DNA of 64,000 nucleotides from Planctomycetota bacterium (GTDB lineage Bacteria > Planctomycetota > Phycisphaerae > WQYP01). The DNA is taken from NCBI GenBank assembly GCA_021805985.1, contig JAJZDN010000012.1:1-64000 (forward strand). The letters run 5' to 3'. Made by a program: the position numbers and the translations under genes. Below the pieces are notes generated by a model. It saw only the letters and a list, made by a program, of their open reading frames with translations, was not told where the DNA came from and did not search any database. Below are positions 1 through 64,000 of this stretch, one piece after another (within the stretch, counting starts at the first letter, position 1; each line of letters starts with the position of its first letter).

Positions 1-210
1 AGAGAGTCCAACGACCGGAGAGCCGGATGCGTTAATTGCGCCCGTCCGGTTCGGAGGGAGGGGAGACCGCAATAAAAGCGGTCTTCCCTACCCCTATTGT
101 GAAGGACGGCAAATCAGGTTTTGGAAGGTAATTGGAACCCGGTTCCTGATGAGCGGTTCTTTTCCGGCGGGATATAAATACGTTGATCAATCTGATACAA
201 TATGAGTTAT

Positions 211-679
211 GAAATGGTTGGGCGGTCGCTCGGCGTAAGCCGGGAGGAAAGTCCGAACACCGCAGGGCGCGGTGGTGGGTAACCCCCACCCATTCACGCC
301 GGCAACGGCGGGAATGCGGGAAAGTGCCACAGAGAATATACCGCCGAATTCCGATTCTTCGGAATGGTAAGGGTGAAAAGGTGCGGTAAGAGCGCACCGC
401 GGGCATGGTGACATGACCGGCATGGCAAACCCCACCGGGTGCAAGACCAAATAGGGAATCGAAGCGCTGGTCCGGCGCGCAGGCGTCCGCTGCAATAGGC
501 CCCCGTCAAGGGTTCGCGGATGCCATAGCATCATCACCGGCAAAGTTCTCTCCGGAGAATCAGCACGAATGATGCGCGTAGATTCCGGGTAGGTTGCTTG
601 AGGCAGACGGTAACGCCTGTCCCAGATCAATGACCGCCGCCCCACAAGGGGCACAGAATTCGGCTTATAGACCATTTCA
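211..679 (+). ncRNA. rnpB: RNase P RNA (bacterial type A-like)
   Basis: Conserved core 'GGAGGAAAGTCCGAACACC', 'GGGTGCAAGACCAAATAGGG' and 3' 'CACAGAATTCGGCTTATAGACC'; 5' GAAATGGTT.. pairs with 3' ..GACCATTTC (P1). Confidence 0.93.
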
Positions 680-688
680 GAAAAATAA

Positions 689-722
689 ACCGCGGCCTGG
701 CAACAGACCGCGGTATTTTTTT
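689..722 (+). terminator. Rho-independent terminator after rnpB
   Basis: Stem ACCGCGG/CCGCGGT followed by ATTTTTTT. Confidence 0.8.
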
Positions 723-1028
723 GCCTGCAATTTCGGGTTGCGAGCGTCATGGGTGCGAAAGGCGATCGGCTTCGGCGGCGATTTTCCGTAGTACGCTTCT
801 TGGTGTGTTCTGAATCCTGAGGAACAGCACGGACGGCGGTTGCTGTAAATTACCACAAAAAAATCAGGCGGACGCCGGACGCAGTTCGTCGCCCTCACCG
901 GCTCTTACGCGATGGCGGGCGTGTCGTGGCCATTGGCTTGAGGCGTAATTTCCGGATGTATGGTGTGCTGACGCGGCGGGCGTGGGCACAAAGTTTCCCG
1001 ACATCGCCGTGGAACCGGCGATCAAGAT

Positions 1029-1364
1029 TCACTCGCACCTGCCGAACATCATCGGTGGAGTTCTGAGCGGTGGACAACGGTGGTCTGACAGCATCAGGCA
1101 TCGGCATGCTCCCAAAGCAAATCTGGAGTAACAATTTGCGGCGGGAAGACCCCAATCCGCAGGCATATTCGGGCAAGATGGGCGCGTTTGTTGATATTGA
1201 CCAAGTGTTTGACGTTCCTCTGCGGATATGCACAAGTTGAACCGCCGGCGATGGGCCTGCCACCACCGAAGGCTCGTGTCGCGCCACACCGTGCTCTGCG
1301 GGTCGTTGCGGTCCGTTACGCAGGCGCTGAAAAAACTGGTTTCGACGTAGACGCTAATCATCAT
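1029..1364 (-). pseudogene. Possible degraded PIN-domain toxin
   Basis: N-terminus 'MISVYVETSFFSACVTDRNDPQSTVWRDTSLRWWQAHRRRFNLCISAE' resembles PIN-domain N-termini (xYxETSxxS...WW..H...); similarity is lost afterwards, consistent with frameshift decay. Confidence 0.4.
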
Positions 1365-1762
1365 CCCATGATAGCGTCAGTAGAGCGGTGTTACCAAACT
1401 GCTACGGCCTGCAATGTTGTTATTGTTGTCACCTGTTGTCATGAAATAGAAATGTCATCCCCTGGTTGGTTGGGTTATACTGGTGCAATGGAAACAATTT
1501 TAATGTGTCAGCGGGAAGCGATATACCTTTTTAGGAAAGGACCGATACTGATCAATAATCCAAACGCAGTTTCGTTGAGCGAGGCCCCAATTCCGGATTG
1601 GTTTCCGCCTGCCGGCAATTTCCACTGAGTTCGTTTTATTTTACTAAATGGCGAGATATATGCCGGCCCATCTGATTGAAGGGCGTTAATGTTTCTGATG
1701 ATGGATGACCAGCAGGAAGTATGGGCCACCGCCGTGACGCCAACGAGATAGGAGATATTCCG

Positions 1763-2245
1763 ATGAAAACGAGCACACCCCAGGAGATTGTGAAGGCGGC
1801 CCTGGCCAACGGGGAGTTGGACAAACTCCTCCTCGGGGCACCCGCGTACCAGTATCGCTCAAAATACTCGCCCGCTCCGGGAAATACGGATCTGACGGAG
1901 TTGTTGTCCGTGGTTTATGACCACTGGGATCCAGCGGACAAAAAGCACGTTCATGAACAGGTCGCTAAGGCCGTTTATGCAATCATCGGAACCTATCATG
2001 GTATTGAGCCGGTGGCGATATGCGTACTTCTGGAGTCACTGCGGGCAGCCCGGGGTAAGCCGTCGCTCGGCTTACGGCTTGACGACGTTGCCGCCAGACT
2101 ACGCGCGAGCATCGACACATTTTCGGAACAGCTTCGCGTTGACAAAGGCGGCGGAGGCGCGAATTGGCCGGATGGGCGGCTTGGCGACTTACGACGGTTA
2201 AGCCGAAACACAGAAGATCTTGGCGGCCCATCGTTTTGCAAATGA
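1763..2245 (+). CDS. Hypothetical protein
   Basis: ORF within 1721-2245; likely start MKTSTPQEIV at 1763; protein-like N-terminal composition; no family recognised. Confidence 0.45.
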   Translation: MKTSTPQEIVKAALANGELDKLLLGAPAYQYRSKYSPAPGNTDLTELLSVVYDHWDPADKKHVHEQVAKAVYAIIGTYHGIEPVAICVLLESLRAARGKPSLGLRLDDVAARLRASIDTFSEQLRVDKGGGGANWPDGRLGDLRRLSRNTEDLGGPSFCK

Positions 2246-2424
2246 TCCGGTCTCCATGCATCCGTAGAGTGAAGGCCGTTGTCGATTACTGCGGGCGAAT
2301 AGTTGCGAACGCAGTATGTGCCGGATCGATCGTGCCGGGGGGAAAATATCGTGTCCTCAAACCGTGTTCCGCGTCCAACTCAACGCTGCCGCATTGAGCT
2401 ACGGGGCGTGTCGCGGATTGATGG

Positions 2425-3393
2425 TTATTTTTTCGGCGTGCCGGGGGTTAGGACGGTCAGGACGAAAAGGTGCTTGGAGGGGAATTGTGACGGCGGCATG
2501 TGGTAGGGGATTATTTTTGCGGGGCGGTGGGCGAGTTGCGGTGATACGAAAATCAGATCGGTGGGCCAGGGGCTGTAAACGTGGTTGGTGTAATTTTCCC
2601 AGGTCCCCCACTGCTGTCCGGGTTTATGGAGTGCGTAATTAAATGTATCGGTTAACGGGACGGTGGTGGGCGTTCCAAGCAGCGCCTGGTAAATGGCGTG
2701 ATCGCTGCGGGAATGGTTCATGTCTCCCAGCAGAATGGCTTTTGCGGCGGGGAAGCGGTTTTGCCATTTGGATAAGATTTCATGCAGCTTTTCAGCACTT
2801 TTTGCCGCATTTTTCTCCCAGTGCCGCAGGTGGACATCCAGAACAATTAAATCCGGGAAGCGCCCGAGACGATCGTGCAACACCTCAAGGGAAAAATAGG
2901 TATTCTCCGTGGGATTATTTTGCGGGTGATTCGGGCGCACTCTACCAAACGTTCCGGCAATGCGCCGGAAGCGATCGCGACGAGACCAGATTTGATTCCA
3001 GGTACTTAGTGGCCCAGCGAGGGTGGAAACAAGATTGCGGTGAATGGCGGCTCCGTCGGGGAAGTGCGCGTAGGCGGGCAGGTGAGCGACCAGCCACGCG
3101 GTTTGTGCCGGCGTTGATGCCTGCATGCCAATAATATCGGCGCGAATGTGGTGTAACACTTTAATGAGCATCCCGCGGCGCGCAGACCAGCTGTGAATTC
3201 CTTCATGAGGCCGCAGCAGATTAATATTGGCAGTCAGCACGCGAATATCTGGGGAAGCGGGTCGGTGTATGGCCGGCTGGATAACGGGAATCATTGGACG
3301 CGGCTTTAACAGAATGAAGGCCACGACCCCGGCGACGGCGGCGAGGAAAATAACAAAAAGTGTTGTTCTATGGGGGAGATAGCGCAGTCGCAT
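2425..3393 (-). CDS. Endonuclease/exonuclease/phosphatase family protein, membrane-anchored
   Basis: N-terminal TM segment, then 'RVLTANINLLRPHEG', 'ADIIGMQ', 'LGDMNHSRSDHAIY', 'TDLIFVSP' EEP-fold motifs. Confidence 0.75.
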   Translation of the reverse strand: MRLRYLPHRTTLFVIFLAAVAGVVAFILLKPRPMIPVIQPAIHRPASPDIRVLTANINLLRPHEGIHSWSARRGMLIKVLHHIRADIIGMQASTPAQTAWLVAHLPAYAHFPDGAAIHRNLVSTLAGPLSTWNQIWSRRDRFRRIAGTFGRVRPNHPQNNPTENTYFSLEVLHDRLGRFPDLIVLDVHLRHWEKNAAKSAEKLHEILSKWQNRFPAAKAILLGDMNHSRSDHAIYQALLGTPTTVPLTDTFNYALHKPGQQWGTWENYTNHVYSPWPTDLIFVSPQLAHRPAKIIPYHMPPSQFPSKHLFVLTVLTPGTPKK

Positions 3394-3402
3394 GTTTTAA
3401 AC

Positions 3403-4239
3403 TCATTTCTGATTGGTTTTTTCGACGGAAAATTGCTTGCGGATCAGGCGATCGGCTAATACCGGAAAGGCTGCGGCGAAAGCTAGGGCATAGCGAACGG
3501 GTGAATACGGCCATAATTCGGGCTGTGGATGTTCGATCAGGCGAACAATTTTCCCCGCCACGAGTTCCGGACTTTGAGTTTTTCCTAACCCATCAACACG
3601 CTTCCCGCTACGCTGACTTGCTTGTTGAAAAAACTCAGTACTCGTTGTGATTGGATGAACGGAACTTACCGCAACGCCGCGGCCAGATAATTCAAGGCGT
3701 TGGGCCTCAACTAATGAAAGCTGGGCAGATTTGGTCATAGCGTAGGCACCCATTTGCGGAATCGCACGTCGGGCGATCGCCGAGGAAACGACGATAATAT
3801 GGCCAGCATGCTGGTCAATCATAATTGGAGCGGCAGCCGCCATGACATACCAGGTTCCCATGACATTAACATTCCAAATTTCCTGCATGTGCTCTGGAGA
3901 TGTCAGATGAACCGGTGAGCGAAGTCCAAAGCCAGCGTTGGCGATCGCAACATCCAGGCGGCCGAACTGTTCTTTGGCGCTTTGTACAAGCGCGTTGACA
4001 TCTTCACGGATAGAAACATCACATGATGCGATGATCACTTGTGATCCGATGGCTTTAGCTTTGCCTGCAATAGCTTGGAGCTTATCCATACGCCGGGCAC
4101 CCAATACCAGAGTGGTCCGGCGTTCTGCCAAAGCCAAGGCACACGCTGCGCCAATGCCGGAAGATGCACCCGTAATTAACACCACTTTTTTTGACCAGTC
4201 CACCGGCATATCATTCATCCATTTCCAGAATTTCCACAC
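3403..4239 (-). CDS. Short-chain dehydrogenase/reductase
   Basis: 'VVLITGASSGIGAACALALA', 'NAGFG', 'SSAIARR..YAMTKSA' SDR motifs. Confidence 0.92.
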   Translation of the reverse strand: MWKFWKWMNDMPVDWSKKVVLITGASSGIGAACALALAERRTTLVLGARRMDKLQAIAGKAKAIGSQVIIASCDVSIREDVNALVQSAKEQFGRLDVAIANAGFGLRSPVHLTSPEHMQEIWNVNVMGTWYVMAAAAPIMIDQHAGHIIVVSSAIARRAIPQMGAYAMTKSAQLSLVEAQRLELSGRGVAVSSVHPITTSTEFFQQASQRSGKRVDGLGKTQSPELVAGKIVRLIEHPQPELWPYSPVRYALAFAAAFPVLADRLIRKQFSVEKTNQK

Positions 4240-4264
4240 TTGAGTTCATGTTTGGCAGCGGTGA

Positions 4265-5224
4265 TTATTGACCCGTCTGCGTGGTCGGCGGCGGCCGGGG
4301 CACCAGTACTTCGTCCGAACGTATATCCAGATACGCCCTTCCAGCATCTATACGATGATATTGCTGATAGACATCATTAAGCAACTCCAGCTTACGCGAG
4401 GCGGGCACTTCATAAAAGCCCTCCTTGCCCGGCGGAAGTCCCCAATATATTTGCGTGCCGAACCGTGTCTTGAGAATAATCTTGGGAGTCGTAGGCGGTA
4501 CATGGGTATACATATTGGTCAGATCAACCGATTGAATCTGGCTGGAGAATGCGTGGCCGGACAGCAAAGCAATCATCTCCAAACCCAATTTTATGCCCGG
4601 GGCGGAAAATGCCTTGCCCGGCGCAGGAACAGTGACCGCCACTCCGGTAATGCGCATCAACCAGTTAAGTTCCGGCAGATCCACCGGGGTATAAGCTCCG
4701 GGAAGGCGAATGGCACTGGGGCTTATTAAATAATATTTCCCGTCCAGCGAAACCAACCCCGCAGGCCGACGGTACTGGCAGGAAATTTCAATAATCTGTT
4801 CGTGCGGCAGCCAGATACGCCGCACATAATTTACGCGTTTAATCCATGCATTAAACCCCTGCGACGGATGAAGCGTAAAATGACGGGCAAGAATTTGAAG
4901 AATTTTTCCGTCCAGCGGATTGCGCAACTCGGCAGCGTACAAAGGGTGCTGCGGATTAAAAATCGTATAGTGCACCGCCTCGGAGGCCAGAGAATTTAAT
5001 ATCGGTGCCGCGAGCCACGTGGGAGCACCCATCATCACAATGCGCTTTAAAGGGCGATCCCGTGACCGTTGGGCCATGAGCATTTTCCCGTAAATGTTCA
5101 GCCGGGAAAATCCCTCAATGACCACGGCTACTACCACCAGCGTCAAGCAGAGTAATAGTATGCTGCGCACCCATGGAATATCCCAAGGGCGATGGTACGT
5201 CGATCTGTAGCGGCTTTTGGTCAT
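4265..5224 (-). CDS. ftsQ: FtsQ-like cell division protein
   Basis: Single N-terminal TM plus POTRA/FtsQ-like region; position downstream of murB-ddl in a dcw order; likely start MTKSRYRS. Confidence 0.65.
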   Translation of the reverse strand: MTKSRYRSTYHRPWDIPWVRSILLLCLTLVVVAVVIEGFSRLNIYGKMLMAQRSRDRPLKRIVMMGAPTWLAAPILNSLASEAVHYTIFNPQHPLYAAELRNPLDGKILQILARHFTLHPSQGFNAWIKRVNYVRRIWLPHEQIIEISCQYRRPAGLVSLDGKYYLISPSAIRLPGAYTPVDLPELNWLMRITGVAVTVPAPGKAFSAPGIKLGLEMIALLSGHAFSSQIQSVDLTNMYTHVPPTTPKIILKTRFGTQIYWGLPPGKEGFYEVPASRKLELLNDVYQQYHRIDAGRAYLDIRSDEVLVPRPPPTTQTGQ

Positions 5225-5243
5225 AACTATTTCAATGCCTGTC

Positions 5244-6215
5244 TCACTTGTGCGCCTGAGCTGGCGCGGGGACCTGCACGGGGGACCGGTCACGCAGCGC
5301 CATGGCCGAGAGACGTTCGCACAATTCATCAAATGTTATTCCGGCCTTGGCGGCGGCTTTGGGCACCAACGAGTGGCTGGTAAACCCCGGCAAACTGTTA
5401 AGTTCCAAAACCATCGGCTCCATGGTAGCTTGATCCACCATAATATCCACACGCGCCAAATGGCGTGAACCGAGGCATGTGTACGTTTCCATCGCCATTC
5501 GCCGAACTTTATGCAAAACGGCCTCGGGCAGCGCAATATCAAAAACATATTCGGTATCATCGCGCGTATATTTAGCCTGATAGTCGTAAAAGGCCGCCGC
5601 CGGGCGAATCTGAATAATAGGCAAGGCCACGCCATCCACTATGCCTACGGTTAATTCCGGTCCAAAAATAAATTTCTCCACCAGCATGGCTCCGTACTGC
5701 GGTAAAAATTCAGACAGGTGGGCGTGCGCGTCGGAGATATTCGTGCATATTCGACAGGCCACGGAGCTGCCGTCCGCAATGGGCTTAATAACGCAAGGAT
5801 AGCCAATACCGCTGCGCGGGCTCCAGCTATCTTTGAATTTTCCGTTGCTGACCACCTGCCAGTTCGGTGTGGCGATACATTTTTCCGCAAATATGCTTTT
5901 GGCAGCAACTTTATCCATTGCTAATTTAGCAGCCACCGGCCCGGAACCCACGTAAGCCATGCCGCGCGATTCCAGAATTTCCTGTAATTGACCGTCTTCC
6001 CCGAAGGTTCCATGCAGGGCGGGAAATACCAGATCACACGGACGATGATCCAGAGCAGCAAGGTTTTCCGGACCAATATCGGCCTCAAACACGGTATGCC
6101 CCCGCCGGCGTAGCGCTGCGGTAATTTGCGATCCGCTGGCCAGCGAAACTTCGCGCTCCTTGGATATACCCCCGGCGAGCACGGTAATATTCAGCGGCCT
6201 AATAAGAGCGGTCAT
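5244..6215 (-). CDS. ddl: D-alanine--D-alanine ligase
   Basis: 'VLAGGISKEREVSLASG', 'DLVFPALHGTFGEDGQLQEILE', 'LELNSLPGFTSHSLVPKAA'. Confidence 0.95.
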   Translation of the reverse strand: MTALIRPLNITVLAGGISKEREVSLASGSQITAALRRRGHTVFEADIGPENLAALDHRPCDLVFPALHGTFGEDGQLQEILESRGMAYVGSGPVAAKLAMDKVAAKSIFAEKCIATPNWQVVSNGKFKDSWSPRSGIGYPCVIKPIADGSSVACRICTNISDAHAHLSEFLPQYGAMLVEKFIFGPELTVGIVDGVALPIIQIRPAAAFYDYQAKYTRDDTEYVFDIALPEAVLHKVRRMAMETYTCLGSRHLARVDIMVDQATMEPMVLELNSLPGFTSHSLVPKAAAKAGITFDELCERLSAMALRDRSPVQVPAPAQAHK

Positions 6216-6317
6216 GGTTTTCTCCAGAATTCAGCGACGCCTGATAATTATATGATGACAGATGCCGGGCAAGCAGAGTTCCTGAAATAACTCCCATCGT
6301 AAAAAAGCCGGAAGCAT

Positions 6318-7196
6318 TTACCAAATCACCACTTCACTTTCCAGTTCAATACCGGTTTTTTCGCGCACGGCTTTTCGTGCCAATTCCATCAGGGCAAAAA
6401 CATCGGCACTCGAGGCCCCATGCCGCGCAACAATAAAATTCGCGTGATGCAAAGAAATTTCCGCACCGCCGACCGCACTTCCTTTTAAGCCCGCTTCGTC
6501 GATGAGTTTACCGGCGGAAAGGCCATCAGGATTTCGGAAAATGCAGCCAGCGCTGTTGTCTTTCAGCGGTTGGGTATTACGTTTATACATCCAGATTTCT
6601 TTAACTCTGTCGACCAGACGGCCGGGATTTTCCGGGGTTAGTTCAAAGAGGGCATCGAGGATAATTTTGGCGGTAATATTGCTTCGGCGATAGCCAAACA
6701 CCAGATCATCACGCTGCCGCGTAAATATCTGCCCGAAGGAATCCATGACCGTCACTTCCGCTACGCTTGATCCAATATCACCAAACGCCCCGCCGGCGTT
6801 CATGCGAATTTCCCCGCCCACTGTGCCGGGGATGCCGGCCTGACATTCCAGGCCCGCCAATCCGGCTTTTGCCAGTTCCGAAACCAACTCAAAAGCATCC
6901 TTGCCCGCCCCAACCCGCACCATGCGATCATCAATGACCACCCGGCGGAAGGCATTATGCGACAGTGAAATCACCGCACCGTCAACCCCCTGATCGCGCA
7001 CCAGTAAATTAGCCCCGCCGCCCAGCAGATACATGGGAATATTATTTTCCGCCAGGCGATTGACGACCGCCGAGAGTTCTTCGCGGCTGCGCGGCTCAAT
7101 GAAGTAACGCGCAGGCCCCCCAAGACGAAACCACGTCTTTGGTGCCATCGGTTCATTCAGGCGAACAATATTTTCAAAGTCGGCGTACCAATTCAT
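6318..7196 (-). CDS. murB: UDP-N-acetylmuramate dehydrogenase
   Basis: 'TWFRLGGPARYFIEP', 'LGGGANLLVRDQGVDGAVI', 'GCIFRNPDGLSAGKLIDEAGLKG'; likely start MNWYADF (ORF 6318-7244). Confidence 0.94.
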   Translation of the reverse strand: MNWYADFENIVRLNEPMAPKTWFRLGGPARYFIEPRSREELSAVVNRLAENNIPMYLLGGGANLLVRDQGVDGAVISLSHNAFRRVVIDDRMVRVGAGKDAFELVSELAKAGLAGLECQAGIPGTVGGEIRMNAGGAFGDIGSSVAEVTVMDSFGQIFTRQRDDLVFGYRRSNITAKIILDALFELTPENPGRLVDRVKEIWMYKRNTQPLKDNSAGCIFRNPDGLSAGKLIDEAGLKGSAVGGAEISLHHANFIVARHGASSADVFALMELARKAVREKTGIELESEVVIW

Positions 7197-8766
7197 GCGT
7201 AATTTCCCAAACCGGCCCAGCACCCATGGATACAACAAGATCACCCGCTTTTAATTCCAATTCAAGAGCGGACACAACCTCCGGAAATGTAGGAATATAG
7301 CGACCATATCGGCCATTGGCCACAATGCGATCGACTAAATTTTGCGAACTGACGGCTTTGATATCAGCTTCGGTGTCCCGTGCCATATAAATATCTGGGA
7401 TAATCACCATATCCGCATCGGAAAATCCAAGCGAAAATTCCTCCAGTAAACTGCGGGTGCGGCTGTGCTGATGTGGCTGAAAGACACAAATCAGTCGCTG
7501 CGGCCGGTAGAATTCCCGCAGCCCCGCCAGCGTTGTGCGGATTTCTGTGGGGTGATGGGCATAATCATCCAGGATCGTGATGCCACCAGCCTGTCCCAGT
7601 AACTCACTGCGCCGATCAGCCCCAGTAAATGATTCAATCGCCGAAGCTATGACATCCCATGGCACATGGCAATGCCGGGCCAGTGCTGCAGCGATCAGAG
7701 AATTACCGATATTGTGCCGTCCCGGTACCCGCAAAGCCAGCCGCCCGACTCGGCGGCCCATATACGATACGTCATAGGAAAGCCGTCCGTTTTCTGATTG
7801 AATGTCGGTCGCCAGCCAAGTTGGTGTGCCCGTGAGGCCGTAAGTCTCCACACGTGCATGGGCCTGGGTGGCCGCTTGCTGGCACCAGGGATTATCCGCA
7901 TTGGTGACCACCACGCCATCGGGGTCTACCTGTGACATAAACTGTCCGAAGGCCGCGGTTATTTCATGAATATCGTGATAATAATCCAAGTGGTCAGGCT
8001 CCACATTGGTTACGGCAGCCAGACGTGGATGCAGATTTAAAAAACTGCGGTCAAATTCGCAGGCCTCGGCGATAAAATAGTCACCGGCTCCGCCGTGGGC
8101 CGAGCCGCCCAGTTGCCGCGAGCTGGCCCCAATAATGTACGAGGGGTCAATTCCGGCCCGTAAGAGAATATAGGCAACCATGGATGTAGTGGTGGATTTA
8201 CCATGTGTACCAGCGATGGCGATGCCATGCTTTAACCGCATGATTTCACCAAGCATCTGGGCATATTTAAAAATCTTAACGCCAACATGCCGGGCTTGTG
8301 ATAGTTCGGGATGATCGGCCTTTACCGCAGCGGAATGCACCACATATTGAGCGTCCGGGGGAAAACTGGCGACGGTCTGCTGATAGGAAATCGCGACGCC
8401 CATTTTTTCCAGTTTTTGCGTCGCGGGAGATTCCGCACGGTCCGATCCCGAGACAACGGCTCCCATGTGGGTCAGCATTTGCGCCAGGCCGCACATACCG
8501 CTGCCGCCGATTCCAATAAAATGAACACGCTTTTGATAAAATTTATTATCGTGCATATCGAACCCAGCGGCCCTTTCCGTCGCATTTATTCTGATGGGCT
8601 TTTTGAAATCAATGACTTCCAGCTGTGTCGCCCCCGGTTGCGAAATATCCTTTTTGGTTGATGTCACCACGAGGCTGCCTCCTTTATTTTTAGCACGGCT
8701 GGAGCAGTCCATTGCCGCTCGTGATAAACAGGGTATTGCCCGGACGTCTTCACCGCTGATCTCCAA
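7174..8766 (-). CDS. murC: UDP-N-acetylmuramate--L-alanine ligase
   Basis: 'VHFIGIGGSGMCGLAQML', 'IAGTHGKSTTTSM', 'DDYAHHPTEIRTTL'; true start probably internal (e.g. MHDNKFYQKR). Confidence 0.95.
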   Translation of the reverse strand: MEISGEDVRAIPCLSRAAMDCSSRAKNKGGSLVVTSTKKDISQPGATQLEVIDFKKPIRINATERAAGFDMHDNKFYQKRVHFIGIGGSGMCGLAQMLTHMGAVVSGSDRAESPATQKLEKMGVAISYQQTVASFPPDAQYVVHSAAVKADHPELSQARHVGVKIFKYAQMLGEIMRLKHGIAIAGTHGKSTTTSMVAYILLRAGIDPSYIIGASSRQLGGSAHGGAGDYFIAEACEFDRSFLNLHPRLAAVTNVEPDHLDYYHDIHEITAAFGQFMSQVDPDGVVVTNADNPWCQQAATQAHARVETYGLTGTPTWLATDIQSENGRLSYDVSYMGRRVGRLALRVPGRHNIGNSLIAAALARHCHVPWDVIASAIESFTGADRRSELLGQAGGITILDDYAHHPTEIRTTLAGLREFYRPQRLICVFQPHQHSRTRSLLEEFSLGFSDADMVIIPDIYMARDTEADIKAVSSQNLVDRIVANGRYGRYIPTFPEVVSALELELKAGDLVVSMGAGPVWEITHELVRRL

Positions 8767-10003
8767 TCTTTAATTGAACCTGCTGCAAAAGCCAGCGGGC
8801 CACTGTTGTTGCGGCATCGGGGCGAGCCTGGCTGTGCGCCGCAAGCGACATTTCTCCCAGCCGGTCAGTTTCCGTGAGTAACCGCATGAGCACTGGCTTA
8901 AGATCGGCGGCGTTGCGCGCGGGATTTTTACTATCGCGCACGAGAACCGCAGAACCGGCAGCACAGAGTTTTTCCGCGTTGGCCTGCTGATGATGATCTT
9001 TATGGAACGGATACGGCATAAGAATTGCTGGTACACCCATGCATGATAATTCCGCGCACGTGCCGGCACCCGCACGCGCAATGGCCAAATCGGCCATGGA
9101 CCACACTGCGGCCATATCATCGCAATAATCCAGGATTTTCCATTGAACTTGTGGCCAGCGGCCCGCCAGAGTCTGTAACTCGGCCGCATGGTCCAAGCCT
9201 GTAAGATGCAAAATCTGCCACTGCGAACCGCCCGCCCCATTCAGAAGATGTTGCATTTCGGGATCACTTAGCAATATCGCGACCGCATGATTGATGCTTT
9301 GCGCTCCCAGCGAGGCACCGGTAACCACCAGAGTTTTTCGATTGGGGTCCAAAGCGAGTTTTCCCGCTGCAACTGACCGATTTATTTTCACCAGCGACGC
9401 CCGGACGGGACAGCCTGCAACCTGCACGCGATCCGCATATTTCTGTGCGGATCGACCCATGGTCCATTGTGAAAAAATGACATTAGCCCGTCCCATCAAA
9501 AATCGATTAGCCCGCCCCGCCAGTGCATCGGGATTCAACAAGCCAACCGGTATATTTATTCTTGCCGCTTCGTAAGAAGCCGGCCCCGCCGCGTATCCAC
9601 CTAATGCCAGCACCGTGGCCACCTGATGCGAAGCAAAAAAATCCCGCCAGTACCGACAAGACTTTTGCCAAGCCGTATAAAACGCCGGCCACTTCCAAGG
9701 ATTGGTGGAAAACGGCTTAACGTCCTGTTGAATATAATCCGCACCGGCCGCACCGAGCAGCCGCTGATCAATTTTTCGCGGCGTGGCAGCCCAGATAATT
9801 TTGAGCGGCTGGCCAGCGGAGGAAAGCAGTTCGTCCAATCGCTGTGCCACTGCAAGTCCGGGATATAAGTGCCCCCCGGTGCCTCCCCCTGCCATAATCA
9901 CGTACACGAGATCTTTACAGGGCAGTGCGGATATTCCCAAACCCGCCGAAGTTCCATCTCGTGTCGGCACTGCCGCATGGCCGCCGGTACTAGCAAGATT
10001 CAT
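8750..10003 (-). CDS. murG: UDP-GlcNAc:undecaprenyl-PP-MurNAc-pentapeptide GlcNAc transferase
   Basis: 'IMAGGGTGGHLYPGLAVAQ', 'GGYAAGPASYEA', 'MADLAIARAGAGTCAELSCMGVPAILMPYP'. Confidence 0.95.
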   Translation of the reverse strand: MNLASTGGHAAVPTRDGTSAGLGISALPCKDLVYVIMAGGGTGGHLYPGLAVAQRLDELLSSAGQPLKIIWAATPRKIDQRLLGAAGADYIQQDVKPFSTNPWKWPAFYTAWQKSCRYWRDFFASHQVATVLALGGYAAGPASYEAARINIPVGLLNPDALAGRANRFLMGRANVIFSQWTMGRSAQKYADRVQVAGCPVRASLVKINRSVAAGKLALDPNRKTLVVTGASLGAQSINHAVAILLSDPEMQHLLNGAGGSQWQILHLTGLDHAAELQTLAGRWPQVQWKILDYCDDMAAVWSMADLAIARAGAGTCAELSCMGVPAILMPYPFHKDHHQQANAEKLCAAGSAVLVRDSKNPARNAADLKPVLMRLLTETDRLGEMSLAAHSQARPDAATTVARWLLQQVQLKIGDQR

Positions 10004-11353
10004 AGCGCACCGGCCCCGGCGGGTTCTTTTTCCGCCAAGTTAAATTCCAGAGGCGCACGGCCAGCGGAACTTTCATTACTGTGCCGCACCCCTGCTTCCA
10101 GCCGATTCACCCGCTCTACGCTCATCACCAGGCCAATGGCTCCAGCGGTAAGAATCCAGCCAGTTCCACCGGATGAAATCAGCGGTAGCGCAATTCCCTT
10201 GGTGGGCACGGTAACCGTCACGACCGCGATATTCATCGCCGCCTGCAAGCCAATCATGCCGGTGCAACCGAATGCAATGAGTTTACCAAATAAATCCCGC
10301 GCCCTTCGCCCTGTCTGCCAACCGGAAAACAGCAGCGTGAGATACAACAAAATCACCATCATGCATCCGAAAAAGCCGAGTTCCTCGGCGATCAGGCTGA
10401 AGATAAAATCGGTGTTATCTTCCGGCAGATAGCCCATTTTCTGAATGCCGTCACCCAAGCCGCGGCCCCAAAATCCGCCGCTGGCGAAGGATAAAAGCGA
10501 TTGAATGGGGTTGTATCCCGCGCCTTTTGGGTCTAAATGCGGATGCATGAAAATCATCAGGCGTTCGCGGCGATAGGGGTACATGCCAAACTGCGAAGTA
10601 AAGCACCACCAGCGCCGGGGGCAGCAGCATGGCAATATGCCACCAGCGACACCCAGCCATTAACATCAGCAGAACAGCGATTCCGGCAACCAGAGCGGCT
10701 GTGCCGAAATCCTCTTTTAATATCAAAGCACTGGTCGCCCCCACCACCACCATGAGGGGAACAAATCCCTTCCAGAAATTGCGAATCTGCTCTCCCTTAT
10801 GTACCGCATAGGCACTGATAAACAACACCAGCGACCATTTGGCGAGTTCCGAGGGTTCAAAGCTCAGGGCATGAGAACCAATGCGCAACATCAGCCAGCG
10901 CTTGGCACCGTTAATATCCGTGCCCAGTCGCGTGAGCACCAGGGCCAGGCATATTAAACTCACCAGCACCAGCATCGCCGGTGCCGAGCGCATCAAGCTT
11001 CTGCCAATGAGGCGACGATAGTCCAGACGCCATAAAAACACGAGCAGAACCATCGCCAGCACGGCGTGAACAGCCTCGACATTCAGAACCAGTCGGACAA
11101 AATAGTCATGAACTAAATGGCCGATGCGGGCATCAGCGCTTTGGGTCATCAGCAGGCCCACGCCTAACAGGGCCATGCACACCGCGAGCATGAGTTGGTC
11201 ATAGGTTAAGGACACGGGGCTTAGCTGCACAGTGAATCGCCGAGGAGGCGGCATCACCGAAATATCCGGCATGGACTGCGCAGACTTGCGGTCGCCCTTC
11301 GCCCAGGCTACGCGGGTTGGCCAATTGATTAAATTACGGAACCTGGCCATCAC
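10000..11353 (-). pseudogene. ftsW: FtsW/RodA/SpoVE-family protein interrupted by an apparent frameshift (ORFs 10451-11353 and 10000-10635)
   Basis: N-terminal ORF has 'SFEPSELAKWSLVLFISAY' and 'LKEDFGTAALV'; C-terminal ORF continues in another frame with 'YRRERLMIFMHPHLDPKGAGYNPIQSLLSFASGGFWGRGLGDGIQKMGYLPEDNTDFIFSLIAEELGF'. Confidence 0.85.
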
Positions 11354-11829
11354 GCCACCCCCCCGCCTGGAAAAAAATCAACCACATCGGCGCCCACCGG
11401 GTTGCACGAATCAGATAATAGATAGTGCTGTAACACGTTCACGCCGCAGCCAAATCCATGCCGCCAATTAAGAAACGTCCTTGTTCCCCGCCGCTGGAAC
11501 GCCCAGTACGCGAGACTCGGGGCGAACCGGCCCGTTCAAGACCGATAAGCGCATATAGTATAAACATATTTTCGTAGATTGCGGCACTCCAGCATCAGTT
11601 TTTCTTCTGGTTTTTTTGTTAAGCTGCCACGGCGATGGCTTTTTCCATGAAAACGACTGCCGGCTTTTGAGCTGGGCGCAGTGGATGCAAATTACCATTC
11701 GTTGTATTATGCATCCACAAACAGGGTGAAGCGTTGCGAAACTGTGGATGCCTAAGCGAGATGTGATCTCTTCAGGACATTACCTCTGCAGCGAGAACGG
11801 CTCATCACCGACAGTCATAGGAGAAACGA

Positions 11830-14373
11830 ATGATGCGTACGGTTTTCATGCGGGTCGCAGCGGCTTTTGGCGCCTTGGCGGCATTGACTTTCGCGGGCAC
11901 CAGTCTTTCCCGTGCAGGCGGCGCGGGTGAATATATTCGCACCGGCCTGACTCCCGCGCAGGTAGAATCGCAGGCCGACGCGCTGCTTGCCAAGCTAACT
12001 CTAAAAGAAAAAATTCACCTTTTGGCGGGCAACGGCAGCATGTGCACGCGACAGGTTCCCGAACTGGGAATTCCCCGCTTAAATATGAGCGATGCTTCCC
12101 AAGGCGTACGCGTATACGGTCCATCCACAGCGTATCCCGCATCGGTGTGCCTGGCGGCAACCTGGAACCCGAAACTGGCGAGGCACGTAGGCCGTGCTTT
12201 AGGCTCTGATGCATTGGCGCGGGGCGTTAACATCATCTTAGGCCCCGGCATTAACCTCATGCGTGAACCGCAAGACGGACGCAATTTTGAGTTTGTGGGT
12301 GAAGATCCCTATTTGGCGGGGCAACTTATTGCCCCGTGGATTCGTGGCATGCAGTCCGTCGGGGTGGCGGCTTGTGCCAAACATTTTGCTGCCAATGAGC
12401 AGGAAACCAATCGGATGTCGATTGACTGTATTGTCAGTCGTCGGGCTTTGGAGGAAATCTATCTGCCGCCATTTCGTGCGGCAGTCCGACAGGGGCATGT
12501 CTGGACCGTTATGGCCGCTTATAACCAGCTCAATGGATATCATTGTACCGCAAGCCGCTATCTTCTCACCGATGTGCTGCGCCACCAATGGGGCTTTAAG
12601 GGTGTACTGATGTCCGACTGGGGGGCCACGCATGATACCGTTGGCCCGATGGCCGCCGGGTTGGACTTGGAAATGCCGGACAATCAGTATTATAACTATT
12701 CGACCATTAAGCCGCTGGTAAAAACCAAGCAGATCACGGTTCATGAAATTAATACCCATGTCCGAAGATTGCTGCGCATGATGATCGCCATGGGCTTCAC
12801 GAAGAAGCGCGTTGAAGATCAAAGCATTCCATTAAATAATCCCAAAAGTGCAGCTACAGCTTTTCAGGTGGCTGCCGAAGGTACGGTTTTACTGAAAAAC
12901 AAGGGCGGGATTCTTCCGCTGCATAGTTCCAGGCTTCATACGATCGCCGTTATCGGCCCGATGGCCACTCCGGCGATCTGGACCGGCGGCGGCAGCGGCT
13001 ATGCCCCGTCGATTATCAACCCGGTAAGCATGTTGTCCGCGATTCGTCAGGCGGCTGCCGGGTCGGCAATCAAAGTCATTCGCATCCCGTTTAACAAAAG
13101 GCTTTCACGATTCTGGGGCTTGGGTGAATATCAAACTCCACAGGGCAAGCCCGGCCTGAAGGCCGAATATTTCGACAACGACCGTCTTGCCGGCAAACCG
13201 GTGATGACCCGTATTGATAAGCGCATCGCCTTTAACTGGGGACAGTTTTATCCCGTGGAAACGCAGAATCGCCATTTTTCCGTCCGCTGGACTGGAACCA
13301 TTACCGCCAAAGCCAGCGGCACCTATCTCTTTGAAGCCGCCGCTGCCGATCCGTGCCGCGTCTACCTGAATGGAAAACGCATTATCAAAATCGGTCGCTG
13401 GCAAAACGCCTTTACCAAAAAGCTCAAGGGTATTACCCTTTCGGCGGGGAAAACCTATCGCCTGCGGGTAGAATATTTTGGTTCCCACTGGAATGCGGAA
13501 ATGGAGTTTGGTTATCTACCGGAAGGCAATAACCTACTGACCGCCGCACAGAAAAAAATCATCAAACACGCGGATGTGGTCATAGCCTGTATGGGTTACG
13601 GCCCCAATATGGAACACGAAGGAGCGGATCATACCTATCACCTCTGGGCACCGCAGGATCAGTATCTGCGGGAAGCAGCGGGAATTAATCCACATACCAT
13701 TGTGGTACTCAACGCCGGAGCCGATGTCGGCATGGCACCATGGATTCACCGTGTCGCCGGCCTGGTAGACGCGTGGTACCCGGGTGAAAACGGAAACACC
13801 GCAGTGGCCGATATTTTGTTTGGAAAAATTGATCCAAGTGGTCGTCTGCCCGACACCTTTGCGAAACATTGGCGAGATGATGCCGCGTATGGCCACTTTC
13901 CGGGTCATGACGGACAAGTGCTGTTTGATGAAGGCATTTATGTAGGCTATCGCTGGTTTGACAAAAGGCATATTCAACCCCGTTTCTGCTTTGGCGATGG
14001 GCTTTCTTACACCACATTTTCTTTTGGAGCTTTAACGGTGACTTCCAAGGGCGCAGGCAAAAATCGCGTGATAGACGTGGCCGTGCCGGTTACCAACACC
14101 GGCAAGATGGCCGGGGCCCAAGTCGTGCAACTTTATGTACGCCCTCTGGAAGATCGTGCGAACCGATGTGTTCAGACCCTGCGGGCATTCGCACGCGTAA
14201 ATCTTAAAGCAGGCCAGACGGCAACCGCCCATCTGCATTTGCATTGGAAAGATTTCGCCTATTTTGATTCCGGTCGAAATACCTGGCAAGTTCCCTCCGG
14301 CAAATATCAACTTGCGGTGGGTTCCTCGAGCCGGGATACACCCTCTACAGCCACTGTGCATATCAGGGAGTAA
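11830..14373 (+). CDS. GH3 beta-glucosidase with PA14 insert, secreted
   Basis: GH3 motifs 'NMSDASQGVR', 'GVLMSDWGATHDT', 'PGENGNTAVADILFGKIDPSGRLPDTF'; PA14 'GLKAEYFDNDRLAGKPV..VRWTGTITAKASGTYLFEA'; N-terminal signal. Confidence 0.94.
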   Translation: MMRTVFMRVAAAFGALAALTFAGTSLSRAGGAGEYIRTGLTPAQVESQADALLAKLTLKEKIHLLAGNGSMCTRQVPELGIPRLNMSDASQGVRVYGPSTAYPASVCLAATWNPKLARHVGRALGSDALARGVNIILGPGINLMREPQDGRNFEFVGEDPYLAGQLIAPWIRGMQSVGVAACAKHFAANEQETNRMSIDCIVSRRALEEIYLPPFRAAVRQGHVWTVMAAYNQLNGYHCTASRYLLTDVLRHQWGFKGVLMSDWGATHDTVGPMAAGLDLEMPDNQYYNYSTIKPLVKTKQITVHEINTHVRRLLRMMIAMGFTKKRVEDQSIPLNNPKSAATAFQVAAEGTVLLKNKGGILPLHSSRLHTIAVIGPMATPAIWTGGGSGYAPSIINPVSMLSAIRQAAAGSAIKVIRIPFNKRLSRFWGLGEYQTPQGKPGLKAEYFDNDRLAGKPVMTRIDKRIAFNWGQFYPVETQNRHFSVRWTGTITAKASGTYLFEAAAADPCRVYLNGKRIIKIGRWQNAFTKKLKGITLSAGKTYRLRVEYFGSHWNAEMEFGYLPEGNNLLTAAQKKIIKHADVVIACMGYGPNMEHEGADHTYHLWAPQDQYLREAAGINPHTIVVLNAGADVGMAPWIHRVAGLVDAWYPGENGNTAVADILFGKIDPSGRLPDTFAKHWRDDAAYGHFPGHDGQVLFDEGIYVGYRWFDKRHIQPRFCFGDGLSYTTFSFGALTVTSKGAGKNRVIDVAVPVTNTGKMAGAQVVQLYVRPLEDRANRCVQTLRAFARVNLKAGQTATAHLHLHWKDFAYFDSGRNTWQVPSGKYQLAVGSSSRDTPSTATVHIRE

Positions 14374-14377
14374 TCGG

Positions 14378-15037
14378 GTGCTGTTGGCCATTACGATACA
14401 GCATTTTGCGGCCCGCTATGCGGCAATGCTTCAATCGTGGTCCAAACTGCTGTGGATATGGGATATTGCCCTTCTTATCCTCGGGCTGGTATTCCTGTCT
14501 TGCGCCCGACGGAGCTATCGGACATTAATTATGGCCAACTGCGCCGCGCTGGGATGGTACCTGGCGATGTTTCTGGCCCATTGGTCCTGGATCGCCGGAG
14601 CTGTTGCGGCGTTGGTAGGCACGGTGCTGGGAGTGCTGCTGGTGCCGATGATGCGCGTGGCACTATTTATTCTTGGAGCCATCGCCGGCGGAGCTGCGGG
14701 GGTGGCGCTTTGGCATGTATTTAAGGAACCTCCGGATTACCGCTGGGTGCCGGCCATTCTGGGAGTGATTGTATTAGGCGTGGCGGGGTTGTATATATTT
14801 GAAGCCTGTGCGGTGCTCATTTGCACGCTGGAAGGAGCTTTGATGATTGTCATCGGAGCTACCGGATTAATTATGCGGTACGGCACGGCAAATTTGCGGG
14901 ATGCCTTTGTGGCCAATGTGGCCAAGCAACCAACTAATCTTCTGGCGATTATCATTGGTATTTGCTGTGTGGGAATTTTAGTGCAGTTGGCGTGGGCCGC
15001 CCATGAAAAAGAGAAAGAAAAAGCCGCCAACGAGTAA
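14378..15037 (+). CDS. Multi-TM membrane protein (DUF4203-like by eye)
   Basis: About seven hydrophobic segments, Gly/Ala-rich; GTG start at 14378 just after the GH3 stop. Confidence 0.6.
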   Translation: MLLAITIQHFAARYAAMLQSWSKLLWIWDIALLILGLVFLSCARRSYRTLIMANCAALGWYLAMFLAHWSWIAGAVAALVGTVLGVLLVPMMRVALFILGAIAGGAAGVALWHVFKEPPDYRWVPAILGVIVLGVAGLYIFEACAVLICTLEGALMIVIGATGLIMRYGTANLRDAFVANVAKQPTNLLAIIIGICCVGILVQLAWAAHEKEKEKAANE

Positions 15038-15091
15038 CCTATATACTACAGATCCCTGCACGCCAGTGCCGGAATCAATACAAGGATCAGC

Positions 15092-15886
15092 ATGAAACGT
15101 CAGCCTTTAAATCCCATGATACCTCTGTTAGCCGTTGAGCCACTGGGGTTGGATTTGCGAACCACAGCGAAAAGTGCACAGAAGTGGGGCTTTGGCGGCT
15201 TGGCCATTGGGATCGGCCACCAGGAAATTCATGCCAAAACCTTTGGTCAAACCGCCCAACGACACTTTAAACAAATTCTCTCATCCCACGGCCTGCTCCT
15301 GGGGGCCTTGCGCGTCGGCGTGGGAAAGGCCGGTGCCTTTGACTCGGCAACATCGCAGAAACTGCTTGATGATGCTCTAACGGCTTGCGAAATGGCCCAT
15401 CGCCTGCAAATATCTGTCATATCCATTTATATTGGTGAACCGAAGGATGATCAGAAGATCGCAGGCGATGTCGCGGAAATATTTCAACGCCTGGCGGAAC
15501 ATGCGGATCGCACCGGTGTTATTGCGGCACTTTCCTGCGGTCAAAGCCCCTGGCTGCTCAACCTTCTATCCAGCATGGATGCACCATCTCTAGCGGCCAA
15601 TTTGGATTCGGCGCGGGTGGTTGCCGGCGGCGGCTCACCTCGGGAGGCCGCCGAGATGTTAGCCGGGCGTATAGCACTATGGACCTGCACCGATGCCCTG
15701 CGCAACGGTTCAAATGTTCAGATGACACCGCTGGGTTCCGGCCAAGCCGAGAGCCGGGAAGTAGTGACCATATTGCAGGATCAGGACTTTACCGGGCCGA
15801 TTATTATAGATGTCCGTGATTTACCGCACCCGGCTCAAGCCGCCGAGCAGGCCCGTAGTCAGCTTCAAGAGTGGATTGTAAAATGA
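15092..15886 (+). CDS. Sugar phosphate isomerase/epimerase-like TIM barrel protein
   Basis: 'VISIYIGEPKDDQKIAGDVAEIFQRLAEHADRTGV', 'LAANLDSARVVAGGGSP'; overall xylose-isomerase-like TIM barrel pattern. Confidence 0.7.
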   Translation: MKRQPLNPMIPLLAVEPLGLDLRTTAKSAQKWGFGGLAIGIGHQEIHAKTFGQTAQRHFKQILSSHGLLLGALRVGVGKAGAFDSATSQKLLDDALTACEMAHRLQISVISIYIGEPKDDQKIAGDVAEIFQRLAEHADRTGVIAALSCGQSPWLLNLLSSMDAPSLAANLDSARVVAGGGSPREAAEMLAGRIALWTCTDALRNGSNVQMTPLGSGQAESREVVTILQDQDFTGPIIIDVRDLPHPAQAAEQARSQLQEWIVK

Positions 15887-16719
15887 GTGAGCGTGTCATC
15901 AGTGAAGTGACTTATCTGGGCACCGTGGAATCCACACAGGATATCGCCAAAGCCCACGCCAAGAAGTTGGTGCTCTCCGACCATCCATTAGGGTTTCCCC
16001 GGCAATTTTATGTGGCCGAACGGCAGACCCAGGGCCGAGGACAGCATGGCCGCGCGTGGATCAGCCCAGACGGTGGGATCTATTTAAGCGCTGTGTTCCC
16101 CGACGTCCCGCAGTATATGCACCGCTATATCCCTTTGGTTGCCGGCCTGGCGATAACCCGATTGCTCATGCGGCCATGGTTTCCATCCCCGTGGTTGCCC
16201 GGCCGTCCAAAACCCGATATTGCCTTTACTAATGTGCACGTGCGTTGGCCTAATGACGTGCTATTTAACGGAAAAAAAATTGCCGGAGTACTCTCGGAAA
16301 GTATCACGATGGGACAGCGGGCGGTGGCCGTGGTCGGCGTGGGAATGAATGTCAACGCCGATCCCGCCGCTTCAAACCCGGCATTGCGTGAGTTTTCCAC
16401 CTCGCTGGCAAGCGAGCTTGGAAGTCCGGTCGATAAAATAAAAGTCAATAACGCCCTGCTTCATAATCTTGAGGAATGTATTGGCGATCTCACCAGCGGA
16501 CGGTGGCCTGCGCTGCATCGTGAAATCTCCGATCGGGATTATCTGCGCGGTCGCTCGGTAGAGATTTCCACCGATGACCACGTTCAGTGCGGTACCGGTG
16601 CCGGCATCGCTGATGATGGAGCACTCCTGCTGCAGGTTCCCACGCAGCGTGAACCAGCAGCATTTTATGGCGGTACGATCTGCACCGTGGACGGCCGCCC
16701 CATCCGTCCACCCTCTTAA
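15883..16719 (+). CDS. birA: Biotin--[acetyl-CoA-carboxylase] ligase
   Basis: 'VESTQDIAKAHA', 'AERQTQGRGQHGRAWISPDGGIYLS', 'RWPNDVLFNGKKIAGVLSES'. Confidence 0.93.
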   Translation: MSERVISEVTYLGTVESTQDIAKAHAKKLVLSDHPLGFPRQFYVAERQTQGRGQHGRAWISPDGGIYLSAVFPDVPQYMHRYIPLVAGLAITRLLMRPWFPSPWLPGRPKPDIAFTNVHVRWPNDVLFNGKKIAGVLSESITMGQRAVAVVGVGMNVNADPAASNPALREFSTSLASELGSPVDKIKVNNALLHNLEECIGDLTSGRWPALHREISDRDYLRGRSVEISTDDHVQCGTGAGIADDGALLLQVPTQREPAAFYGGTICTVDGRPIRPPS

Positions 16720-16756
16720 AAGGTACCTTTGTTTTGAAAGATTCCAAGTTAAGACG

Positions 16757-17314
16757 TTAAGACGCGTCGAGGAATCGTAAGGGGGCGTGTTTCCATTCGC
16801 CGGCGTAATCTACGCCGATGCGCGGGGTGCTGATGATGCGTGGCTTATGCTGCGTTCTTTTCATGATATAAAAATCTTCACCGGTCATATCCATTCCGCG
16901 GTCGGCCAGCGTTACGCCAAATGCTCGCGCCAACTTTCCCGGCCCGGAAAGATCCACTTTCCAACCATCCAGCGGAAGCGCCCCGCGCAGCAGCACCGCC
17001 TGTGGATCATCTTCGTGACTGGCTACAATATTGAGCATGTAATACATGCCGTAGATCAGGTAAACATAGGCGTAGCCTGCTGGCCCGAACATAGTTTCAG
17101 TGCGTTTTGTGCGTCCCTTAGAAGCGTGCGAGGCCAGGTCGTGCGGGCCGACATAAGCTTCCGTTTCGATAATGCGGGCGGCGTAACGCACCGAGTTGAT
17201 CGTGCGCACCAGCGTACAACCAATGAGTTCGGGCGCTACAACATCGGCCCCTCGCCGAAAAAATGAGCGTCGCAGTTTAGCACTGTTGGAGGTGCTCAAT
17301 GTCGCCCTCCGCAA
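16757..17314 (-). CDS. DNA-3-methyladenine glycosylase (AAG family)
   Basis: 'APELIGCTLVR', 'IIETEAYVGPHDLASHASKGRTKRTETMFGPAGYAYVYLIYGMYYMLNIV'. Confidence 0.95.
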   Translation of the reverse strand: MRRATLSTSNSAKLRRSFFRRGADVVAPELIGCTLVRTINSVRYAARIIETEAYVGPHDLASHASKGRTKRTETMFGPAGYAYVYLIYGMYYMLNIVASHEDDPQAVLLRGALPLDGWKVDLSGPGKLARAFGVTLADRGMDMTGEDFYIMKRTQHKPRIISTPRIGVDYAGEWKHAPLRFLDAS

Positions 17315-17326
17315 CGATGCGTCCCC

Positions 17327-18805
17327 TCAAATGCCCCCGATTTGGACCGGCATATCTGCGGGAGCTGTCCAGGTCGTAGCGGTTCGATTTTTCCCCGCGC
17401 GGTAGCCATACAATCCATAAAACGCGATATATACATACGATATCATAGGCACCATAAATGAATACTGTATGCCGATATGGTCCGCCACAAATCCCTGTAA
17501 CGGCGGCAACAAAGCTCCACCGAGAATCGCCATAACCAAAAGTGAAGAACCCTGACTTTTCAACGATCCTAACCCGTCGATAGCCAGGGAGAATATGTTG
17601 GACCACATCACTGAATCAAACAGACCGATGCCTAAAATCGCCCAAATCGCCACAGCACCGCCCGATAGCATGCCGGTGAAAAGCAGGGCGATGATAATGA
17701 AACTAAAAAGTGCCAACATCCGCTGAGGACTGGAAGCTCCAAGAAAAAATGCTACCAGCATCAGCAGAAGCACTACGCCGTAATGCAAAGCATTTTCACG
17801 GCCAGAGATCTTCCAGATAACGGCAAAGGCCACTACCGGAAGTAATATCACCACGATATTGCGTAATTTCTTCTGGATGTCGCTTAGCGCAAAAGCCCCC
17901 ATAAACCGACCGATCATCAGGCCGCCCCAGTAAAACGCCAGAAACTTGGACGCTGCATCATGGCTAAGTCCGCCCAGTTTTGGCAAATGCAGGAAGTTAA
18001 TAATGGAACTGCCTACGCACACCTCGCCGCCGACATACATGAAAATCGCCAACATGCCCAGCACGGTGTGCGGATGCTTCAGGGCCCCAGCCCCGCGCGT
18101 GACATGTTCCGTGTTGGTGAAGTTGGGTAACTGGGCGAACATGAAACAAACCGCCAATATCAGAAATACCCCCCCCACGCACAGAAAGGGTATTTTTACG
18201 CTATCAACACCGTGGATGACCGGTCCTTTGAATACCGTAAACATCAATTTACCAGCAATAATCGGACCAATCGTTGTGCCAACGGAATTAAAAGCCTGCG
18301 ACAGATTCAACCGACTCGAGGCCGTGCGTTCCGGCCCCAAAATCGTAATGTACGGATTGGCGGCAATTTGCAGCATGGCAAATCCCAGACCTGCGACAAA
18401 TAAAGCTGTGAGAAAAAATGGATAGGAAATCATGATGGCCGCCGGATAAAACATGAGATATCCCGCAGCCGCAAGCAGCAGACCGATGATAACGCCGGTT
18501 TTGTAACCAATGCGGTTAATCGGATCGCCCCAAAACATAGAGATCAAATAATAGATCAGCGACCCTACGGCGTAAGCGCCAAAAAAGGCTGATTGGACCA
18601 ACATGGCTTGAAAATAATTCAGTGTAAAGGCGTCTCTGAAGCGCGGAATGAGAATGTCATTCCACACCGTCATGAATCCCCACATGAAAAACAGCACCGT
18701 CATGATGGTAAATGGGCCTCGATATGTCCGCTCTGGAGTATCTGAAGAAGCTCGCACTGACGCTCCGGGAATGCCGCCAATTGCCATAGTCTGGTTTCCT
18801 CGCAT
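17327..18805 (-). CDS. fucP: L-fucose:H+ symporter-type MFS permease
   Basis: 'FFMWGFMTVWNDILIPRF', 'GADAASRLNLSQAFNSVGTTIGPIIAGKL'-type FucP motifs; 12-TM pattern. Confidence 0.85.
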   Translation of the reverse strand: MRGNQTMAIGGIPGASVRASSDTPERTYRGPFTIMTVLFFMWGFMTVWNDILIPRFRDAFTLNYFQAMLVQSAFFGAYAVGSLIYYLISMFWGDPINRIGYKTGVIIGLLLAAAGYLMFYPAAIMISYPFFLTALFVAGLGFAMLQIAANPYITILGPERTASSRLNLSQAFNSVGTTIGPIIAGKLMFTVFKGPVIHGVDSVKIPFLCVGGVFLILAVCFMFAQLPNFTNTEHVTRGAGALKHPHTVLGMLAIFMYVGGEVCVGSSIINFLHLPKLGGLSHDAASKFLAFYWGGLMIGRFMGAFALSDIQKKLRNIVVILLPVVAFAVIWKISGRENALHYGVVLLLMLVAFFLGASSPQRMLALFSFIIIALLFTGMLSGGAVAIWAILGIGLFDSVMWSNIFSLAIDGLGSLKSQGSSLLVMAILGGALLPPLQGFVADHIGIQYSFMVPMISYVYIAFYGLYGYRAGKNRTATTWTAPADMPVQIGGI

Positions 18806-18980
18806 TGCTCGTTTGTTCCGGCGTCCTTGCCGTAACTGCGTACGGCAACTGCGCCTTGTTTAAGAGTCCGCTATGTTCCCTTGATTGGCGAATTTGTCAA
18901 GTAAAAAAAGAACTTCAAACAAGCACCAGTGACATTTCTACTGAAACAAGAACGACCGCAGAACTTCCTGCAAAACTTCC

Positions 18981-19009
18981 TTGACATTGCCCTAAAATCA
19001 TCATAACCT
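18981..19009 (+). promoter_or_regulatory. Candidate sigma70-type promoter of cysK
   Basis: TTGACA-N17-TAACCT immediately upstream of cysK; good -35, weak -10. Confidence 0.4.
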
Positions 19010-19040
19010 ACAAATTAGATCAGATTAAAGGAGATTATTT

Positions 19041-19994
19041 ATGGGCAGACTTTTTTCCGACATTACCAAAACCATCGGCAATACACCTTTGGTACGCATT
19101 AATCGCCTTGTCCCTGCCGGGCAGGGCATTGTTTACGCCAAGTGCGAATTCTTCAATCCTCTTTCCAGCGTTAAAGATCGTATCGGTGCCGCAATGATTG
19201 AGGCCGCTGAAAAAGCCGGCAAAATTAATAAAGACACCCATATCTTGGAAGCCACCAGCGGAAATACCGGTATTGCTCTGGCGTTTGTATGCGCTGCCAA
19301 GGGTTATAAACTCACGCTTTACATGCCCGAAAGCATGTCCCTGGAACGCCGCAAACTTCTGCGGATCATGGGAGCCAACTTGGTGCTCACCCCGGCCGCT
19401 GAAGGAATGCCCGGTGCCATTCGGCGGTGCAATGAGGCCGCTGCGGCGGACAAAAATGCCATTATTGCCCAGCAGTTTGATAACCCCGCCAACGTTGCAA
19501 TTCACGAAAAAACCACGGCCGAAGAAATCTGGAATGATACCGATGGCAAAGTGGATTGCCTGGTATCCGCTGTGGGTACCGGCGGTACGATCAGCGGCGT
19601 GGCAGGTGTGATTAAAAAGCGTAATCCACAATTCAAAGCTATTGCGGTAGAACCTACCGGCTCACCGGTTATCACGCAGTGCAAGGCAGGGCAGCCTTTG
19701 AAGCCAGGCCCCCACAAAATTCAGGGTGCTGGCGCCGGCTTTATTCCAAAAAATCTGAATGTTGACTTGGTGGATGAAGTCATTCAAGTTACCAATGAAG
19801 ATTCCTTTGAATGGGCACGCCGCCTGGCACGGGAAGAAGGCATTTTGGCCGGCATCAGTTCCGGAGCCAATATGTGGGCGGCCGCACAAGTTGCCGCCCG
19901 CCCGGATATGAAGGGAAAAATCATTGTCGCCGTCATGTGCTCCACGGGTGAGCGCTATATCAGCACGGCCATGTATGAAGGTCTGGACGTTTGA
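19041..19994 (+). CDS. cysK: Cysteine synthase A
   Basis: '[12 protein letters not shown]', '[16 protein letters not shown]', '[12 protein letters not shown]', '[10 protein letters not shown]', '[11 protein letters not shown]'. Confidence 0.96.
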
Positions 19995-20005
19995 TGACTC
20001 TGCCG

Positions 20006-21076
20006 CTACCAGTTCCATGCGTCCTGGCGGGCGTTCCGGGATTTGCGGCGGCCCTCTTCGGCGGCGTGGTAGTGCATTTGAACTTCCAGTATTTCTGATT
20101 CACGATCAAAAAACGCCGCTACCACGCGCGGGCCGAACTGTTTGCCGCGTTCGTTGCGGATGACATTACAGGCATGCTGATGGCTCTCCGCCGCTTTGTA
20201 AACCCGCCGCGAGGTAATCGCGTCATACACGTCGGCCAAAGCCATAATGCGCCCGGCCCAGGGAATTTGCTCGCCTGCCAGCCCCCTGGGATAACCGCGA
20301 CCGTCAAAACGTTCATGATGCGTGGCGGCAATGTCGCGGGCCATTTCCAAGAATTCTGCACCCGGGTAACTCTGTAGCACTTCCTCCAGTGTGTTCGCTC
20401 CAATCGCTGAATGGCGTTTCATGATTTCGTATTCAGCGTCTGTTAGTTTGCCCGGTTTGAGCAAAATGGCATCGGGAATGGCGACTTTTCCGATGTCATG
20501 CAGGGGGCTGGTGTCATAAAGCAATTGCACAAAATCCGCATGGATTGTCGACGCAAGTTCCGGACGTTGAGAAAGCTGTTGGGCAATGATCTTCACATAA
20601 TTGCGCGTCCGCTCCAAATGAAGCCCGGTTTCCTGATCACGAGATTCCGCCAGACGGGCCAGGGCAAAAATCGTCACATCGCGTGTTTCCAGTGATAAAG
20701 CGCGTTCCCCCGCTTTGATTCGAGCCACAAGTTCCCCTGTATCAAACGGCTTGGCCATAAAATCATCGGCACCGGCGGCGATTCCCTCGGCCGCATCCAC
20801 CGGATCATCACGCGAACTTAAAATAATGACATAGACATATCTACTAAGTTTACGCTGCCGAATCGCCCGACACAGCGCAATGCCATCCATGGAATCCATC
20901 ATCCAATCGGTAATGACCATGCGAATCGGGAACTGTGATAACCGCTCCAACGCGGCAGCGCCGCTCGTGGTTGTAATAACCTCGTGGCCGAAGCGATTTA
21001 ACGCGCTGCGGATCATCTCCAGCGCGATCGGGTCATCATCGACGGCGAGAATTTTCATACCCTTAAGCTCCTTCAT
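20006..21076 (-). CDS. Response regulator with HD-GYP domain
   Basis: REC 'KILAVDDDPIALEMIRSAL..MVITDWMMDSMDG'; HD-GYP 'LLYDTSPLHDIGKVAIPD...HHERFDGRGYPRGLAGEQIPWAGRIMALADVYDAI'. Confidence 0.96.
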   Translation of the reverse strand: MKELKGMKILAVDDDPIALEMIRSALNRFGHEVITTTSGAAALERLSQFPIRMVITDWMMDSMDGIALCRAIRQRKLSRYVYVIILSSRDDPVDAAEGIAAGADDFMAKPFDTGELVARIKAGERALSLETRDVTIFALARLAESRDQETGLHLERTRNYVKIIAQQLSQRPELASTIHADFVQLLYDTSPLHDIGKVAIPDAILLKPGKLTDAEYEIMKRHSAIGANTLEEVLQSYPGAEFLEMARDIAATHHERFDGRGYPRGLAGEQIPWAGRIMALADVYDAITSRRVYKAAESHQHACNVIRNERGKQFGPRVVAAFFDRESEILEVQMHYHAAEEGRRKSRNARQDAWNW

Positions 21077-24041
21077 CCAACTGAGTTTTACCGGACGCCC
21101 TATTCCGCATCGTCACATGTTCTATACATCGGTTCATTTCTATCTGAACTTTGTTCCATGCGGCCTTGGCAAGGTCCTCAGGACCCCCATCCTGGCAGAT
21201 AACCTCCAGGTCTTTTGCGGCGTGCCGCAGCGCCTCAGCAAAAAGACATGCCGCAGTGCCCTTGATGGCGTGCGCCGCCCGACGGGCAGCGTCCCAGTCC
21301 GATACGACCATACAGTCATTGAGTTTTGTAATCTGCTGTCGCCCCTGCCCTATAAATTGCCCCAACAACCGCCCCACCATTGCTTGATCGTTCAAGAAAT
21401 ACTCGTTGAGCCGCTTGAAATCAAAGGGCGCAGGCATGACAACGGATCCTTGCAGAGGCAGAGATGTATCCGATGCTTTCACCGGCGTTGGCGGCAGCCC
21501 TCCCACCGGCGAATTGAAACCGGGATTATCAATTAATGAGACCACGGTCCGCACCAATTCAGTGCGGTTCAGCGGCTTGGTCAAGAAGGCATCCATGCCA
21601 GCCTCCAGAGAATTTCGGCGATCCAGACCCGTGGCATTCGCGGTCAGTGCGATAATCGGAATTCTTGCTTTTTCGAAAATGCTGAACACCGCACCGGCGG
21701 CTTCAAGTTTGCGTATCTGTCTTGCGGATTCAAAACCGTCCATTACCGGCATGAGACAATCCATGAATACCAGTGCGTAGCGTTGTCTCTGCAGGGCATC
21801 CACGCATTGCTGACCCGTGCCCACGACATCGCATGGCACCATTAAACCCGAAAGTACTTCCCGAATGACAAATTGGTTAATTTCGTTATCTTCCGCCACG
21901 AGCACCTTAAGGCCCTCATAGCCCGGCGGCAATTGGAGTTTTTCCTGTACCTCAAGTCGCGACGGGCTGACCTTCGTGGTATTCGCGTGGACCAGCCGCA
22001 TGAGAAGATCAAATAATTGCGATTGCCTTACCGGTTTGCCTAAAACACCGCTAAGCCCGAATTCCAACTGTATTTCCGCACTGATGTGGGTATCGGGCCT
22101 GGCCAATGCGATAATATCCGGTGCTCGCATATCGGCCTGCGCGTGGATTAATTTGGCAATTTCCAGCGCGTTGAGTTCCGGCGGCTGATGCTCTACAAAC
22201 AGCACATCAAACGGGCGAGCGGCATTGGCCCGTAGCAGTTGGTTGCAGGCCTTCACCGAGTCTGCGGTCTCTACCTCTATTTTCCAGTATTGCAACTGAT
22301 GCTGAAGTTTGTCGCGGCGCACCGGGCTGGCCATTAAAAGCAATATCCGCTGCCGGTGCAGCGCTTCCGGAATCGCTTCCGCATCCAGCCAGACCGATTT
22401 CCGACGCTCCAGTGGAACAGAGAACCAGAATGTACTGCCTTGGCTTATCTGGCTTTCGGCACCGATTTTCCCGCCCATTAACTCAACAAGTTGTCGGCTT
22501 ATCGCCAGCCCCAGGCCAGTGCCAGCATATACTTTGTCGCCCGTGTGATGCACCTGTGCAAAAGCCGTAAATAGTTTCTTTGCATTCTCCGGTGCAATGC
22601 CCACGCCCGTGTCATGAACTTCAAACTTCGCTAAAACTTTACCCTCCGCGATATCCACGGTGGAAAGTTTCAGCCAGACATCACCCTTATCCGTAAACTT
22701 AATCGCATTGCCCAGCAGGTTTATCAGCACCTGCCGTAGCCGCACAGGATCACCATGCACCAATGACGGAAGATCCGGCGCAATGTCATAGCCGAGTTCA
22801 AGCTTTTTTCTCATAGCGGTAGAGAGCATTAGGTATACCGTATCTTCCGTGCAGGCGCGCAGATCAAAATCTACCGGCTCAAGTTCCATCCGCCCGGCTT
22901 CGATTTTGGAGAAATCCAGAATATCCGTTATCACCGCCAGCAGTGCATCGGCACTGGTTTTTGCTACCTGCGTATACCCGCGCTGCTGACCATCCAGAGA
23001 TGTTTCCGCAAGCAATTCCATCATGGAAATCACGCCGTGCAGAGGGGTGCGTATTTCATGGCTCATATTTGCCAGGAACTGGGATTTAACCGATGCCGAT
23101 TCCTCGGCTGCCGATTTTGCGATTTCAAGTTCGGATTTAGCCTGTTCCAGCCGCAACATGGTTTGCTGTCGCTGGGTATAAAGCCGATCCATCATCATGG
23201 CCGCAGCCCAAACGAAAGCGCCAAATACAATAATTTGCAGCACCACCGCCGAAGCTGCTGAGGCCGGCATTCCGGAAACATGAAGCCGATACTCGCAAAA
23301 AATTCTCAGCCAGCCCAGGAATATCGGAAAAACAATCAGCGGTGGCAGCAGCCGCCGCATGATCATCCCGCCCGGACTATTTCTAAGAAGTTGCCGAACA
23401 ATCGGTATAAGCTCGTCGAGTGCTGAAATTCCCGTCAGCAAGAGCAGCATCGCCGCCGCCGTGTGCATGGCGGTGGGTATATATGCGCCTCGCAAACTGT
23501 GTCCATAAACGGTAAACAAATAATTGGCAACGCCGTACAGTCCCGTCAATAACAGGCCAACCAAAGCCACGCCCGTAACATGCCGTGTGAAAGTTTTTCG
23601 CCACACCACACTCATTACGCCCAAGCCGCCAAATAACAATCCCGCAGCGGTGTTGGGTGCCATACGGTTGGGTGCGAAGGGCACTTTGGTGAGTTCTTGG
23701 GCAAATAAGAGCGAATCAACGTGCAGATTTTCCGCGCCCAAGTACGCCGCCAGCCGCAGCGCAGCGACCAACGCCACAATGCCGCCGACTGCGGTAATTT
23801 CCCAATTTTGCGCCGATGTGGTTTCCGGGTGGCAGGCCAGAAAGCCAATAGGGACCGCCAGCAGGAAAAAACAGATTGCCACTGCCGGATTCATCGGTAT
23901 CATACCGGGCAGTAAACTTGTTAGTGTTAATTCGCCGGAACACCAGCCAGCCAATACCAGCAGGCTTACCGCGCAGATTAACGCGCTAGACCACACGCTG
24001 ATCCAGTACAGGCGTGTACGGGGCTTGTCAGGCAATTCCAT
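21063..24041 (-). CDS. Hybrid sensor histidine kinase with REC and Hpt domains
   Basis: N-terminal TM region; 'FLANMSHEIRTPLHGVISMMELL', 'GTGLGLAISRQLVELMGGKI', REC 'VLVAEDNEINQFVI..VFMDCLMPVMDGFE', Hpt 'AHAIKGTAACLFA'. Confidence 0.96.
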   Translation of the reverse strand: MELPDKPRTRLYWISVWSSALICAVSLLVLAGWCSGELTLTSLLPGMIPMNPAVAICFFLLAVPIGFLACHPETTSAQNWEITAVGGIVALVAALRLAAYLGAENLHVDSLLFAQELTKVPFAPNRMAPNTAAGLLFGGLGVMSVVWRKTFTRHVTGVALVGLLLTGLYGVANYLFTVYGHSLRGAYIPTAMHTAAAMLLLLTGISALDELIPIVRQLLRNSPGGMIMRRLLPPLIVFPIFLGWLRIFCEYRLHVSGMPASAASAVVLQIIVFGAFVWAAAMMMDRLYTQRQQTMLRLEQAKSELEIAKSAAEESASVKSQFLANMSHEIRTPLHGVISMMELLAETSLDGQQRGYTQVAKTSADALLAVITDILDFSKIEAGRMELEPVDFDLRACTEDTVYLMLSTAMRKKLELGYDIAPDLPSLVHGDPVRLRQVLINLLGNAIKFTDKGDVWLKLSTVDIAEGKVLAKFEVHDTGVGIAPENAKKLFTAFAQVHHTGDKVYAGTGLGLAISRQLVELMGGKIGAESQISQGSTFWFSVPLERRKSVWLDAEAIPEALHRQRILLLMASPVRRDKLQHQLQYWKIEVETADSVKACNQLLRANAARPFDVLFVEHQPPELNALEIAKLIHAQADMRAPDIIALARPDTHISAEIQLEFGLSGVLGKPVRQSQLFDLLMRLVHANTTKVSPSRLEVQEKLQLPPGYEGLKVLVAEDNEINQFVIREVLSGLMVPCDVVGTGQQCVDALQRQRYALVFMDCLMPVMDGFESARQIRKLEAAGAVFSIFEKARIPIIALTANATGLDRRNSLEAGMDAFLTKPLNRTELVRTVVSLIDNPGFNSPVGGLPPTPVKASDTSLPLQGSVVMPAPFDFKRLNEYFLNDQAMVGRLLGQFIGQGRQQITKLNDCMVVSDWDAARRAAHAIKGTAACLFAEALRHAAKDLEVICQDGGPEDLAKAAWNKVQIEMNRCIEHVTMRNRASGKTQLDEGA

Positions 24042-24247
24042 CTTCCAACGTCCTCATGAGCATAGCCCGCAGTCTGAGGAAATTGCCCGACTTCTATTCA
24101 CCGCAAACTGATGGCGCAAGTCGCGTCCGCGCTGGATCTTTCAAGGTGGGTTGCAGCGTTTTGAGAAAGACCCTTGCGACCCGAATCGCTCGTTACGTCC
24201 ACATTATACGCATAAAGAAATAAAATTTGCCAGGGAAATATCACATT

Positions 24248-24332
24248 TCGGAAATAAGTGAGTTTCACCAGGTAACGCCGCCGCACTCGACGAGAGCGCG
24301 GCGTTGACGTGGGCAAAAGAACCTTGATTTAC
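24248..24332 (+). repeat. Left ~85-bp inverted repeat bounding the accessory island
   Basis: Reverse complement of 29467-29551 with 3 mismatches in 85 bp (aligned by hand). Confidence 0.95.
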
Positions 24333-24447
24333 TGAAATGCACACGTAACAAAGACAATTCACATGAATTACGTCACCATTTGAACCTCACGGTATTCACC
24401 ACGGATCACGACAAAAGCCTCGCTGTGTTTGGGCATAGTTCGCCTTA

Positions 24448-24990
24448 TCACTGTTGGATGTAGCCGAGAGATGTTAGGCGAACCGTTAATGCCTGCTGAC
24501 TGACCTCATACTTATTTGCTAACCGCTCAATTTTTTCTTCAGTCGTTAGCGTTAAGCGAGCAAATTTTGCAAGATCTGTATTCAGAAATGATATTGGCAT
24601 CAATAGTTCAGCAGCAAAAAGGTTTGCTTCCACTTCATCAACGTTGGTTCCCGCACTTGACTGTTCGCTCCGCAGCTTAACCTGATATCCCGTCCACTGT
24701 CGGTCAATATGCAGCCGTTCGCCCTCATGCAGCAGGAAATGTCCTAACTCGTGCCCGACGGTAAAACGCCGCCGGTTCGGGTGATGTCTGGCGTTCACAC
24801 CAATAATCGCCACCCCTTTGGTTGGTTCACGAAGCACGAAACCAGACAATTCATCTGGCGCATCTTGTTTGACGACTTTCGCGCCCAAACGCCGTGCCAA
24901 GTCATCGACTGGCACCGGGGCCTGCTCGACACCGAATCGCTCAAGCAATTCGAGCGCCCGTTCCCTAATCATTTTTCGTCGTACTAGCAT
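24448..24990 (-). CDS. ImmA/IrrE family metallo-endopeptidase
   Basis: 'FTVGHELGHFLLHEGERLHIDR' HExxH motif; 'EVEANLFAAELLMP'. Confidence 0.95.
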   Translation of the reverse strand: MLVRRKMIRERALELLERFGVEQAPVPVDDLARRLGAKVVKQDAPDELSGFVLREPTKGVAIIGVNARHHPNRRRFTVGHELGHFLLHEGERLHIDRQWTGYQVKLRSEQSSAGTNVDEVEANLFAAELLMPISFLNTDLAKFARLTLTTEEKIERLANKYEVSQQALTVRLTSLGYIQQ

Positions 24991-24993
24991 GGT

Positions 24994-25317
24994 TCAACCC
25001 TTACTTTTAACGGGGCCTACAGCCGACCGCACAAACTCTTTCGTGGATTCCGGCAGATGCTGTAACAATTCTTCTATTTTTAAATCCTCCGTTGATTCCC
25101 GAGCCAAATCCGAAAGCTCCATGTGTAATGCGTGGGCGAGCCTTACGAGAGTATGAGCCAGTATCTTTTGTCGCCCTCGCTCAATATTCACTATTGAGGT
25201 ACGACTCAGGCCGATTAACGTTCCAAGATTTTCCTGCGTCAGCTTCTGGTGCAACCGCGCCCGTTGGATTCGCTGGCCGAGCTCACGATAATACAGATCC
25301 TTGTTCGTCATATTCTT
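24994..25317 (-). CDS. XRE-family HTH transcriptional regulator
   Basis: 'LGQRIQRARLHQKLTQENLGTLIGLSRTSIVNIERGRQKILAHTLVRLAHAL'; likely start MTNKDLYY within ORF 24994-25368. Confidence 0.92.
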   Translation of the reverse strand, partial: KNMTNKDLYYRELGQRIQRARLHQKLTQENLGTLIGLSRTSIVNIERGRQKILAHTLVRLAHALHMELSDLARESTEDLKIEELLQHLPESTKEFVRSAVGPVKSKG

Positions 25318-25388
25318 ATTATATCCCACGGCGCGCCGGATGCAAACAGTTTGTAATTCGCACATCATTTTATGATTACATAAATTAT

Positions 25389-25417
25389 TTGACTTTGTTC
25401 GCAGCAGTGGGTAAACT
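25389..25417 (+). promoter_or_regulatory. Candidate sigma70-type promoter of the ubiquitin-like operon
   Basis: TTGACT-N17-TAAACT in the divergent intergenic region; AGGAG Shine-Dalgarno at 25483-25487 before ATG 25496. Confidence 0.4.
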
Positions 25418-25495
25418 ATAGGTAATGTTTATCAATCTTGGTCTTGTTGACTGGCGAGGATAAGCAGATTTTTACCAGCATTAGGAGAAATCACT

Positions 25496-25807
25496 ATGGT
25501 TAATGAATCAATCAATGAGTCTGACGAACGTCGGCATGAACACGGCGGCGGCCACAATCATCCGATTGTTTACATTTACATTGACACTCACAAGTACCAA
25601 GCACCTAAGCCTGACATGACTGGCGAGGAATTGCGCAATCTCGCTAAGCCCTCTATCGGGAATCAATACAACCTTTGGCTTGAGATACCCGGTCTAGGCG
25701 ATGATAAGCTTGTCGGGGATGCCGAAATTATCCATCTCCATGACGGCATGTGCTTCTATAGCGCACTCAAAGAAATTAATCCAGGAGCAACCGATGCAAT
25801 TGCTTGA
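25496..25807 (+). CDS. Ubiquitin-like protein, multiubiquitin-domain type (single domain)
   Basis: 'IVYIYIDTHKYQAPKPDMTGEELRNLAK...WLEIPGLGDDKLVGDAEIIHLHDGMCFYSALKEINPG' matches the multiubiquitin domain pattern as recalled. Confidence 0.85.
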   Translation: MVNESINESDERRHEHGGGHNHPIVYIYIDTHKYQAPKPDMTGEELRNLAKPSIGNQYNLWLEIPGLGDDKLVGDAEIIHLHDGMCFYSALKEINPGATDAIA

Positions 25808-26171
25808 GGAAGATGAGCGTTATCTCACTGAGCGATGCTACCAATTCGACCTCATTGCGGAAGGAGAGGTCGGGTGTTTGATCATCAAAGATTTTCCGCT
25901 CGCTTCTGGCAAATATGACCGGGATATCGTTGATCTCCTCATATGCATTCCCAAAGGTTACAACACCGCCAAACTTGATAACTTCTATATTGATCCCCCT
26001 ATTCGCCTCAAAGTTGGCGGAGCTTATCCACACAGGGGTGATTATTTCGAGAGCCACATCCAAAGGAAATGGCAACGTTTGTCTCGACACATGTCAGTAT
26101 GGCGGCCAGGAATCGATGGCCTTCGGACGTTTATGCCCTTTATCTACCACGAACTTCAAAACAAGGATTAA
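25794..26171 (+). CDS. Prokaryotic E2-like protein (E2 family E type)
   Basis: ATG 25794 overlaps the Ubl stop; 'DIVDLLICIPKGYNTAKLDNFYIDPPIRL...WQRLSRHMSVWRPGIDGLRTFMPFIYHEL' E2_E-like pattern; operon context. Confidence 0.78.
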   Translation: MQLLEEDERYLTERCYQFDLIAEGEVGCLIIKDFPLASGKYDRDIVDLLICIPKGYNTAKLDNFYIDPPIRLKVGGAYPHRGDYFESHIQRKWQRLSRHMSVWRPGIDGLRTFMPFIYHELQNKD

Positions 26172-26173
26172 AG

Positions 26174-27532
26174 ATGCGATACACACTCAGCATTACCGAA
26201 GATTTAAACGACCGGCTTAAAAACGCGGTTTTTGGTATGGTCGGCTGCGAAGGAGCAGCATATGTTGTTTGTGGGGTGGCAACCTTAACTGACGAGATTC
26301 GCCTTTTGGCAAGAGATATCATTCCCGTCTGTGACGAGCATTACCTTCTCCGGCAATCAAGACGCTTGTCAATCGACGGCCGCTCTTTTGTTCCCGTTGC
26401 AAAGCGGGCCAAGTTTGAAAAGGAAGCGATTCTCTTTGTTCACTCACACCCGGAGGATTCTCCACATTTTTCCAACTATGATGATGAAGAAGATCCAAAA
26501 TTGATGGCGTTCTTTAATGCTCGGACCGGACAGACACCGCATGGATCGCTCCTGTGTTTGCCGCCGGATCGATTAAAGGGCAGAATATGGACGACAACCG
26601 GCTGGCAACTCATAGAAAGAATCCGAGTTATCGGGAATCGGTTCCGTTTCTTTGATTTCGATACAAGCAAACCGCCGCTTCCGGAGTTCTATGACCGACA
26701 GGTACGTGCGTTTGGCCCAGAAATCCAATATCTTCTCCGCAGGCTACACGTTGGGGTGGTTGGTGCCGGGGGCACCGGCTCAGCGACGGTTGAACAACTT
26801 GCACGACTTGGCGTCCGAGTAATTTCAATCTTTGACGGAAAATCCCTCGCGACTAGTAACGTCACTCGAGTTCATGGAGCGACCTTGGCAGACGCTGGAA
26901 CGCCCAAAGCCGTGGTTCAAGAGACACATATCAAGAATCTGGGCTTGGGCACAGAACCGTATGTCCACTCACGTCCAATTACCGACGAGGATATTGCCAA
27001 GCATCTTCGTGGTTGTGATGTGGTTTTTGGATGTACTGATAACCACCTATCACGATCCATTCTTACCAGACTGGCACTATTTTACCTGATTCCCGTAATT
27101 GATATGGCGGTGAAGGTACATTCGGAACAGCAAGTCATTCGGGGCGTCTGGGGGCGTGTGACGACGTTGCTACCCGGAGAGGCCTGCTTGTTCTGCCACG
27201 AAACCATTAACCCTGACATAATACGAGCTGAGACTTTGTCGGTCACTCAACGCGAGCACGAACTCGCTGAAGAATACATAACAGAACTTGCCACAGATGA
27301 GCCGGCAGTCATTACGTTTACGACCGCTGTTGCGGCACAAGCAGTTAATGAATTATTGCATCGGCTGACTGGTTTTATGGGCGCAGAACGGACATCATCC
27401 GAGGTCCTTCTGCAGTTTCATAATAGCCGGATACGTACCAACCGGATGACTCCCAAGCCCGATTGTTACTGCCAGCAGATACAACATTGGGGACGCGGAG
27501 ATAGTCGAAATTTTCTCGGGCTCACCTGGTAA
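26174..27532 (+). CDS. JAMM(JAB)-ThiF/E1 fusion protein
   Basis: JAMM 'HSHPEDSPHFSNYDD' fits HxHx7SxxD; E1/ThiF 'VGVVGAGGTGSATVEQLARLGV', 'CDVVFGCTDNHLSRSIL', 'LLPGEACLFC'. Confidence 0.92.
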   Translation: MRYTLSITEDLNDRLKNAVFGMVGCEGAAYVVCGVATLTDEIRLLARDIIPVCDEHYLLRQSRRLSIDGRSFVPVAKRAKFEKEAILFVHSHPEDSPHFSNYDDEEDPKLMAFFNARTGQTPHGSLLCLPPDRLKGRIWTTTGWQLIERIRVIGNRFRFFDFDTSKPPLPEFYDRQVRAFGPEIQYLLRRLHVGVVGAGGTGSATVEQLARLGVRVISIFDGKSLATSNVTRVHGATLADAGTPKAVVQETHIKNLGLGTEPYVHSRPITDEDIAKHLRGCDVVFGCTDNHLSRSILTRLALFYLIPVIDMAVKVHSEQQVIRGVWGRVTTLLPGEACLFCHETINPDIIRAETLSVTQREHELAEEYITELATDEPAVITFTTAVAAQAVNELLHRLTGFMGAERTSSEVLLQFHNSRIRTNRMTPKPDCYCQQIQHWGRGDSRNFLGLTW

Positions 27533-27538
27533 TCGATT

Positions 27539-27913
27539 ATGACTATGCGACTTATTGATATCATATCTTCAACTCGGACCAAATTGCGATCATTTTGGCT
27601 ACGACTGCGTACCCCGAAGCAACGAAAGACGTTTAGCGGTTTGATTCGCTACAGTTCGTTTGCAGTTCCTGCACCGGAACTTCTGGCAGGTATGCTCATC
27701 TTGAACGGACCAGATGAAAATCCTAAATGGCTCCGGTTTAGTTGTCCGTGTGGCTGCAAAACTGTCATAGCATTAAATCTTATGAAGAGTCATACTCCAC
27801 GTTGGACAATAACAATCCACCAAGATGGTACGCTCTCAGCAGCCCCGTCAGTAGATGTCACCAAATGTGGTAGCCATTTTTGGATTTACCACAACAGAAT
27901 CCAATGGGTATGA
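27539..27913 (+). CDS. DUF6527-like small Cys-rich protein
   Basis: 'WLRFSCPCGCKTVIALNLMKSHTPRWTITIHQDGTLSAAPSVDVTKCGSHFWIYHNRIQWV'; last gene of the conjugation operon. Confidence 0.75.
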   Translation: MTMRLIDIISSTRTKLRSFWLRLRTPKQRKTFSGLIRYSSFAVPAPELLAGMLILNGPDENPKWLRFSCPCGCKTVIALNLMKSHTPRWTITIHQDGTLSAAPSVDVTKCGSHFWIYHNRIQWV

Positions 27914-29466
27914 GAAGACTTCGATAGGAAGTCCATATGACGACTTCATCGGTAATTGCGCGTTGGGGAGAGGCTTATCGCAACACGTTGCTTAATTCCT
28001 TGTTCCTTCGCGCCGACACCGTTTCGCGCTAGAGTGAGAATATGCAGAATGATCACAAGTATTTTATCTACGTTCGCAAATCGACCGGCACCGAGGAGCG
28101 GCAAATCCGTTCCATCGGCGATCAACTGGCCGAAATCCGCGAGCTCGTTCGTCGAGAACATCTTGAAGTTGTCGGAAGCTTTGAAGAAAGCCAGAGTGCC
28201 ATGACCAAAGGTCGCCCCCTATTCAGTGAGATGCTTGAACGGATCGAAGCGGGCGACGCTGACGGCATCATCGCCTGGCACCCTGACCGATTGGCACGGA
28301 ATGCCTTTGATGGCGGGCGAGTCATCGACCTCATCGACGAACGGAAAATCCACGATCTTAAATTCTGTTCGTTCTGGGTTGAGCCGACCGCCCAAGGCAA
28401 GTTGATGCTCAATCTTGCGTTCGGCCAATCCAAATACTATTCCGACAGCTTGTCCGTCAACATCCGTCGAGGGCAACGGCAAAAAGTGGCCAACGGCATC
28501 TACGCCCGGAAGGCACCGATCGGCTATCTCAATGAGCCGAAGCTGCGAACCATTGTTCCTGATCCGGAACGGGCACCGCTTGTCAAAATGGCATTTGAAA
28601 CATATGCCACTGGCAAAATCTCTCTTGTTCAGCTTTGCGATATTCTGAACCAGAAGGGACTCCGGAGCAGTAACGACCGACCAATGCAGTCTTCCCGTTG
28701 CCAAGATTTTCTTCGCAACCGTTTCTACTACGGCATGTTCATTCACAAGGGAGAAATGCATGAAGGCACACACGAACCCCTGATCACCAAAGCACTCTTT
28801 GACCGTGCCCAAGAATCCATGCAGCGACGCAGCAAGCCTGAGTCCGTGCGTCTCAAGTCATAGGTCTATCGCGGCCTTCTACGTTGTGGCGAATGCGGCT
28901 GTGGTATCACCATGGAAACCCAGAAGGGTCATAATTATCTGCGATGCACCAAACGGGTGGAGCGCGACTGTTCCCAACCTTACATTCGAGAAGAGTGTAC
29001 GACTGGACAAATTGCCGCTGCCGTCACTACGGCATCACTGCCGGACGAGGTCGCCGAATGGCTCATTGAACAGGTCAAAACTGAACGAACCTCTAACGTC
29101 GCAATGATCAACGATGCGAAGCAGAACGTCCAAAAGGCTATCGCCAAGATTGAAACTACTCTTGACCGTCTCACAACGGCCTATCTTGATGCCGGAGCGT
29201 TCACCGCTGCTGATTTCCGTATCCGTAAGGCTGAAGCCCTGGGAAAGAAGCGAAAATTGGAAGACGAACTCTTCGCCCTTGACAGAGGGGAAACCGTACG
29301 GTTCGAACCGCTCATACGGTTCGTAAATGGCTCAAAACAAATGAAATACGTCGCTCAAGCGGGAAATCCGAAAGAATTACGAACACAACTGGAACACATC
29401 GGTTCGAACCTCACGTTAACGAACCGGACACTCAATTGGGAACCACGGGGAGCGTGGAAACTCGTT

Positions 29467-29551
29467 GTAAATCACGGTTCTTTTGCCCACGTCAACGCTG
29501 CGCTCTCGTCGAGCGCGGCGGCGTTACCTGGTGAAACTCACTTATTTCCGA
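29467..29551 (-). repeat. Right ~85-bp inverted repeat bounding the accessory island
   Basis: Inverted copy of 24248-24332; contains GCGCTC-TCGTC-GAGCGC palindrome at 29500-29516. Confidence 0.95.
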
Positions 29552-29556
29552 CGAAG

Positions 29557-29629
29557 TGGAGACGACCGGGATCGAACCGGCAACCCCTGCCTTGCAAAGG
29601 CAGTGCTCTCCCAATTGAGCTACGTCCCC
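29557..29629 (-). tRNA. tRNA-Ala (anticodon TGC)
   Basis: GGGGACGTAGCTCAATTGGGAGAGCACTGCCTTTGCAAGGCAGGGGTTGCCGGTTCGATCCCGGTCGTCTCCA; full cloverleaf; CCA not encoded. Confidence 0.97.
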
Positions 29630-30179
29630 AGGAGTGTCCATCCTACCAAACGTAAGGGCTAAGGCAAGAGGCCTCCTTAATATTCTTGGCAAAAATCGGC
29701 CGCCATTGACGTAAATAGCCTGCCATCAAAGAAATAAATCGCCGAATTTCGCGCATAACTTCCACCTGCCTATTATACAGGCAGCAAAAAACCAAAACTT
29801 GGCATCTACTGGCGAACCCGTCTATTTATCAGGCAGCAGGCCATCTTTAACGTTCAGGTCTGGCCAAGAATTCTGGCAGCAATAAGGGGTGAAATCATCG
29901 CGCATTTCCGGACCTAATATGTTGCATAAACCATTATAATTAAAACACTTATATATTTCTTAACGCCCAGATTTAGTCCGCGTATTCCTCCGGCCCCTAA
30001 TTATTTCAACGCCGTAGATCACTTGCGCACGGCGTTTGCATAGTACAATAGCACCCGGAGCACGTGCGAATATTCGGACAGGCTCCTGGTGGTTCACGGC
30101 GGCAGGCCCGGGCTTGATGTGTTGGAAGCTCGATGGTGCGGAAGGAATTTGCCGTTGGCGATAGCGGAGGTTGGTTTTG

Positions 30180-31799
30180 ATGGATCGCGCCGAACTGGAA
30201 CTTACAATTCTTACCGAAATTGGCCGTGCCCTCTCATCAGGCTTGGATTTGCACGCCGTTTTTGATCAGACCATGCGCGTGCTCGCGGATCGACTGGGCA
30301 TGGAACGCGGCTCCATGGTGCTGCTGGATTCGGCCACGGGAAAATTGCAGATAGAAGCGGCGCTGGGACTGACCGCCAACGAAATTCAACGGGGGCGATA
30401 TGATGTCGGCGAAGGGATCACCGGGCAGGTAGTGGCCACCGGTAAGGCCCGCGTGGTTGCCGACATCAGTAAGGAAATTCAATTCCTCAACCGCACCGGT
30501 GCCCGCGTACCGGTGCCCGGCCGCGTGACCAGCTTTATATGCGTGCCGATACTTATTGAATCCAAGGCTTGCGGGGCATTGTCCGTTGATAAACAATTTG
30601 TCGATGAGGAAACGCTGAATAATGATCAGCGATTAATGGAAATCATTGCCGCATTTATTTCTCAGGCCATCAAAATAAATTCTATCGTCGCAACCGAACG
30701 AGAAGAATGGCTGGAAGAACGCCGGCAACTTCGCAGCACCCTGCAAAGCAAATACAAATTTGACAATATCATCGGCAGTTCACCCACCATGCTGGAAGTT
30801 TTTGACACCATTGCGCAGGTGGCGACAAGTCGGGCCACGGTATTGCTGTTGGGTGAAACCGGAACCGGTAAGGAATTAATTGCCAAGGCCATTCATTTCA
30901 ATTCCAACCGCGTCGACAAGCCCTTTATCCGCATGAACTGCGGAGCTTTGACCGGCACGCTGCTGGAATCCGAACTTTTCGGCCATATCAAAGGAAGCTT
31001 CACCGGTGCCATCCGCGATAAAATCGGCCGCTTTGAAGCCGCCCATACCGGCACGCTGTTCCTGGATGAAATCGGCACGCTGGACACCAGCCTGCAAGTG
31101 AAACTTTTGCGCGTGTTGCAGGAACGGGAATTTGAACGCGTTGGTGATACCCGAACCATTCGCGTGGATGTACGAATCATCGCGGCCACCAATTTAAGCC
31201 TGCAGGATGAAGTTGCCAAAGGAAAATTCCGGGAAGATCTGTTTTACCGCCTCAATGTTGTCACCATTAATTTGCCGGCCCTGCGTAGTCGCCGCGAGGA
31301 TATTCCCAAGCTCATCGACTTTTTCTTTGATAAGTTCAATGCAGAAAATGGAAAAAATCTTAATAAAATCAGCCGTGAACTTGTCAATATTTTTGTCCGC
31401 TACCCCTGGCCAGGCAATGTGCGGGAATTAGAAAATGCCATGGAACGCGCGGTAGTTTTAAGTCGTGGGGACACGCTCACGGAAGACCTCCTGCCCACCG
31501 CCATTCGCGCCTTTGCCCAGCAGGGCCGAGCCAGTATCGCCAGCGAAGATCTCGACGGTATTGTGCATCGCCTGGCTGATCAAGCCATCAGCGAATACGC
31601 CCTCCGTGAGGGGCAAATTTATGATCTGGTCATTAACCAGGTGGAAAAGGCGCTGCTTGAAAAAGCCTTGCAGCGTTGTGGCGATGTGAAAATAAAAGCC
31701 GCAGACTTTTTAGGCATCAACCGCAACACCCTGAACAAAAAAGTCAAAGAAATGGGCATCGAATCCAGTGAGCTGCCCGAAGCCGGCCATTCCACATGA
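30180..31799 (+). CDS. GAF-domain sigma-54-dependent transcriptional activator
   Basis: GAF '[13 protein letters not shown]'; AAA+ '[18 protein letters not shown]', '[15 protein letters not shown]'; C-terminal Fis-like HTH '[21 protein letters not shown]'. Confidence 0.95.
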
Positions 31800-31914
31800 A
31801 AGCAGTAACCGCAGAAACTTTCGCCAATCTGTCCTGCGACCCGTGATCGTGCAACGTTGACCCATCGCCCGAACCCGCGGCCACGCCGCGTGGCCCGCTA
31901 AACATGGGACGGGA

Positions 31915-32676
31915 TTATGCCACGCCGGGCCGCAGGCCGCCGCCAGCCCCCTCCCATCCCCCCCGTTTAGCGTGCCCGCCGGGCGGGCATCGCCGGCGGC
32001 GACATGCCACGAGTTTACGCGGCGGCGAATGGAACCCGCATTCCCCGCAATTTATTCGCAGGTCGCCCCGCAGCACGAAATCCGCCAGATAATTCGGCCA
32101 GTGATTAAATCCGCTCCGCGGCTTGGGGCCTTCCCGGCGGGCATGGAAATCAGAGGTGTCGATCCAATCGGCGTCCACCAGGCAACTAAACAGCAGCCGA
32201 GTTCGAATATCGAAATCAACCCCACGCAGGGCCACCGCCTGGCCGGAGGCTGCGGTTTCCAGCTCGGGAAAATCCAACAGGGCTGAGGGCAAAATGGCCT
32301 TTGCTATACTGCCGCCAGTCTTGACCCCTTCAGACATCTCATCCCGATCTGGCATTCCGCCGTGGTGGCCCAATATGGCGAAGCACACGTCAAAATGCTT
32401 TTGCAATGTTTGTACCGCCTCTGCGGCCCCTGCCTGCTTGTGCCGCGTGGATTCTCCTTTCGGCTGAAGCCCGCGGATCATCCGCTGAAATTCCGGGCGA
32501 TACTTCCCCAGATCATGCAGCAGCCCCGCGGCGTGAGCCGCTCGGGCGAATTCCTTATCACCCGGCCGGGCTTCGCAGGCAAACTTTGCGGCTAGTTTGG
32601 CGACGTTTTCCAGATGCTCGCGCAAGGGTTGCCATTGTGATTGATCTTCCCCGTAGGTATGCGCGAAATAATCCAT
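31915..32676 (-). pseudogene. Cas3-type HD nuclease domain protein, orphan and truncated
   Basis: 'YFAHTYGEDQSQWQPLREHLENVA', 'AAGLLHDLGKYRPEFQRMIRGL', 'HKQAGAAEA', 'AILGHHGGMPD', 'LFSCLVDADWIDT'; no helicase follows and the C-terminus is low-complexity. Confidence 0.75.
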
Positions 32677-33022
32677 GGCCGCTTCCCCTTGGATCGCACT
32701 GAACTTGCACGTGAATCTCTGACACACGCGATACGTGAACTTAACAAAAACCTACGCTACCTTGCCGTGGCGGTTTTGGCAATTCGAGACCAGAAAGAAG
32801 GCGGGGGTGCCAGCATCGGGTATTTAGCCTCGTGCATTTAGCAACTGGCTTGCTTCGTGTACAATTTGCCCTCAAAGGCTGACGTGTTTCAGAGCGGCGG
32901 TGCGGGCCGCCGGCAACAATCAGCCATCTGGCGCGTTGGGCTTTTGACGCACGTGCCGGCCGCTAGCGCTTGGATTTTCCGGCCGGCAGTGCTTGGCAAA
33001 CAATGTTTTTGGGAGTACATGG

Positions 33023-34108
33023 ATGACAACAGTTCCCACCCCCGACCCCCGGCCGCGGTCCACAGTTGCCGCCTCGCCGGGCGCAGAAATGGCCGCCATT
33101 GAACGCCTCAAGCTTGTGCGCGAAGCCATGCTGGCGGAAATCCATAAAGTCATCGTGGGTCAATCCGACGTGATGGAATCCCTTTTACTGGCCTTATTTT
33201 CGCGCGGGCACTGCCTGCTGGTAGGTGTCCCGGGCCTCGCAAAAACCCTGATGATCAGCACCTTGGCCAAGGTTTTAAGCCTGAACTTTAACCGCATTCA
33301 GTTCACACCGGATTTAATGCCCTCGGATATCACCGGCACCGATATCATTCAGGAGGATCCGCAAACCGGCAAACGCGTATTTAATTTCATCAAAGGACCC
33401 GTGTTTACCAACATGCTTCTGGCGGACGAAATCAACCGCACCCCCCCTAAAACACAAGCGGCACTCTTACAGGCAATGCAGGAGTATCAGGTAACCGCAG
33501 GCGGCCAAACCTATCCCCTGCAGCAGCCCTTTTTTGTCCTGGCCACACAGAATCCAGTGGAGCAGGAGGGCACCTACCCGCTGCCGGAAGCACAGTTAGA
33601 CCGCTTCATGTTCATGGTCAAGGTGGGCTACCCGCAGCGCGACGAGGAACGGATGATCGTCAAACAAACCACCATGGATATTCGCAACGAACCCCATGCG
33701 GTACTTTCCGCTGAGGATATTCTGGCGATCCAAAAACTTGTACGCCGCGTGCCGGTAAGCGATCATGTGGTGGATTATGCGGTCAATCTGGTGCGGGCCA
33801 CGCGTCCGCATGAAAAAGATGCTCCGGACTTTATTAATAACTATCTCACCTGGGGTGCCGGCCCGCGCGCGGCGCAGAATCTGGTCCTGGGAGCAAAAGC
33901 GCGAGCACTTTTGCGGGGCCGGCTTAATGTCAGCACGGATGACATTCGCCACGTTGCCAAACCCGTCCTGCGCCATCGAATCATTACCAATTTTAACGCC
34001 GATGCTGAAGGAATTGACACCGATGCCGTGGTCGACAAGCTCATTGCCACGATTAAAGAACCCTCGGCCGACGCTTACAAAGCGGCAGAGGCCGCAGCAA
34101 CGGCATAA
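33023..34108 (+). CDS. MoxR-family AAA+ ATPase
   Basis: '[23 protein letters not shown]', '[18 protein letters not shown]', '[23 protein letters not shown]', '[22 protein letters not shown]'. Confidence 0.96.
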
Positions 34109-34345
34109 GCGCGGCCTGCTGCAGTAAAAATGGCAGGTTTTATACCCGCAAACGCGGAAAATCCCGCGCGGGCACCTGCACGCCTGCAAATGAGGAGAGA
34201 GGGCACTTAAAAATTTATTATCAGCATTCCTTGAAGTTCCGGGAATGAAAGTGCCGATTTGTGATTCTGGCAGGCTATTATAGGTATAGGCGTTTAATGA
34301 TAAGCGCTTGTAAGGTAGTTTTAAGCCAGAAAGGCAGTTACAAAC

Positions 34346-34801
34346 ATGACCCGCGCAAGTTCCCACAATGACAAACAGTCCTTGGAGCCGACTCCCAAGC
34401 GGTATTTTACTCTGGCGGAAGCACGCCGATCCTTGGTATTGGTCAATCGCATCGCCACCGACATTCAAGGCATTGAGTTGCAACGCCGCAAACTGGTGCA
34501 TCAGACGGCTTCGAGCCACGAACAGCCATCCGCCCAGGAGGCCAATGCCATTGAATCGCAATTTGACAAGATGACTGAACAGCTTAGCGGCCTGCTGGAG
34601 GAATTAGCGGCCGTCGGCGTTGAACTCAAAGACCCCACCCGTGGATTGCTGGATTTCCCATCCCGGTTTAATGGCCGGGACATACTTTTATGCTGGCAGA
34701 TCGGCGAGCCAACCATTAACTTCTGGCATGACATCAGTGCCGGATTTGCCGGACGTCGCAGCGTAGGTGAATTGGAACTCCAACCCCAGGCAGTAGGATA
34801 A
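34346..34801 (+). CDS. DUF2203 family protein
   Basis: 'YFTLAEARRSLVLVNRI', 'GVELKDPTRGLLDFPSRFNGRDILLCWQIGEPTINFWHDISAGFAGRR'. Confidence 0.85.
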   Translation: MTRASSHNDKQSLEPTPKRYFTLAEARRSLVLVNRIATDIQGIELQRRKLVHQTASSHEQPSAQEANAIESQFDKMTEQLSGLLEELAAVGVELKDPTRGLLDFPSRFNGRDILLCWQIGEPTINFWHDISAGFAGRRSVGELELQPQAVG

Positions 34802-34845
34802 ACGTCGAAATTATCGAAGAAACCACTGCGTAAGAATTCGCCTGT

Positions 34846-34885
34846 AAGCCGCGGTCGCATAGCATGTGACCGCGGCTTTTTTTTC
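34846..34885 (+). terminator. Rho-independent terminator after the DUF2203 gene
   Basis: AGCCGCGGTC...GACCGCGGCT followed by T7. Confidence 0.85.
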
Positions 34886-35140
34886 CCATTGCATAAAACA
34901 ATGGCCCTTAAAAAGTGCATGGCCGGTGAGGGAAGCTGCCACCCTCTACCGGCCATGCCAGGGCAAGATGGATTATTTGAATCACCCGCCGGCCCAATCG
35001 GCTTTCATTGGGTGATCCATAAGTATCACGTAAACCATCATCGCCGCTTGCAAGGCCCCTGCCTATCAGGAACTTCCTGATTTTGGCGTAGGGAAAACTC
35101 CGGTGTGGGGTCTAGGAATCTATCCGAGAAATGGACGCGT

Positions 35141-35178
35141 CGCGTCATGGAGCACCGTGGTGATAACCCGGTGGTTGG
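35141..35178 (+). repeat. Dispersed ~38-bp repeat, copy 1
   Basis: cgcgtcatggagcaccgtggtgataacccggtggttgg; 36/38 identical to 36366-36403. Confidence 0.85.
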
Positions 35179-35275
35179 CAGCATAAACGCCGCCTGGCTT
35201 ATAGCCTGTAAATACACGCCCAGTAAACGGCCGGAACGCGGCACGAGTTCAAAACTTTCCACACTCGGAGATGTA

Positions 35276-36286
35276 TCAGAACTGATTGAGGAATCGTACG
35301 TCGTTTTCAAACAGCAGGCGTATATCTTCGATGCCGTGCTTTCGCATGGCGATACGTTCTACCCCCAGGCCAAACGCAAAGCCGGTATATTCTTCGGGAT
35401 CAATATGTACGGTTTGCAGCACATTGGGATCTACCATTCCGCAACCGCCCAATTCCACCCATTTGGAAGTTCCGTCCGCATAGTGAAAACGCACGTCAAA
35501 TTCCGCACTGGGTTCGGTAAATGGAAAGAAACTCGGACGAAAACGAGTTTCCACTTCCGCTCCGAAGAAGGCTTTGGCAAATTGGTCGATACAGGTTTTC
35601 AGATCCACCATGGTAATGTTCTGATCCACTACCAGACCCTCAATTTGATGGAACATGAAACTGTGCGTGGCATCCACGGTATCCGGGCGGTAAACCCGGC
35701 CAGGCGCGATAATGCGTACCGGCGGCTTGTGGGATTCCAGCACGCGAATTTGAACGGAGCTGGTTTGCGAACGGAGCATAAACGGAGCCGCCCCGGCGGG
35801 TCGCTGCAGATAGAAATTATCCAGCGGGTCGCGTGCCGGGTGTTGTCGGGGAACGTTCAGGGCTTCAAAATTATGGAACTCGTCTTCCAGTTCCGGCCCT
35901 TGTGCAATAGAAAATCCCATGCGCCCAAATAGTTCAGTCAGGGCGTCAATGGTTTGGTGAATAATATGCAGGGAACCGGGATGGTAATCATCACAGGAAA
36001 TTTTACCCGGTTCAGTTATGTCAATAAGTACATCGCTGGATCCAGCACCTTGCCCAACGCTGGCTTTGGCTTGATCATAGCCGGCCTGTACCGCCGTTTT
36101 CATGGCATTAAGCTTGGAACCGTATTGGCGTTTCTGATCATTGGGAAGCGTTTTAAGGTGATCGCCCGCCGCTTTCAGAAGACCTTTTGTACCCAGATAT
36201 TTGATGCGGAAGGCCTCCACCTGCTCGGCAGAGGTTAAAGTGGAAAGCTCCTTCAGGGCGTGCTCCAGTAATTCATCAAGATTCAC
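35276..36286 (-). CDS. pheS: Phenylalanine--tRNA ligase alpha subunit
   Basis: 'HPGSLHIIHQTIDALTELFGRMGFSIAQGPELEDEFHNFEALNVPRQHPAR', 'SFMFHQIEGLVVD', 'YTGFAFGLGVERIAMRKHGI'. Confidence 0.96.
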   Translation of the reverse strand: MNLDELLEHALKELSTLTSAEQVEAFRIKYLGTKGLLKAAGDHLKTLPNDQKRQYGSKLNAMKTAVQAGYDQAKASVGQGAGSSDVLIDITEPGKISCDDYHPGSLHIIHQTIDALTELFGRMGFSIAQGPELEDEFHNFEALNVPRQHPARDPLDNFYLQRPAGAAPFMLRSQTSSVQIRVLESHKPPVRIIAPGRVYRPDTVDATHSFMFHQIEGLVVDQNITMVDLKTCIDQFAKAFFGAEVETRFRPSFFPFTEPSAEFDVRFHYADGTSKWVELGGCGMVDPNVLQTVHIDPEEYTGFAFGLGVERIAMRKHGIEDIRLLFENDVRFLNQF

Positions 36287-36365
36287 GTTGAATTACTCCT
36301 GGATGTCTGTCCCAGCAATCGCCTCTTTACGATGGCGCATTTTGTTTTAGCCTCTTGGGAAACAT

Positions 36366-36403
36366 CGCGTCATTGAGCACCGTGGTGATAACCCGGTGGT
36401 CGG
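36366..36403 (+). repeat. Dispersed ~38-bp repeat, copy 2
   Basis: cgcgtcattgagcaccgtggtgataacccggtggtcgg; direct repeat of 35141-35178. Confidence 0.85.
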
Positions 36404-36514
36404 TTCGCGGCACTGGATCAACCACCGGATTCATCATCCGGCGCTCTAAAAACAGCGGCGATGATGGCATACCTGACACAGATGGTACCCCAACGGGCCG
36501 GAACCTGGGACTTA

Positions 36515-36591
36515 GAACCTGGAACCTGGAACCTGGAACCTGGAACCTGGAACCTGGAACCTGGAACCTGGAACCTGGAACCTGGAACCTG
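36515..36591 (+). repeat. 7-bp tandem repeat (GGAACCT)n, about 11 copies
   Basis: Near-perfect heptamer array gaacctggaacctgg.... Confidence 0.95.
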
Positions 36592-36629
36592 GAATTTGGC
36601 AATCAGAAGCGCATTCGCTTCCAACGCAT

Positions 36630-36660
36630 TCTAACTCCTAGCTCCTAACTCCTAACTCCT
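36630..36660 (+). repeat. Second 7-bp tandem repeat (CTAACTC)n, about 4 copies
   Basis: ctaactcctagctcctaactcctaactcct. Confidence 0.8.
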
Positions 36661-36671
36661 TGGTAGCTCGT

Positions 36672-37040
36672 TCAGGCCGCTTTGAGTCCCAATGCATCCC
36701 GCGCTTTGCCGACAATGGTGTCAAATGCTGCGGGATCGGCGATGGCAATTTCGCTTAGGCTCTTGCGGTTCAGCTCAATTTTGGCTTTGGAAAGTCCGGA
36801 AATTAGCTGGCTGTACCGCAAGCCGCGGCTGCGTGCGGCCGCCGTCAGGCGGGTGATCCAAAGTGCACGATAATCGCGCTTCTTTTCCTTGCGGCCGCTG
36901 AACCGGTTGGCACCAGCTCGCAGCAGTGTTTCGTGGGCTGTTTTATAGAGCTTGCTGCGTCCGCCGACAAAGCCTTTAGCGCGCTTCAGTAAACGTTTAT
37001 GCCGCTTTTTCCGGGCGGAGCCGACTCTTACTCGTGGCAT
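36672..37040 (-). CDS. rplT: 50S ribosomal protein L20
   Basis: 'MPRVRVGSARKKRHKRLLKRAKGFVGGRSKLYKTA'. Confidence 0.98.
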   Translation of the reverse strand: MPRVRVGSARKKRHKRLLKRAKGFVGGRSKLYKTAHETLLRAGANRFSGRKEKKRDYRALWITRLTAAARSRGLRYSQLISGLSKAKIELNRKSLSEIAIADPAAFDTIVGKARDALGLKAA

Positions 37041-37134
37041 GGTAAATTCCTCAACAAATGATTCTGGTATTCGATACTTAGATCACGTTATTCAATAGTT
37101 CCGGTGCATAGCGCCCCGGTAAGGCAGCACAACC

Positions 37135-37338
37135 TTATCGGCCGGCCGGCCCAAGCAAAGTAATCATCTTATCCGCAAACGGCCCGGTAAGACTCGTGGT
37201 GCCGCGCAAACGCCGCCGCCGGTTACCGGACTTGGCACTTTGCAAATGCCCCTTGTTGTGTTTGTGGAACTTGACTTTTCCCGTGGCGGTTATTTTGACC
37301 CGCTTCTTAATTCCTTTGTGTGTCTTATGCTTGGCCAC
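37135..37338 (-). CDS. rpmI: 50S ribosomal protein L35
   Basis: 'MAKHKTHKGIKKRVKITATGKVKFHKHNKGHL'. Confidence 0.97.
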   Translation of the reverse strand: MAKHKTHKGIKKRVKITATGKVKFHKHNKGHLQSAKSGNRRRRLRGTTSLTGPFADKMITLLGPAGR

Positions 37339-37648
37339 GCCAACACTCCTAACTTAATTTACGCTCAACGCTCGAATTATCGCCCGGCCTGGTAACTACC
37401 AACGCCCATAAGCCAAGCAATTCGAGCCACGTAGTATATTCGCAGCACCGCTCGGCGTCCACTGGTCAATTTTCAAATTGCGATCCGCGGCGCATTTACC
37501 GTTCCCCCAAGGCCCACGTTGCGCTATGACCCCATGCAATCTGCCGAGCACCGGATGCTAAGGCGGGGGTTGATCCTTGCCGCCCACCAGCCCCCAAAAG
37601 ACGACCAGGCACTACGGCATTATGGCCTGCGGGGCCACAGGGAAGTTC

Positions 37649-38422
37649 CTAAGCCGATTCCGCCGGCAAAGTCAGGTCCAGGCGGCGGAGAACTGCCAGA
37701 AAATCAGGCGGAGGAACCTGGATAAACTCTCGCCAGTTGTGCGCTACCGGATGCTTAAAGCCCAGTTTCCAGGCGTGCAGGCACAAACGCGGCACTTTGG
37801 GCATTTTGCCCTGCGACATGCCATCAGGCACGTACAAATCATCCCCCAACACCGGTGTGCCCAGAAACATCATGTGGGCGCGAATCTGATGCAGCCGGCC
37901 GGTTTTAATTCGCACCTCCACCAGAGCGGCCGAGGCACTGACACTCAGCACTTGATAAGCGGAAATAGCTTCCTCACCGCTACGGGAAATGATGACCTTT
38001 TTTTTATCGGCCTGAATTTCTTTCAGCCGCGCCTGCACCACGCCCTGTGCGGGATCAGGTCGCCCCGCGACAATGGCAAGATATTGCTTGTCCAGGCGGC
38101 GATGTTCAAAATCCTCCCGCAGCGCGTCATAGGCCCGCGGTCGCAAAGCCATGACCAGCAATCCACTGGTCTGACGATCCAGGCGATGCAACAGGCCCCA
38201 ATCCCGGCGCGCCCCCAACTGGCGCAATGGATGCCCATACCTGGCAAACACGCCGTTGAGCAGCGTGTCTTTCACGTGCCCCAAGCCCGGCTGCGTTACC
38301 AGTCCGGCCGGTTTTCCAACTACCAGCAGATCATCATCGGCATAGATGCTGTCAAACTGCACCTGGGCATTGGCGACGGGCGGGCGGTTGTCTTCGGGAG
38401 GTTGTTTGGGCTTATATTTCAA
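37649..38422 (-). CDS. RluA/RluD-family pseudouridine synthase
   Basis: '[17 protein letters not shown]' HRLD motif; '[25 protein letters not shown]'. Confidence 0.95.
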
Positions 38423-39405
38423 TGAATTCCCTGTTCCGCCAGCCAGCGCTCGGCATCAATGGCCGCCTTGCAACCCATGCCCGCTGCGGTAATAGCCTGA
38501 CGGTAAATTGGATCGGCACAGTCCCCCGCGGCAAAAACACCTTCCACGCTGGTGGTGGACCGGAAAGGCTCTTTTAGCGCAATATATCCTTTGGCGTCGA
38601 GATCAATATGGCCTTTTAAAAATGCAGTATTAGGCGTGTGGCCGATCGCCGCGAACATACCGCGGCACTCCAGCACGGATGTAGTATTGGTTTGAAGATT
38701 TTTTATCCGCACCGCGGTAACGCCATCAGCTTCATTGCCCAGCACTTCTTCCACCGCGGAATTCCACACCGGCTTTATTTTTTTATTAGATAAAGCCCGG
38801 TCAGCCATGATCTTGCTGGCCCGCAACGTATCGCGGCGATGGACTAGATAAACCATGCTCGCAAATTTCGTCAGATACGTTCCCTCTTCTACGGCCGAGT
38901 CGCCCCCGCCCACAACCACCAGCGGATTATCACGAAATCGCGGCAACGCGCCATCGCACACCGCACAGGCTGACACACCATTATTTTCAAATTTCTTTTC
39001 GCTTTCCAAGCCCAGGTAATTGGCGCTTGCCCCGGTGGAGATAATCACAGCGTGCGCCTGCACTTGGGTTTCAGCCTCGCCGGAAAGGTCGTTAATATGC
39101 CACACCTTGAACGGCCGGGATGTGAAATCCACACGGGTCACAAAATTCTGCAAGACCCGTGTGCCGAATCGCTCGGCCTGTTGTTGCAGCACACCCATCA
39201 TTTTCTGGCCGTCAATACCATGGACAAAGCCGGGAAAATTCTCCACTTCCGTCGTGAACATCAACTGCCCACCGGGCATTCGTTCCCGATTAGCACCGTC
39301 ACCGGCAAGGACCAGGGGCTTGAGATTAGCACGGGCGGCATAAATAGCCGCAGTCCAGCCTGCCGGACCGGATCCGATGATGACAACCTGCTCAATATTC
39401 GCCAT
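38419..39405 (-). CDS. trxB: Thioredoxin-disulfide reductase
   Basis: '[26 protein letters not shown]', 'CAVCDGALP' CxxC, '[34 protein letters not shown]'. Confidence 0.97.
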
Positions 39406-39535
39406 ATTTTCAAAATCCTTTATTTCATTTCATCCAGCCGGTTTACTGTAGCATACAATTCGACAATCGGCCCGCGTTCTGATCAGCCCTCACGAGATCA
39501 AAGGGTTGAATCACACCGTGTAGCGCTTCGAGGAA

Positions 39536-40393
39536 TTATAGCGGACGATGCGCCCCGGGCCAGCCTTCACTTTGTGCATACCATCGGCCATCACGTAATG
39601 TAACGCGAATCGGCCAGTCAAATGCCTGAGACAACAGTGAATCGGTAAGCGTTTGCATCGGCGTTCCGGCCGCGACAGCCTGCCCCCGGCCATTTAATAA
39701 AAGCGTCTGCTGAATCTGCGGCAACAATTCCTCAAGGTGATGGGTGATCATTAACAAGGCCGGCGGCGAAGGCAATTGAGCTAGATCCGAAAGAAATATC
39801 AGAACCGTTTCCCGTGACGGCAAATCCAGCCCGGATGTACATTCATCCAGCATCAGCAGCGCAGGCTCATGCACCAGGGCACGGGCGATAAGCACGCGCA
39901 TGCGTTCGCCGGTCGAAAGTGTCCAGAATTTTCGCTTCGCAAACGAATCCATCCGCACATCGGCCAACACGTCACGGGTGCGTGTCCACTGCGTTTTATC
40001 TGGTTGATAGTAACTAAGCGTTAAGGATCCAAAAAAACCACTGCAGACCACTTCTTCGGCAGTCATCGGCTCATCAAAGGGATAAATGCTTAGTGCCTCA
40101 ACGACCGATATTTTCCGGCGCAATTCGCTGACCGGGTATTCCCCCAGCCGATGCCCCAGCACATCTACCGTTCCATGCGTGGGCCACAGGTATCCTGCCC
40201 CCATGCGAACCAGTGAGGATTTTCCACTGCCGTTCGGGCCGACAATCGCCCCCCACCCACCGGCGGAAAGCTCCCAGTTTATACTATCGAGAATCGCACG
40301 ATCCTCTCGTATGAATTCAACGTTAGTAAAGCAAATAGCGGCAGAACCATCACGCATGGTTATAAAAACCCAAATAACTGCAGGCAGCCTCAA
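39536..40393 (-). CDS. ABC transporter ATP-binding protein
   Basis: Walker A 'GPNGSGKSSLVRMGAG', signature 'LSTGERMRVLIARALVHEPALLMLDECTSGLD'. Confidence 0.94.
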   Translation of the reverse strand: MRLPAVIWVFITMRDGSAAICFTNVEFIREDRAILDSINWELSAGGWGAIVGPNGSGKSSLVRMGAGYLWPTHGTVDVLGHRLGEYPVSELRRKISVVEALSIYPFDEPMTAEEVVCSGFFGSLTLSYYQPDKTQWTRTRDVLADVRMDSFAKRKFWTLSTGERMRVLIARALVHEPALLMLDECTSGLDLPSRETVLIFLSDLAQLPSPPALLMITHHLEELLPQIQQTLLLNGRGQAVAAGTPMQTLTDSLLSQAFDWPIRVTLRDGRWYAQSEGWPGAHRPL

Positions 40394-40605
40394 GCCGCCA
40401 AAGCAATCTTGATCTTAACGGTGAACCGCCCCTCATGGAAATGATTGAAGAAGCATTCAGGGGTTATTCCAATGATAGATGATCCCTGCGTAAAAACCGC
40501 GTTGTCTGGGGCGCAGTTTAATATGAGCCTGAATGGCCAACGGATAGGCTCCTGGAGAAAACTTGGATAAGCGATTGCTTTCCCCATTTCTGATTCAAAA
40601 AGGCA

Positions 40606-40644
40606 CAAACAAACAAAGCGGAGAGATTGTCGCAATCTCTCCGC
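40606..40644 (-). terminator. Terminator for the 40678-41457 gene
   Basis: GCGGAGAGATTG-TCG-CAATCTCTCCGC perfect 12-bp stem; T-rich on the minus strand beyond the stem. Confidence 0.65.
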
Positions 40645-40677
40645 TTAAAAAAATTCAACTGAACGTTGACCTGATGA

Positions 40678-41457
40678 TTATCCCACGCGTCGCTTGCGGG
40701 GAGCCAGCGTCAAGGCACCCATTCCCGCAACAGTCAACAGCAGCACAACCGATGGTTCCGGCGTCGTAGTTACCGAATTCGTCGACAACCACGTTGCGGT
40801 ACTTTCAGAGATCACTGTTGTGCCGGGATTTATGGACGCATTCAAATCAACCTGTTCCTGCGAACTGGTCGTCTGACCGGCGGATGAAATATCCTGCGGT
40901 CCGTTGTTCGCAGAGGAGCTTTGCGGGTAGACCACGCTTAGCGGTGTAAACGCAAGACTGCCGGTGCTTAGCGCCGGTGGCTGGCCAACCGCACTGACGT
41001 AACCGCCCGCGGAAGAGAAATTTTCCCTCTGAGTAGCGCTGTCTAAATTAACTGTAAATGTTGATACCATGGAGTGCAGCAGTTGGCTGCCGGGACCAAT
41101 GGGCACGCTGGTGGCGGAAAATGTGACATGATCAGCGGAGGTAATCGGCGATCCCGCCTGCAAGCCGGAAAGATTAAGCGCCAGCGTATAACCACCGCCG
41201 GAAGCCAGCGACTGGACATTCAAATCTGTCCACGTATAAAGACCACCGCCATACGTTCCGGAGCCAAAATCCTTGGTACCAGAGGCAGTTCCGATGAGCA
41301 CTGTCACCGTCGAACCCGCCGTGTTGCCACCGAACGTCAACGCGACGGAAATGGTCGGCGTCGCCTGACTGATGCCGGTGTTGATACCAAAGGCCGCCAT
41401 TATCGCGACCGTTATTCCCGCAAATAATTCCTGAGGCTTGGTCATACTCATAATCAA
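40678..41457 (-). CDS. PEP-CTERM sorting domain protein
   Basis: N-terminal signal; C-terminus 'TTTPEPSVVLLLTVAGMGALTLAPRKRRVG'. Confidence 0.85.
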   Translation of the reverse strand: MIMSMTKPQELFAGITVAIMAAFGINTGISQATPTISVALTFGGNTAGSTVTVLIGTASGTKDFGSGTYGGGLYTWTDLNVQSLASGGGYTLALNLSGLQAGSPITSADHVTFSATSVPIGPGSQLLHSMVSTFTVNLDSATQRENFSSAGGYVSAVGQPPALSTGSLAFTPLSVVYPQSSSANNGPQDISSAGQTTSSQEQVDLNASINPGTTVISESTATWLSTNSVTTTPEPSVVLLLTVAGMGALTLAPRKRRVG

Positions 41458-41702
41458 TATCCTTTTTGTCAGTAAGCTTAATTAAATGGGTACGGAATAT
41501 TTGAAATTAAAACGCTGCACGAAAAGTGCTGGATTCTGCTGCATTGATCACCTCCAAACATGTATTGATCTAGAGATCTATCCTCATCTCGATGGGGCCC
41601 CGAAGCACGAGATGGCGCTACGGGATCTCGCAATCCCTGAGATCACGCCGTTATCATACAAGGCCTCATCCGATAACACAATCAGAGATCAGACACGGAA
41701 AA

Positions 41703-43934
41703 TTACGGTTGGCCGGCGAGCGGGACGCCTTGAGATACAACGTCACCGGACTTTGGTGGCGCAGGAGAAGGCGCGATCGCTGAAGCTCGGGCGTGAACGG
41801 CGAGAACTGAGCAGGCGCAGGCTTGGGCCACGGACGCCTGCGAGCGGCTCAGGAATTTTTGCTTGAATTGCCACTGGGGAGAAATCCCCAGAATAATAAG
41901 ATCGTAATTGGCAGATTCTCTGACGACCACATCTACGGGCGAATCACTTTCCTCTACTTGAAAGCGTATCTGCCGCGTGCTGTCTGGAACAGCAAATTGG
42001 CGATCCACTAAGGACTGCACACCTAAGCGTCCGCTGCTCGCCGTGTGACTTCCGGGTTTGACAACATGCAGAATCGTCACGCGGGCATCGTTCCGTCGCG
42101 ATATTTGGTCGGCCGCCTGCAAGGCACCTATATCCTGATTTTCTCCAATATAAGGCACCATGATGCGTTCAACTGTCCGCAGATTCTTCTCGACAAGAAT
42201 CGCCACGGGACGATTGGAATGCTGAATTACTTCATCGGCGATACGGCCCAACGTGGAGGCCGCAAAAAGCCCCTGGTGACCGCCCAGAACGATCCATCCC
42301 ACGTCATAGCGATTAGCGGTGAGGGTAATATCCGAGGCGAAATCTGTGCTGACAAATCCCATCGCACTAACAGGAACGCCCATTGCGGCGGCTTGGCGCA
42401 AAGCCAGTTCGACGGGATCGCTGGCGGTATAAAACGCCTTGCTGCGACGTTCCTGCTCATCAGGATTACTCAAATGCAATAGGCAAAGTCTTCCAGTACC
42501 TGCACCAAGTAGCAAGGTTCCCACGTTAACCAAGCCGGAAGCGGTTTGCGGGGAAGATACTGTCACCAGAGCACGGGATTCCCCGGGTGTGGGCTGGAGC
42601 GCTTCGGCAGCTTCGTCTCGTCGCTGGCGTGCGGGAGAATAAACCAGATACAACAAAGGCGTGGTGATAAAAGTAGTGGCCAGAGCCATGATGACCATAA
42701 TAGCAAACATCTGTGGAGAAAGTACATGCAGATTCAATCCAATGTTCAGCACAATAAGTTCCACCAGGCCCCGGGCGTTCATCAGTGAACCCAGCACGCC
42801 GGATTGTCGCCAGGAAAGGCCGGCCACGCGGGCGGCAAAAAAGGAAAAAAGCACTTTGGCGGCGGTGGCGACCAGCACCACCAGCAAACATATTTTCCAG
42901 AGATGGGCATCATTCAAAAGCCCGATTCTGGTGCGCAAACCGGTGAAGGCAAAAAAGATCGGCAACAGGAACAGCAGAATAAAATCTTCCAGCTTTTCCG
43001 TAAGATGGCCGACAAATTTGCTTTCTGCGGGCATGGCCATTCCCAAAAGGAATGCTCCGAAGATGGCCTGAATTCCAATCCAGTCAGTCATGGCGCTGCT
43101 GGCGAGCACCAACAGCAAAATCAGAGCCAGGGTATCGCGGGATAAATATCCGCGTCGTTCATAAAGCCCCTGCAATAAGCGCAGCACTTTGGGCATTATC
43201 AAGAGCATAAATGCCGCGAATACAACGGTCCAGATCACCGTCATCAGGGCGGAAAAAAGCGGATTGCCGCTTTTATGTGTGTTTAATCCAACGGAGGTGG
43301 AAATCGCGATAACCAGCGCCAGCAGGCACCATCCCACCACATCATTGAGCGCGCCGCAGGCCAGACTGAAAATACCAACCCGTGAGCGCTGCAGGTTGCG
43401 CTCGTTGATCATTCTCGCAAGCACCGGAAAAGCGGTAATGGACATGGCGGTGCCAATAAATAGTGAAAACACCAGCCGGTTGCCGCCTGTGCCGTGAAAT
43501 TCCTGAAAGAGATAAAGCCCTACAATAATGCCGCACGCCAACGGCCCGGCGACGCTGGTTCCACCCGTGATGATCAGGGCCTTGCCCTGATTGCGCAACA
43601 GTTTGACGTCCAGTTCCAAGCCTACCAGGAACATGAATAAGACGACGCCGATCTGGCTTAATACATTAAGAAATGGATATGGATCCCCTCCCTTATGCAC
43701 AGGAAACAGCATTCCCAGTATGGCACCGTGATACAGCAGGCCTAACACCGACGGCCCTAAAATAATGCCCCCCAGCATCTCCCCCACCACGCGCGGCTGA
43801 CCAATCCAGCGCATGATTTTCCCGACCACGCGGGCGGTCAGCAGAATAACTGCGATCTGTATCAGCAAGTGTAAAATCGGGTGCATACGCCACCTTACGT
43901 TGCTTTTGCCACACCAGAGATTCTGCCCCGGCAA
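41703..43934 (-). CDS. CPA2/Kef-type cation:proton antiporter with C-terminal universal-stress-like domain
   Basis: 'QPRVVGEMLGGIILGPSVLG', 'LSQIGVVLFMFLVGLELD', 'MNARGLVELIVLNIGL'; C-terminal 'RPVAILVEKNL..VPYIGENQD'. Confidence 0.9.
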   Translation of the reverse strand: MPGQNLWCGKSNVRWRMHPILHLLIQIAVILLTARVVGKIMRWIGQPRVVGEMLGGIILGPSVLGLLYHGAILGMLFPVHKGGDPYPFLNVLSQIGVVLFMFLVGLELDVKLLRNQGKALIITGGTSVAGPLACGIIVGLYLFQEFHGTGGNRLVFSLFIGTAMSITAFPVLARMINERNLQRSRVGIFSLACGALNDVVGWCLLALVIAISTSVGLNTHKSGNPLFSALMTVIWTVVFAAFMLLIMPKVLRLLQGLYERRGYLSRDTLALILLLVLASSAMTDWIGIQAIFGAFLLGMAMPAESKFVGHLTEKLEDFILLFLLPIFFAFTGLRTRIGLLNDAHLWKICLLVVLVATAAKVLFSFFAARVAGLSWRQSGVLGSLMNARGLVELIVLNIGLNLHVLSPQMFAIMVIMALATTFITTPLLYLVYSPARQRRDEAAEALQPTPGESRALVTVSSPQTASGLVNVGTLLLGAGTGRLCLLHLSNPDEQERRSKAFYTASDPVELALRQAAAMGVPVSAMGFVSTDFASDITLTANRYDVGWIVLGGHQGLFAASTLGRIADEVIQHSNRPVAILVEKNLRTVERIMVPYIGENQDIGALQAADQISRRNDARVTILHVVKPGSHTASSGRLGVQSLVDRQFAVPDSTRQIRFQVEESDSPVDVVVRESANYDLIILGISPQWQFKQKFLSRSQASVAQACACSVLAVHARASAIAPSPAPPKSGDVVSQGVPLAGQP

Positions 43935-44041
43935 GAAAGTTTGATCGCCCCTGCTCGGACAGACTCCGAGACTACGACCAGCCCTGAGAGTTTACCTAAT
44001 GGTGCGGCTAAAGCCAACCGAAAGATGTCGTTATTTTCCAA

Positions 44042-46624
44042 TTACGGCATAGCCACCATGCCGCTTGCAGCGATAGCGCGGCTATTGTATCCCACGGCAA
44101 TCTGATATTTGCCGGCGGGCACGGCCCATTGATCAGCTTTAGTATCATAATATGCAAAATCACGCCAATCTAATTTCATGGTCACGGTTTTGGTCTGACC
44201 CGGTTTCAGATTCACCCGGCTAAAACCCTTGAGCGTCTGCACACATCGATTGGCGCGATCTTCCTGCGGTCGAATATACAACTGGACCACTTCCGCACCG
44301 GTTCGCTTGCCGATATTGGTTACCTTGGCCGTGACAGTGACGGTTCGGGTTTTCCCTTTACCCTCTGCGGTAATATGCAGATTTCCGATGGAGAATGTGG
44401 TGTAGGATAATCCAAAGCCGAAGCAGTATTGCGGAGAAATATGTTTTTTATCATACCAGCGATATCCGACATAAATTCCCTCGGCAAAATGCACTTCCGG
44501 GTGCAGGCCGTAAATATCATGGCCGGGATAATGGCCATACGCCGGCTGCTGCCGCCAATTGTGGGCGAACGTATCCGGCAGGCGGCCGCTGGGATCAATT
44601 TTTCCAAAAATAATATCCGCCACAGCCGTATTGCCGTTTTCACCGGGATACCAGGCATAGACAAGGCCCGCGATTTTATGAATCCAACGGCTCATTGCCA
44701 CGCCCCCACCGGCGTTGACCACTACCACCTGATGCGGATTAAGTTTCGCAACTTCCCGAATGTAGCGCCCCTGCGTGGAAGGCAGACGATACGAGCGATC
44801 AAAATCCTCATGCTCCAGGTGCGGACCGTAACCGACGCAGGTAATAATTGCATCGGCGGATTTGATTTCCTTCCGCTGACGGCTGGTTAACATCGGATAA
44901 TGAATGCGATGCAGGCCGACTTTCATTTCACCGGGACCGGCATTGGGCTGCAACTGAATAATTAACTGATACGTATGTCCTTTGACAAAATGATAATCAT
45001 TCATGAAAGCAATCACGGGGCGCGGACGCCATTGTTCGATGATTTTTTTCTTATTCAGAAAGGCCTCGGAATTGCCATTGTTGCAGAAAAACTTCAGCAT
45101 GTAATCGCCGGTCTTGTGCGGTTTAATTTCTGTAACCCACTGGGCGCTAAATCCGGGGCCGACGTGGCGAGGTAATTCACCGGGATGTTCCCAGCTTAAA
45201 TTCAAGCTTTTGACATCGTGCACTATCGGAGGAACAGATGTTGATTTAGCCGCGAGAATGGTGATTTCCGCGCCCGGCTTACCGTCCGGGGCATAAAAAT
45301 CATTCTGATTCCAGTAAGCTTTTCCGTGGCCGATATAAGGAATATAAGTCACTTTCGCCTGCGCGCCTGCGGCACGCTTCACAGCCGCCAACATACTTAC
45401 GGGCGTGGCGATGGGAATAACGTATCCGCTGCCCCCGCCGGTGGTAACTGCCGGCGAAGCCATAGGCCCAAGCACGACGATGTGCTTAATGGCCGCGTGG
45501 TCCAGCGGCAGAAAACGGTCCTTGTTCCGCAACAGAACGGTGCCTTCAGCGGCCACTTTCATCGCGGCGGCAGCACTGGCAGGATTATTCAGCGGAATGC
45601 CCTTCTTGGTTTGCGGACGATTCAAAAATTTCAATGCTACCATCATCCGCAAAGTCCGCCGGACATGCTGATTAATATTTGACATGTGGAGTTTCCCGGA
45701 TTTAAGCAGCGGCGGAATGGTGAGCATGTTGTAAAAAATCGGGCGATGCATTTCCATATCCATGCCAACTTGCAGAGGCCGCAGTGTGGCGTGCGTTGCT
45801 CCCCAATCGGACATTAATACACCCTTAAACCCCCATTGCTTTCGGAGGACATCCGTCAGCAGGAATTTACTGGCGGTACAATATTCGCCATTGACCTGAT
45901 CATACGCCGCCATGACCGTCCAGACATCTCCCTGCCGCACTGCCGCCCGGAATGGCGGAAGATAAATTTCCTCCAAAGCCCGTTTACTGATAATTTCATT
46001 AATATCGATGCGATCTGTTTCCTGTTCATTGGCCACGTAATGTTTGGCGCACGCGGCAACTCCCTGCGATTGCACACCTCTGATCCAAGGTACCGCCATC
46101 TGTCCAGAAAGATACGGGTCTTCACCGAGGTATTCAAAATTTCGCCCATTTTGCGGCTCACGGACAATATTAACGCCGGGGCCGAAGATGACATGCACAC
46201 CGCGCGCCCGGCAATCGCTACCGATCTGCCGGCCTTCTAAAAACGCTAACTTGCGATTCCATGTTGATGCCAGATCCGCAGACGCCGGATAAGCTGTGGA
46301 TGCTCCAAATCGGCGTACACCCAGGGATGCGTCACTCATGACTAAAGTTGGAATGTGCAGACGCGCGACCCCCGGAACATCCAGGATGTTCTCAAACGCC
46401 ATCATGCGGACTTTTTCCCGCAGCGTCATCTCCTTGAGCAGCGCATTGGCCTTCGCATTAACCTGTTTGGCAGAAAGCTTAGCGGGAATATATTCGCCAG
46501 CCTGAGCCGTACACGCCGCACCGGTGGCCACGAAAAGGCACACCACGGCACCATGCATGACCTGCCGTAGATTTGCGGGGCGGTGTTTACCGACAGCGGT
46601 TCCAACCTTTTTGCGCAACATCAT
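44042..46624 (-). CDS. GH3 beta-glucosidase with PA14-like insert, secreted
   Basis: 'VMSDASLGVRRFG', 'GVLMSDWGATHAT', 'PGENGNTAVADIIFGKIDPSGRLPDTF'; likely start MLRKKVGTAV or adjacent Met. Confidence 0.93.
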   Translation of the reverse strand: MMLRKKVGTAVGKHRPANLRQVMHGAVVCLFVATGAACTAQAGEYIPAKLSAKQVNAKANALLKEMTLREKVRMMAFENILDVPGVARLHIPTLVMSDASLGVRRFGASTAYPASADLASTWNRKLAFLEGRQIGSDCRARGVHVIFGPGVNIVREPQNGRNFEYLGEDPYLSGQMAVPWIRGVQSQGVAACAKHYVANEQETDRIDINEIISKRALEEIYLPPFRAAVRQGDVWTVMAAYDQVNGEYCTASKFLLTDVLRKQWGFKGVLMSDWGATHATLRPLQVGMDMEMHRPIFYNMLTIPPLLKSGKLHMSNINQHVRRTLRMMVALKFLNRPQTKKGIPLNNPASAAAAMKVAAEGTVLLRNKDRFLPLDHAAIKHIVVLGPMASPAVTTGGGSGYVIPIATPVSMLAAVKRAAGAQAKVTYIPYIGHGKAYWNQNDFYAPDGKPGAEITILAAKSTSVPPIVHDVKSLNLSWEHPGELPRHVGPGFSAQWVTEIKPHKTGDYMLKFFCNNGNSEAFLNKKKIIEQWRPRPVIAFMNDYHFVKGHTYQLIIQLQPNAGPGEMKVGLHRIHYPMLTSRQRKEIKSADAIITCVGYGPHLEHEDFDRSYRLPSTQGRYIREVAKLNPHQVVVVNAGGGVAMSRWIHKIAGLVYAWYPGENGNTAVADIIFGKIDPSGRLPDTFAHNWRQQPAYGHYPGHDIYGLHPEVHFAEGIYVGYRWYDKKHISPQYCFGFGLSYTTFSIGNLHITAEGKGKTRTVTVTAKVTNIGKRTGAEVVQLYIRPQEDRANRCVQTLKGFSRVNLKPGQTKTVTMKLDWRDFAYYDTKADQWAVPAGKYQIAVGYNSRAIAASGMVAMP

Positions 46625-46671
46625 GAAACTCCTGAAGAAAGGCTCAACAACAAACAAAAAATCGCAGGCTA

Positions 46672-46724
46672 AGGAGCCTGTCCAAATCGTCGCAATCCCG
46701 GCCATTACTCGGACAGGCTCCTGG
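46672..46724 (+). repeat. Large hairpin carrying dispersed motif TCGGACAGGCTCCTGG
   Basis: AGGAGCCTGTCC...GGACAGGCTCCT, perfect 12-bp arms; the 16-mer recurs at 30074-30089. Confidence 0.7.
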
Positions 46725-46968
46725 CTGCGTACTCACCCGCGTGACGCATAATATGACCGAGAATCAAAAAAAATTCAAATGAAACTGTTTCCGCATCAAT
46801 TTCTATCGTCGATCCCATATGCTTTCTCGGGTGCGGCCGCCGGGAGGCCTCCCTTATTTGAAAAGCGATAGCGTATACAAGTTGCAATCCGAACACAGTT
46901 GGACCGGTTCGTTGGAAATTTCCGCGGTGGACAAGGATGCAGGCTTTTCACCCGCGCACCGGAAGCAT

Positions 46969-47787
46969 TCACATGTCGCCCTCGAGTTGTTCAGGGGCAG
47001 CGGCAGCAGTTTTAGTGGATCGCGGTTCAACATCGATGCGAGTGATGGCAACATACGTCACGAATACGACGATGAAAAATGTCAAAACAATGCTGACAAT
47101 CGGCGTACCATATCCCAATCCGCTCAGGCTCCGCGGCTTATCAAACCAGTCCGCAAAAGAAGCACCAAGCGGGCGAGTCATGATGTAGGCAAACCAGAAC
47201 GCCACTATGTCGTTGAACCCCAGCAACCAGTATCCGATGCCGGGAATCACGAACAGAATTGCAAAGACGATGCCGGAAACCAGGTAGCCAAGATGCAATG
47301 TGGCGGCAGTAAAATCTCCGGCGGCGGTCCCCAGAGCAAATGTTGCCAGAACCGTCGACCAGTAAAACGTTTCTCGGCGAACCGTGTAAATACTATGAAT
47401 CGAAAGCGTGCGTTCTACGCGATACCACAACAGGAGAATAACAATCACCGCAGCGGCAAATACGGAGGTAGATAAATAATAAGGCACACCCAGCACAACG
47501 TGCGCTACGTCCGCCACCATGGTGCCGAAAATACTGACCATGACCACCAGCAGCCAGTAGACCCAGGCGATGTAGCGCTTTACACGGAATTGCAACACCA
47601 CCGCTGCGGTAAAGCCCATTGCCCCCATGATAACCGCGGCATAAGGGTTGACATGAAACACCAGAAAATCGGATGTCGCCTCCCCCATTGCAGTCGTGAG
47701 AATTTTTATAATCCAGAAATAAAGTGTAATTTCCGGCACCTTGGATAAGGCACTGCCCCCCGCTTTATACTGTGATGCAATACTCAT
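46969..47787 (-). CDS. COG4705-like uncharacterised membrane protein
   Basis: 'KVPEITLYFWIIKILTTAMGEATSDFL' and repeated 'ETFYWSTVLATFALGTAAGDFTA' multi-TM pattern. Confidence 0.8.
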   Translation of the reverse strand: MSIASQYKAGGSALSKVPEITLYFWIIKILTTAMGEATSDFLVFHVNPYAAVIMGAMGFTAAVVLQFRVKRYIAWVYWLLVVMVSIFGTMVADVAHVVLGVPYYLSTSVFAAAVIVILLLWYRVERTLSIHSIYTVRRETFYWSTVLATFALGTAAGDFTAATLHLGYLVSGIVFAILFVIPGIGYWLLGFNDIVAFWFAYIMTRPLGASFADWFDKPRSLSGLGYGTPIVSIVLTFFIVVFVTYVAITRIDVEPRSTKTAAAAPEQLEGDM

Positions 47788-47974
47788 CTTACTCCTTGCA
47801 GTGCAACAACTTAATGGAGGCGCAATGACTCATGCTAAAAGCGCCCCGGCCAGCCACGCTTCCGGCAAGCCTGCTTCGTCCGTACCATATATTTTTGCAG
47901 CCAAAAAGTAAAACAACTCTGTGGCCACCCTGGTCAGGCTTGCAAAGCACCGGATAATAATCCGGTGCCCCCAA

Positions 47975-48012
47975 CCAACCGGCGGGTTACCGCGGCGGTG
48001 CTTTATGACACG
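47975..48012 (-). repeat. Dispersed ~38-bp repeat, divergent copy 3 (inverted)
   Basis: Reverse complement cgtgtcataaagcaccgccgcggtaacccgccggttgg aligns to 35141-35178 with scattered mismatches. Confidence 0.55.
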
Positions 48013-48057
48013 ACGACGCACCGATAAGCCAAAACTCACGCCGTCGCAACCCGGCCA

Positions 48058-49257
48058 TTACGCGGAAAGTCCCCGGGTTCCGGAATCCGGCGAGGCGGCG
48101 GCGGCATAGCGGTGCGTTTTTCGCATGTTTCGCGGCGTTTCATTGAAATAATCATGAAAGGACGTGCTGAATTGCCGGGGCGAACTATAGCCGGATTTTT
48201 GGGCCACCTGGGCAATGGGCATATCCGAATCCAATACAAGTTGCCGGGCGGTTTCCATTTGGATACGCTGGATTTCAGTGGCCGGGGTGCGGTTCAGCGC
48301 TGCCAGAAAATGGCGCTCCATAGTTGGTCGTGATACGGCCAGTTGATCCGCTAACCACTTGACGGATATTCCACTGGGCAGGTTCTGTTGAATAATTCCC
48401 AGTGCCTCACGCACAAGCTCATCTTCGACCCCGAAAATATCCGATGACAACCGGGTGATAATCCGCAGGGGCGGAATCAGCATGGTCATGGCCTTTATTT
48501 TTTTTCCGCGCATGCGTTGATAAAGTAGCTCCATGGCACGCAAACCGATAGTGCGGCTATCTAAAAGAATACTGGATAAATGCGGCGTTCGAAGCTGGCC
48601 ATATAAATCATCATTATCGGTGCCCAGAATGGCAATATCTTCAGGAACTCTTATTTTTAAGTGCCGACACGCCTCGACAAGATAGGCTCCCAATAGATCA
48701 TCACCGGCATAAATGGCGGCGGGTTTAGAGAGATGTTTCAGCCAGCGGGCAGCGGTGCTGGGGTACAAACCCGCGCGGTCTTCCGCCTCGGCTTCCTGCT
48801 TTCGAAAATACTGCGCCGCCGCACCCCGTGCCGCGGCCTGCGCAGTAAAGCCATCACGCCGTGCATCAGACCAGTACCGCTGTGACATGCCGTAATAGAC
48901 CAGCCGTCGAAATCCCCGATCAATAAAATAATCCGCCGCCATACGTCCCACAGCCGCATCGTCGGTAACAACCCGTGGCAGGCTTGAGGTCTCCAGTTCA
49001 GCGGAAACATCGACAGCGGGCACACCCCGGATGGCAATTTTCTCCGGAAGTTTCCAGGCTGGCGGGCAACCGGCGACGATCACGCCGTGAATGTCGCCGC
49101 GAATCAGGGCAGGTAAATCCGCGGGGTCAAAATTATCTGGGAAGAACACGCGAACCTCCGGTTTCTGACCGGCATATTCCGCGACACCCCGCAACACATC
49201 GCGGTTATAAGCAACCGCCAGATTTCCCAGAAACAGCACTCTTTTATTTTTACGCAT
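48058..49257 (-). CDS. XylR-type transcriptional regulator (LacI-like sensor + AraC HTH)
   Basis: 'VLFLGNLAVAYNRDVLRGVAEYA', 'DIAILGTDNDDLYGQLRTPHLSSILLD', 'IAQVAQKSGYSSPRQFSTSFHDYFNETPRNMRK'. Confidence 0.94.
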   Translation of the reverse strand: MRKNKRVLFLGNLAVAYNRDVLRGVAEYAGQKPEVRVFFPDNFDPADLPALIRGDIHGVIVAGCPPAWKLPEKIAIRGVPAVDVSAELETSSLPRVVTDDAAVGRMAADYFIDRGFRRLVYYGMSQRYWSDARRDGFTAQAAARGAAAQYFRKQEAEAEDRAGLYPSTAARWLKHLSKPAAIYAGDDLLGAYLVEACRHLKIRVPEDIAILGTDNDDLYGQLRTPHLSSILLDSRTIGLRAMELLYQRMRGKKIKAMTMLIPPLRIITRLSSDIFGVEDELVREALGIIQQNLPSGISVKWLADQLAVSRPTMERHFLAALNRTPATEIQRIQMETARQLVLDSDMPIAQVAQKSGYSSPRQFSTSFHDYFNETPRNMRKTHRYAAAASPDSGTRGLSA

Positions 49258-49511
49258 ACGTCACGCTCCAAGATAATATCGTATCAGACTCGCCCCAACC
49301 GTGATACAAATCCTGAATATTTTTTTCACATATTGGCCTATTTTTATCCCCGGCGATGCCCTAAGCTATGTCTTAGGTTTTAAGATAGCTCACCGGCGGT
49401 GTTGCCGGGGCAGTCGCAAGATGTGATGTATGGATGTTCTCTGGAGCGAAGAGCTGGACCGGCATTACTCTGCTAGTCGTGATGCCACGCTTTCTCCAAT
49501 GATTTGAGGAA

Positions 49512-51452
49512 ATGATGAAGGCAGTAATACGGACACCTGGGTCAAAAAGTTCTATGTCTAAGCTAGCATCCATATATCCGCCGCGCCGGATTTTGGTAAT
49601 GGCCGCTATGGTGGCCTGCGGACTGGGTGTTGCCTCTACGCGCGTGTCCGCCGCCCCACCGGTATCTGGCTATCAGTTGCTGTGGTCGAGCCAATTCAAT
49701 GGCAATTCCCTGAATTCGCTTAAATGGAATTTTGGGCAACCGTGGGGCAGCAATGTTCCGCCGAGCAGTAATAGTATTGGAGAACCCGGAAATGTCACCG
49801 TTTCCAACAACACGTTAAATCTTACTGCACAGAAGCAAAGCACCAATGGTTATGGATACACCACCGGCCTGGTCAATACCAGCGGCCGGCTGAACTTCAC
49901 GTATGGTTATGTGGAAGCAAAAATTCAAATTCCCTACACCCTTGGCACGTGGCCGGCGTTTTGGATGTTACAAAATGGCTGGCCTCCGGAAATGGATGTC
50001 ATGGAGGCACCACAACAGACCTACAACAACCAAGCCGGATCGGTCGGTACCTCATACGACTATTACGCCACGTACCACTACACCAATTCCAGCGGCAACC
50101 CCGCCTCGGCCGGAACGGGCATGTACTATACCGGAGTCAATGAGGCCACAAGTTTCAATGATTACGGCATGATGTGGACGCCCAGTGCCATCAGTTTCTA
50201 CTTCAATGGTAATCTGGTTGATACGATCAACAGTTCACAAGCCAATATTGCCCAGAGCCAAAATATGTACCTTCTGCTGGATTTGGCGATCGGCGGGTGG
50301 CCGGGCAACCCGCCATCCTGGGCTTCTTTTCCCACGACCATGCAGGTTCAGGATGTGAATGTCTGGCAATTGCCTTCCTCTACTGCAATGACCATGAATT
50401 TCACGGGATCCGGCACTTCTTCGTGGGATAGTGCAGCATCCTGGCAGAATGGCAGTGTGCCTACGCTGGGTTCTGAAACGGCCATGTTTGGCCAAAGCAG
50501 CGCCAGCAACACCAACGTGCAATGGTCTAATTTCCAGACCGTTGGCAATGTGACTTTTAACGGCGGCACAACCAATTACACACTGGGACAAGCTAATACC
50601 TCCGGACTCATGCTCGCAAATGATACGGGGACAGCCACCATTACGGCCAACGCATATCAAGGGCACAGCGACGCAATTACCCTGGCCTCAGAGCTGGAGC
50701 TTTATAACAACACCAATATTGTCAACAACATGTCTACCGCCATTCAGATATATGGCAATATCTATGGTGGAGGGGCATTAAGCATACAAAATGGCGGCGT
50801 TGACGTTCACAGCGCGATTACCAACACGGGTGGGATTTACATCAACAATAATGGGAGCATCATCCTCAAGAATGGCAAAATTGGCAATGAATCCATTACC
50901 GTCGGCTCCCGCGGCACATTGGGCGGAATCGGTACCATTAGCGGTCCGGTTTCCACCGCCAGCGGCAGTGCGTTAGCACCCGGAGCGAGCGATCCAGGCG
51001 GTACGCTTACGATTGCCAATACACTGACGATCGGGGACGGAACAAACTTACACTATTATTTTTCCGCACCCTCCGACAGCATTAATTCCAACAGCCTTAT
51101 TCTGGTTCTCGGGACCTCAAGGGCCAATGGCAACCTGACGCTAGGCAAGGATGTCACCGTTTCTCTGCAAACCGGCAGCACGCTTTCCGCGGGCACCTAT
51201 CATCTGATCTCCTACACCGGCCAACTGGATAATCTAAGCAGCAATTTTAGCGGCTGGACACTTTCCGGATTTAATCTGCCGGGCATGACCTACAACTTCA
51301 GCACGCAGAATTCCAGCAACTCTCTTGACCTGGTGGTCGCGGCTGTGCCGACACCGGAGCCAGCGACGCTGGGTATTTTCGCGTTGGGGTCGTTAGCGAT
51401 TTTGGCCGGTCGTTTCCGACGTCGGACACACGCAGCCGAACGGATTAGCTAA
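49512..51452 (+). CDS. GH16 family glycoside hydrolase with PEP-CTERM anchor
   Basis: 'FTYGYVEAKIQIPYTLGTWPAFWMLQ', catalytic 'EMDVMEA' (ExDxxE), C-terminal 'TPEPATLGIFALGSLAILAGRFRRR'. Confidence 0.92.
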   Translation: MMKAVIRTPGSKSSMSKLASIYPPRRILVMAAMVACGLGVASTRVSAAPPVSGYQLLWSSQFNGNSLNSLKWNFGQPWGSNVPPSSNSIGEPGNVTVSNNTLNLTAQKQSTNGYGYTTGLVNTSGRLNFTYGYVEAKIQIPYTLGTWPAFWMLQNGWPPEMDVMEAPQQTYNNQAGSVGTSYDYYATYHYTNSSGNPASAGTGMYYTGVNEATSFNDYGMMWTPSAISFYFNGNLVDTINSSQANIAQSQNMYLLLDLAIGGWPGNPPSWASFPTTMQVQDVNVWQLPSSTAMTMNFTGSGTSSWDSAASWQNGSVPTLGSETAMFGQSSASNTNVQWSNFQTVGNVTFNGGTTNYTLGQANTSGLMLANDTGTATITANAYQGHSDAITLASELELYNNTNIVNNMSTAIQIYGNIYGGGALSIQNGGVDVHSAITNTGGIYINNNGSIILKNGKIGNESITVGSRGTLGGIGTISGPVSTASGSALAPGASDPGGTLTIANTLTIGDGTNLHYYFSAPSDSINSNSLILVLGTSRANGNLTLGKDVTVSLQTGSTLSAGTYHLISYTGQLDNLSSNFSGWTLSGFNLPGMTYNFSTQNSSNSLDLVVAAVPTPEPATLGIFALGSLAILAGRFRRRTHAAERIS

Positions 51453-51506
51453 ACTAAAGCGTTGGCAACATTGGAAATGGAAAACAATTAACAAGGGAAA
51501 TCCGGC

Positions 51507-52334
51507 ATGCAGTTCAGAAGAATCATTCTTGCGGTTGTAATTACGTGCTTGGCAGTGTCTGCAGTAAAAAGCGATGCCGTGGGACACAGCATTAAAAAAG
51601 GAGTGGGAATGGGGCCTGGGAAGCACCCCGTACTTTGGGCCCAGCGGCTGACGGAACTGCATGTGCATTGGTTTTACACGTGGGGTTCACAACGGCCTGC
51701 TCTCACACCCGCACCCGTCCCGTTTGTTCCCATGATCTGGGGTTACTATCCGAAAAGCCTTCCCGGGGCGCTGCGACAAATTCGGGGTTACAACACAAAC
51801 GGTCAGGTGCACGCCTTGTTGGGATTTAATGAGCCGGACAATAAAACGCAGTCACATATCTCCGTGCGGCGAGCGTTGAAGGCGTGGCCCCAGTTAGAAT
51901 CCGCGGGCCTTCCGCTGGGCAGCCCGGCCTGCGTGCATCCGGACAGTCCATGGATGAAGGCGTTCATGCGCGGCGTACAGCAGCACCAATACCGGGTAAA
52001 TTTTATCTGCATTCACTGGTACGGCGGCCCAAGCCCGCAGGGCTTTCTTGGCATGTTGCGAACAATTCATCACTTATATCATCGCCCACTCTGGATTACT
52101 GAATTTGCCATCGGCGACTGGCATGCCAATAAAAAGCATCCGAATAAATACTCGCCCCAGGTCATCGCCCGATTTATGAAAGCGGTCCTTCCCGCCATGA
52201 ATCGCCTGCCATACGTGCAGCGTTACGCCTGGTTCCCGGCAACGCAGTCAAAATTCACCGCGTTAGGAACCTCGGCGCTGTTCAACAAAAATGGTAAGCT
52301 GACCACCTTAGGCCATATCTACGCGTCGGATTAA
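51507..52334 (+). CDS. GH128-like glycoside hydrolase
   Basis: 'HWFYTWGSQ', 'LLGFNEPDNKTQSHIS', 'FICIHWYGG', 'PLWITEFAIGDW'. Confidence 0.85.
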   Translation: MQFRRIILAVVITCLAVSAVKSDAVGHSIKKGVGMGPGKHPVLWAQRLTELHVHWFYTWGSQRPALTPAPVPFVPMIWGYYPKSLPGALRQIRGYNTNGQVHALLGFNEPDNKTQSHISVRRALKAWPQLESAGLPLGSPACVHPDSPWMKAFMRGVQQHQYRVNFICIHWYGGPSPQGFLGMLRTIHHLYHRPLWITEFAIGDWHANKKHPNKYSPQVIARFMKAVLPAMNRLPYVQRYAWFPATQSKFTALGTSALFNKNGKLTTLGHIYASD

Positions 52335-52385
52335 GATTCCACGGCGTAAAAGTTGCGGACATTTCCCGCCGTCAATTCTTGGCAA

Positions 52386-55241
52386 CTATTGTTTTGCCAG
52401 CAACTGCACCGCTGCGGCTTTGAGACCGTCGGCGGTAGCCCGCACACGAATGCTTCCGCTGTTATATTGCGCGCGGGCCAGTACCATGCACAGGCCGTTA
52501 AAGGCCCTGCGATAATCCGCCTGATTAGGCTCAAGGCACGCCGGATCACCATTGCCCACGCCCGCATTGACGCCGGCACCGGAAACACTGACGCGAATTT
52601 TATGATTGGCTGTTGGCACCAAACGCCCCGCGGAATCCACCACGGAAATGGTAATGGGCACGGTATCCTGGCCGTCCGCACGCAGCACATACCGATCCGG
52701 CGTCACCAGCAGGGCCGCGGGCCGGCCCGTGGTTTCAATACGATGTATCGCGGCCAGTGAGCCGTGATTATAGCCATACGCTTCGATATGTCCCGGATGA
52801 TACGGGACATCCCACTGCACATGCATGAATCGGGGCATTGCCTTGCGGCCATAACTTGTGCCATTGACACGCAATTCAATTTCATCGCAGTTGCTGTAGC
52901 ACCAAACCCGAATGGTTTTACCCTCATGCCCCGGCCAGTTCCAGTGCGGAAAAATATGCACCAGAGGCTTTTCGCCCCACCAGGCCTTGTAATACATCGC
53001 GACATCTTTTGGGAATCCGCACATATCCAGCAGACCAAAATGAGAATTAATACTTGGCCACCCGCACGGTGACGGCTCACCGCGATAATCGAATCCGGTC
53101 CAGACAAACCCGCCCTCGATGAATGGTCGTATGGCTACCGGCTGCCAGGAATTTTCAGGATTGCCATGGTAGGCGCTGACCAGACCGGCTGGAATATCCG
53201 TTTTGTATACACCACGATCACTGGTATTGCTGCCTATTTCACTGCCAAACATTTTCAGATGCGGGTAGGCCTTGTGAAACCGATCGTAGTTGAATGGATC
53301 ATAGTTGCAGCCCTGTAAATTCTCCACAGTCTCAAAGCCATGGAGCCGCTGAAAATCTGCGTCCGCATCCCAACCATGAACCCGGGCATTGCTCCAATTG
53401 CCGTTCATGGCACAGGTTATGGGTCGGGTGCGATCATATTTGTGAACCGACTGCATTAGAGCGGCAAATACCTTTTTGCCATACGCTGTATTTTGCACCA
53501 TGTATTCTTCGTTACATAGCGACCACATGATGATGCTTGGATGGTTGCGGTCACGCAATATCATCTCATCGACATGCCACATGCTTTTATACTTATCGCC
53601 CACTGCGGTCTTGGGACCATAACCGTCACCGAGCCGGCGATTTTCATCCATGACCAGCACGCCAAGCTCATCGCACGCGTCATAAAACGCCGGGGCCATG
53701 ATATTGTGCGAACAGCGAATGGCGTTACATCCGATTTCCTTGAGCTTGCGCACGCGCCAATACCAGAGGCTGTCTGGAGCACCGACGCCCACGCCCACAA
53801 AATCCTGATGGTTACAGGTGCCTTTAAGCTTTACACGTTGCTCATTAAGGAAAAAGCCGTTCTTCGCGTCATAGCGCAGAGTGCGAATGCCGAACCTCTG
53901 GAGGTGTGAATCTACCAGCGTGCCGCCACGATACACCTGTGTTGTAAGCGTGTAAAGGTTGCGATTTTCCAAAGACCAAAGTGCCGCATGTTGCAGGGCG
54001 GCAACTTGTGTTATGGATCCGGATTCGCCGGCGGAGAGAATCAGATCATTGGAAATCCGTGCGACGCTTTTCCCGTGCGGATCCGTTACGACTGATACAA
54101 TGTTGCAGGTATGCTGCTGCGCAGATTCATTGACGACACTGGTTTGAATAGTTAAATCGGCAGATGGCTTGCTTTGTATATTATGCACATCGCTGACCAC
54201 GTATACGCCCCAAGGCAGTACATGCACCGGATCGGCCACGGTGAGCCAAACGTGGCGGTAGATGCCGCCGCCCTCATACCACCATCCTTCAAACTGCGTG
54301 GGATCTACATGTACCGCCAGAACATTTTCTCCACCAAAATGCGCGGCCTTGGAAATATCGAACCGGAACGGGGTATAACCGCCCTGATGCCGACCGAGCA
54401 ATTTTCCATTTAGATATACATGTGCGTCACGGTAAACGCCTTCAAAGTCCAGCCACACAGCTTTGCCGCGGTCTGACGCGGACAACTGAAACTCCTTGCG
54501 ATACCAGGCCGGATACACCGGCAGAAAGCCGTGGCCCTTACTGGCCTTCGGGTCGTACTTACCTTCGACAACATAATCGTGCGGCAATTGCACGATGCGC
54601 CAGTGGGAATCGTTAAAATCCTTTTTAGCCGGCTCATTTTCGGCGCGCACCGGCAACACCCCGAAGGTTACCGGCCCCGTGATGCCGCCGGCTCCGGAGG
54701 TATTTTGAACCAGCACCGTCAGCACATTGGGGCCAACGGGATTCCACGCCGAATCCAACGGCACTAAGAAAGCGTCCGCCCAGCCCGTGTGATAGTCAAG
54801 TTTTTTTCCATTGAGATACACGGTGCCGTTATCGTCGACATGCGTAAATTCAATTGCCCGCCCTGCATGCGGCATAGTCGGAAGTTCCGTGCGGCACCAG
54901 GCATACCCCACGCGACCGTGGAATATATCGTCTCCGCTTTGCATGGTTTTCCATTTTCCACCAGTAATACCAGCGTGTGGATGTGTCATTTCATTGGCCT
55001 GCTCCGGCGTGCCGACCCGCCACTGCCATCGGCCAACAGAGACCGCGTGCTCCATCGCCAGGGGCTTAGCGGCGTGAAATCGCCAGTTGGCATCCAGCAA
55101 CTCGCGCCGGCGCGGCCCCTCTACGGCAATGGCCGCTGGGACCCCCACCGATTGCCCGCGTGCTGGGATCGCTAATTTTTCCAGCGACGCTGCCACCGCA
55201 ACGGCCAAACTCGCCTTCATTAATTTTCTGCGCTTCATCAT
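52386..55241 (-). CDS. GH2 family glycoside hydrolase (beta-galactosidase-like)
   Basis: 'LPHDYVVEGKYDP', 'LKGTCNHQDFVGVG', 'IRCSHNIMAPAFYDACDELGVLVMDENRR', 'NHPSIIMWSLCNEE'. Confidence 0.94.
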   Translation of the reverse strand: MMKRRKLMKASLAVAVAASLEKLAIPARGQSVGVPAAIAVEGPRRRELLDANWRFHAAKPLAMEHAVSVGRWQWRVGTPEQANEMTHPHAGITGGKWKTMQSGDDIFHGRVGYAWCRTELPTMPHAGRAIEFTHVDDNGTVYLNGKKLDYHTGWADAFLVPLDSAWNPVGPNVLTVLVQNTSGAGGITGPVTFGVLPVRAENEPAKKDFNDSHWRIVQLPHDYVVEGKYDPKASKGHGFLPVYPAWYRKEFQLSASDRGKAVWLDFEGVYRDAHVYLNGKLLGRHQGGYTPFRFDISKAAHFGGENVLAVHVDPTQFEGWWYEGGGIYRHVWLTVADPVHVLPWGVYVVSDVHNIQSKPSADLTIQTSVVNESAQQHTCNIVSVVTDPHGKSVARISNDLILSAGESGSITQVAALQHAALWSLENRNLYTLTTQVYRGGTLVDSHLQRFGIRTLRYDAKNGFFLNEQRVKLKGTCNHQDFVGVGVGAPDSLWYWRVRKLKEIGCNAIRCSHNIMAPAFYDACDELGVLVMDENRRLGDGYGPKTAVGDKYKSMWHVDEMILRDRNHPSIIMWSLCNEEYMVQNTAYGKKVFAALMQSVHKYDRTRPITCAMNGNWSNARVHGWDADADFQRLHGFETVENLQGCNYDPFNYDRFHKAYPHLKMFGSEIGSNTSDRGVYKTDIPAGLVSAYHGNPENSWQPVAIRPFIEGGFVWTGFDYRGEPSPCGWPSINSHFGLLDMCGFPKDVAMYYKAWWGEKPLVHIFPHWNWPGHEGKTIRVWCYSNCDEIELRVNGTSYGRKAMPRFMHVQWDVPYHPGHIEAYGYNHGSLAAIHRIETTGRPAALLVTPDRYVLRADGQDTVPITISVVDSAGRLVPTANHKIRVSVSGAGVNAGVGNGDPACLEPNQADYRRAFNGLCMVLARAQYNSGSIRVRATADGLKAAAVQLLAKQ

Positions 55242-55442
55242 AAACCTTACTCCTAAAAATCTTGACCGGTTTCCGGCGGAGTCCGGAAATACCTAATTGT
55301 TCGCCCCCCCCCTATTTGGATGGCAGCCTGCCCGACGCCCGATGTTTATCCCAAGAATCAGCGAAAAAGCAAGCGCCATTTTTAGCGTCCCACCAATCCG
55401 ACGGTCAATCGTCCGGGCCACGCGGTCCGAGAATATCAGGAA

Positions 55443-55916
55443 TCACTAAGTATTGCGTGCCTGGCAAAGCTGCGGTCGTTGGGGCAACTGACAGTGGAAT
55501 ATGCAGACTCTTGGCAAGATGCCATTCCCTACGGCACTTCCACGGACGAGGCTTGGCCGCAGCCATGGGGGCAGACCAGTTGGGATGCTCCTCTATTTGC
55601 ATTCAAGGAAGGAATTCGCCCCACGCCCAATTGGGCGCTCACGCACAGTAATGGTGCCCAATACAGCTTAAATAAACCTGACATCGCCGCCGCACACAAC
55701 GCGATGCTTGACTGCCCGGCAGAAGTGATCACTCCACTGTTGGCCCAGGTGGGAAATACGTGGGAACAGGGGAACCCCTCTTATTCCGCGAATCCGAACT
55801 TTTTCATGAACTATACGCAATGGTCTAACCAAGCCTACACCGTCAAGATGTCGCCAATCAAACTGGCTCGTTTTGAATCGCCCGCTGACACTGGCACTGA
55901 TGTGCATGTGTACTAA
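55443..55916 (+). pseudogene. Truncated duplicate of the prepilin-like gene at 56575-57549
   Basis: 'LGQLTVEYADSWQDAIPYGTSTDEAWPQPWGQTSWDAPLFAFKEGIRPTPNW' parallels the intact copy; lacks the [18 protein letters not shown]-terminus and the C-terminal half. Confidence 0.88.
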
Positions 55917-56000
55917 CTTGGCAAAAGTGAGAAAAACATGATACAGCCAGCCGCAATAGCAGTTCTGCATTAGAACAGTTTTGCCAAAAAAAACTGCTCG

Positions 56001-56357
56001 GCGCTACCGCCAAGGTCACTTAAATATTTTTTCAGCCCCAAAAACCACGCAAAGTGCAAAACTTTGGCTCCCCCCGCCGTCTCAATCCACGTGCGCCGTA
56101 AGGACGTTCTGAAAGATGTTTAGTACAAAAGGATGTTTTTTGCTGGAAAATCTTGACCCTGATGTGTAACTGACTTACGGTAATACAGAGACAAGAAATG
56201 TTCAAGAGACGAGCCAACTGCCTGTGCAACTGAGGCAAGATGTGCTTTCGCTTCTTGGTCGCAAGTTAAGGAGGTTTTTGTGAAGCACGAACCTAATTCG
56301 GATAATGGTGGCTAAAAGTTGCGGCATCAAGCGTGATACAAAACCAGAAGTTTTTTT
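56001..56357 (+). repeat. Duplicated noncoding leader-like block, copy 1
   Basis: Aligns by eye along its length with 59500-59827; copy 1 has an extra ~25 bp. Confidence 0.88.
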
Positions 56358-56574
56358 CACAAGATGGCCCGCCAATTCGGTCGCGTGTGCGTTTACTTTA
56401 GTTCACAAGGTCCGAACGGTAACGCCCTGTCGCAATTTGCCGGTTTGGACTTGGCCGTGCCCTGCGATGCTTGTTCTTGCGGCAAGGTGCGTGCGTTTTG
56501 ATTTACAAATTTCTGCGTCTGATCTGACGTTCAGGCGCCAGTGTGTCGGATTTAGTTTTTCAGGAGATTTAACA

Positions 56575-57549
56575 ATGAACACTGTCTTGGGTACACAAAG
56601 AACACGTGGCCGCAATGGAATCGCACACTTTGGTTTTACACTTATTGAACTGCTGGTGGTGATATCCATTATCGCCCTGCTGATTTCGCTACTTTTGCCT
56701 GCACTGGCAAAAGCGAAGCAGGAATCGCTCAGCATTGCCTGCCTCTCCAAGCTGCGGTCGTTGGGGCAACTGACGGTGGAATATGCAGACTCTTGGCAAG
56801 ATGCCATTCCATACGGCACTTCCACGGACGAGGCTTGGCCGCAGCAATGGGGGCAGACCAGTTGGGACGCTTTGCTTTTTTCGTTCAAGCAGGGCATTCG
56901 ACCCACGCCGAACTGGGAACTTAACTACGGCAACGGTAATCAATATGGGCTTAATACCCCCAGCATGTCGGCGGTCTACAACGCCATGTTCGACTGCCCG
57001 GCCGAGTTGATCGTGCCGCCCCTGGATAAAGGGAATCCATCCTACGCAGTCAATCCGAACTTTTTTATGAATTTTACAGAGTGGTCTAATCAGAAGTACA
57101 CCTTTAAAATGTCGCAGATAACCGATCCGTCCCGTGCGCTGGCCATTGGTGACGCCAATCAGGAAAATATTCCCGACGGTTGGACTTCGTGGGTCTTTGA
57201 CTGGCAGCAGAACTCAAACCAGTGGTATACCGGCCCGGCAAATCGATATATGGCCGACATCAATTATCTCGTGCCCGCCAATGGCTTGGTGGGCGGCGAA
57301 ACCGCCAATGAGGACGCTCCCATATGGACCAGCGGCACCGGGTTGCGCTACCGTCACATGTCAAACGGTCCGGGAAGCGGATACGCCAATGCCGTTTTCT
57401 TTGATGGCCATGCCACCAGTATACCCATCAACAACAATGTCCCTGGCGCAGCTCCGGGAGCCGCCGGCACCACAGGAACTGTCGGCCTGCGGATACTTAA
57501 CATCATTAACCCAAATTTGCCGGAAAGCTATAATCAAAACACGTATTAA
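56575..57549 (+). CDS. Prepilin-type N-terminal domain protein (DUF1559-like)
   Basis: '[32 protein letters not shown]' and C-terminal 'ANAVFFDGHATSIP'. Confidence 0.92.
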   Translation: MNTVLGTQRTRGRNGIAHFGFTLIELLVVISIIALLISLLLPALAKAKQESLSIACLSKLRSLGQLTVEYADSWQDAIPYGTSTDEAWPQQWGQTSWDALLFSFKQGIRPTPNWELNYGNGNQYGLNTPSMSAVYNAMFDCPAELIVPPLDKGNPSYAVNPNFFMNFTEWSNQKYTFKMSQITDPSRALAIGDANQENIPDGWTSWVFDWQQNSNQWYTGPANRYMADINYLVPANGLVGGETANEDAPIWTSGTGLRYRHMSNGPGSGYANAVFFDGHATSIPINNNVPGAAPGAAGTTGTVGLRILNIINPNLPESYNQNTY

Positions 57550-57569
57550 TATCATCGCAATTTTCTATC

Positions 57570-57615
57570 AGCCGGTGGCTTACCAGAGGGGCTTACAAGA
57601 GTTAAGCCACCGGCT
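57570..57615 (+). terminator. Hairpin after prepilin gene, possible terminator
   Basis: AGCCGGTGGCTTA...TAAGCCACCGGCT perfect 13-bp stem; no strong T tract. Confidence 0.5.
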
Positions 57616-57734
57616 TATCTGTAATCAATGCTGTGAAAAAGGAGGTTTATTAGAATCTGAAATAAAGGAATCGGCGTTGTATGTTAATTACGATTAAGGA
57701 GCAAGGCTGATAATGAGGGCCTTGCGGATTCATT

Positions 57735-57786
57735 TGAGTGCGGGCTTTTTGTAGTTCCGATGAGTGCGGGCGTTTTGTAGTTCCGA
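57735..57786 (+). repeat. Two 26-bp tandem units
   Basis: tgagtgcgggctttttgtagttccga / tgagtgcgggcgttttgtagttccga, one mismatch. Confidence 0.92.
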
Positions 57787-57838
57787 TTGTTCGGAACAGC
57801 CACATATTTCAAAACCTTCCATACAAGGAGAACGAGTT

Positions 57839-59194
57839 ATGGAAAACAAACATTTAATCACCGCAGTCGCTGCGCTGGCGGCACTGGGCGCAATAACTTC
57901 TTCCGGGACAGTATTTGCGACGGCTACCGCGCCCACCGCGATATCCATCGTCAACCCGGATTTTAATGTGGTATTGAAATCGGCAGGTTCGTCCGTAACC
58001 GGAACGCTTGCCGGTTACTCCAGCGGCTGGGGGGCTACCACCTTCAGTTCTACAATCAATTATACAGATGGCTCATCGAGCACCTCGGGCTATATTCCCG
58101 GCTGGACCGGCGCTGGCGGTGAACAGGTGCTAGGCTCCACAACAGCCACGCCCAATCCGCGCAGCGGAGGCAGCTATGCCTACAACAATTCTGGCGCAAC
58201 AACACAAACACTTTCCACCAATGTGCTGCCAAATACGACGTATCTTCTCACGCTTGGGGCGGTCAACCGCTATTCGTCGGGAAGCACCCCTTATTGGAAC
58301 CTCACGGCCGGGGGAAGTCAGATTTCCGGCGGAATATATCTGGGGAATCCCTCAGGGTACCAACAGGCACCAAGCACTGTAGGTGAACTGGTAACAACCG
58401 GCGCCACCGCGTCCGGTGCGTTGGGCATCACTCTGGGGACCAATAGTTATGCGCTTTTTAACCACGTATCTCTGGTAGCCAATCCGACAAACCTACCGAC
58501 CGTAGATCAGAATGGCGTCAGCGTCGTGAACCTGGGAACAACTGCCCCAACGCCGGGAGCAGCCGATCAATCGAACCTCGCTCCCACCGCGACTCCGACC
58601 ACCGCTTCGAACGGCACACCCACCGGCAACACCACCATCAATTACTATACGAACAACAGCGCTGCGGCAGGTGAAACGTTCACGACCGGTTCCAACGCAT
58701 CGGGCTATCTGCTTCACAGCATTACCGTGTTGGATGCTTCAGAGTACGGCGGCTTTGCGGATGGCACGCCTATTACGGTCAATTTGAGTTCGGTATCCGG
58801 AAGCACTTTTTCCACTCTGGCGATTCTTACCGGAAGCGTCGCGACGGGGACAACCGCCGCAACCGGTGATTATCTTCAGCTTAAACTGGCAAATCCGATC
58901 ACATTGGCCGCGAATTCTGTCTACGGGTACTCATTGGCTACTGGTGCGGGATACAGTGGTTTGGCAGTCGATCCAAACGCGGATTACGCAGGCGGAAAAT
59001 TGGTGATGTTCACGCCAAGCTCAAGCAATGTTTTTGGCGGCACACTAACCAGCAGCTCCCTGACGCCCAATGCCATCTTCGACGCTTCGCTTACGCCGAT
59101 AAGCGCCGTTCCCGATGCGCCGACACTTGCACTATTGGCCGTTGGCGGTGTGGCTCTTCTGGGGCTAAAACGCCGAAACTCGCGAGGAGTCTGA
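57839..59194 (+). CDS. Secreted protein with PEP-CTERM-like C-terminus
   Basis: Signal peptide MENKHLITAVAALAALGAITSSGTVFATA; C-terminal 'VPDAPTLALLAVGGVALLGLKRRNSRG'. Confidence 0.8.
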   Translation: MENKHLITAVAALAALGAITSSGTVFATATAPTAISIVNPDFNVVLKSAGSSVTGTLAGYSSGWGATTFSSTINYTDGSSSTSGYIPGWTGAGGEQVLGSTTATPNPRSGGSYAYNNSGATTQTLSTNVLPNTTYLLTLGAVNRYSSGSTPYWNLTAGGSQISGGIYLGNPSGYQQAPSTVGELVTTGATASGALGITLGTNSYALFNHVSLVANPTNLPTVDQNGVSVVNLGTTAPTPGAADQSNLAPTATPTTASNGTPTGNTTINYYTNNSAAAGETFTTGSNASGYLLHSITVLDASEYGGFADGTPITVNLSSVSGSTFSTLAILTGSVATGTTAATGDYLQLKLANPITLAANSVYGYSLATGAGYSGLAVDPNADYAGGKLVMFTPSSSNVFGGTLTSSSLTPNAIFDASLTPISAVPDAPTLALLAVGGVALLGLKRRNSRGV

Positions 59195-59227
59195 CGCCTG
59201 TTCATATCTGATCGCAACCCAATTTAC

Positions 59228-59264
59228 CGGCCTGCGCCGATACCGGCGCAGGCCGTTTTTTTTT
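59228..59264 (+). terminator. Rho-independent terminator
   Basis: CGGCCTGCGCCG-atac-CGGCGCAGGCCG followed by T9. Confidence 0.92.
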
Positions 59265-59499
59265 CGCCAGCCGAACCCGATCGCCTCTGCTCATTCGTTA
59301 AAGGTGCATGAACTTTAGCCCAACCTTCGCACTTCAGCACTAAAATTGGCCATCAAGCCTTTCCGCTGCTTTGAACTTCTCAACGTGTAAACGGTTGTGG
59401 AATGTTTCCTTCGTTACCGACTCGTGGGCTTCGGGAATAGTAATAAACACCCGATCGCCCGACAGTCTTCAGACACGAATGCCAGAACTGATCCAAATG

Positions 59500-59827
59500 G
59501 CGCTACCGCCAGGGTCATTTAAACATTTTTTCAGCCTCAAAAACCACGCCAATTGCAAAACTTGGGAGCCCCCCCCGCCTCAATTCACATGCGCCATAAG
59601 GATGTTTTATACCGGAAAATCTTGACCCTGATGCGTATCTGGCTTACGGTAATAGATAGAAAAGAAATGTTCGAGAGGCGGCCCAACCGCCTGTGCAACT
59701 GAGGCATGACGTACATTCGTTGCTTGGCCACAAGCTAAGGAGGCTTTAGTGAAGCGCGAACCTAATTCGGAGAATGGTGGCCAAAAATTACGGCATCGAG
59801 CGTGATACAAAATCAGAAGTTTTTTTG
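59500..59827 (+). repeat. Duplicated noncoding leader-like block, copy 2
   Basis: Direct repeat of 56001-56357. Confidence 0.88.
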
Positions 59828-60072
59828 GAAGAAATGACCTGTTTATTTTATCTCAACCAGCTATACTTAAGTTCAGATGGTCAATAAAGGCGTGCGGGTA
59901 TTATGGTGCCCGGGAATTCGCAATCCATGGAAGGGAATAGGAAGGCTGTGGTTTACTGATCCGCCATGCAAGCGGATTGATGGTCGCGACGATCACTTAG
60001 AGGACTTCGGCACGACGAGACGGTTTTTAGGACATGAAGTGTGACAGTCACGTAAAAGTGTGACATAAAATA

Positions 60073-60101
60073 TTGACTTTGTCGCATGGACCGATTATGC
60101 T
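60073..60101 (+). promoter_or_regulatory. Candidate sigma70-type promoter
   Basis: TTGACT-N17-TATGCT upstream of the 60328 gene; preceded by two AGTGTGAC words. Confidence 0.5.
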
Positions 60102-60327
60102 AAATGGATCATACATATTTTCAGGCGGTTCGTTGCCACAGACCGATCCGAATAGGCGTATAATTTGATCCGTCGAGGAGAGAATTATATCAGCGAAATT
60201 TCTTGCCGTGACTGTGCAGTCACGTTGCTCAAAATCTAATCCGTCGCGTGTCGCGACGGAGCCGCAGGCCGCCCGGTTTGGCGTGTCATAATAATCCGCT
60301 CCTCGAGGGAGCAAAAAGGAGTTTACC

Positions 60328-61122
60328 ATGTTGTCCCAATCACGAATCTCATTGTTCTGTGCCGCCGGGGTGCTTTTGGCAGGTGCTGGAATGGCCCAGG
60401 CCACCACCATTTACAGTGATCCGCTGTCAGGCAGCCCCAGCGCCGCGCTTACCGGAACCACGCCGCCAACTGACACTACCGGCGCAGTATGGGCGTATAG
60501 GGGGGCAGCCGGTGACGATTTTGCCGCCGATGGCCTTTCTCCGGGAAGCACGGGTGGCAACTACAGTTACTCCATTAACTACCTTCCCTACAATACCGGT
60601 ACGAATCTAATTACAGCCGGGAATATTTATACGGTATCGGCGGTTTTGTCCCCGACATCTGGAACAACCACCAACTGGTTAGGAGTAGGCTTTCTTGATG
60701 CCACCGGGGTATTCGGTGGGTCACAATCCGGTCCCTGGATGCTACTGACGGATGGTGGCGAAACTCAAACTTTTGGTGGACCCGGAGTCGCGAATCAAAA
60801 TGCAGCGGGCACCACGAACGGCAATGCCCTTGGCGGCACAGCCGAGGTGGTATTGAACACCAGTAGCGCACATTGGACAGCGCAGTGGCTTTATGAGGCC
60901 CCGGGTGCTTCCAGCTTTACCTCCCTGGGAACCAATACCTACACCACGAATCCAACCACCCTGGGCGGCGTGGGAATTATCGCTTATCAATCTGTGCAGG
61001 GCCAAGTACAGAATTTCCAGTTTACGTCTGTGGCCGGGCCAGTGCCGGAACCGGCTACCTTCGCCATTTTTGGTATTGGCGTTGCAGGATTGCTGCTTTT
61101 GAAGAAGCGACGCACGGCCTGA
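60328..61122 (+). CDS. PEP-CTERM sorting domain protein
   Basis: Signal peptide; C-terminal 'GPVPEPATFAIFGIGVAGLLLLKKRRTA'. Confidence 0.92.
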   Translation: MLSQSRISLFCAAGVLLAGAGMAQATTIYSDPLSGSPSAALTGTTPPTDTTGAVWAYRGAAGDDFAADGLSPGSTGGNYSYSINYLPYNTGTNLITAGNIYTVSAVLSPTSGTTTNWLGVGFLDATGVFGGSQSGPWMLLTDGGETQTFGGPGVANQNAAGTTNGNALGGTAEVVLNTSSAHWTAQWLYEAPGASSFTSLGTNTYTTNPTTLGGVGIIAYQSVQGQVQNFQFTSVAGPVPEPATFAIFGIGVAGLLLLKKRRTA

Positions 61123-61186
61123 AATTGCCTGCGATCGGAGAATAACTCAGGCTTGTAAGCCCAGTGAATCAGGTGTTGAAACCAGG

Positions 61187-61220
61187 AGGCCCAACCGCGA
61201 CTGCGGCGGTTGGGCCTTTC
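61187..61220 (+). terminator. Rho-independent terminator
   Basis: AGGCCCAACCGC...GCGGTTGGGCCT followed by TTCTT. Confidence 0.8.
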
Positions 61221-61317
61221 TTAACACGGTGGCGGTACGGATGCTCAGGGGTGCCTGATGTCGAGCTGCACAGCAGTCGAGTTTCTTAGTCGGTTAAGAC
61301 CGACAGAGGAGTTTACC

Positions 61318-62202
61318 ATGAAACCTCGAGGCTTTACGCTTATCGAGCTGTTGGTTGTGATCAGCATAATCGCCCTGTTAATCGCACTGCTGTTACCCGC
61401 ATTGGCGGCGGCGCGGGTGCAGGCCCTGCGCATTCAATGTGCAGCAAATATAAGATCACTTTCCCAGGCCGTCGTGGAATACGGTCAAAGCAACCGCAAC
61501 AAATATCCGGAGAGCAACCTTACCAATTGGTCCTATGGCGGACTGGGATATTACCAGAATAACTACGAGCCATGGGGCTTAGCGGAACTTTATTCTACTG
61601 GCATACTGACCAACCCTGCTTTCATGTATTGCCCACAGTCCGGCTTCTTCGGCCCGCAGGGTCCTTATGCCAACCTGAAATACCCTGCGACAGCCTATCT
61701 GCCCAACGCGGTGACTCAATATATTGCTTTAGGTTCCCAAAACGCCACCAACAATTGGGCGACACATTTGAATTGGTATGAAGTCTATTCCAGTTATTGC
61801 TATTGGTACCAGCGTCCCAATGCTGTAGAGACAATTAGTAACGCCTATTCACCGCCCGGAACTTGGCCTACCAAGGGGTTGGTCGTCAACCCCTTAACCG
61901 ACAAAGTGGATGCTAATTACAACTACATTGCCAACCCGGCGGTCGCCTACACGCAAACACCAACCAGCCCGGGAGCGACTATTTTGATTACTGACCTGAC
62001 TGCCTCTTACCGTGGCTCGTTTACCACATTTTATTCCAGCGGCTATGGCCGATCATCCAATGCCCTTCTCAGTAATCACATGAACGCCGAAACAGGAGCG
62101 CCCGACGGTGCCAATATCGGTTACGCCGATGGTTCAGTGTCGTGGCTGCCATTCGGAAAATTGGTGGTTGGCTCAACGTATCTCAATGATTATTGGAACT
62201 GA
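61318..62202 (+). CDS. Prepilin-type N-terminal domain protein (DUF1559-like)
   Basis: '[36 protein letters not shown]'; C-terminal '[14 protein letters not shown]'. Confidence 0.92.
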
Positions 62203-62255
62203 TTCGCACGTGCGCCAACATACCCGCATGGACATTTTTAATAATGCCGACAGCA

Positions 62256-64000
62256 ATGAATCGAAAAATTGCGTATTGTACCTTGGCATTATTCTGTGCC
62301 GCTCATCCGTGTCTTGCGGCCGCGAAGTACGTCAACATTGCCCCGGCGGCCCTGCGCTGTGACAATTCGGTACGCCCCCTGGGACTTCAGGACATCCATC
62401 CGCGCCTTGGCTGGCAAGTAACCGCAGCCAAGGCGGGCCTGTTCGGCTTGCGTCAAACCGCCTACCAGATTTTAGTAGCCTCAAGCCTCGCAAAATTAGA
62501 CGCCAATTCCGGCGATCTTTGGAACTCCCACAAGGTGTCGTCGAATCAGTCCGTAAACATCCGATACGCCGGTCGATTGCCGGGGTCCGGTCAGCGATGT
62601 TGGTGGAAGGTGCGGTTATGGGATGCATCGGGTCAAGTCTCCGCGTGGAGCAAGCCGGCATTGTGGACGATGGGATTATTTGCCAGAAGTAATTGGCACG
62701 CCCAATGGATTACTATGCCAGCGCCAAAACTAAATCGCGCCTTGGCAAACTCGGACTGGGTATGGCTCCCCGGAACGGGGATTAATGCGCCGGTTGGGAA
62801 CGTCTATTTCCGAAAAATATTTTATCTGCCGCCCGGGAAAAGCATCACTAAGGCACAGTTTGATTTAACCGCGGATAATCAATTCCAACTATTTATCAAC
62901 GGCAAATTCGCTGGTGCCGGCACACACTGGCGGATCATGCAGCGACTCAATGCAGCCCCGTTTCTGCATCCGGGCCGAAACATCCTGGCCGTCCTGGCGA
63001 CCAACGGCGGCTCTTCGCCTAATCCCGCGGGATTACTTGGGCTACTGACAATAACCCCGCGCAACGGAAAGCCGAAAACCGTGCCCGTCGACACAACGTG
63101 GAAGCTTTCCCGGCACCGGACTCCGGGATGGAAAAGCCAGCGATTTAATGACTCAAGTTGGAAACACGCTGCGGTGATTGCCGCTTATGGCAGCGCACCA
63201 TGGGGAAAATTGCAGTTGCGAGTCGCGCGACTGCCGATGTTTCGACATACATTTATCGTTGACAAACCAATCGCCCATGCCGTGGTGTATATTTCTGGTC
63301 TGGGGCAATACAAGCTGTTGATGGATGGCCACAAAGTCGGACACAATGTTCTGCAGCCTGCCTGGACCGATTACCGTAAGGTCGTAAATTACAACACCTA
63401 CAACATCACCACGCGATTGCACAACGGCAAAAACACTCTGGGCGTTATGCTGGGCACCGGAATGTATGACAGCGCCGACTTCCCAGGCCGATACAACCAT
63501 GCCCCCGCGAGCTTTGGTCCGCCAAAGTTGATTATGCAATTGCACATAACGTTCAAAGACGGAACATCGCAAAATATTGTCAGCAGCAACCATTGGCGCG
63601 TCGCGCCGGGACCTGTCACATTCTGTAATATTTTTGGTGGGGAAGATTATAATGCGCTGGATGCAGTGCCCGGTTGGGGCCGACCGGATTTTAACGACAC
63701 CCGATGGAAACATGCCTCCACAACCCATGGCCCGGGCGGCAAGCTGCTGGCCCAGCTTGCTCCGCCCGTTAGAATCATGCATGTATATAAAGCAATTCAT
63801 ATAACCCATCTGCAACCCGGCATAGCGGTTTATGATATCGGACAGAATATTGCCGGCCGACCGGAGATTAAAGCCCGTGGCCCGGCCGGTTCCACCCTGA
63901 CGGTTTATCCGGCCGAATTGGCCCATAGGAACGGTGCCGCCTGGCAGTCGTGCGCCGGCCCCATCTGGTGCACCTACACGCTCAACGGCAAGGGCGTGGA
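62256..64000 (+). CDS. GH78-like alpha-L-rhamnosidase, secreted; runs off the window
   Basis: Translated by hand: signal MNRKIAYCTLALFCAAHPCLAAAKY, then 'RPLGLQDIHPRLGWQV', 'AYQILVASSLAKL', 'ISGLGQYKLLMDGHKVGHNVLQPAWTDYRKVVNYNTYNIT', 'NIAGRPEIKARGPAGSTLTVYPAELAHRNG'. Confidence 0.88.
   Translation, partial: MNRKIAYCTLALFCAAHPCLAAAKYVNIAPAALRCDNSVRPLGLQDIHPRLGWQVTAAKAGLFGLRQTAYQILVASSLAKLDANSGDLWNSHKVSSNQSVNIRYAGRLPGSGQRCWWKVRLWDASGQVSAWSKPALWTMGLFARSNWHAQWITMPAPKLNRALANSDWVWLPGTGINAPVGNVYFRKIFYLPPGKSITKAQFDLTADNQFQLFINGKFAGAGTHWRIMQRLNAAPFLHPGRNILAVLATNGGSSPNPAGLLGLLTITPRNGKPKTVPVDTTWKLSRHRTPGWKSQRFNDSSWKHAAVIAAYGSAPWGKLQLRVARLPMFRHTFIVDKPIAHAVVYISGLGQYKLLMDGHKVGHNVLQPAWTDYRKVVNYNTYNITTRLHNGKNTLGVMLGTGMYDSADFPGRYNHAPASFGPPKLIMQLHITFKDGTSQNIVSSNHWRVAPGPVTFCNIFGGEDYNALDAVPGWGRPDFNDTRWKHASTTHGPGGKLLAQLAPPVRIMHVYKAIHITHLQPGIAVYDIGQNIAGRPEIKARGPAGSTLTVYPAELAHRNGAAWQSCAGPIWCTYTLNGKGV

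Follow-up and report, generated by a model that had tools for sequence, protein, structure and literature searches.

A Bub-type operon of a planctomycete, probably under a divergent CapH/CapP pair and borne on a 5.3-kb insert with terminal inverted repeats beside tRNA-Ala

The Bil system (BilABCD, ISG15-like) combines a ubiquitin-like protein (Ubl), an E2, an E1 and a JAMM protease in one operon, and is defined by a stand-alone JAMM protease and a cysteine-type E2. Bil is named in PMC13373217, where 544 operons of the Bub (bacterial ubiquitination-like) family are catalogued, 219 of them with CapW or CapH+CapP. Bub pathways adjoin DNA-damage regulators, yet no demonstration of phage protection by Bub is reported there (PMC13373217). 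In relatives of the CapP/CapH regulators, CapP activated by single-stranded DNA cleaves CapH, leading to derepression (PMC13373217). PMC12687455 describes Bub relatives as conjugation pathways, and so does the title of Ye et al. 2026, which PMC13373217 cites. The solved Citrobacter BubA, BubB and BubCD structures (PDB 9ea4, 9ea5, 9ea8, 9eae and 9eav) are attributed to Ye et al. 2026 and Gong et al. 2025, as cited in PMC13373217 and PMC12687455.

The window analyzed here is a stretch of 64,000 nucleotides from a Planctomycetota assembly of 4.68 Mb in 197 contigs. Four co-directional open reading frames at 25496-27913 form a Bub operon, bubA-bubB-bubCD-bubE, with the gene order of published Bub operons. 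It is highly likely that this operon stands under a divergent CapH/CapP pair and is borne next to tRNA-Ala on an insert of 5.3 kb (24248-29551) bounded by terminal inverted repeats. The features of the region are as follows.

24248-24332, + strand: left terminal inverted repeat, 85 nt, 96% identical to the complement of 29467-29551
24448-24990, - strand: capP-like ImmA/IrrE (M78) metallopeptidase, 180 aa (Peptidase_M78 7e-19; PADLOC capP 5.3e-34)
24994-25368, - strand: capH-like XRE/HTH repressor, divergent from bubA (HTH_3 5e-11; PADLOC capH 8.6e-9)
25369-25495, no strand assigned: intergenic region shared by capH and bubA, a putative regulated promoter judging by position
25496-25807, + strand: bubA, single-domain multiubiquitin-type Ubl, 103 aa (Multi_ubiq PF14452 2e-6)
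25784-25786, + strand: codon of BubA Gly97, at which the mature protein is predicted to end; the tail ATDAIA comes after it, and Gly97 is invariant in BubA alignments
25794-26171, + strand: bubB, Prok-E2_E E2-like protein, 125 aa (PF14462 2.7e-33)
26082-26090, + strand: candidate active site of BubB, the motif Ser97-Arg98-His99, unchanged in all 96 homologues
26174-27532, + strand: bubCD, N-terminal JAMM protease and E1/ThiF adenylation domain, 452 aa (ThiF 8e-35; Prok-JAB 7e-5, just below the Pfam cut-off)
26441-26482, + strand: JAMM motif HSHPEDSPHFSNYD, BubCD residues 90-103; H90, H92, S100 and D103 present in 100 of 100 homologues
27185-27196, + strand: CxxC of BubCD (C338, C341), which together with C431/C433 probably makes up a Zn site
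27539-27913, + strand: bubE, DUF6527 protein, 124 aa (PF20137 2e-18), present in 98 of 98 loci
28042-29655, + strand: serine recombinase (Resolvase 2.4e-21, Recombinase 1.8e-16) with an in-frame TAG at 28861-28863
29467-29551, - strand: right terminal inverted repeat, pairing with 24248-24332
29556-29629, - strand: tRNA-Ala (TGC), the insertion neighbor, identified by ARAGORN

An earlier, sequence-only reading of this DNA had described four tightly packed co-directional genes with the E2-like start overlapping the Ubl stop by 14 nt, and both observations were reproduced. The start of bubCD was placed at ATG 26174 because the longest open reading frame, from 26069, overlaps bubB. The extent given in that reading, 25496-27913, is right for the operon genes; the regulator pair, inverted repeats, recombinase and tRNA insertion had been missed. 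Its caution that the family may already be known was justified, since the operon belongs to the Bub family; the additional detail provided by this locus is the small mobile package. The Pfam profiles proposed for checking the assignments, Multi_ubiq, Prok-E2_E, ThiF, Prok-JAB (below cut-off, as listed) and DUF6527, were all matched. No NCBIfam model reached cut-off for any of the four operon genes, and scanning the operon for promoters and terminators gave results at chance level.

A set of 98 homologous loci (18 plasmid loci and 80 genome loci) was searched with profiles built in this analysis; scanning genome contigs with the single E1 protein gave no match, whereas the alignment query gave matches. 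Genes beside the E1 encoded DUF6527 at all 98 loci, an E2 at 95 and a Ubl at 94, and some E1 loci are located at contig ends, which may be why a Ubl or E2 gene is missing at some of them. The homologues thus co-occur, and their never doing so had been named beforehand as grounds for abandoning the reading. At most loci the genes follow one another on a single strand as A, B, CD, E. All four genes are found together in most of the 98 loci, which places the set far beyond chance; a broken or chance set of open reading frames was dropped as an explanation. A capP-like peptidase was found beside the E1 at 39 of these loci, a capH-like repressor at 19, and a recombinase related to that at 28042-29655 at three. 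E1 relatives were present in 107 plasmid records, and a Bub match was found on plasmid pPla86_1 of Planctomycetes bacterium Pla86. No E1 relative was detected in phage records, and two matches to the E1 among viral contigs were weak and partial. Phyla are mixed in the E1 tree, as expected for a mobile system.

BubA had been read as a single-domain multiubiquitin-type Ubl, and the profile match and a predicted beta-grasp fold both agree with this. The AlphaFold2 model of BubA, based on an alignment of 41 sequences, has pLDDT values above 90 over most of the core, and its best solved fold neighbors are bacterial multi-ubiquitin proteins and Citrobacter BubA bound to BubCD(D104A). A beta-grasp fold for 25496-25807, which the sequence-only reading had set as a test, is therefore predicted and matched to solved folds. 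The C-terminus of BubA is INPG-ATDAIA, and related tails have INPG plus x or TTEG. Citrobacter has Ubl and E2 in a single fusion protein; its solved BubA construct stops at Gly229, the equivalent of Gly97, and solved BubB constructs start at about residue 228-230, which fits cleavage after the glycine.

The assignment of 25794-26171 to an E2-like protein is upheld both by the Prok-E2_E profile and by a sequence match to solved Citrobacter BubB (9eae, 2.2e-10), which speaks, at the level of sequence, against the second ground set for abandoning the reading, the lack of a UBC-like fold. BubCD could likewise be matched by sequence to solved Citrobacter BubCD (9ea4, 1.1e-34 over residues 5-401), and the E1/ThiF domain is indeed fused to an N-terminal JAMM protease with an intact motif, as had been claimed. 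The JAMM residues E26, H90, H92, S100 and D103 are all kept, E26 in 98 of the 100 homologues; the counterpart of D103 in Citrobacter BubCD is D104, the residue mutated in PDB 9ea8. ATP-site and adenylation residues of BubCD are also intact and conserved. The traits of Bub were accordingly found here: a multi-ubiquitin-type Ubl with a C-terminal Gly (BubA), a Prok-E2_E protein related to BubB (PF14462, 9eae), a JAMM domain fused to the E1 (BubCD) and an adjacent DUF6527 gene.

Residues D62, P68, Q94, S97, R98, H99 and W103 of BubB are invariant among 96 aligned E2 sequences, in which no conserved cysteine was found, the best cysteine column being filled in 36 of 96. The conserved BubCD cysteines among the 100 E1 sequences are C287 of the CTD motif, C338, C341, C/H431 and C433. 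C338, C341, C/H431 and C433 form a probable zinc set, and no conserved candidate is left for a thioester cysteine in the crossover loop. Since the E2 has no conserved cysteine, and the E1 has none apart from those of its ATP and zinc sites, cysteine-thioester chemistry should not be assumed, and caution over such chemistry is advised for the BubB family. An adduct test aimed at the E1 cysteine, proposed in the sequence-only reading, would therefore be badly aimed. The Bub literature reportedly describes non-cysteine E2 chemistry. Judging from residue conservation, the BubB intermediate may be formed on a non-cysteine residue, Ser97.

The Citrobacter system with solved structures and the operon of the window fall into different subgroups. 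Both have the same four gene products in the same order, a JAMM-E1 fusion, an SRH-type E2, a DUF6527 neighbor and a conserved Gly at the Ubl C-terminus. In Citrobacter, however, a multi-Ubl protein is fused to the E2, whereas here the Ubl is a separate single domain with the INPG+ATDAIA tail. The C338/C341 CxxC is absent from the Citrobacter-type subgroup, whose E1 is without the zinc cysteines that the E1 of the window keeps. CapH/CapP genes lie beside the window operon but not at the Citrobacter plasmid locus (L059), and the window operon is on a 5.3-kb insert, unlike Citrobacter Bub. The locus thus represents a small single-Ubl, zinc-E1 version of Bub in a natural package with a likely switch and defined ends. 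Two other known systems were considered and rejected. Bil is set apart by its stand-alone JAMM protease and cysteine-type E2, since the JAMM domain of the window is fused to the E1, its Prok-E2_E protein is without a conserved cysteine, and DUF6527 is present. Type II CBASS (Cap2, an E1-E2 fusion with a CD-NTase) does not fit an E1 fused to JAMM and a separate E2, with no CD-NTase between the inverted repeats. The CapH+CapP pairs of CBASS and other defence operons share with the window an XRE repressor and an ImmA/IrrE peptidase divergent from the operon, but the window insert is without CBASS genes.

The fourth gene had been called DUF6527-like and the profile agrees. The AlphaFold2 model of BubE has a pLDDT of 87, and searches of the PDB with BubE by sequence and by fold gave no significant match. 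The invariant residues of BubE are W64, P70, P87, W89, P103, S104 and H113; as these include a serine and a histidine, a catalytic role is possible, purely as a hypothesis from conservation, and it is plausible that BubE is a Zn-binding protein. Lone short DUF6527 proteins were also detected in three phages (Pfam 1e-19 to 1e-22), namely Dulem virus 40 (L178, 1977-2258), Thiobacimonas phage vB_ThpS-P1 (L179, 1893-2186) and Erwinia phage pEa_SNUABM_29 (L180, 1396-1662), and DUF6527 is hence not exclusive to Bub. One possible reading of the phage proteins is counter-defence.

The inverted repeats enclose six genes (capP, capH and the bub operon) and the serine recombinase, whose reading frame overlaps the right repeat at its 3' end and continues into the tRNA. 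The right repeat ends 4 nt from tRNA-Ala. In three congeneric genomes (L152-L154) the left flank (to ~24233-24256) adjoins the tRNA side (from ~29551), 15-39 nt apart, so the insert is absent there. Defined ends, a recombinase and an empty site in relatives are traits of a mobile element. An intact recombinase is not among the traits found: the in-frame TAG, at which readthrough is conceivable, makes present mobility doubtful. This TAG separates the recombinase domain from the zinc-ribbon part. A search for direct att-type repeats gave none, the ends being inverted repeats; the 85-nt repeats do not occur elsewhere in the same genome, and 392 genomes drawn from the phylum gave only short matches to them, mostly to the GC-rich palindromic middle. 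The middle of each repeat (24279-24303 and 29496-29520) is an imperfect palindrome, CGCCGC.CTCGACGAGAGCGC.GCG, which could be a hairpin or a recombinase site. As in serine-recombinase islands at tRNA genes, the recombinase lies at one end with its 3' end in the tRNA, but the window has 85-bp inverted terminal repeats and Bub cargo. In another genome of the phylum (L175), a related serine recombinase at 8477-10216 overlaps tRNA-Ser (10041-10129, - strand) on the opposite strand.

A contig of another MAG (L067) carries the same six genes followed by the recombinase, with DNA 79% identical from capP to bubE, the same 14-nt bubA/bubB overlap and a recombinase that is open where the window has the TAG. 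It is labelled as Acidimicrobiaceae, and the contig stops before the right end of the package. The left edge has a related, diverged repeat (alignment score 51 versus a maximum of 45 in 500 shuffles). Comparison with this contig gave dN/dS values of 0.06-0.35 for capP, bubA, bubB and bubCD, the value for capP being ~0.06 and bubE being saturated; these four genes are under purifying selection.

An XRE repressor and an ImmA/IrrE peptidase beside an immune-type operon are the hallmark of CapH+CapP. Because the divergent pair at 24448-25368 is a CapP/CapH-type protease and repressor, the Bub operon is likely to be induced by DNA damage, by analogy with its relatives. The same divergent pair was found at Bub loci L055, L056, L057, L060 and L064, which lie on plasmids of independent taxa (Oscillatoria, Pseudanabaena, Acidiphilium, Synechocystis and Nostoc). 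A promoter-like TTGACT-17-TAAACT at 25389-25417 is at chance level, and the capH/bubA intergenic region is only weakly alignable with the L067 contig.

The region is most likely a DNA-damage-inducible Ubl-conjugation system borne as accessory DNA. We infer its regulation and every catalytic step, and conjugation by these Bub genes is presumed from relatives. DNA damage would generate single-stranded DNA which activates CapP; CapH would be cleaved and the operon derepressed. The JAMM domain or BubE would cut BubA back to Gly97, whose carboxylate the E1 domain would adenylate. BubB would then take over BubA, probably on a non-cysteine residue for which Ser97 of SRH is the candidate, and BubA would be attached to targets. 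Reversal of the attachment would fall to the JAMM domain, perhaps assisted by BubE.

The regulator pair might instead be the repressor and antirepressor of the mobile element itself, like ImmR/ImmA, controlling the recombinase and excision with the Bub operon as a mere passenger. Such pairs control ICEs (PMC10233336), this pair lies inside the inverted repeats, and the recombinase is co-directional with bubE, 128 bp on its 3' side, so that one promoter could serve both. We nevertheless regard this as unlikely, because the pair faces bubA across a shared 127-bp intergenic region, homologous CapH/CapP pairs occupy the same place at Bub loci where such a recombinase was not detected, and PADLOC ranks capP as the best match for the peptidase. 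A reading that joins both functions, which we consider quite unlikely, is that the insert belongs to a family of minimal elements beside tRNA genes, each with one DNA-damage switch (CapP/CapH) that drives the Ubl pathway as well as excision via the recombinase, with Bub serving the element (for example against competing phages or plasmids) and the host.

The in-frame TAG, and the presence in the genome of only the two repeat copies of one insert, would also suit a decaying insertion whose mobile part is dead and whose Bub operon is being lost. This is very unlikely given that all six cargo genes are open, that the four computed dN/dS values are low, and that the JAMM and adenylation residues are intact. 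BubA and the E1 might also form a ThiS/ThiF-like system that carries sulfur or handles another small molecule and does not tag proteins. The E1 domain does resemble ThiF/MoeB, has a probable Zn site and lacks a conserved cysteine in the crossover loop. However, the E1 is nearly always accompanied by a dedicated UBC-family protein and a JAMM protease, the Ubl modifiers have N-terminal extensions and non-GlyGly tails, and the sources cited above describe the relatives as conjugation pathways, all of which makes a small-molecule role highly improbable. A damage-induced Bub conjugation system remains our preferred reading.

A second Bub operon was detected in the same genome (L002, G000:C185; E1 at 37647-38876, - strand). 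Its Ubl and E2 are fused, its JAMM-E1 lacks the zinc cysteines and DUF6527 is present, and it groups with the Citrobacter type; the host genome thus has two different Bub subtypes.
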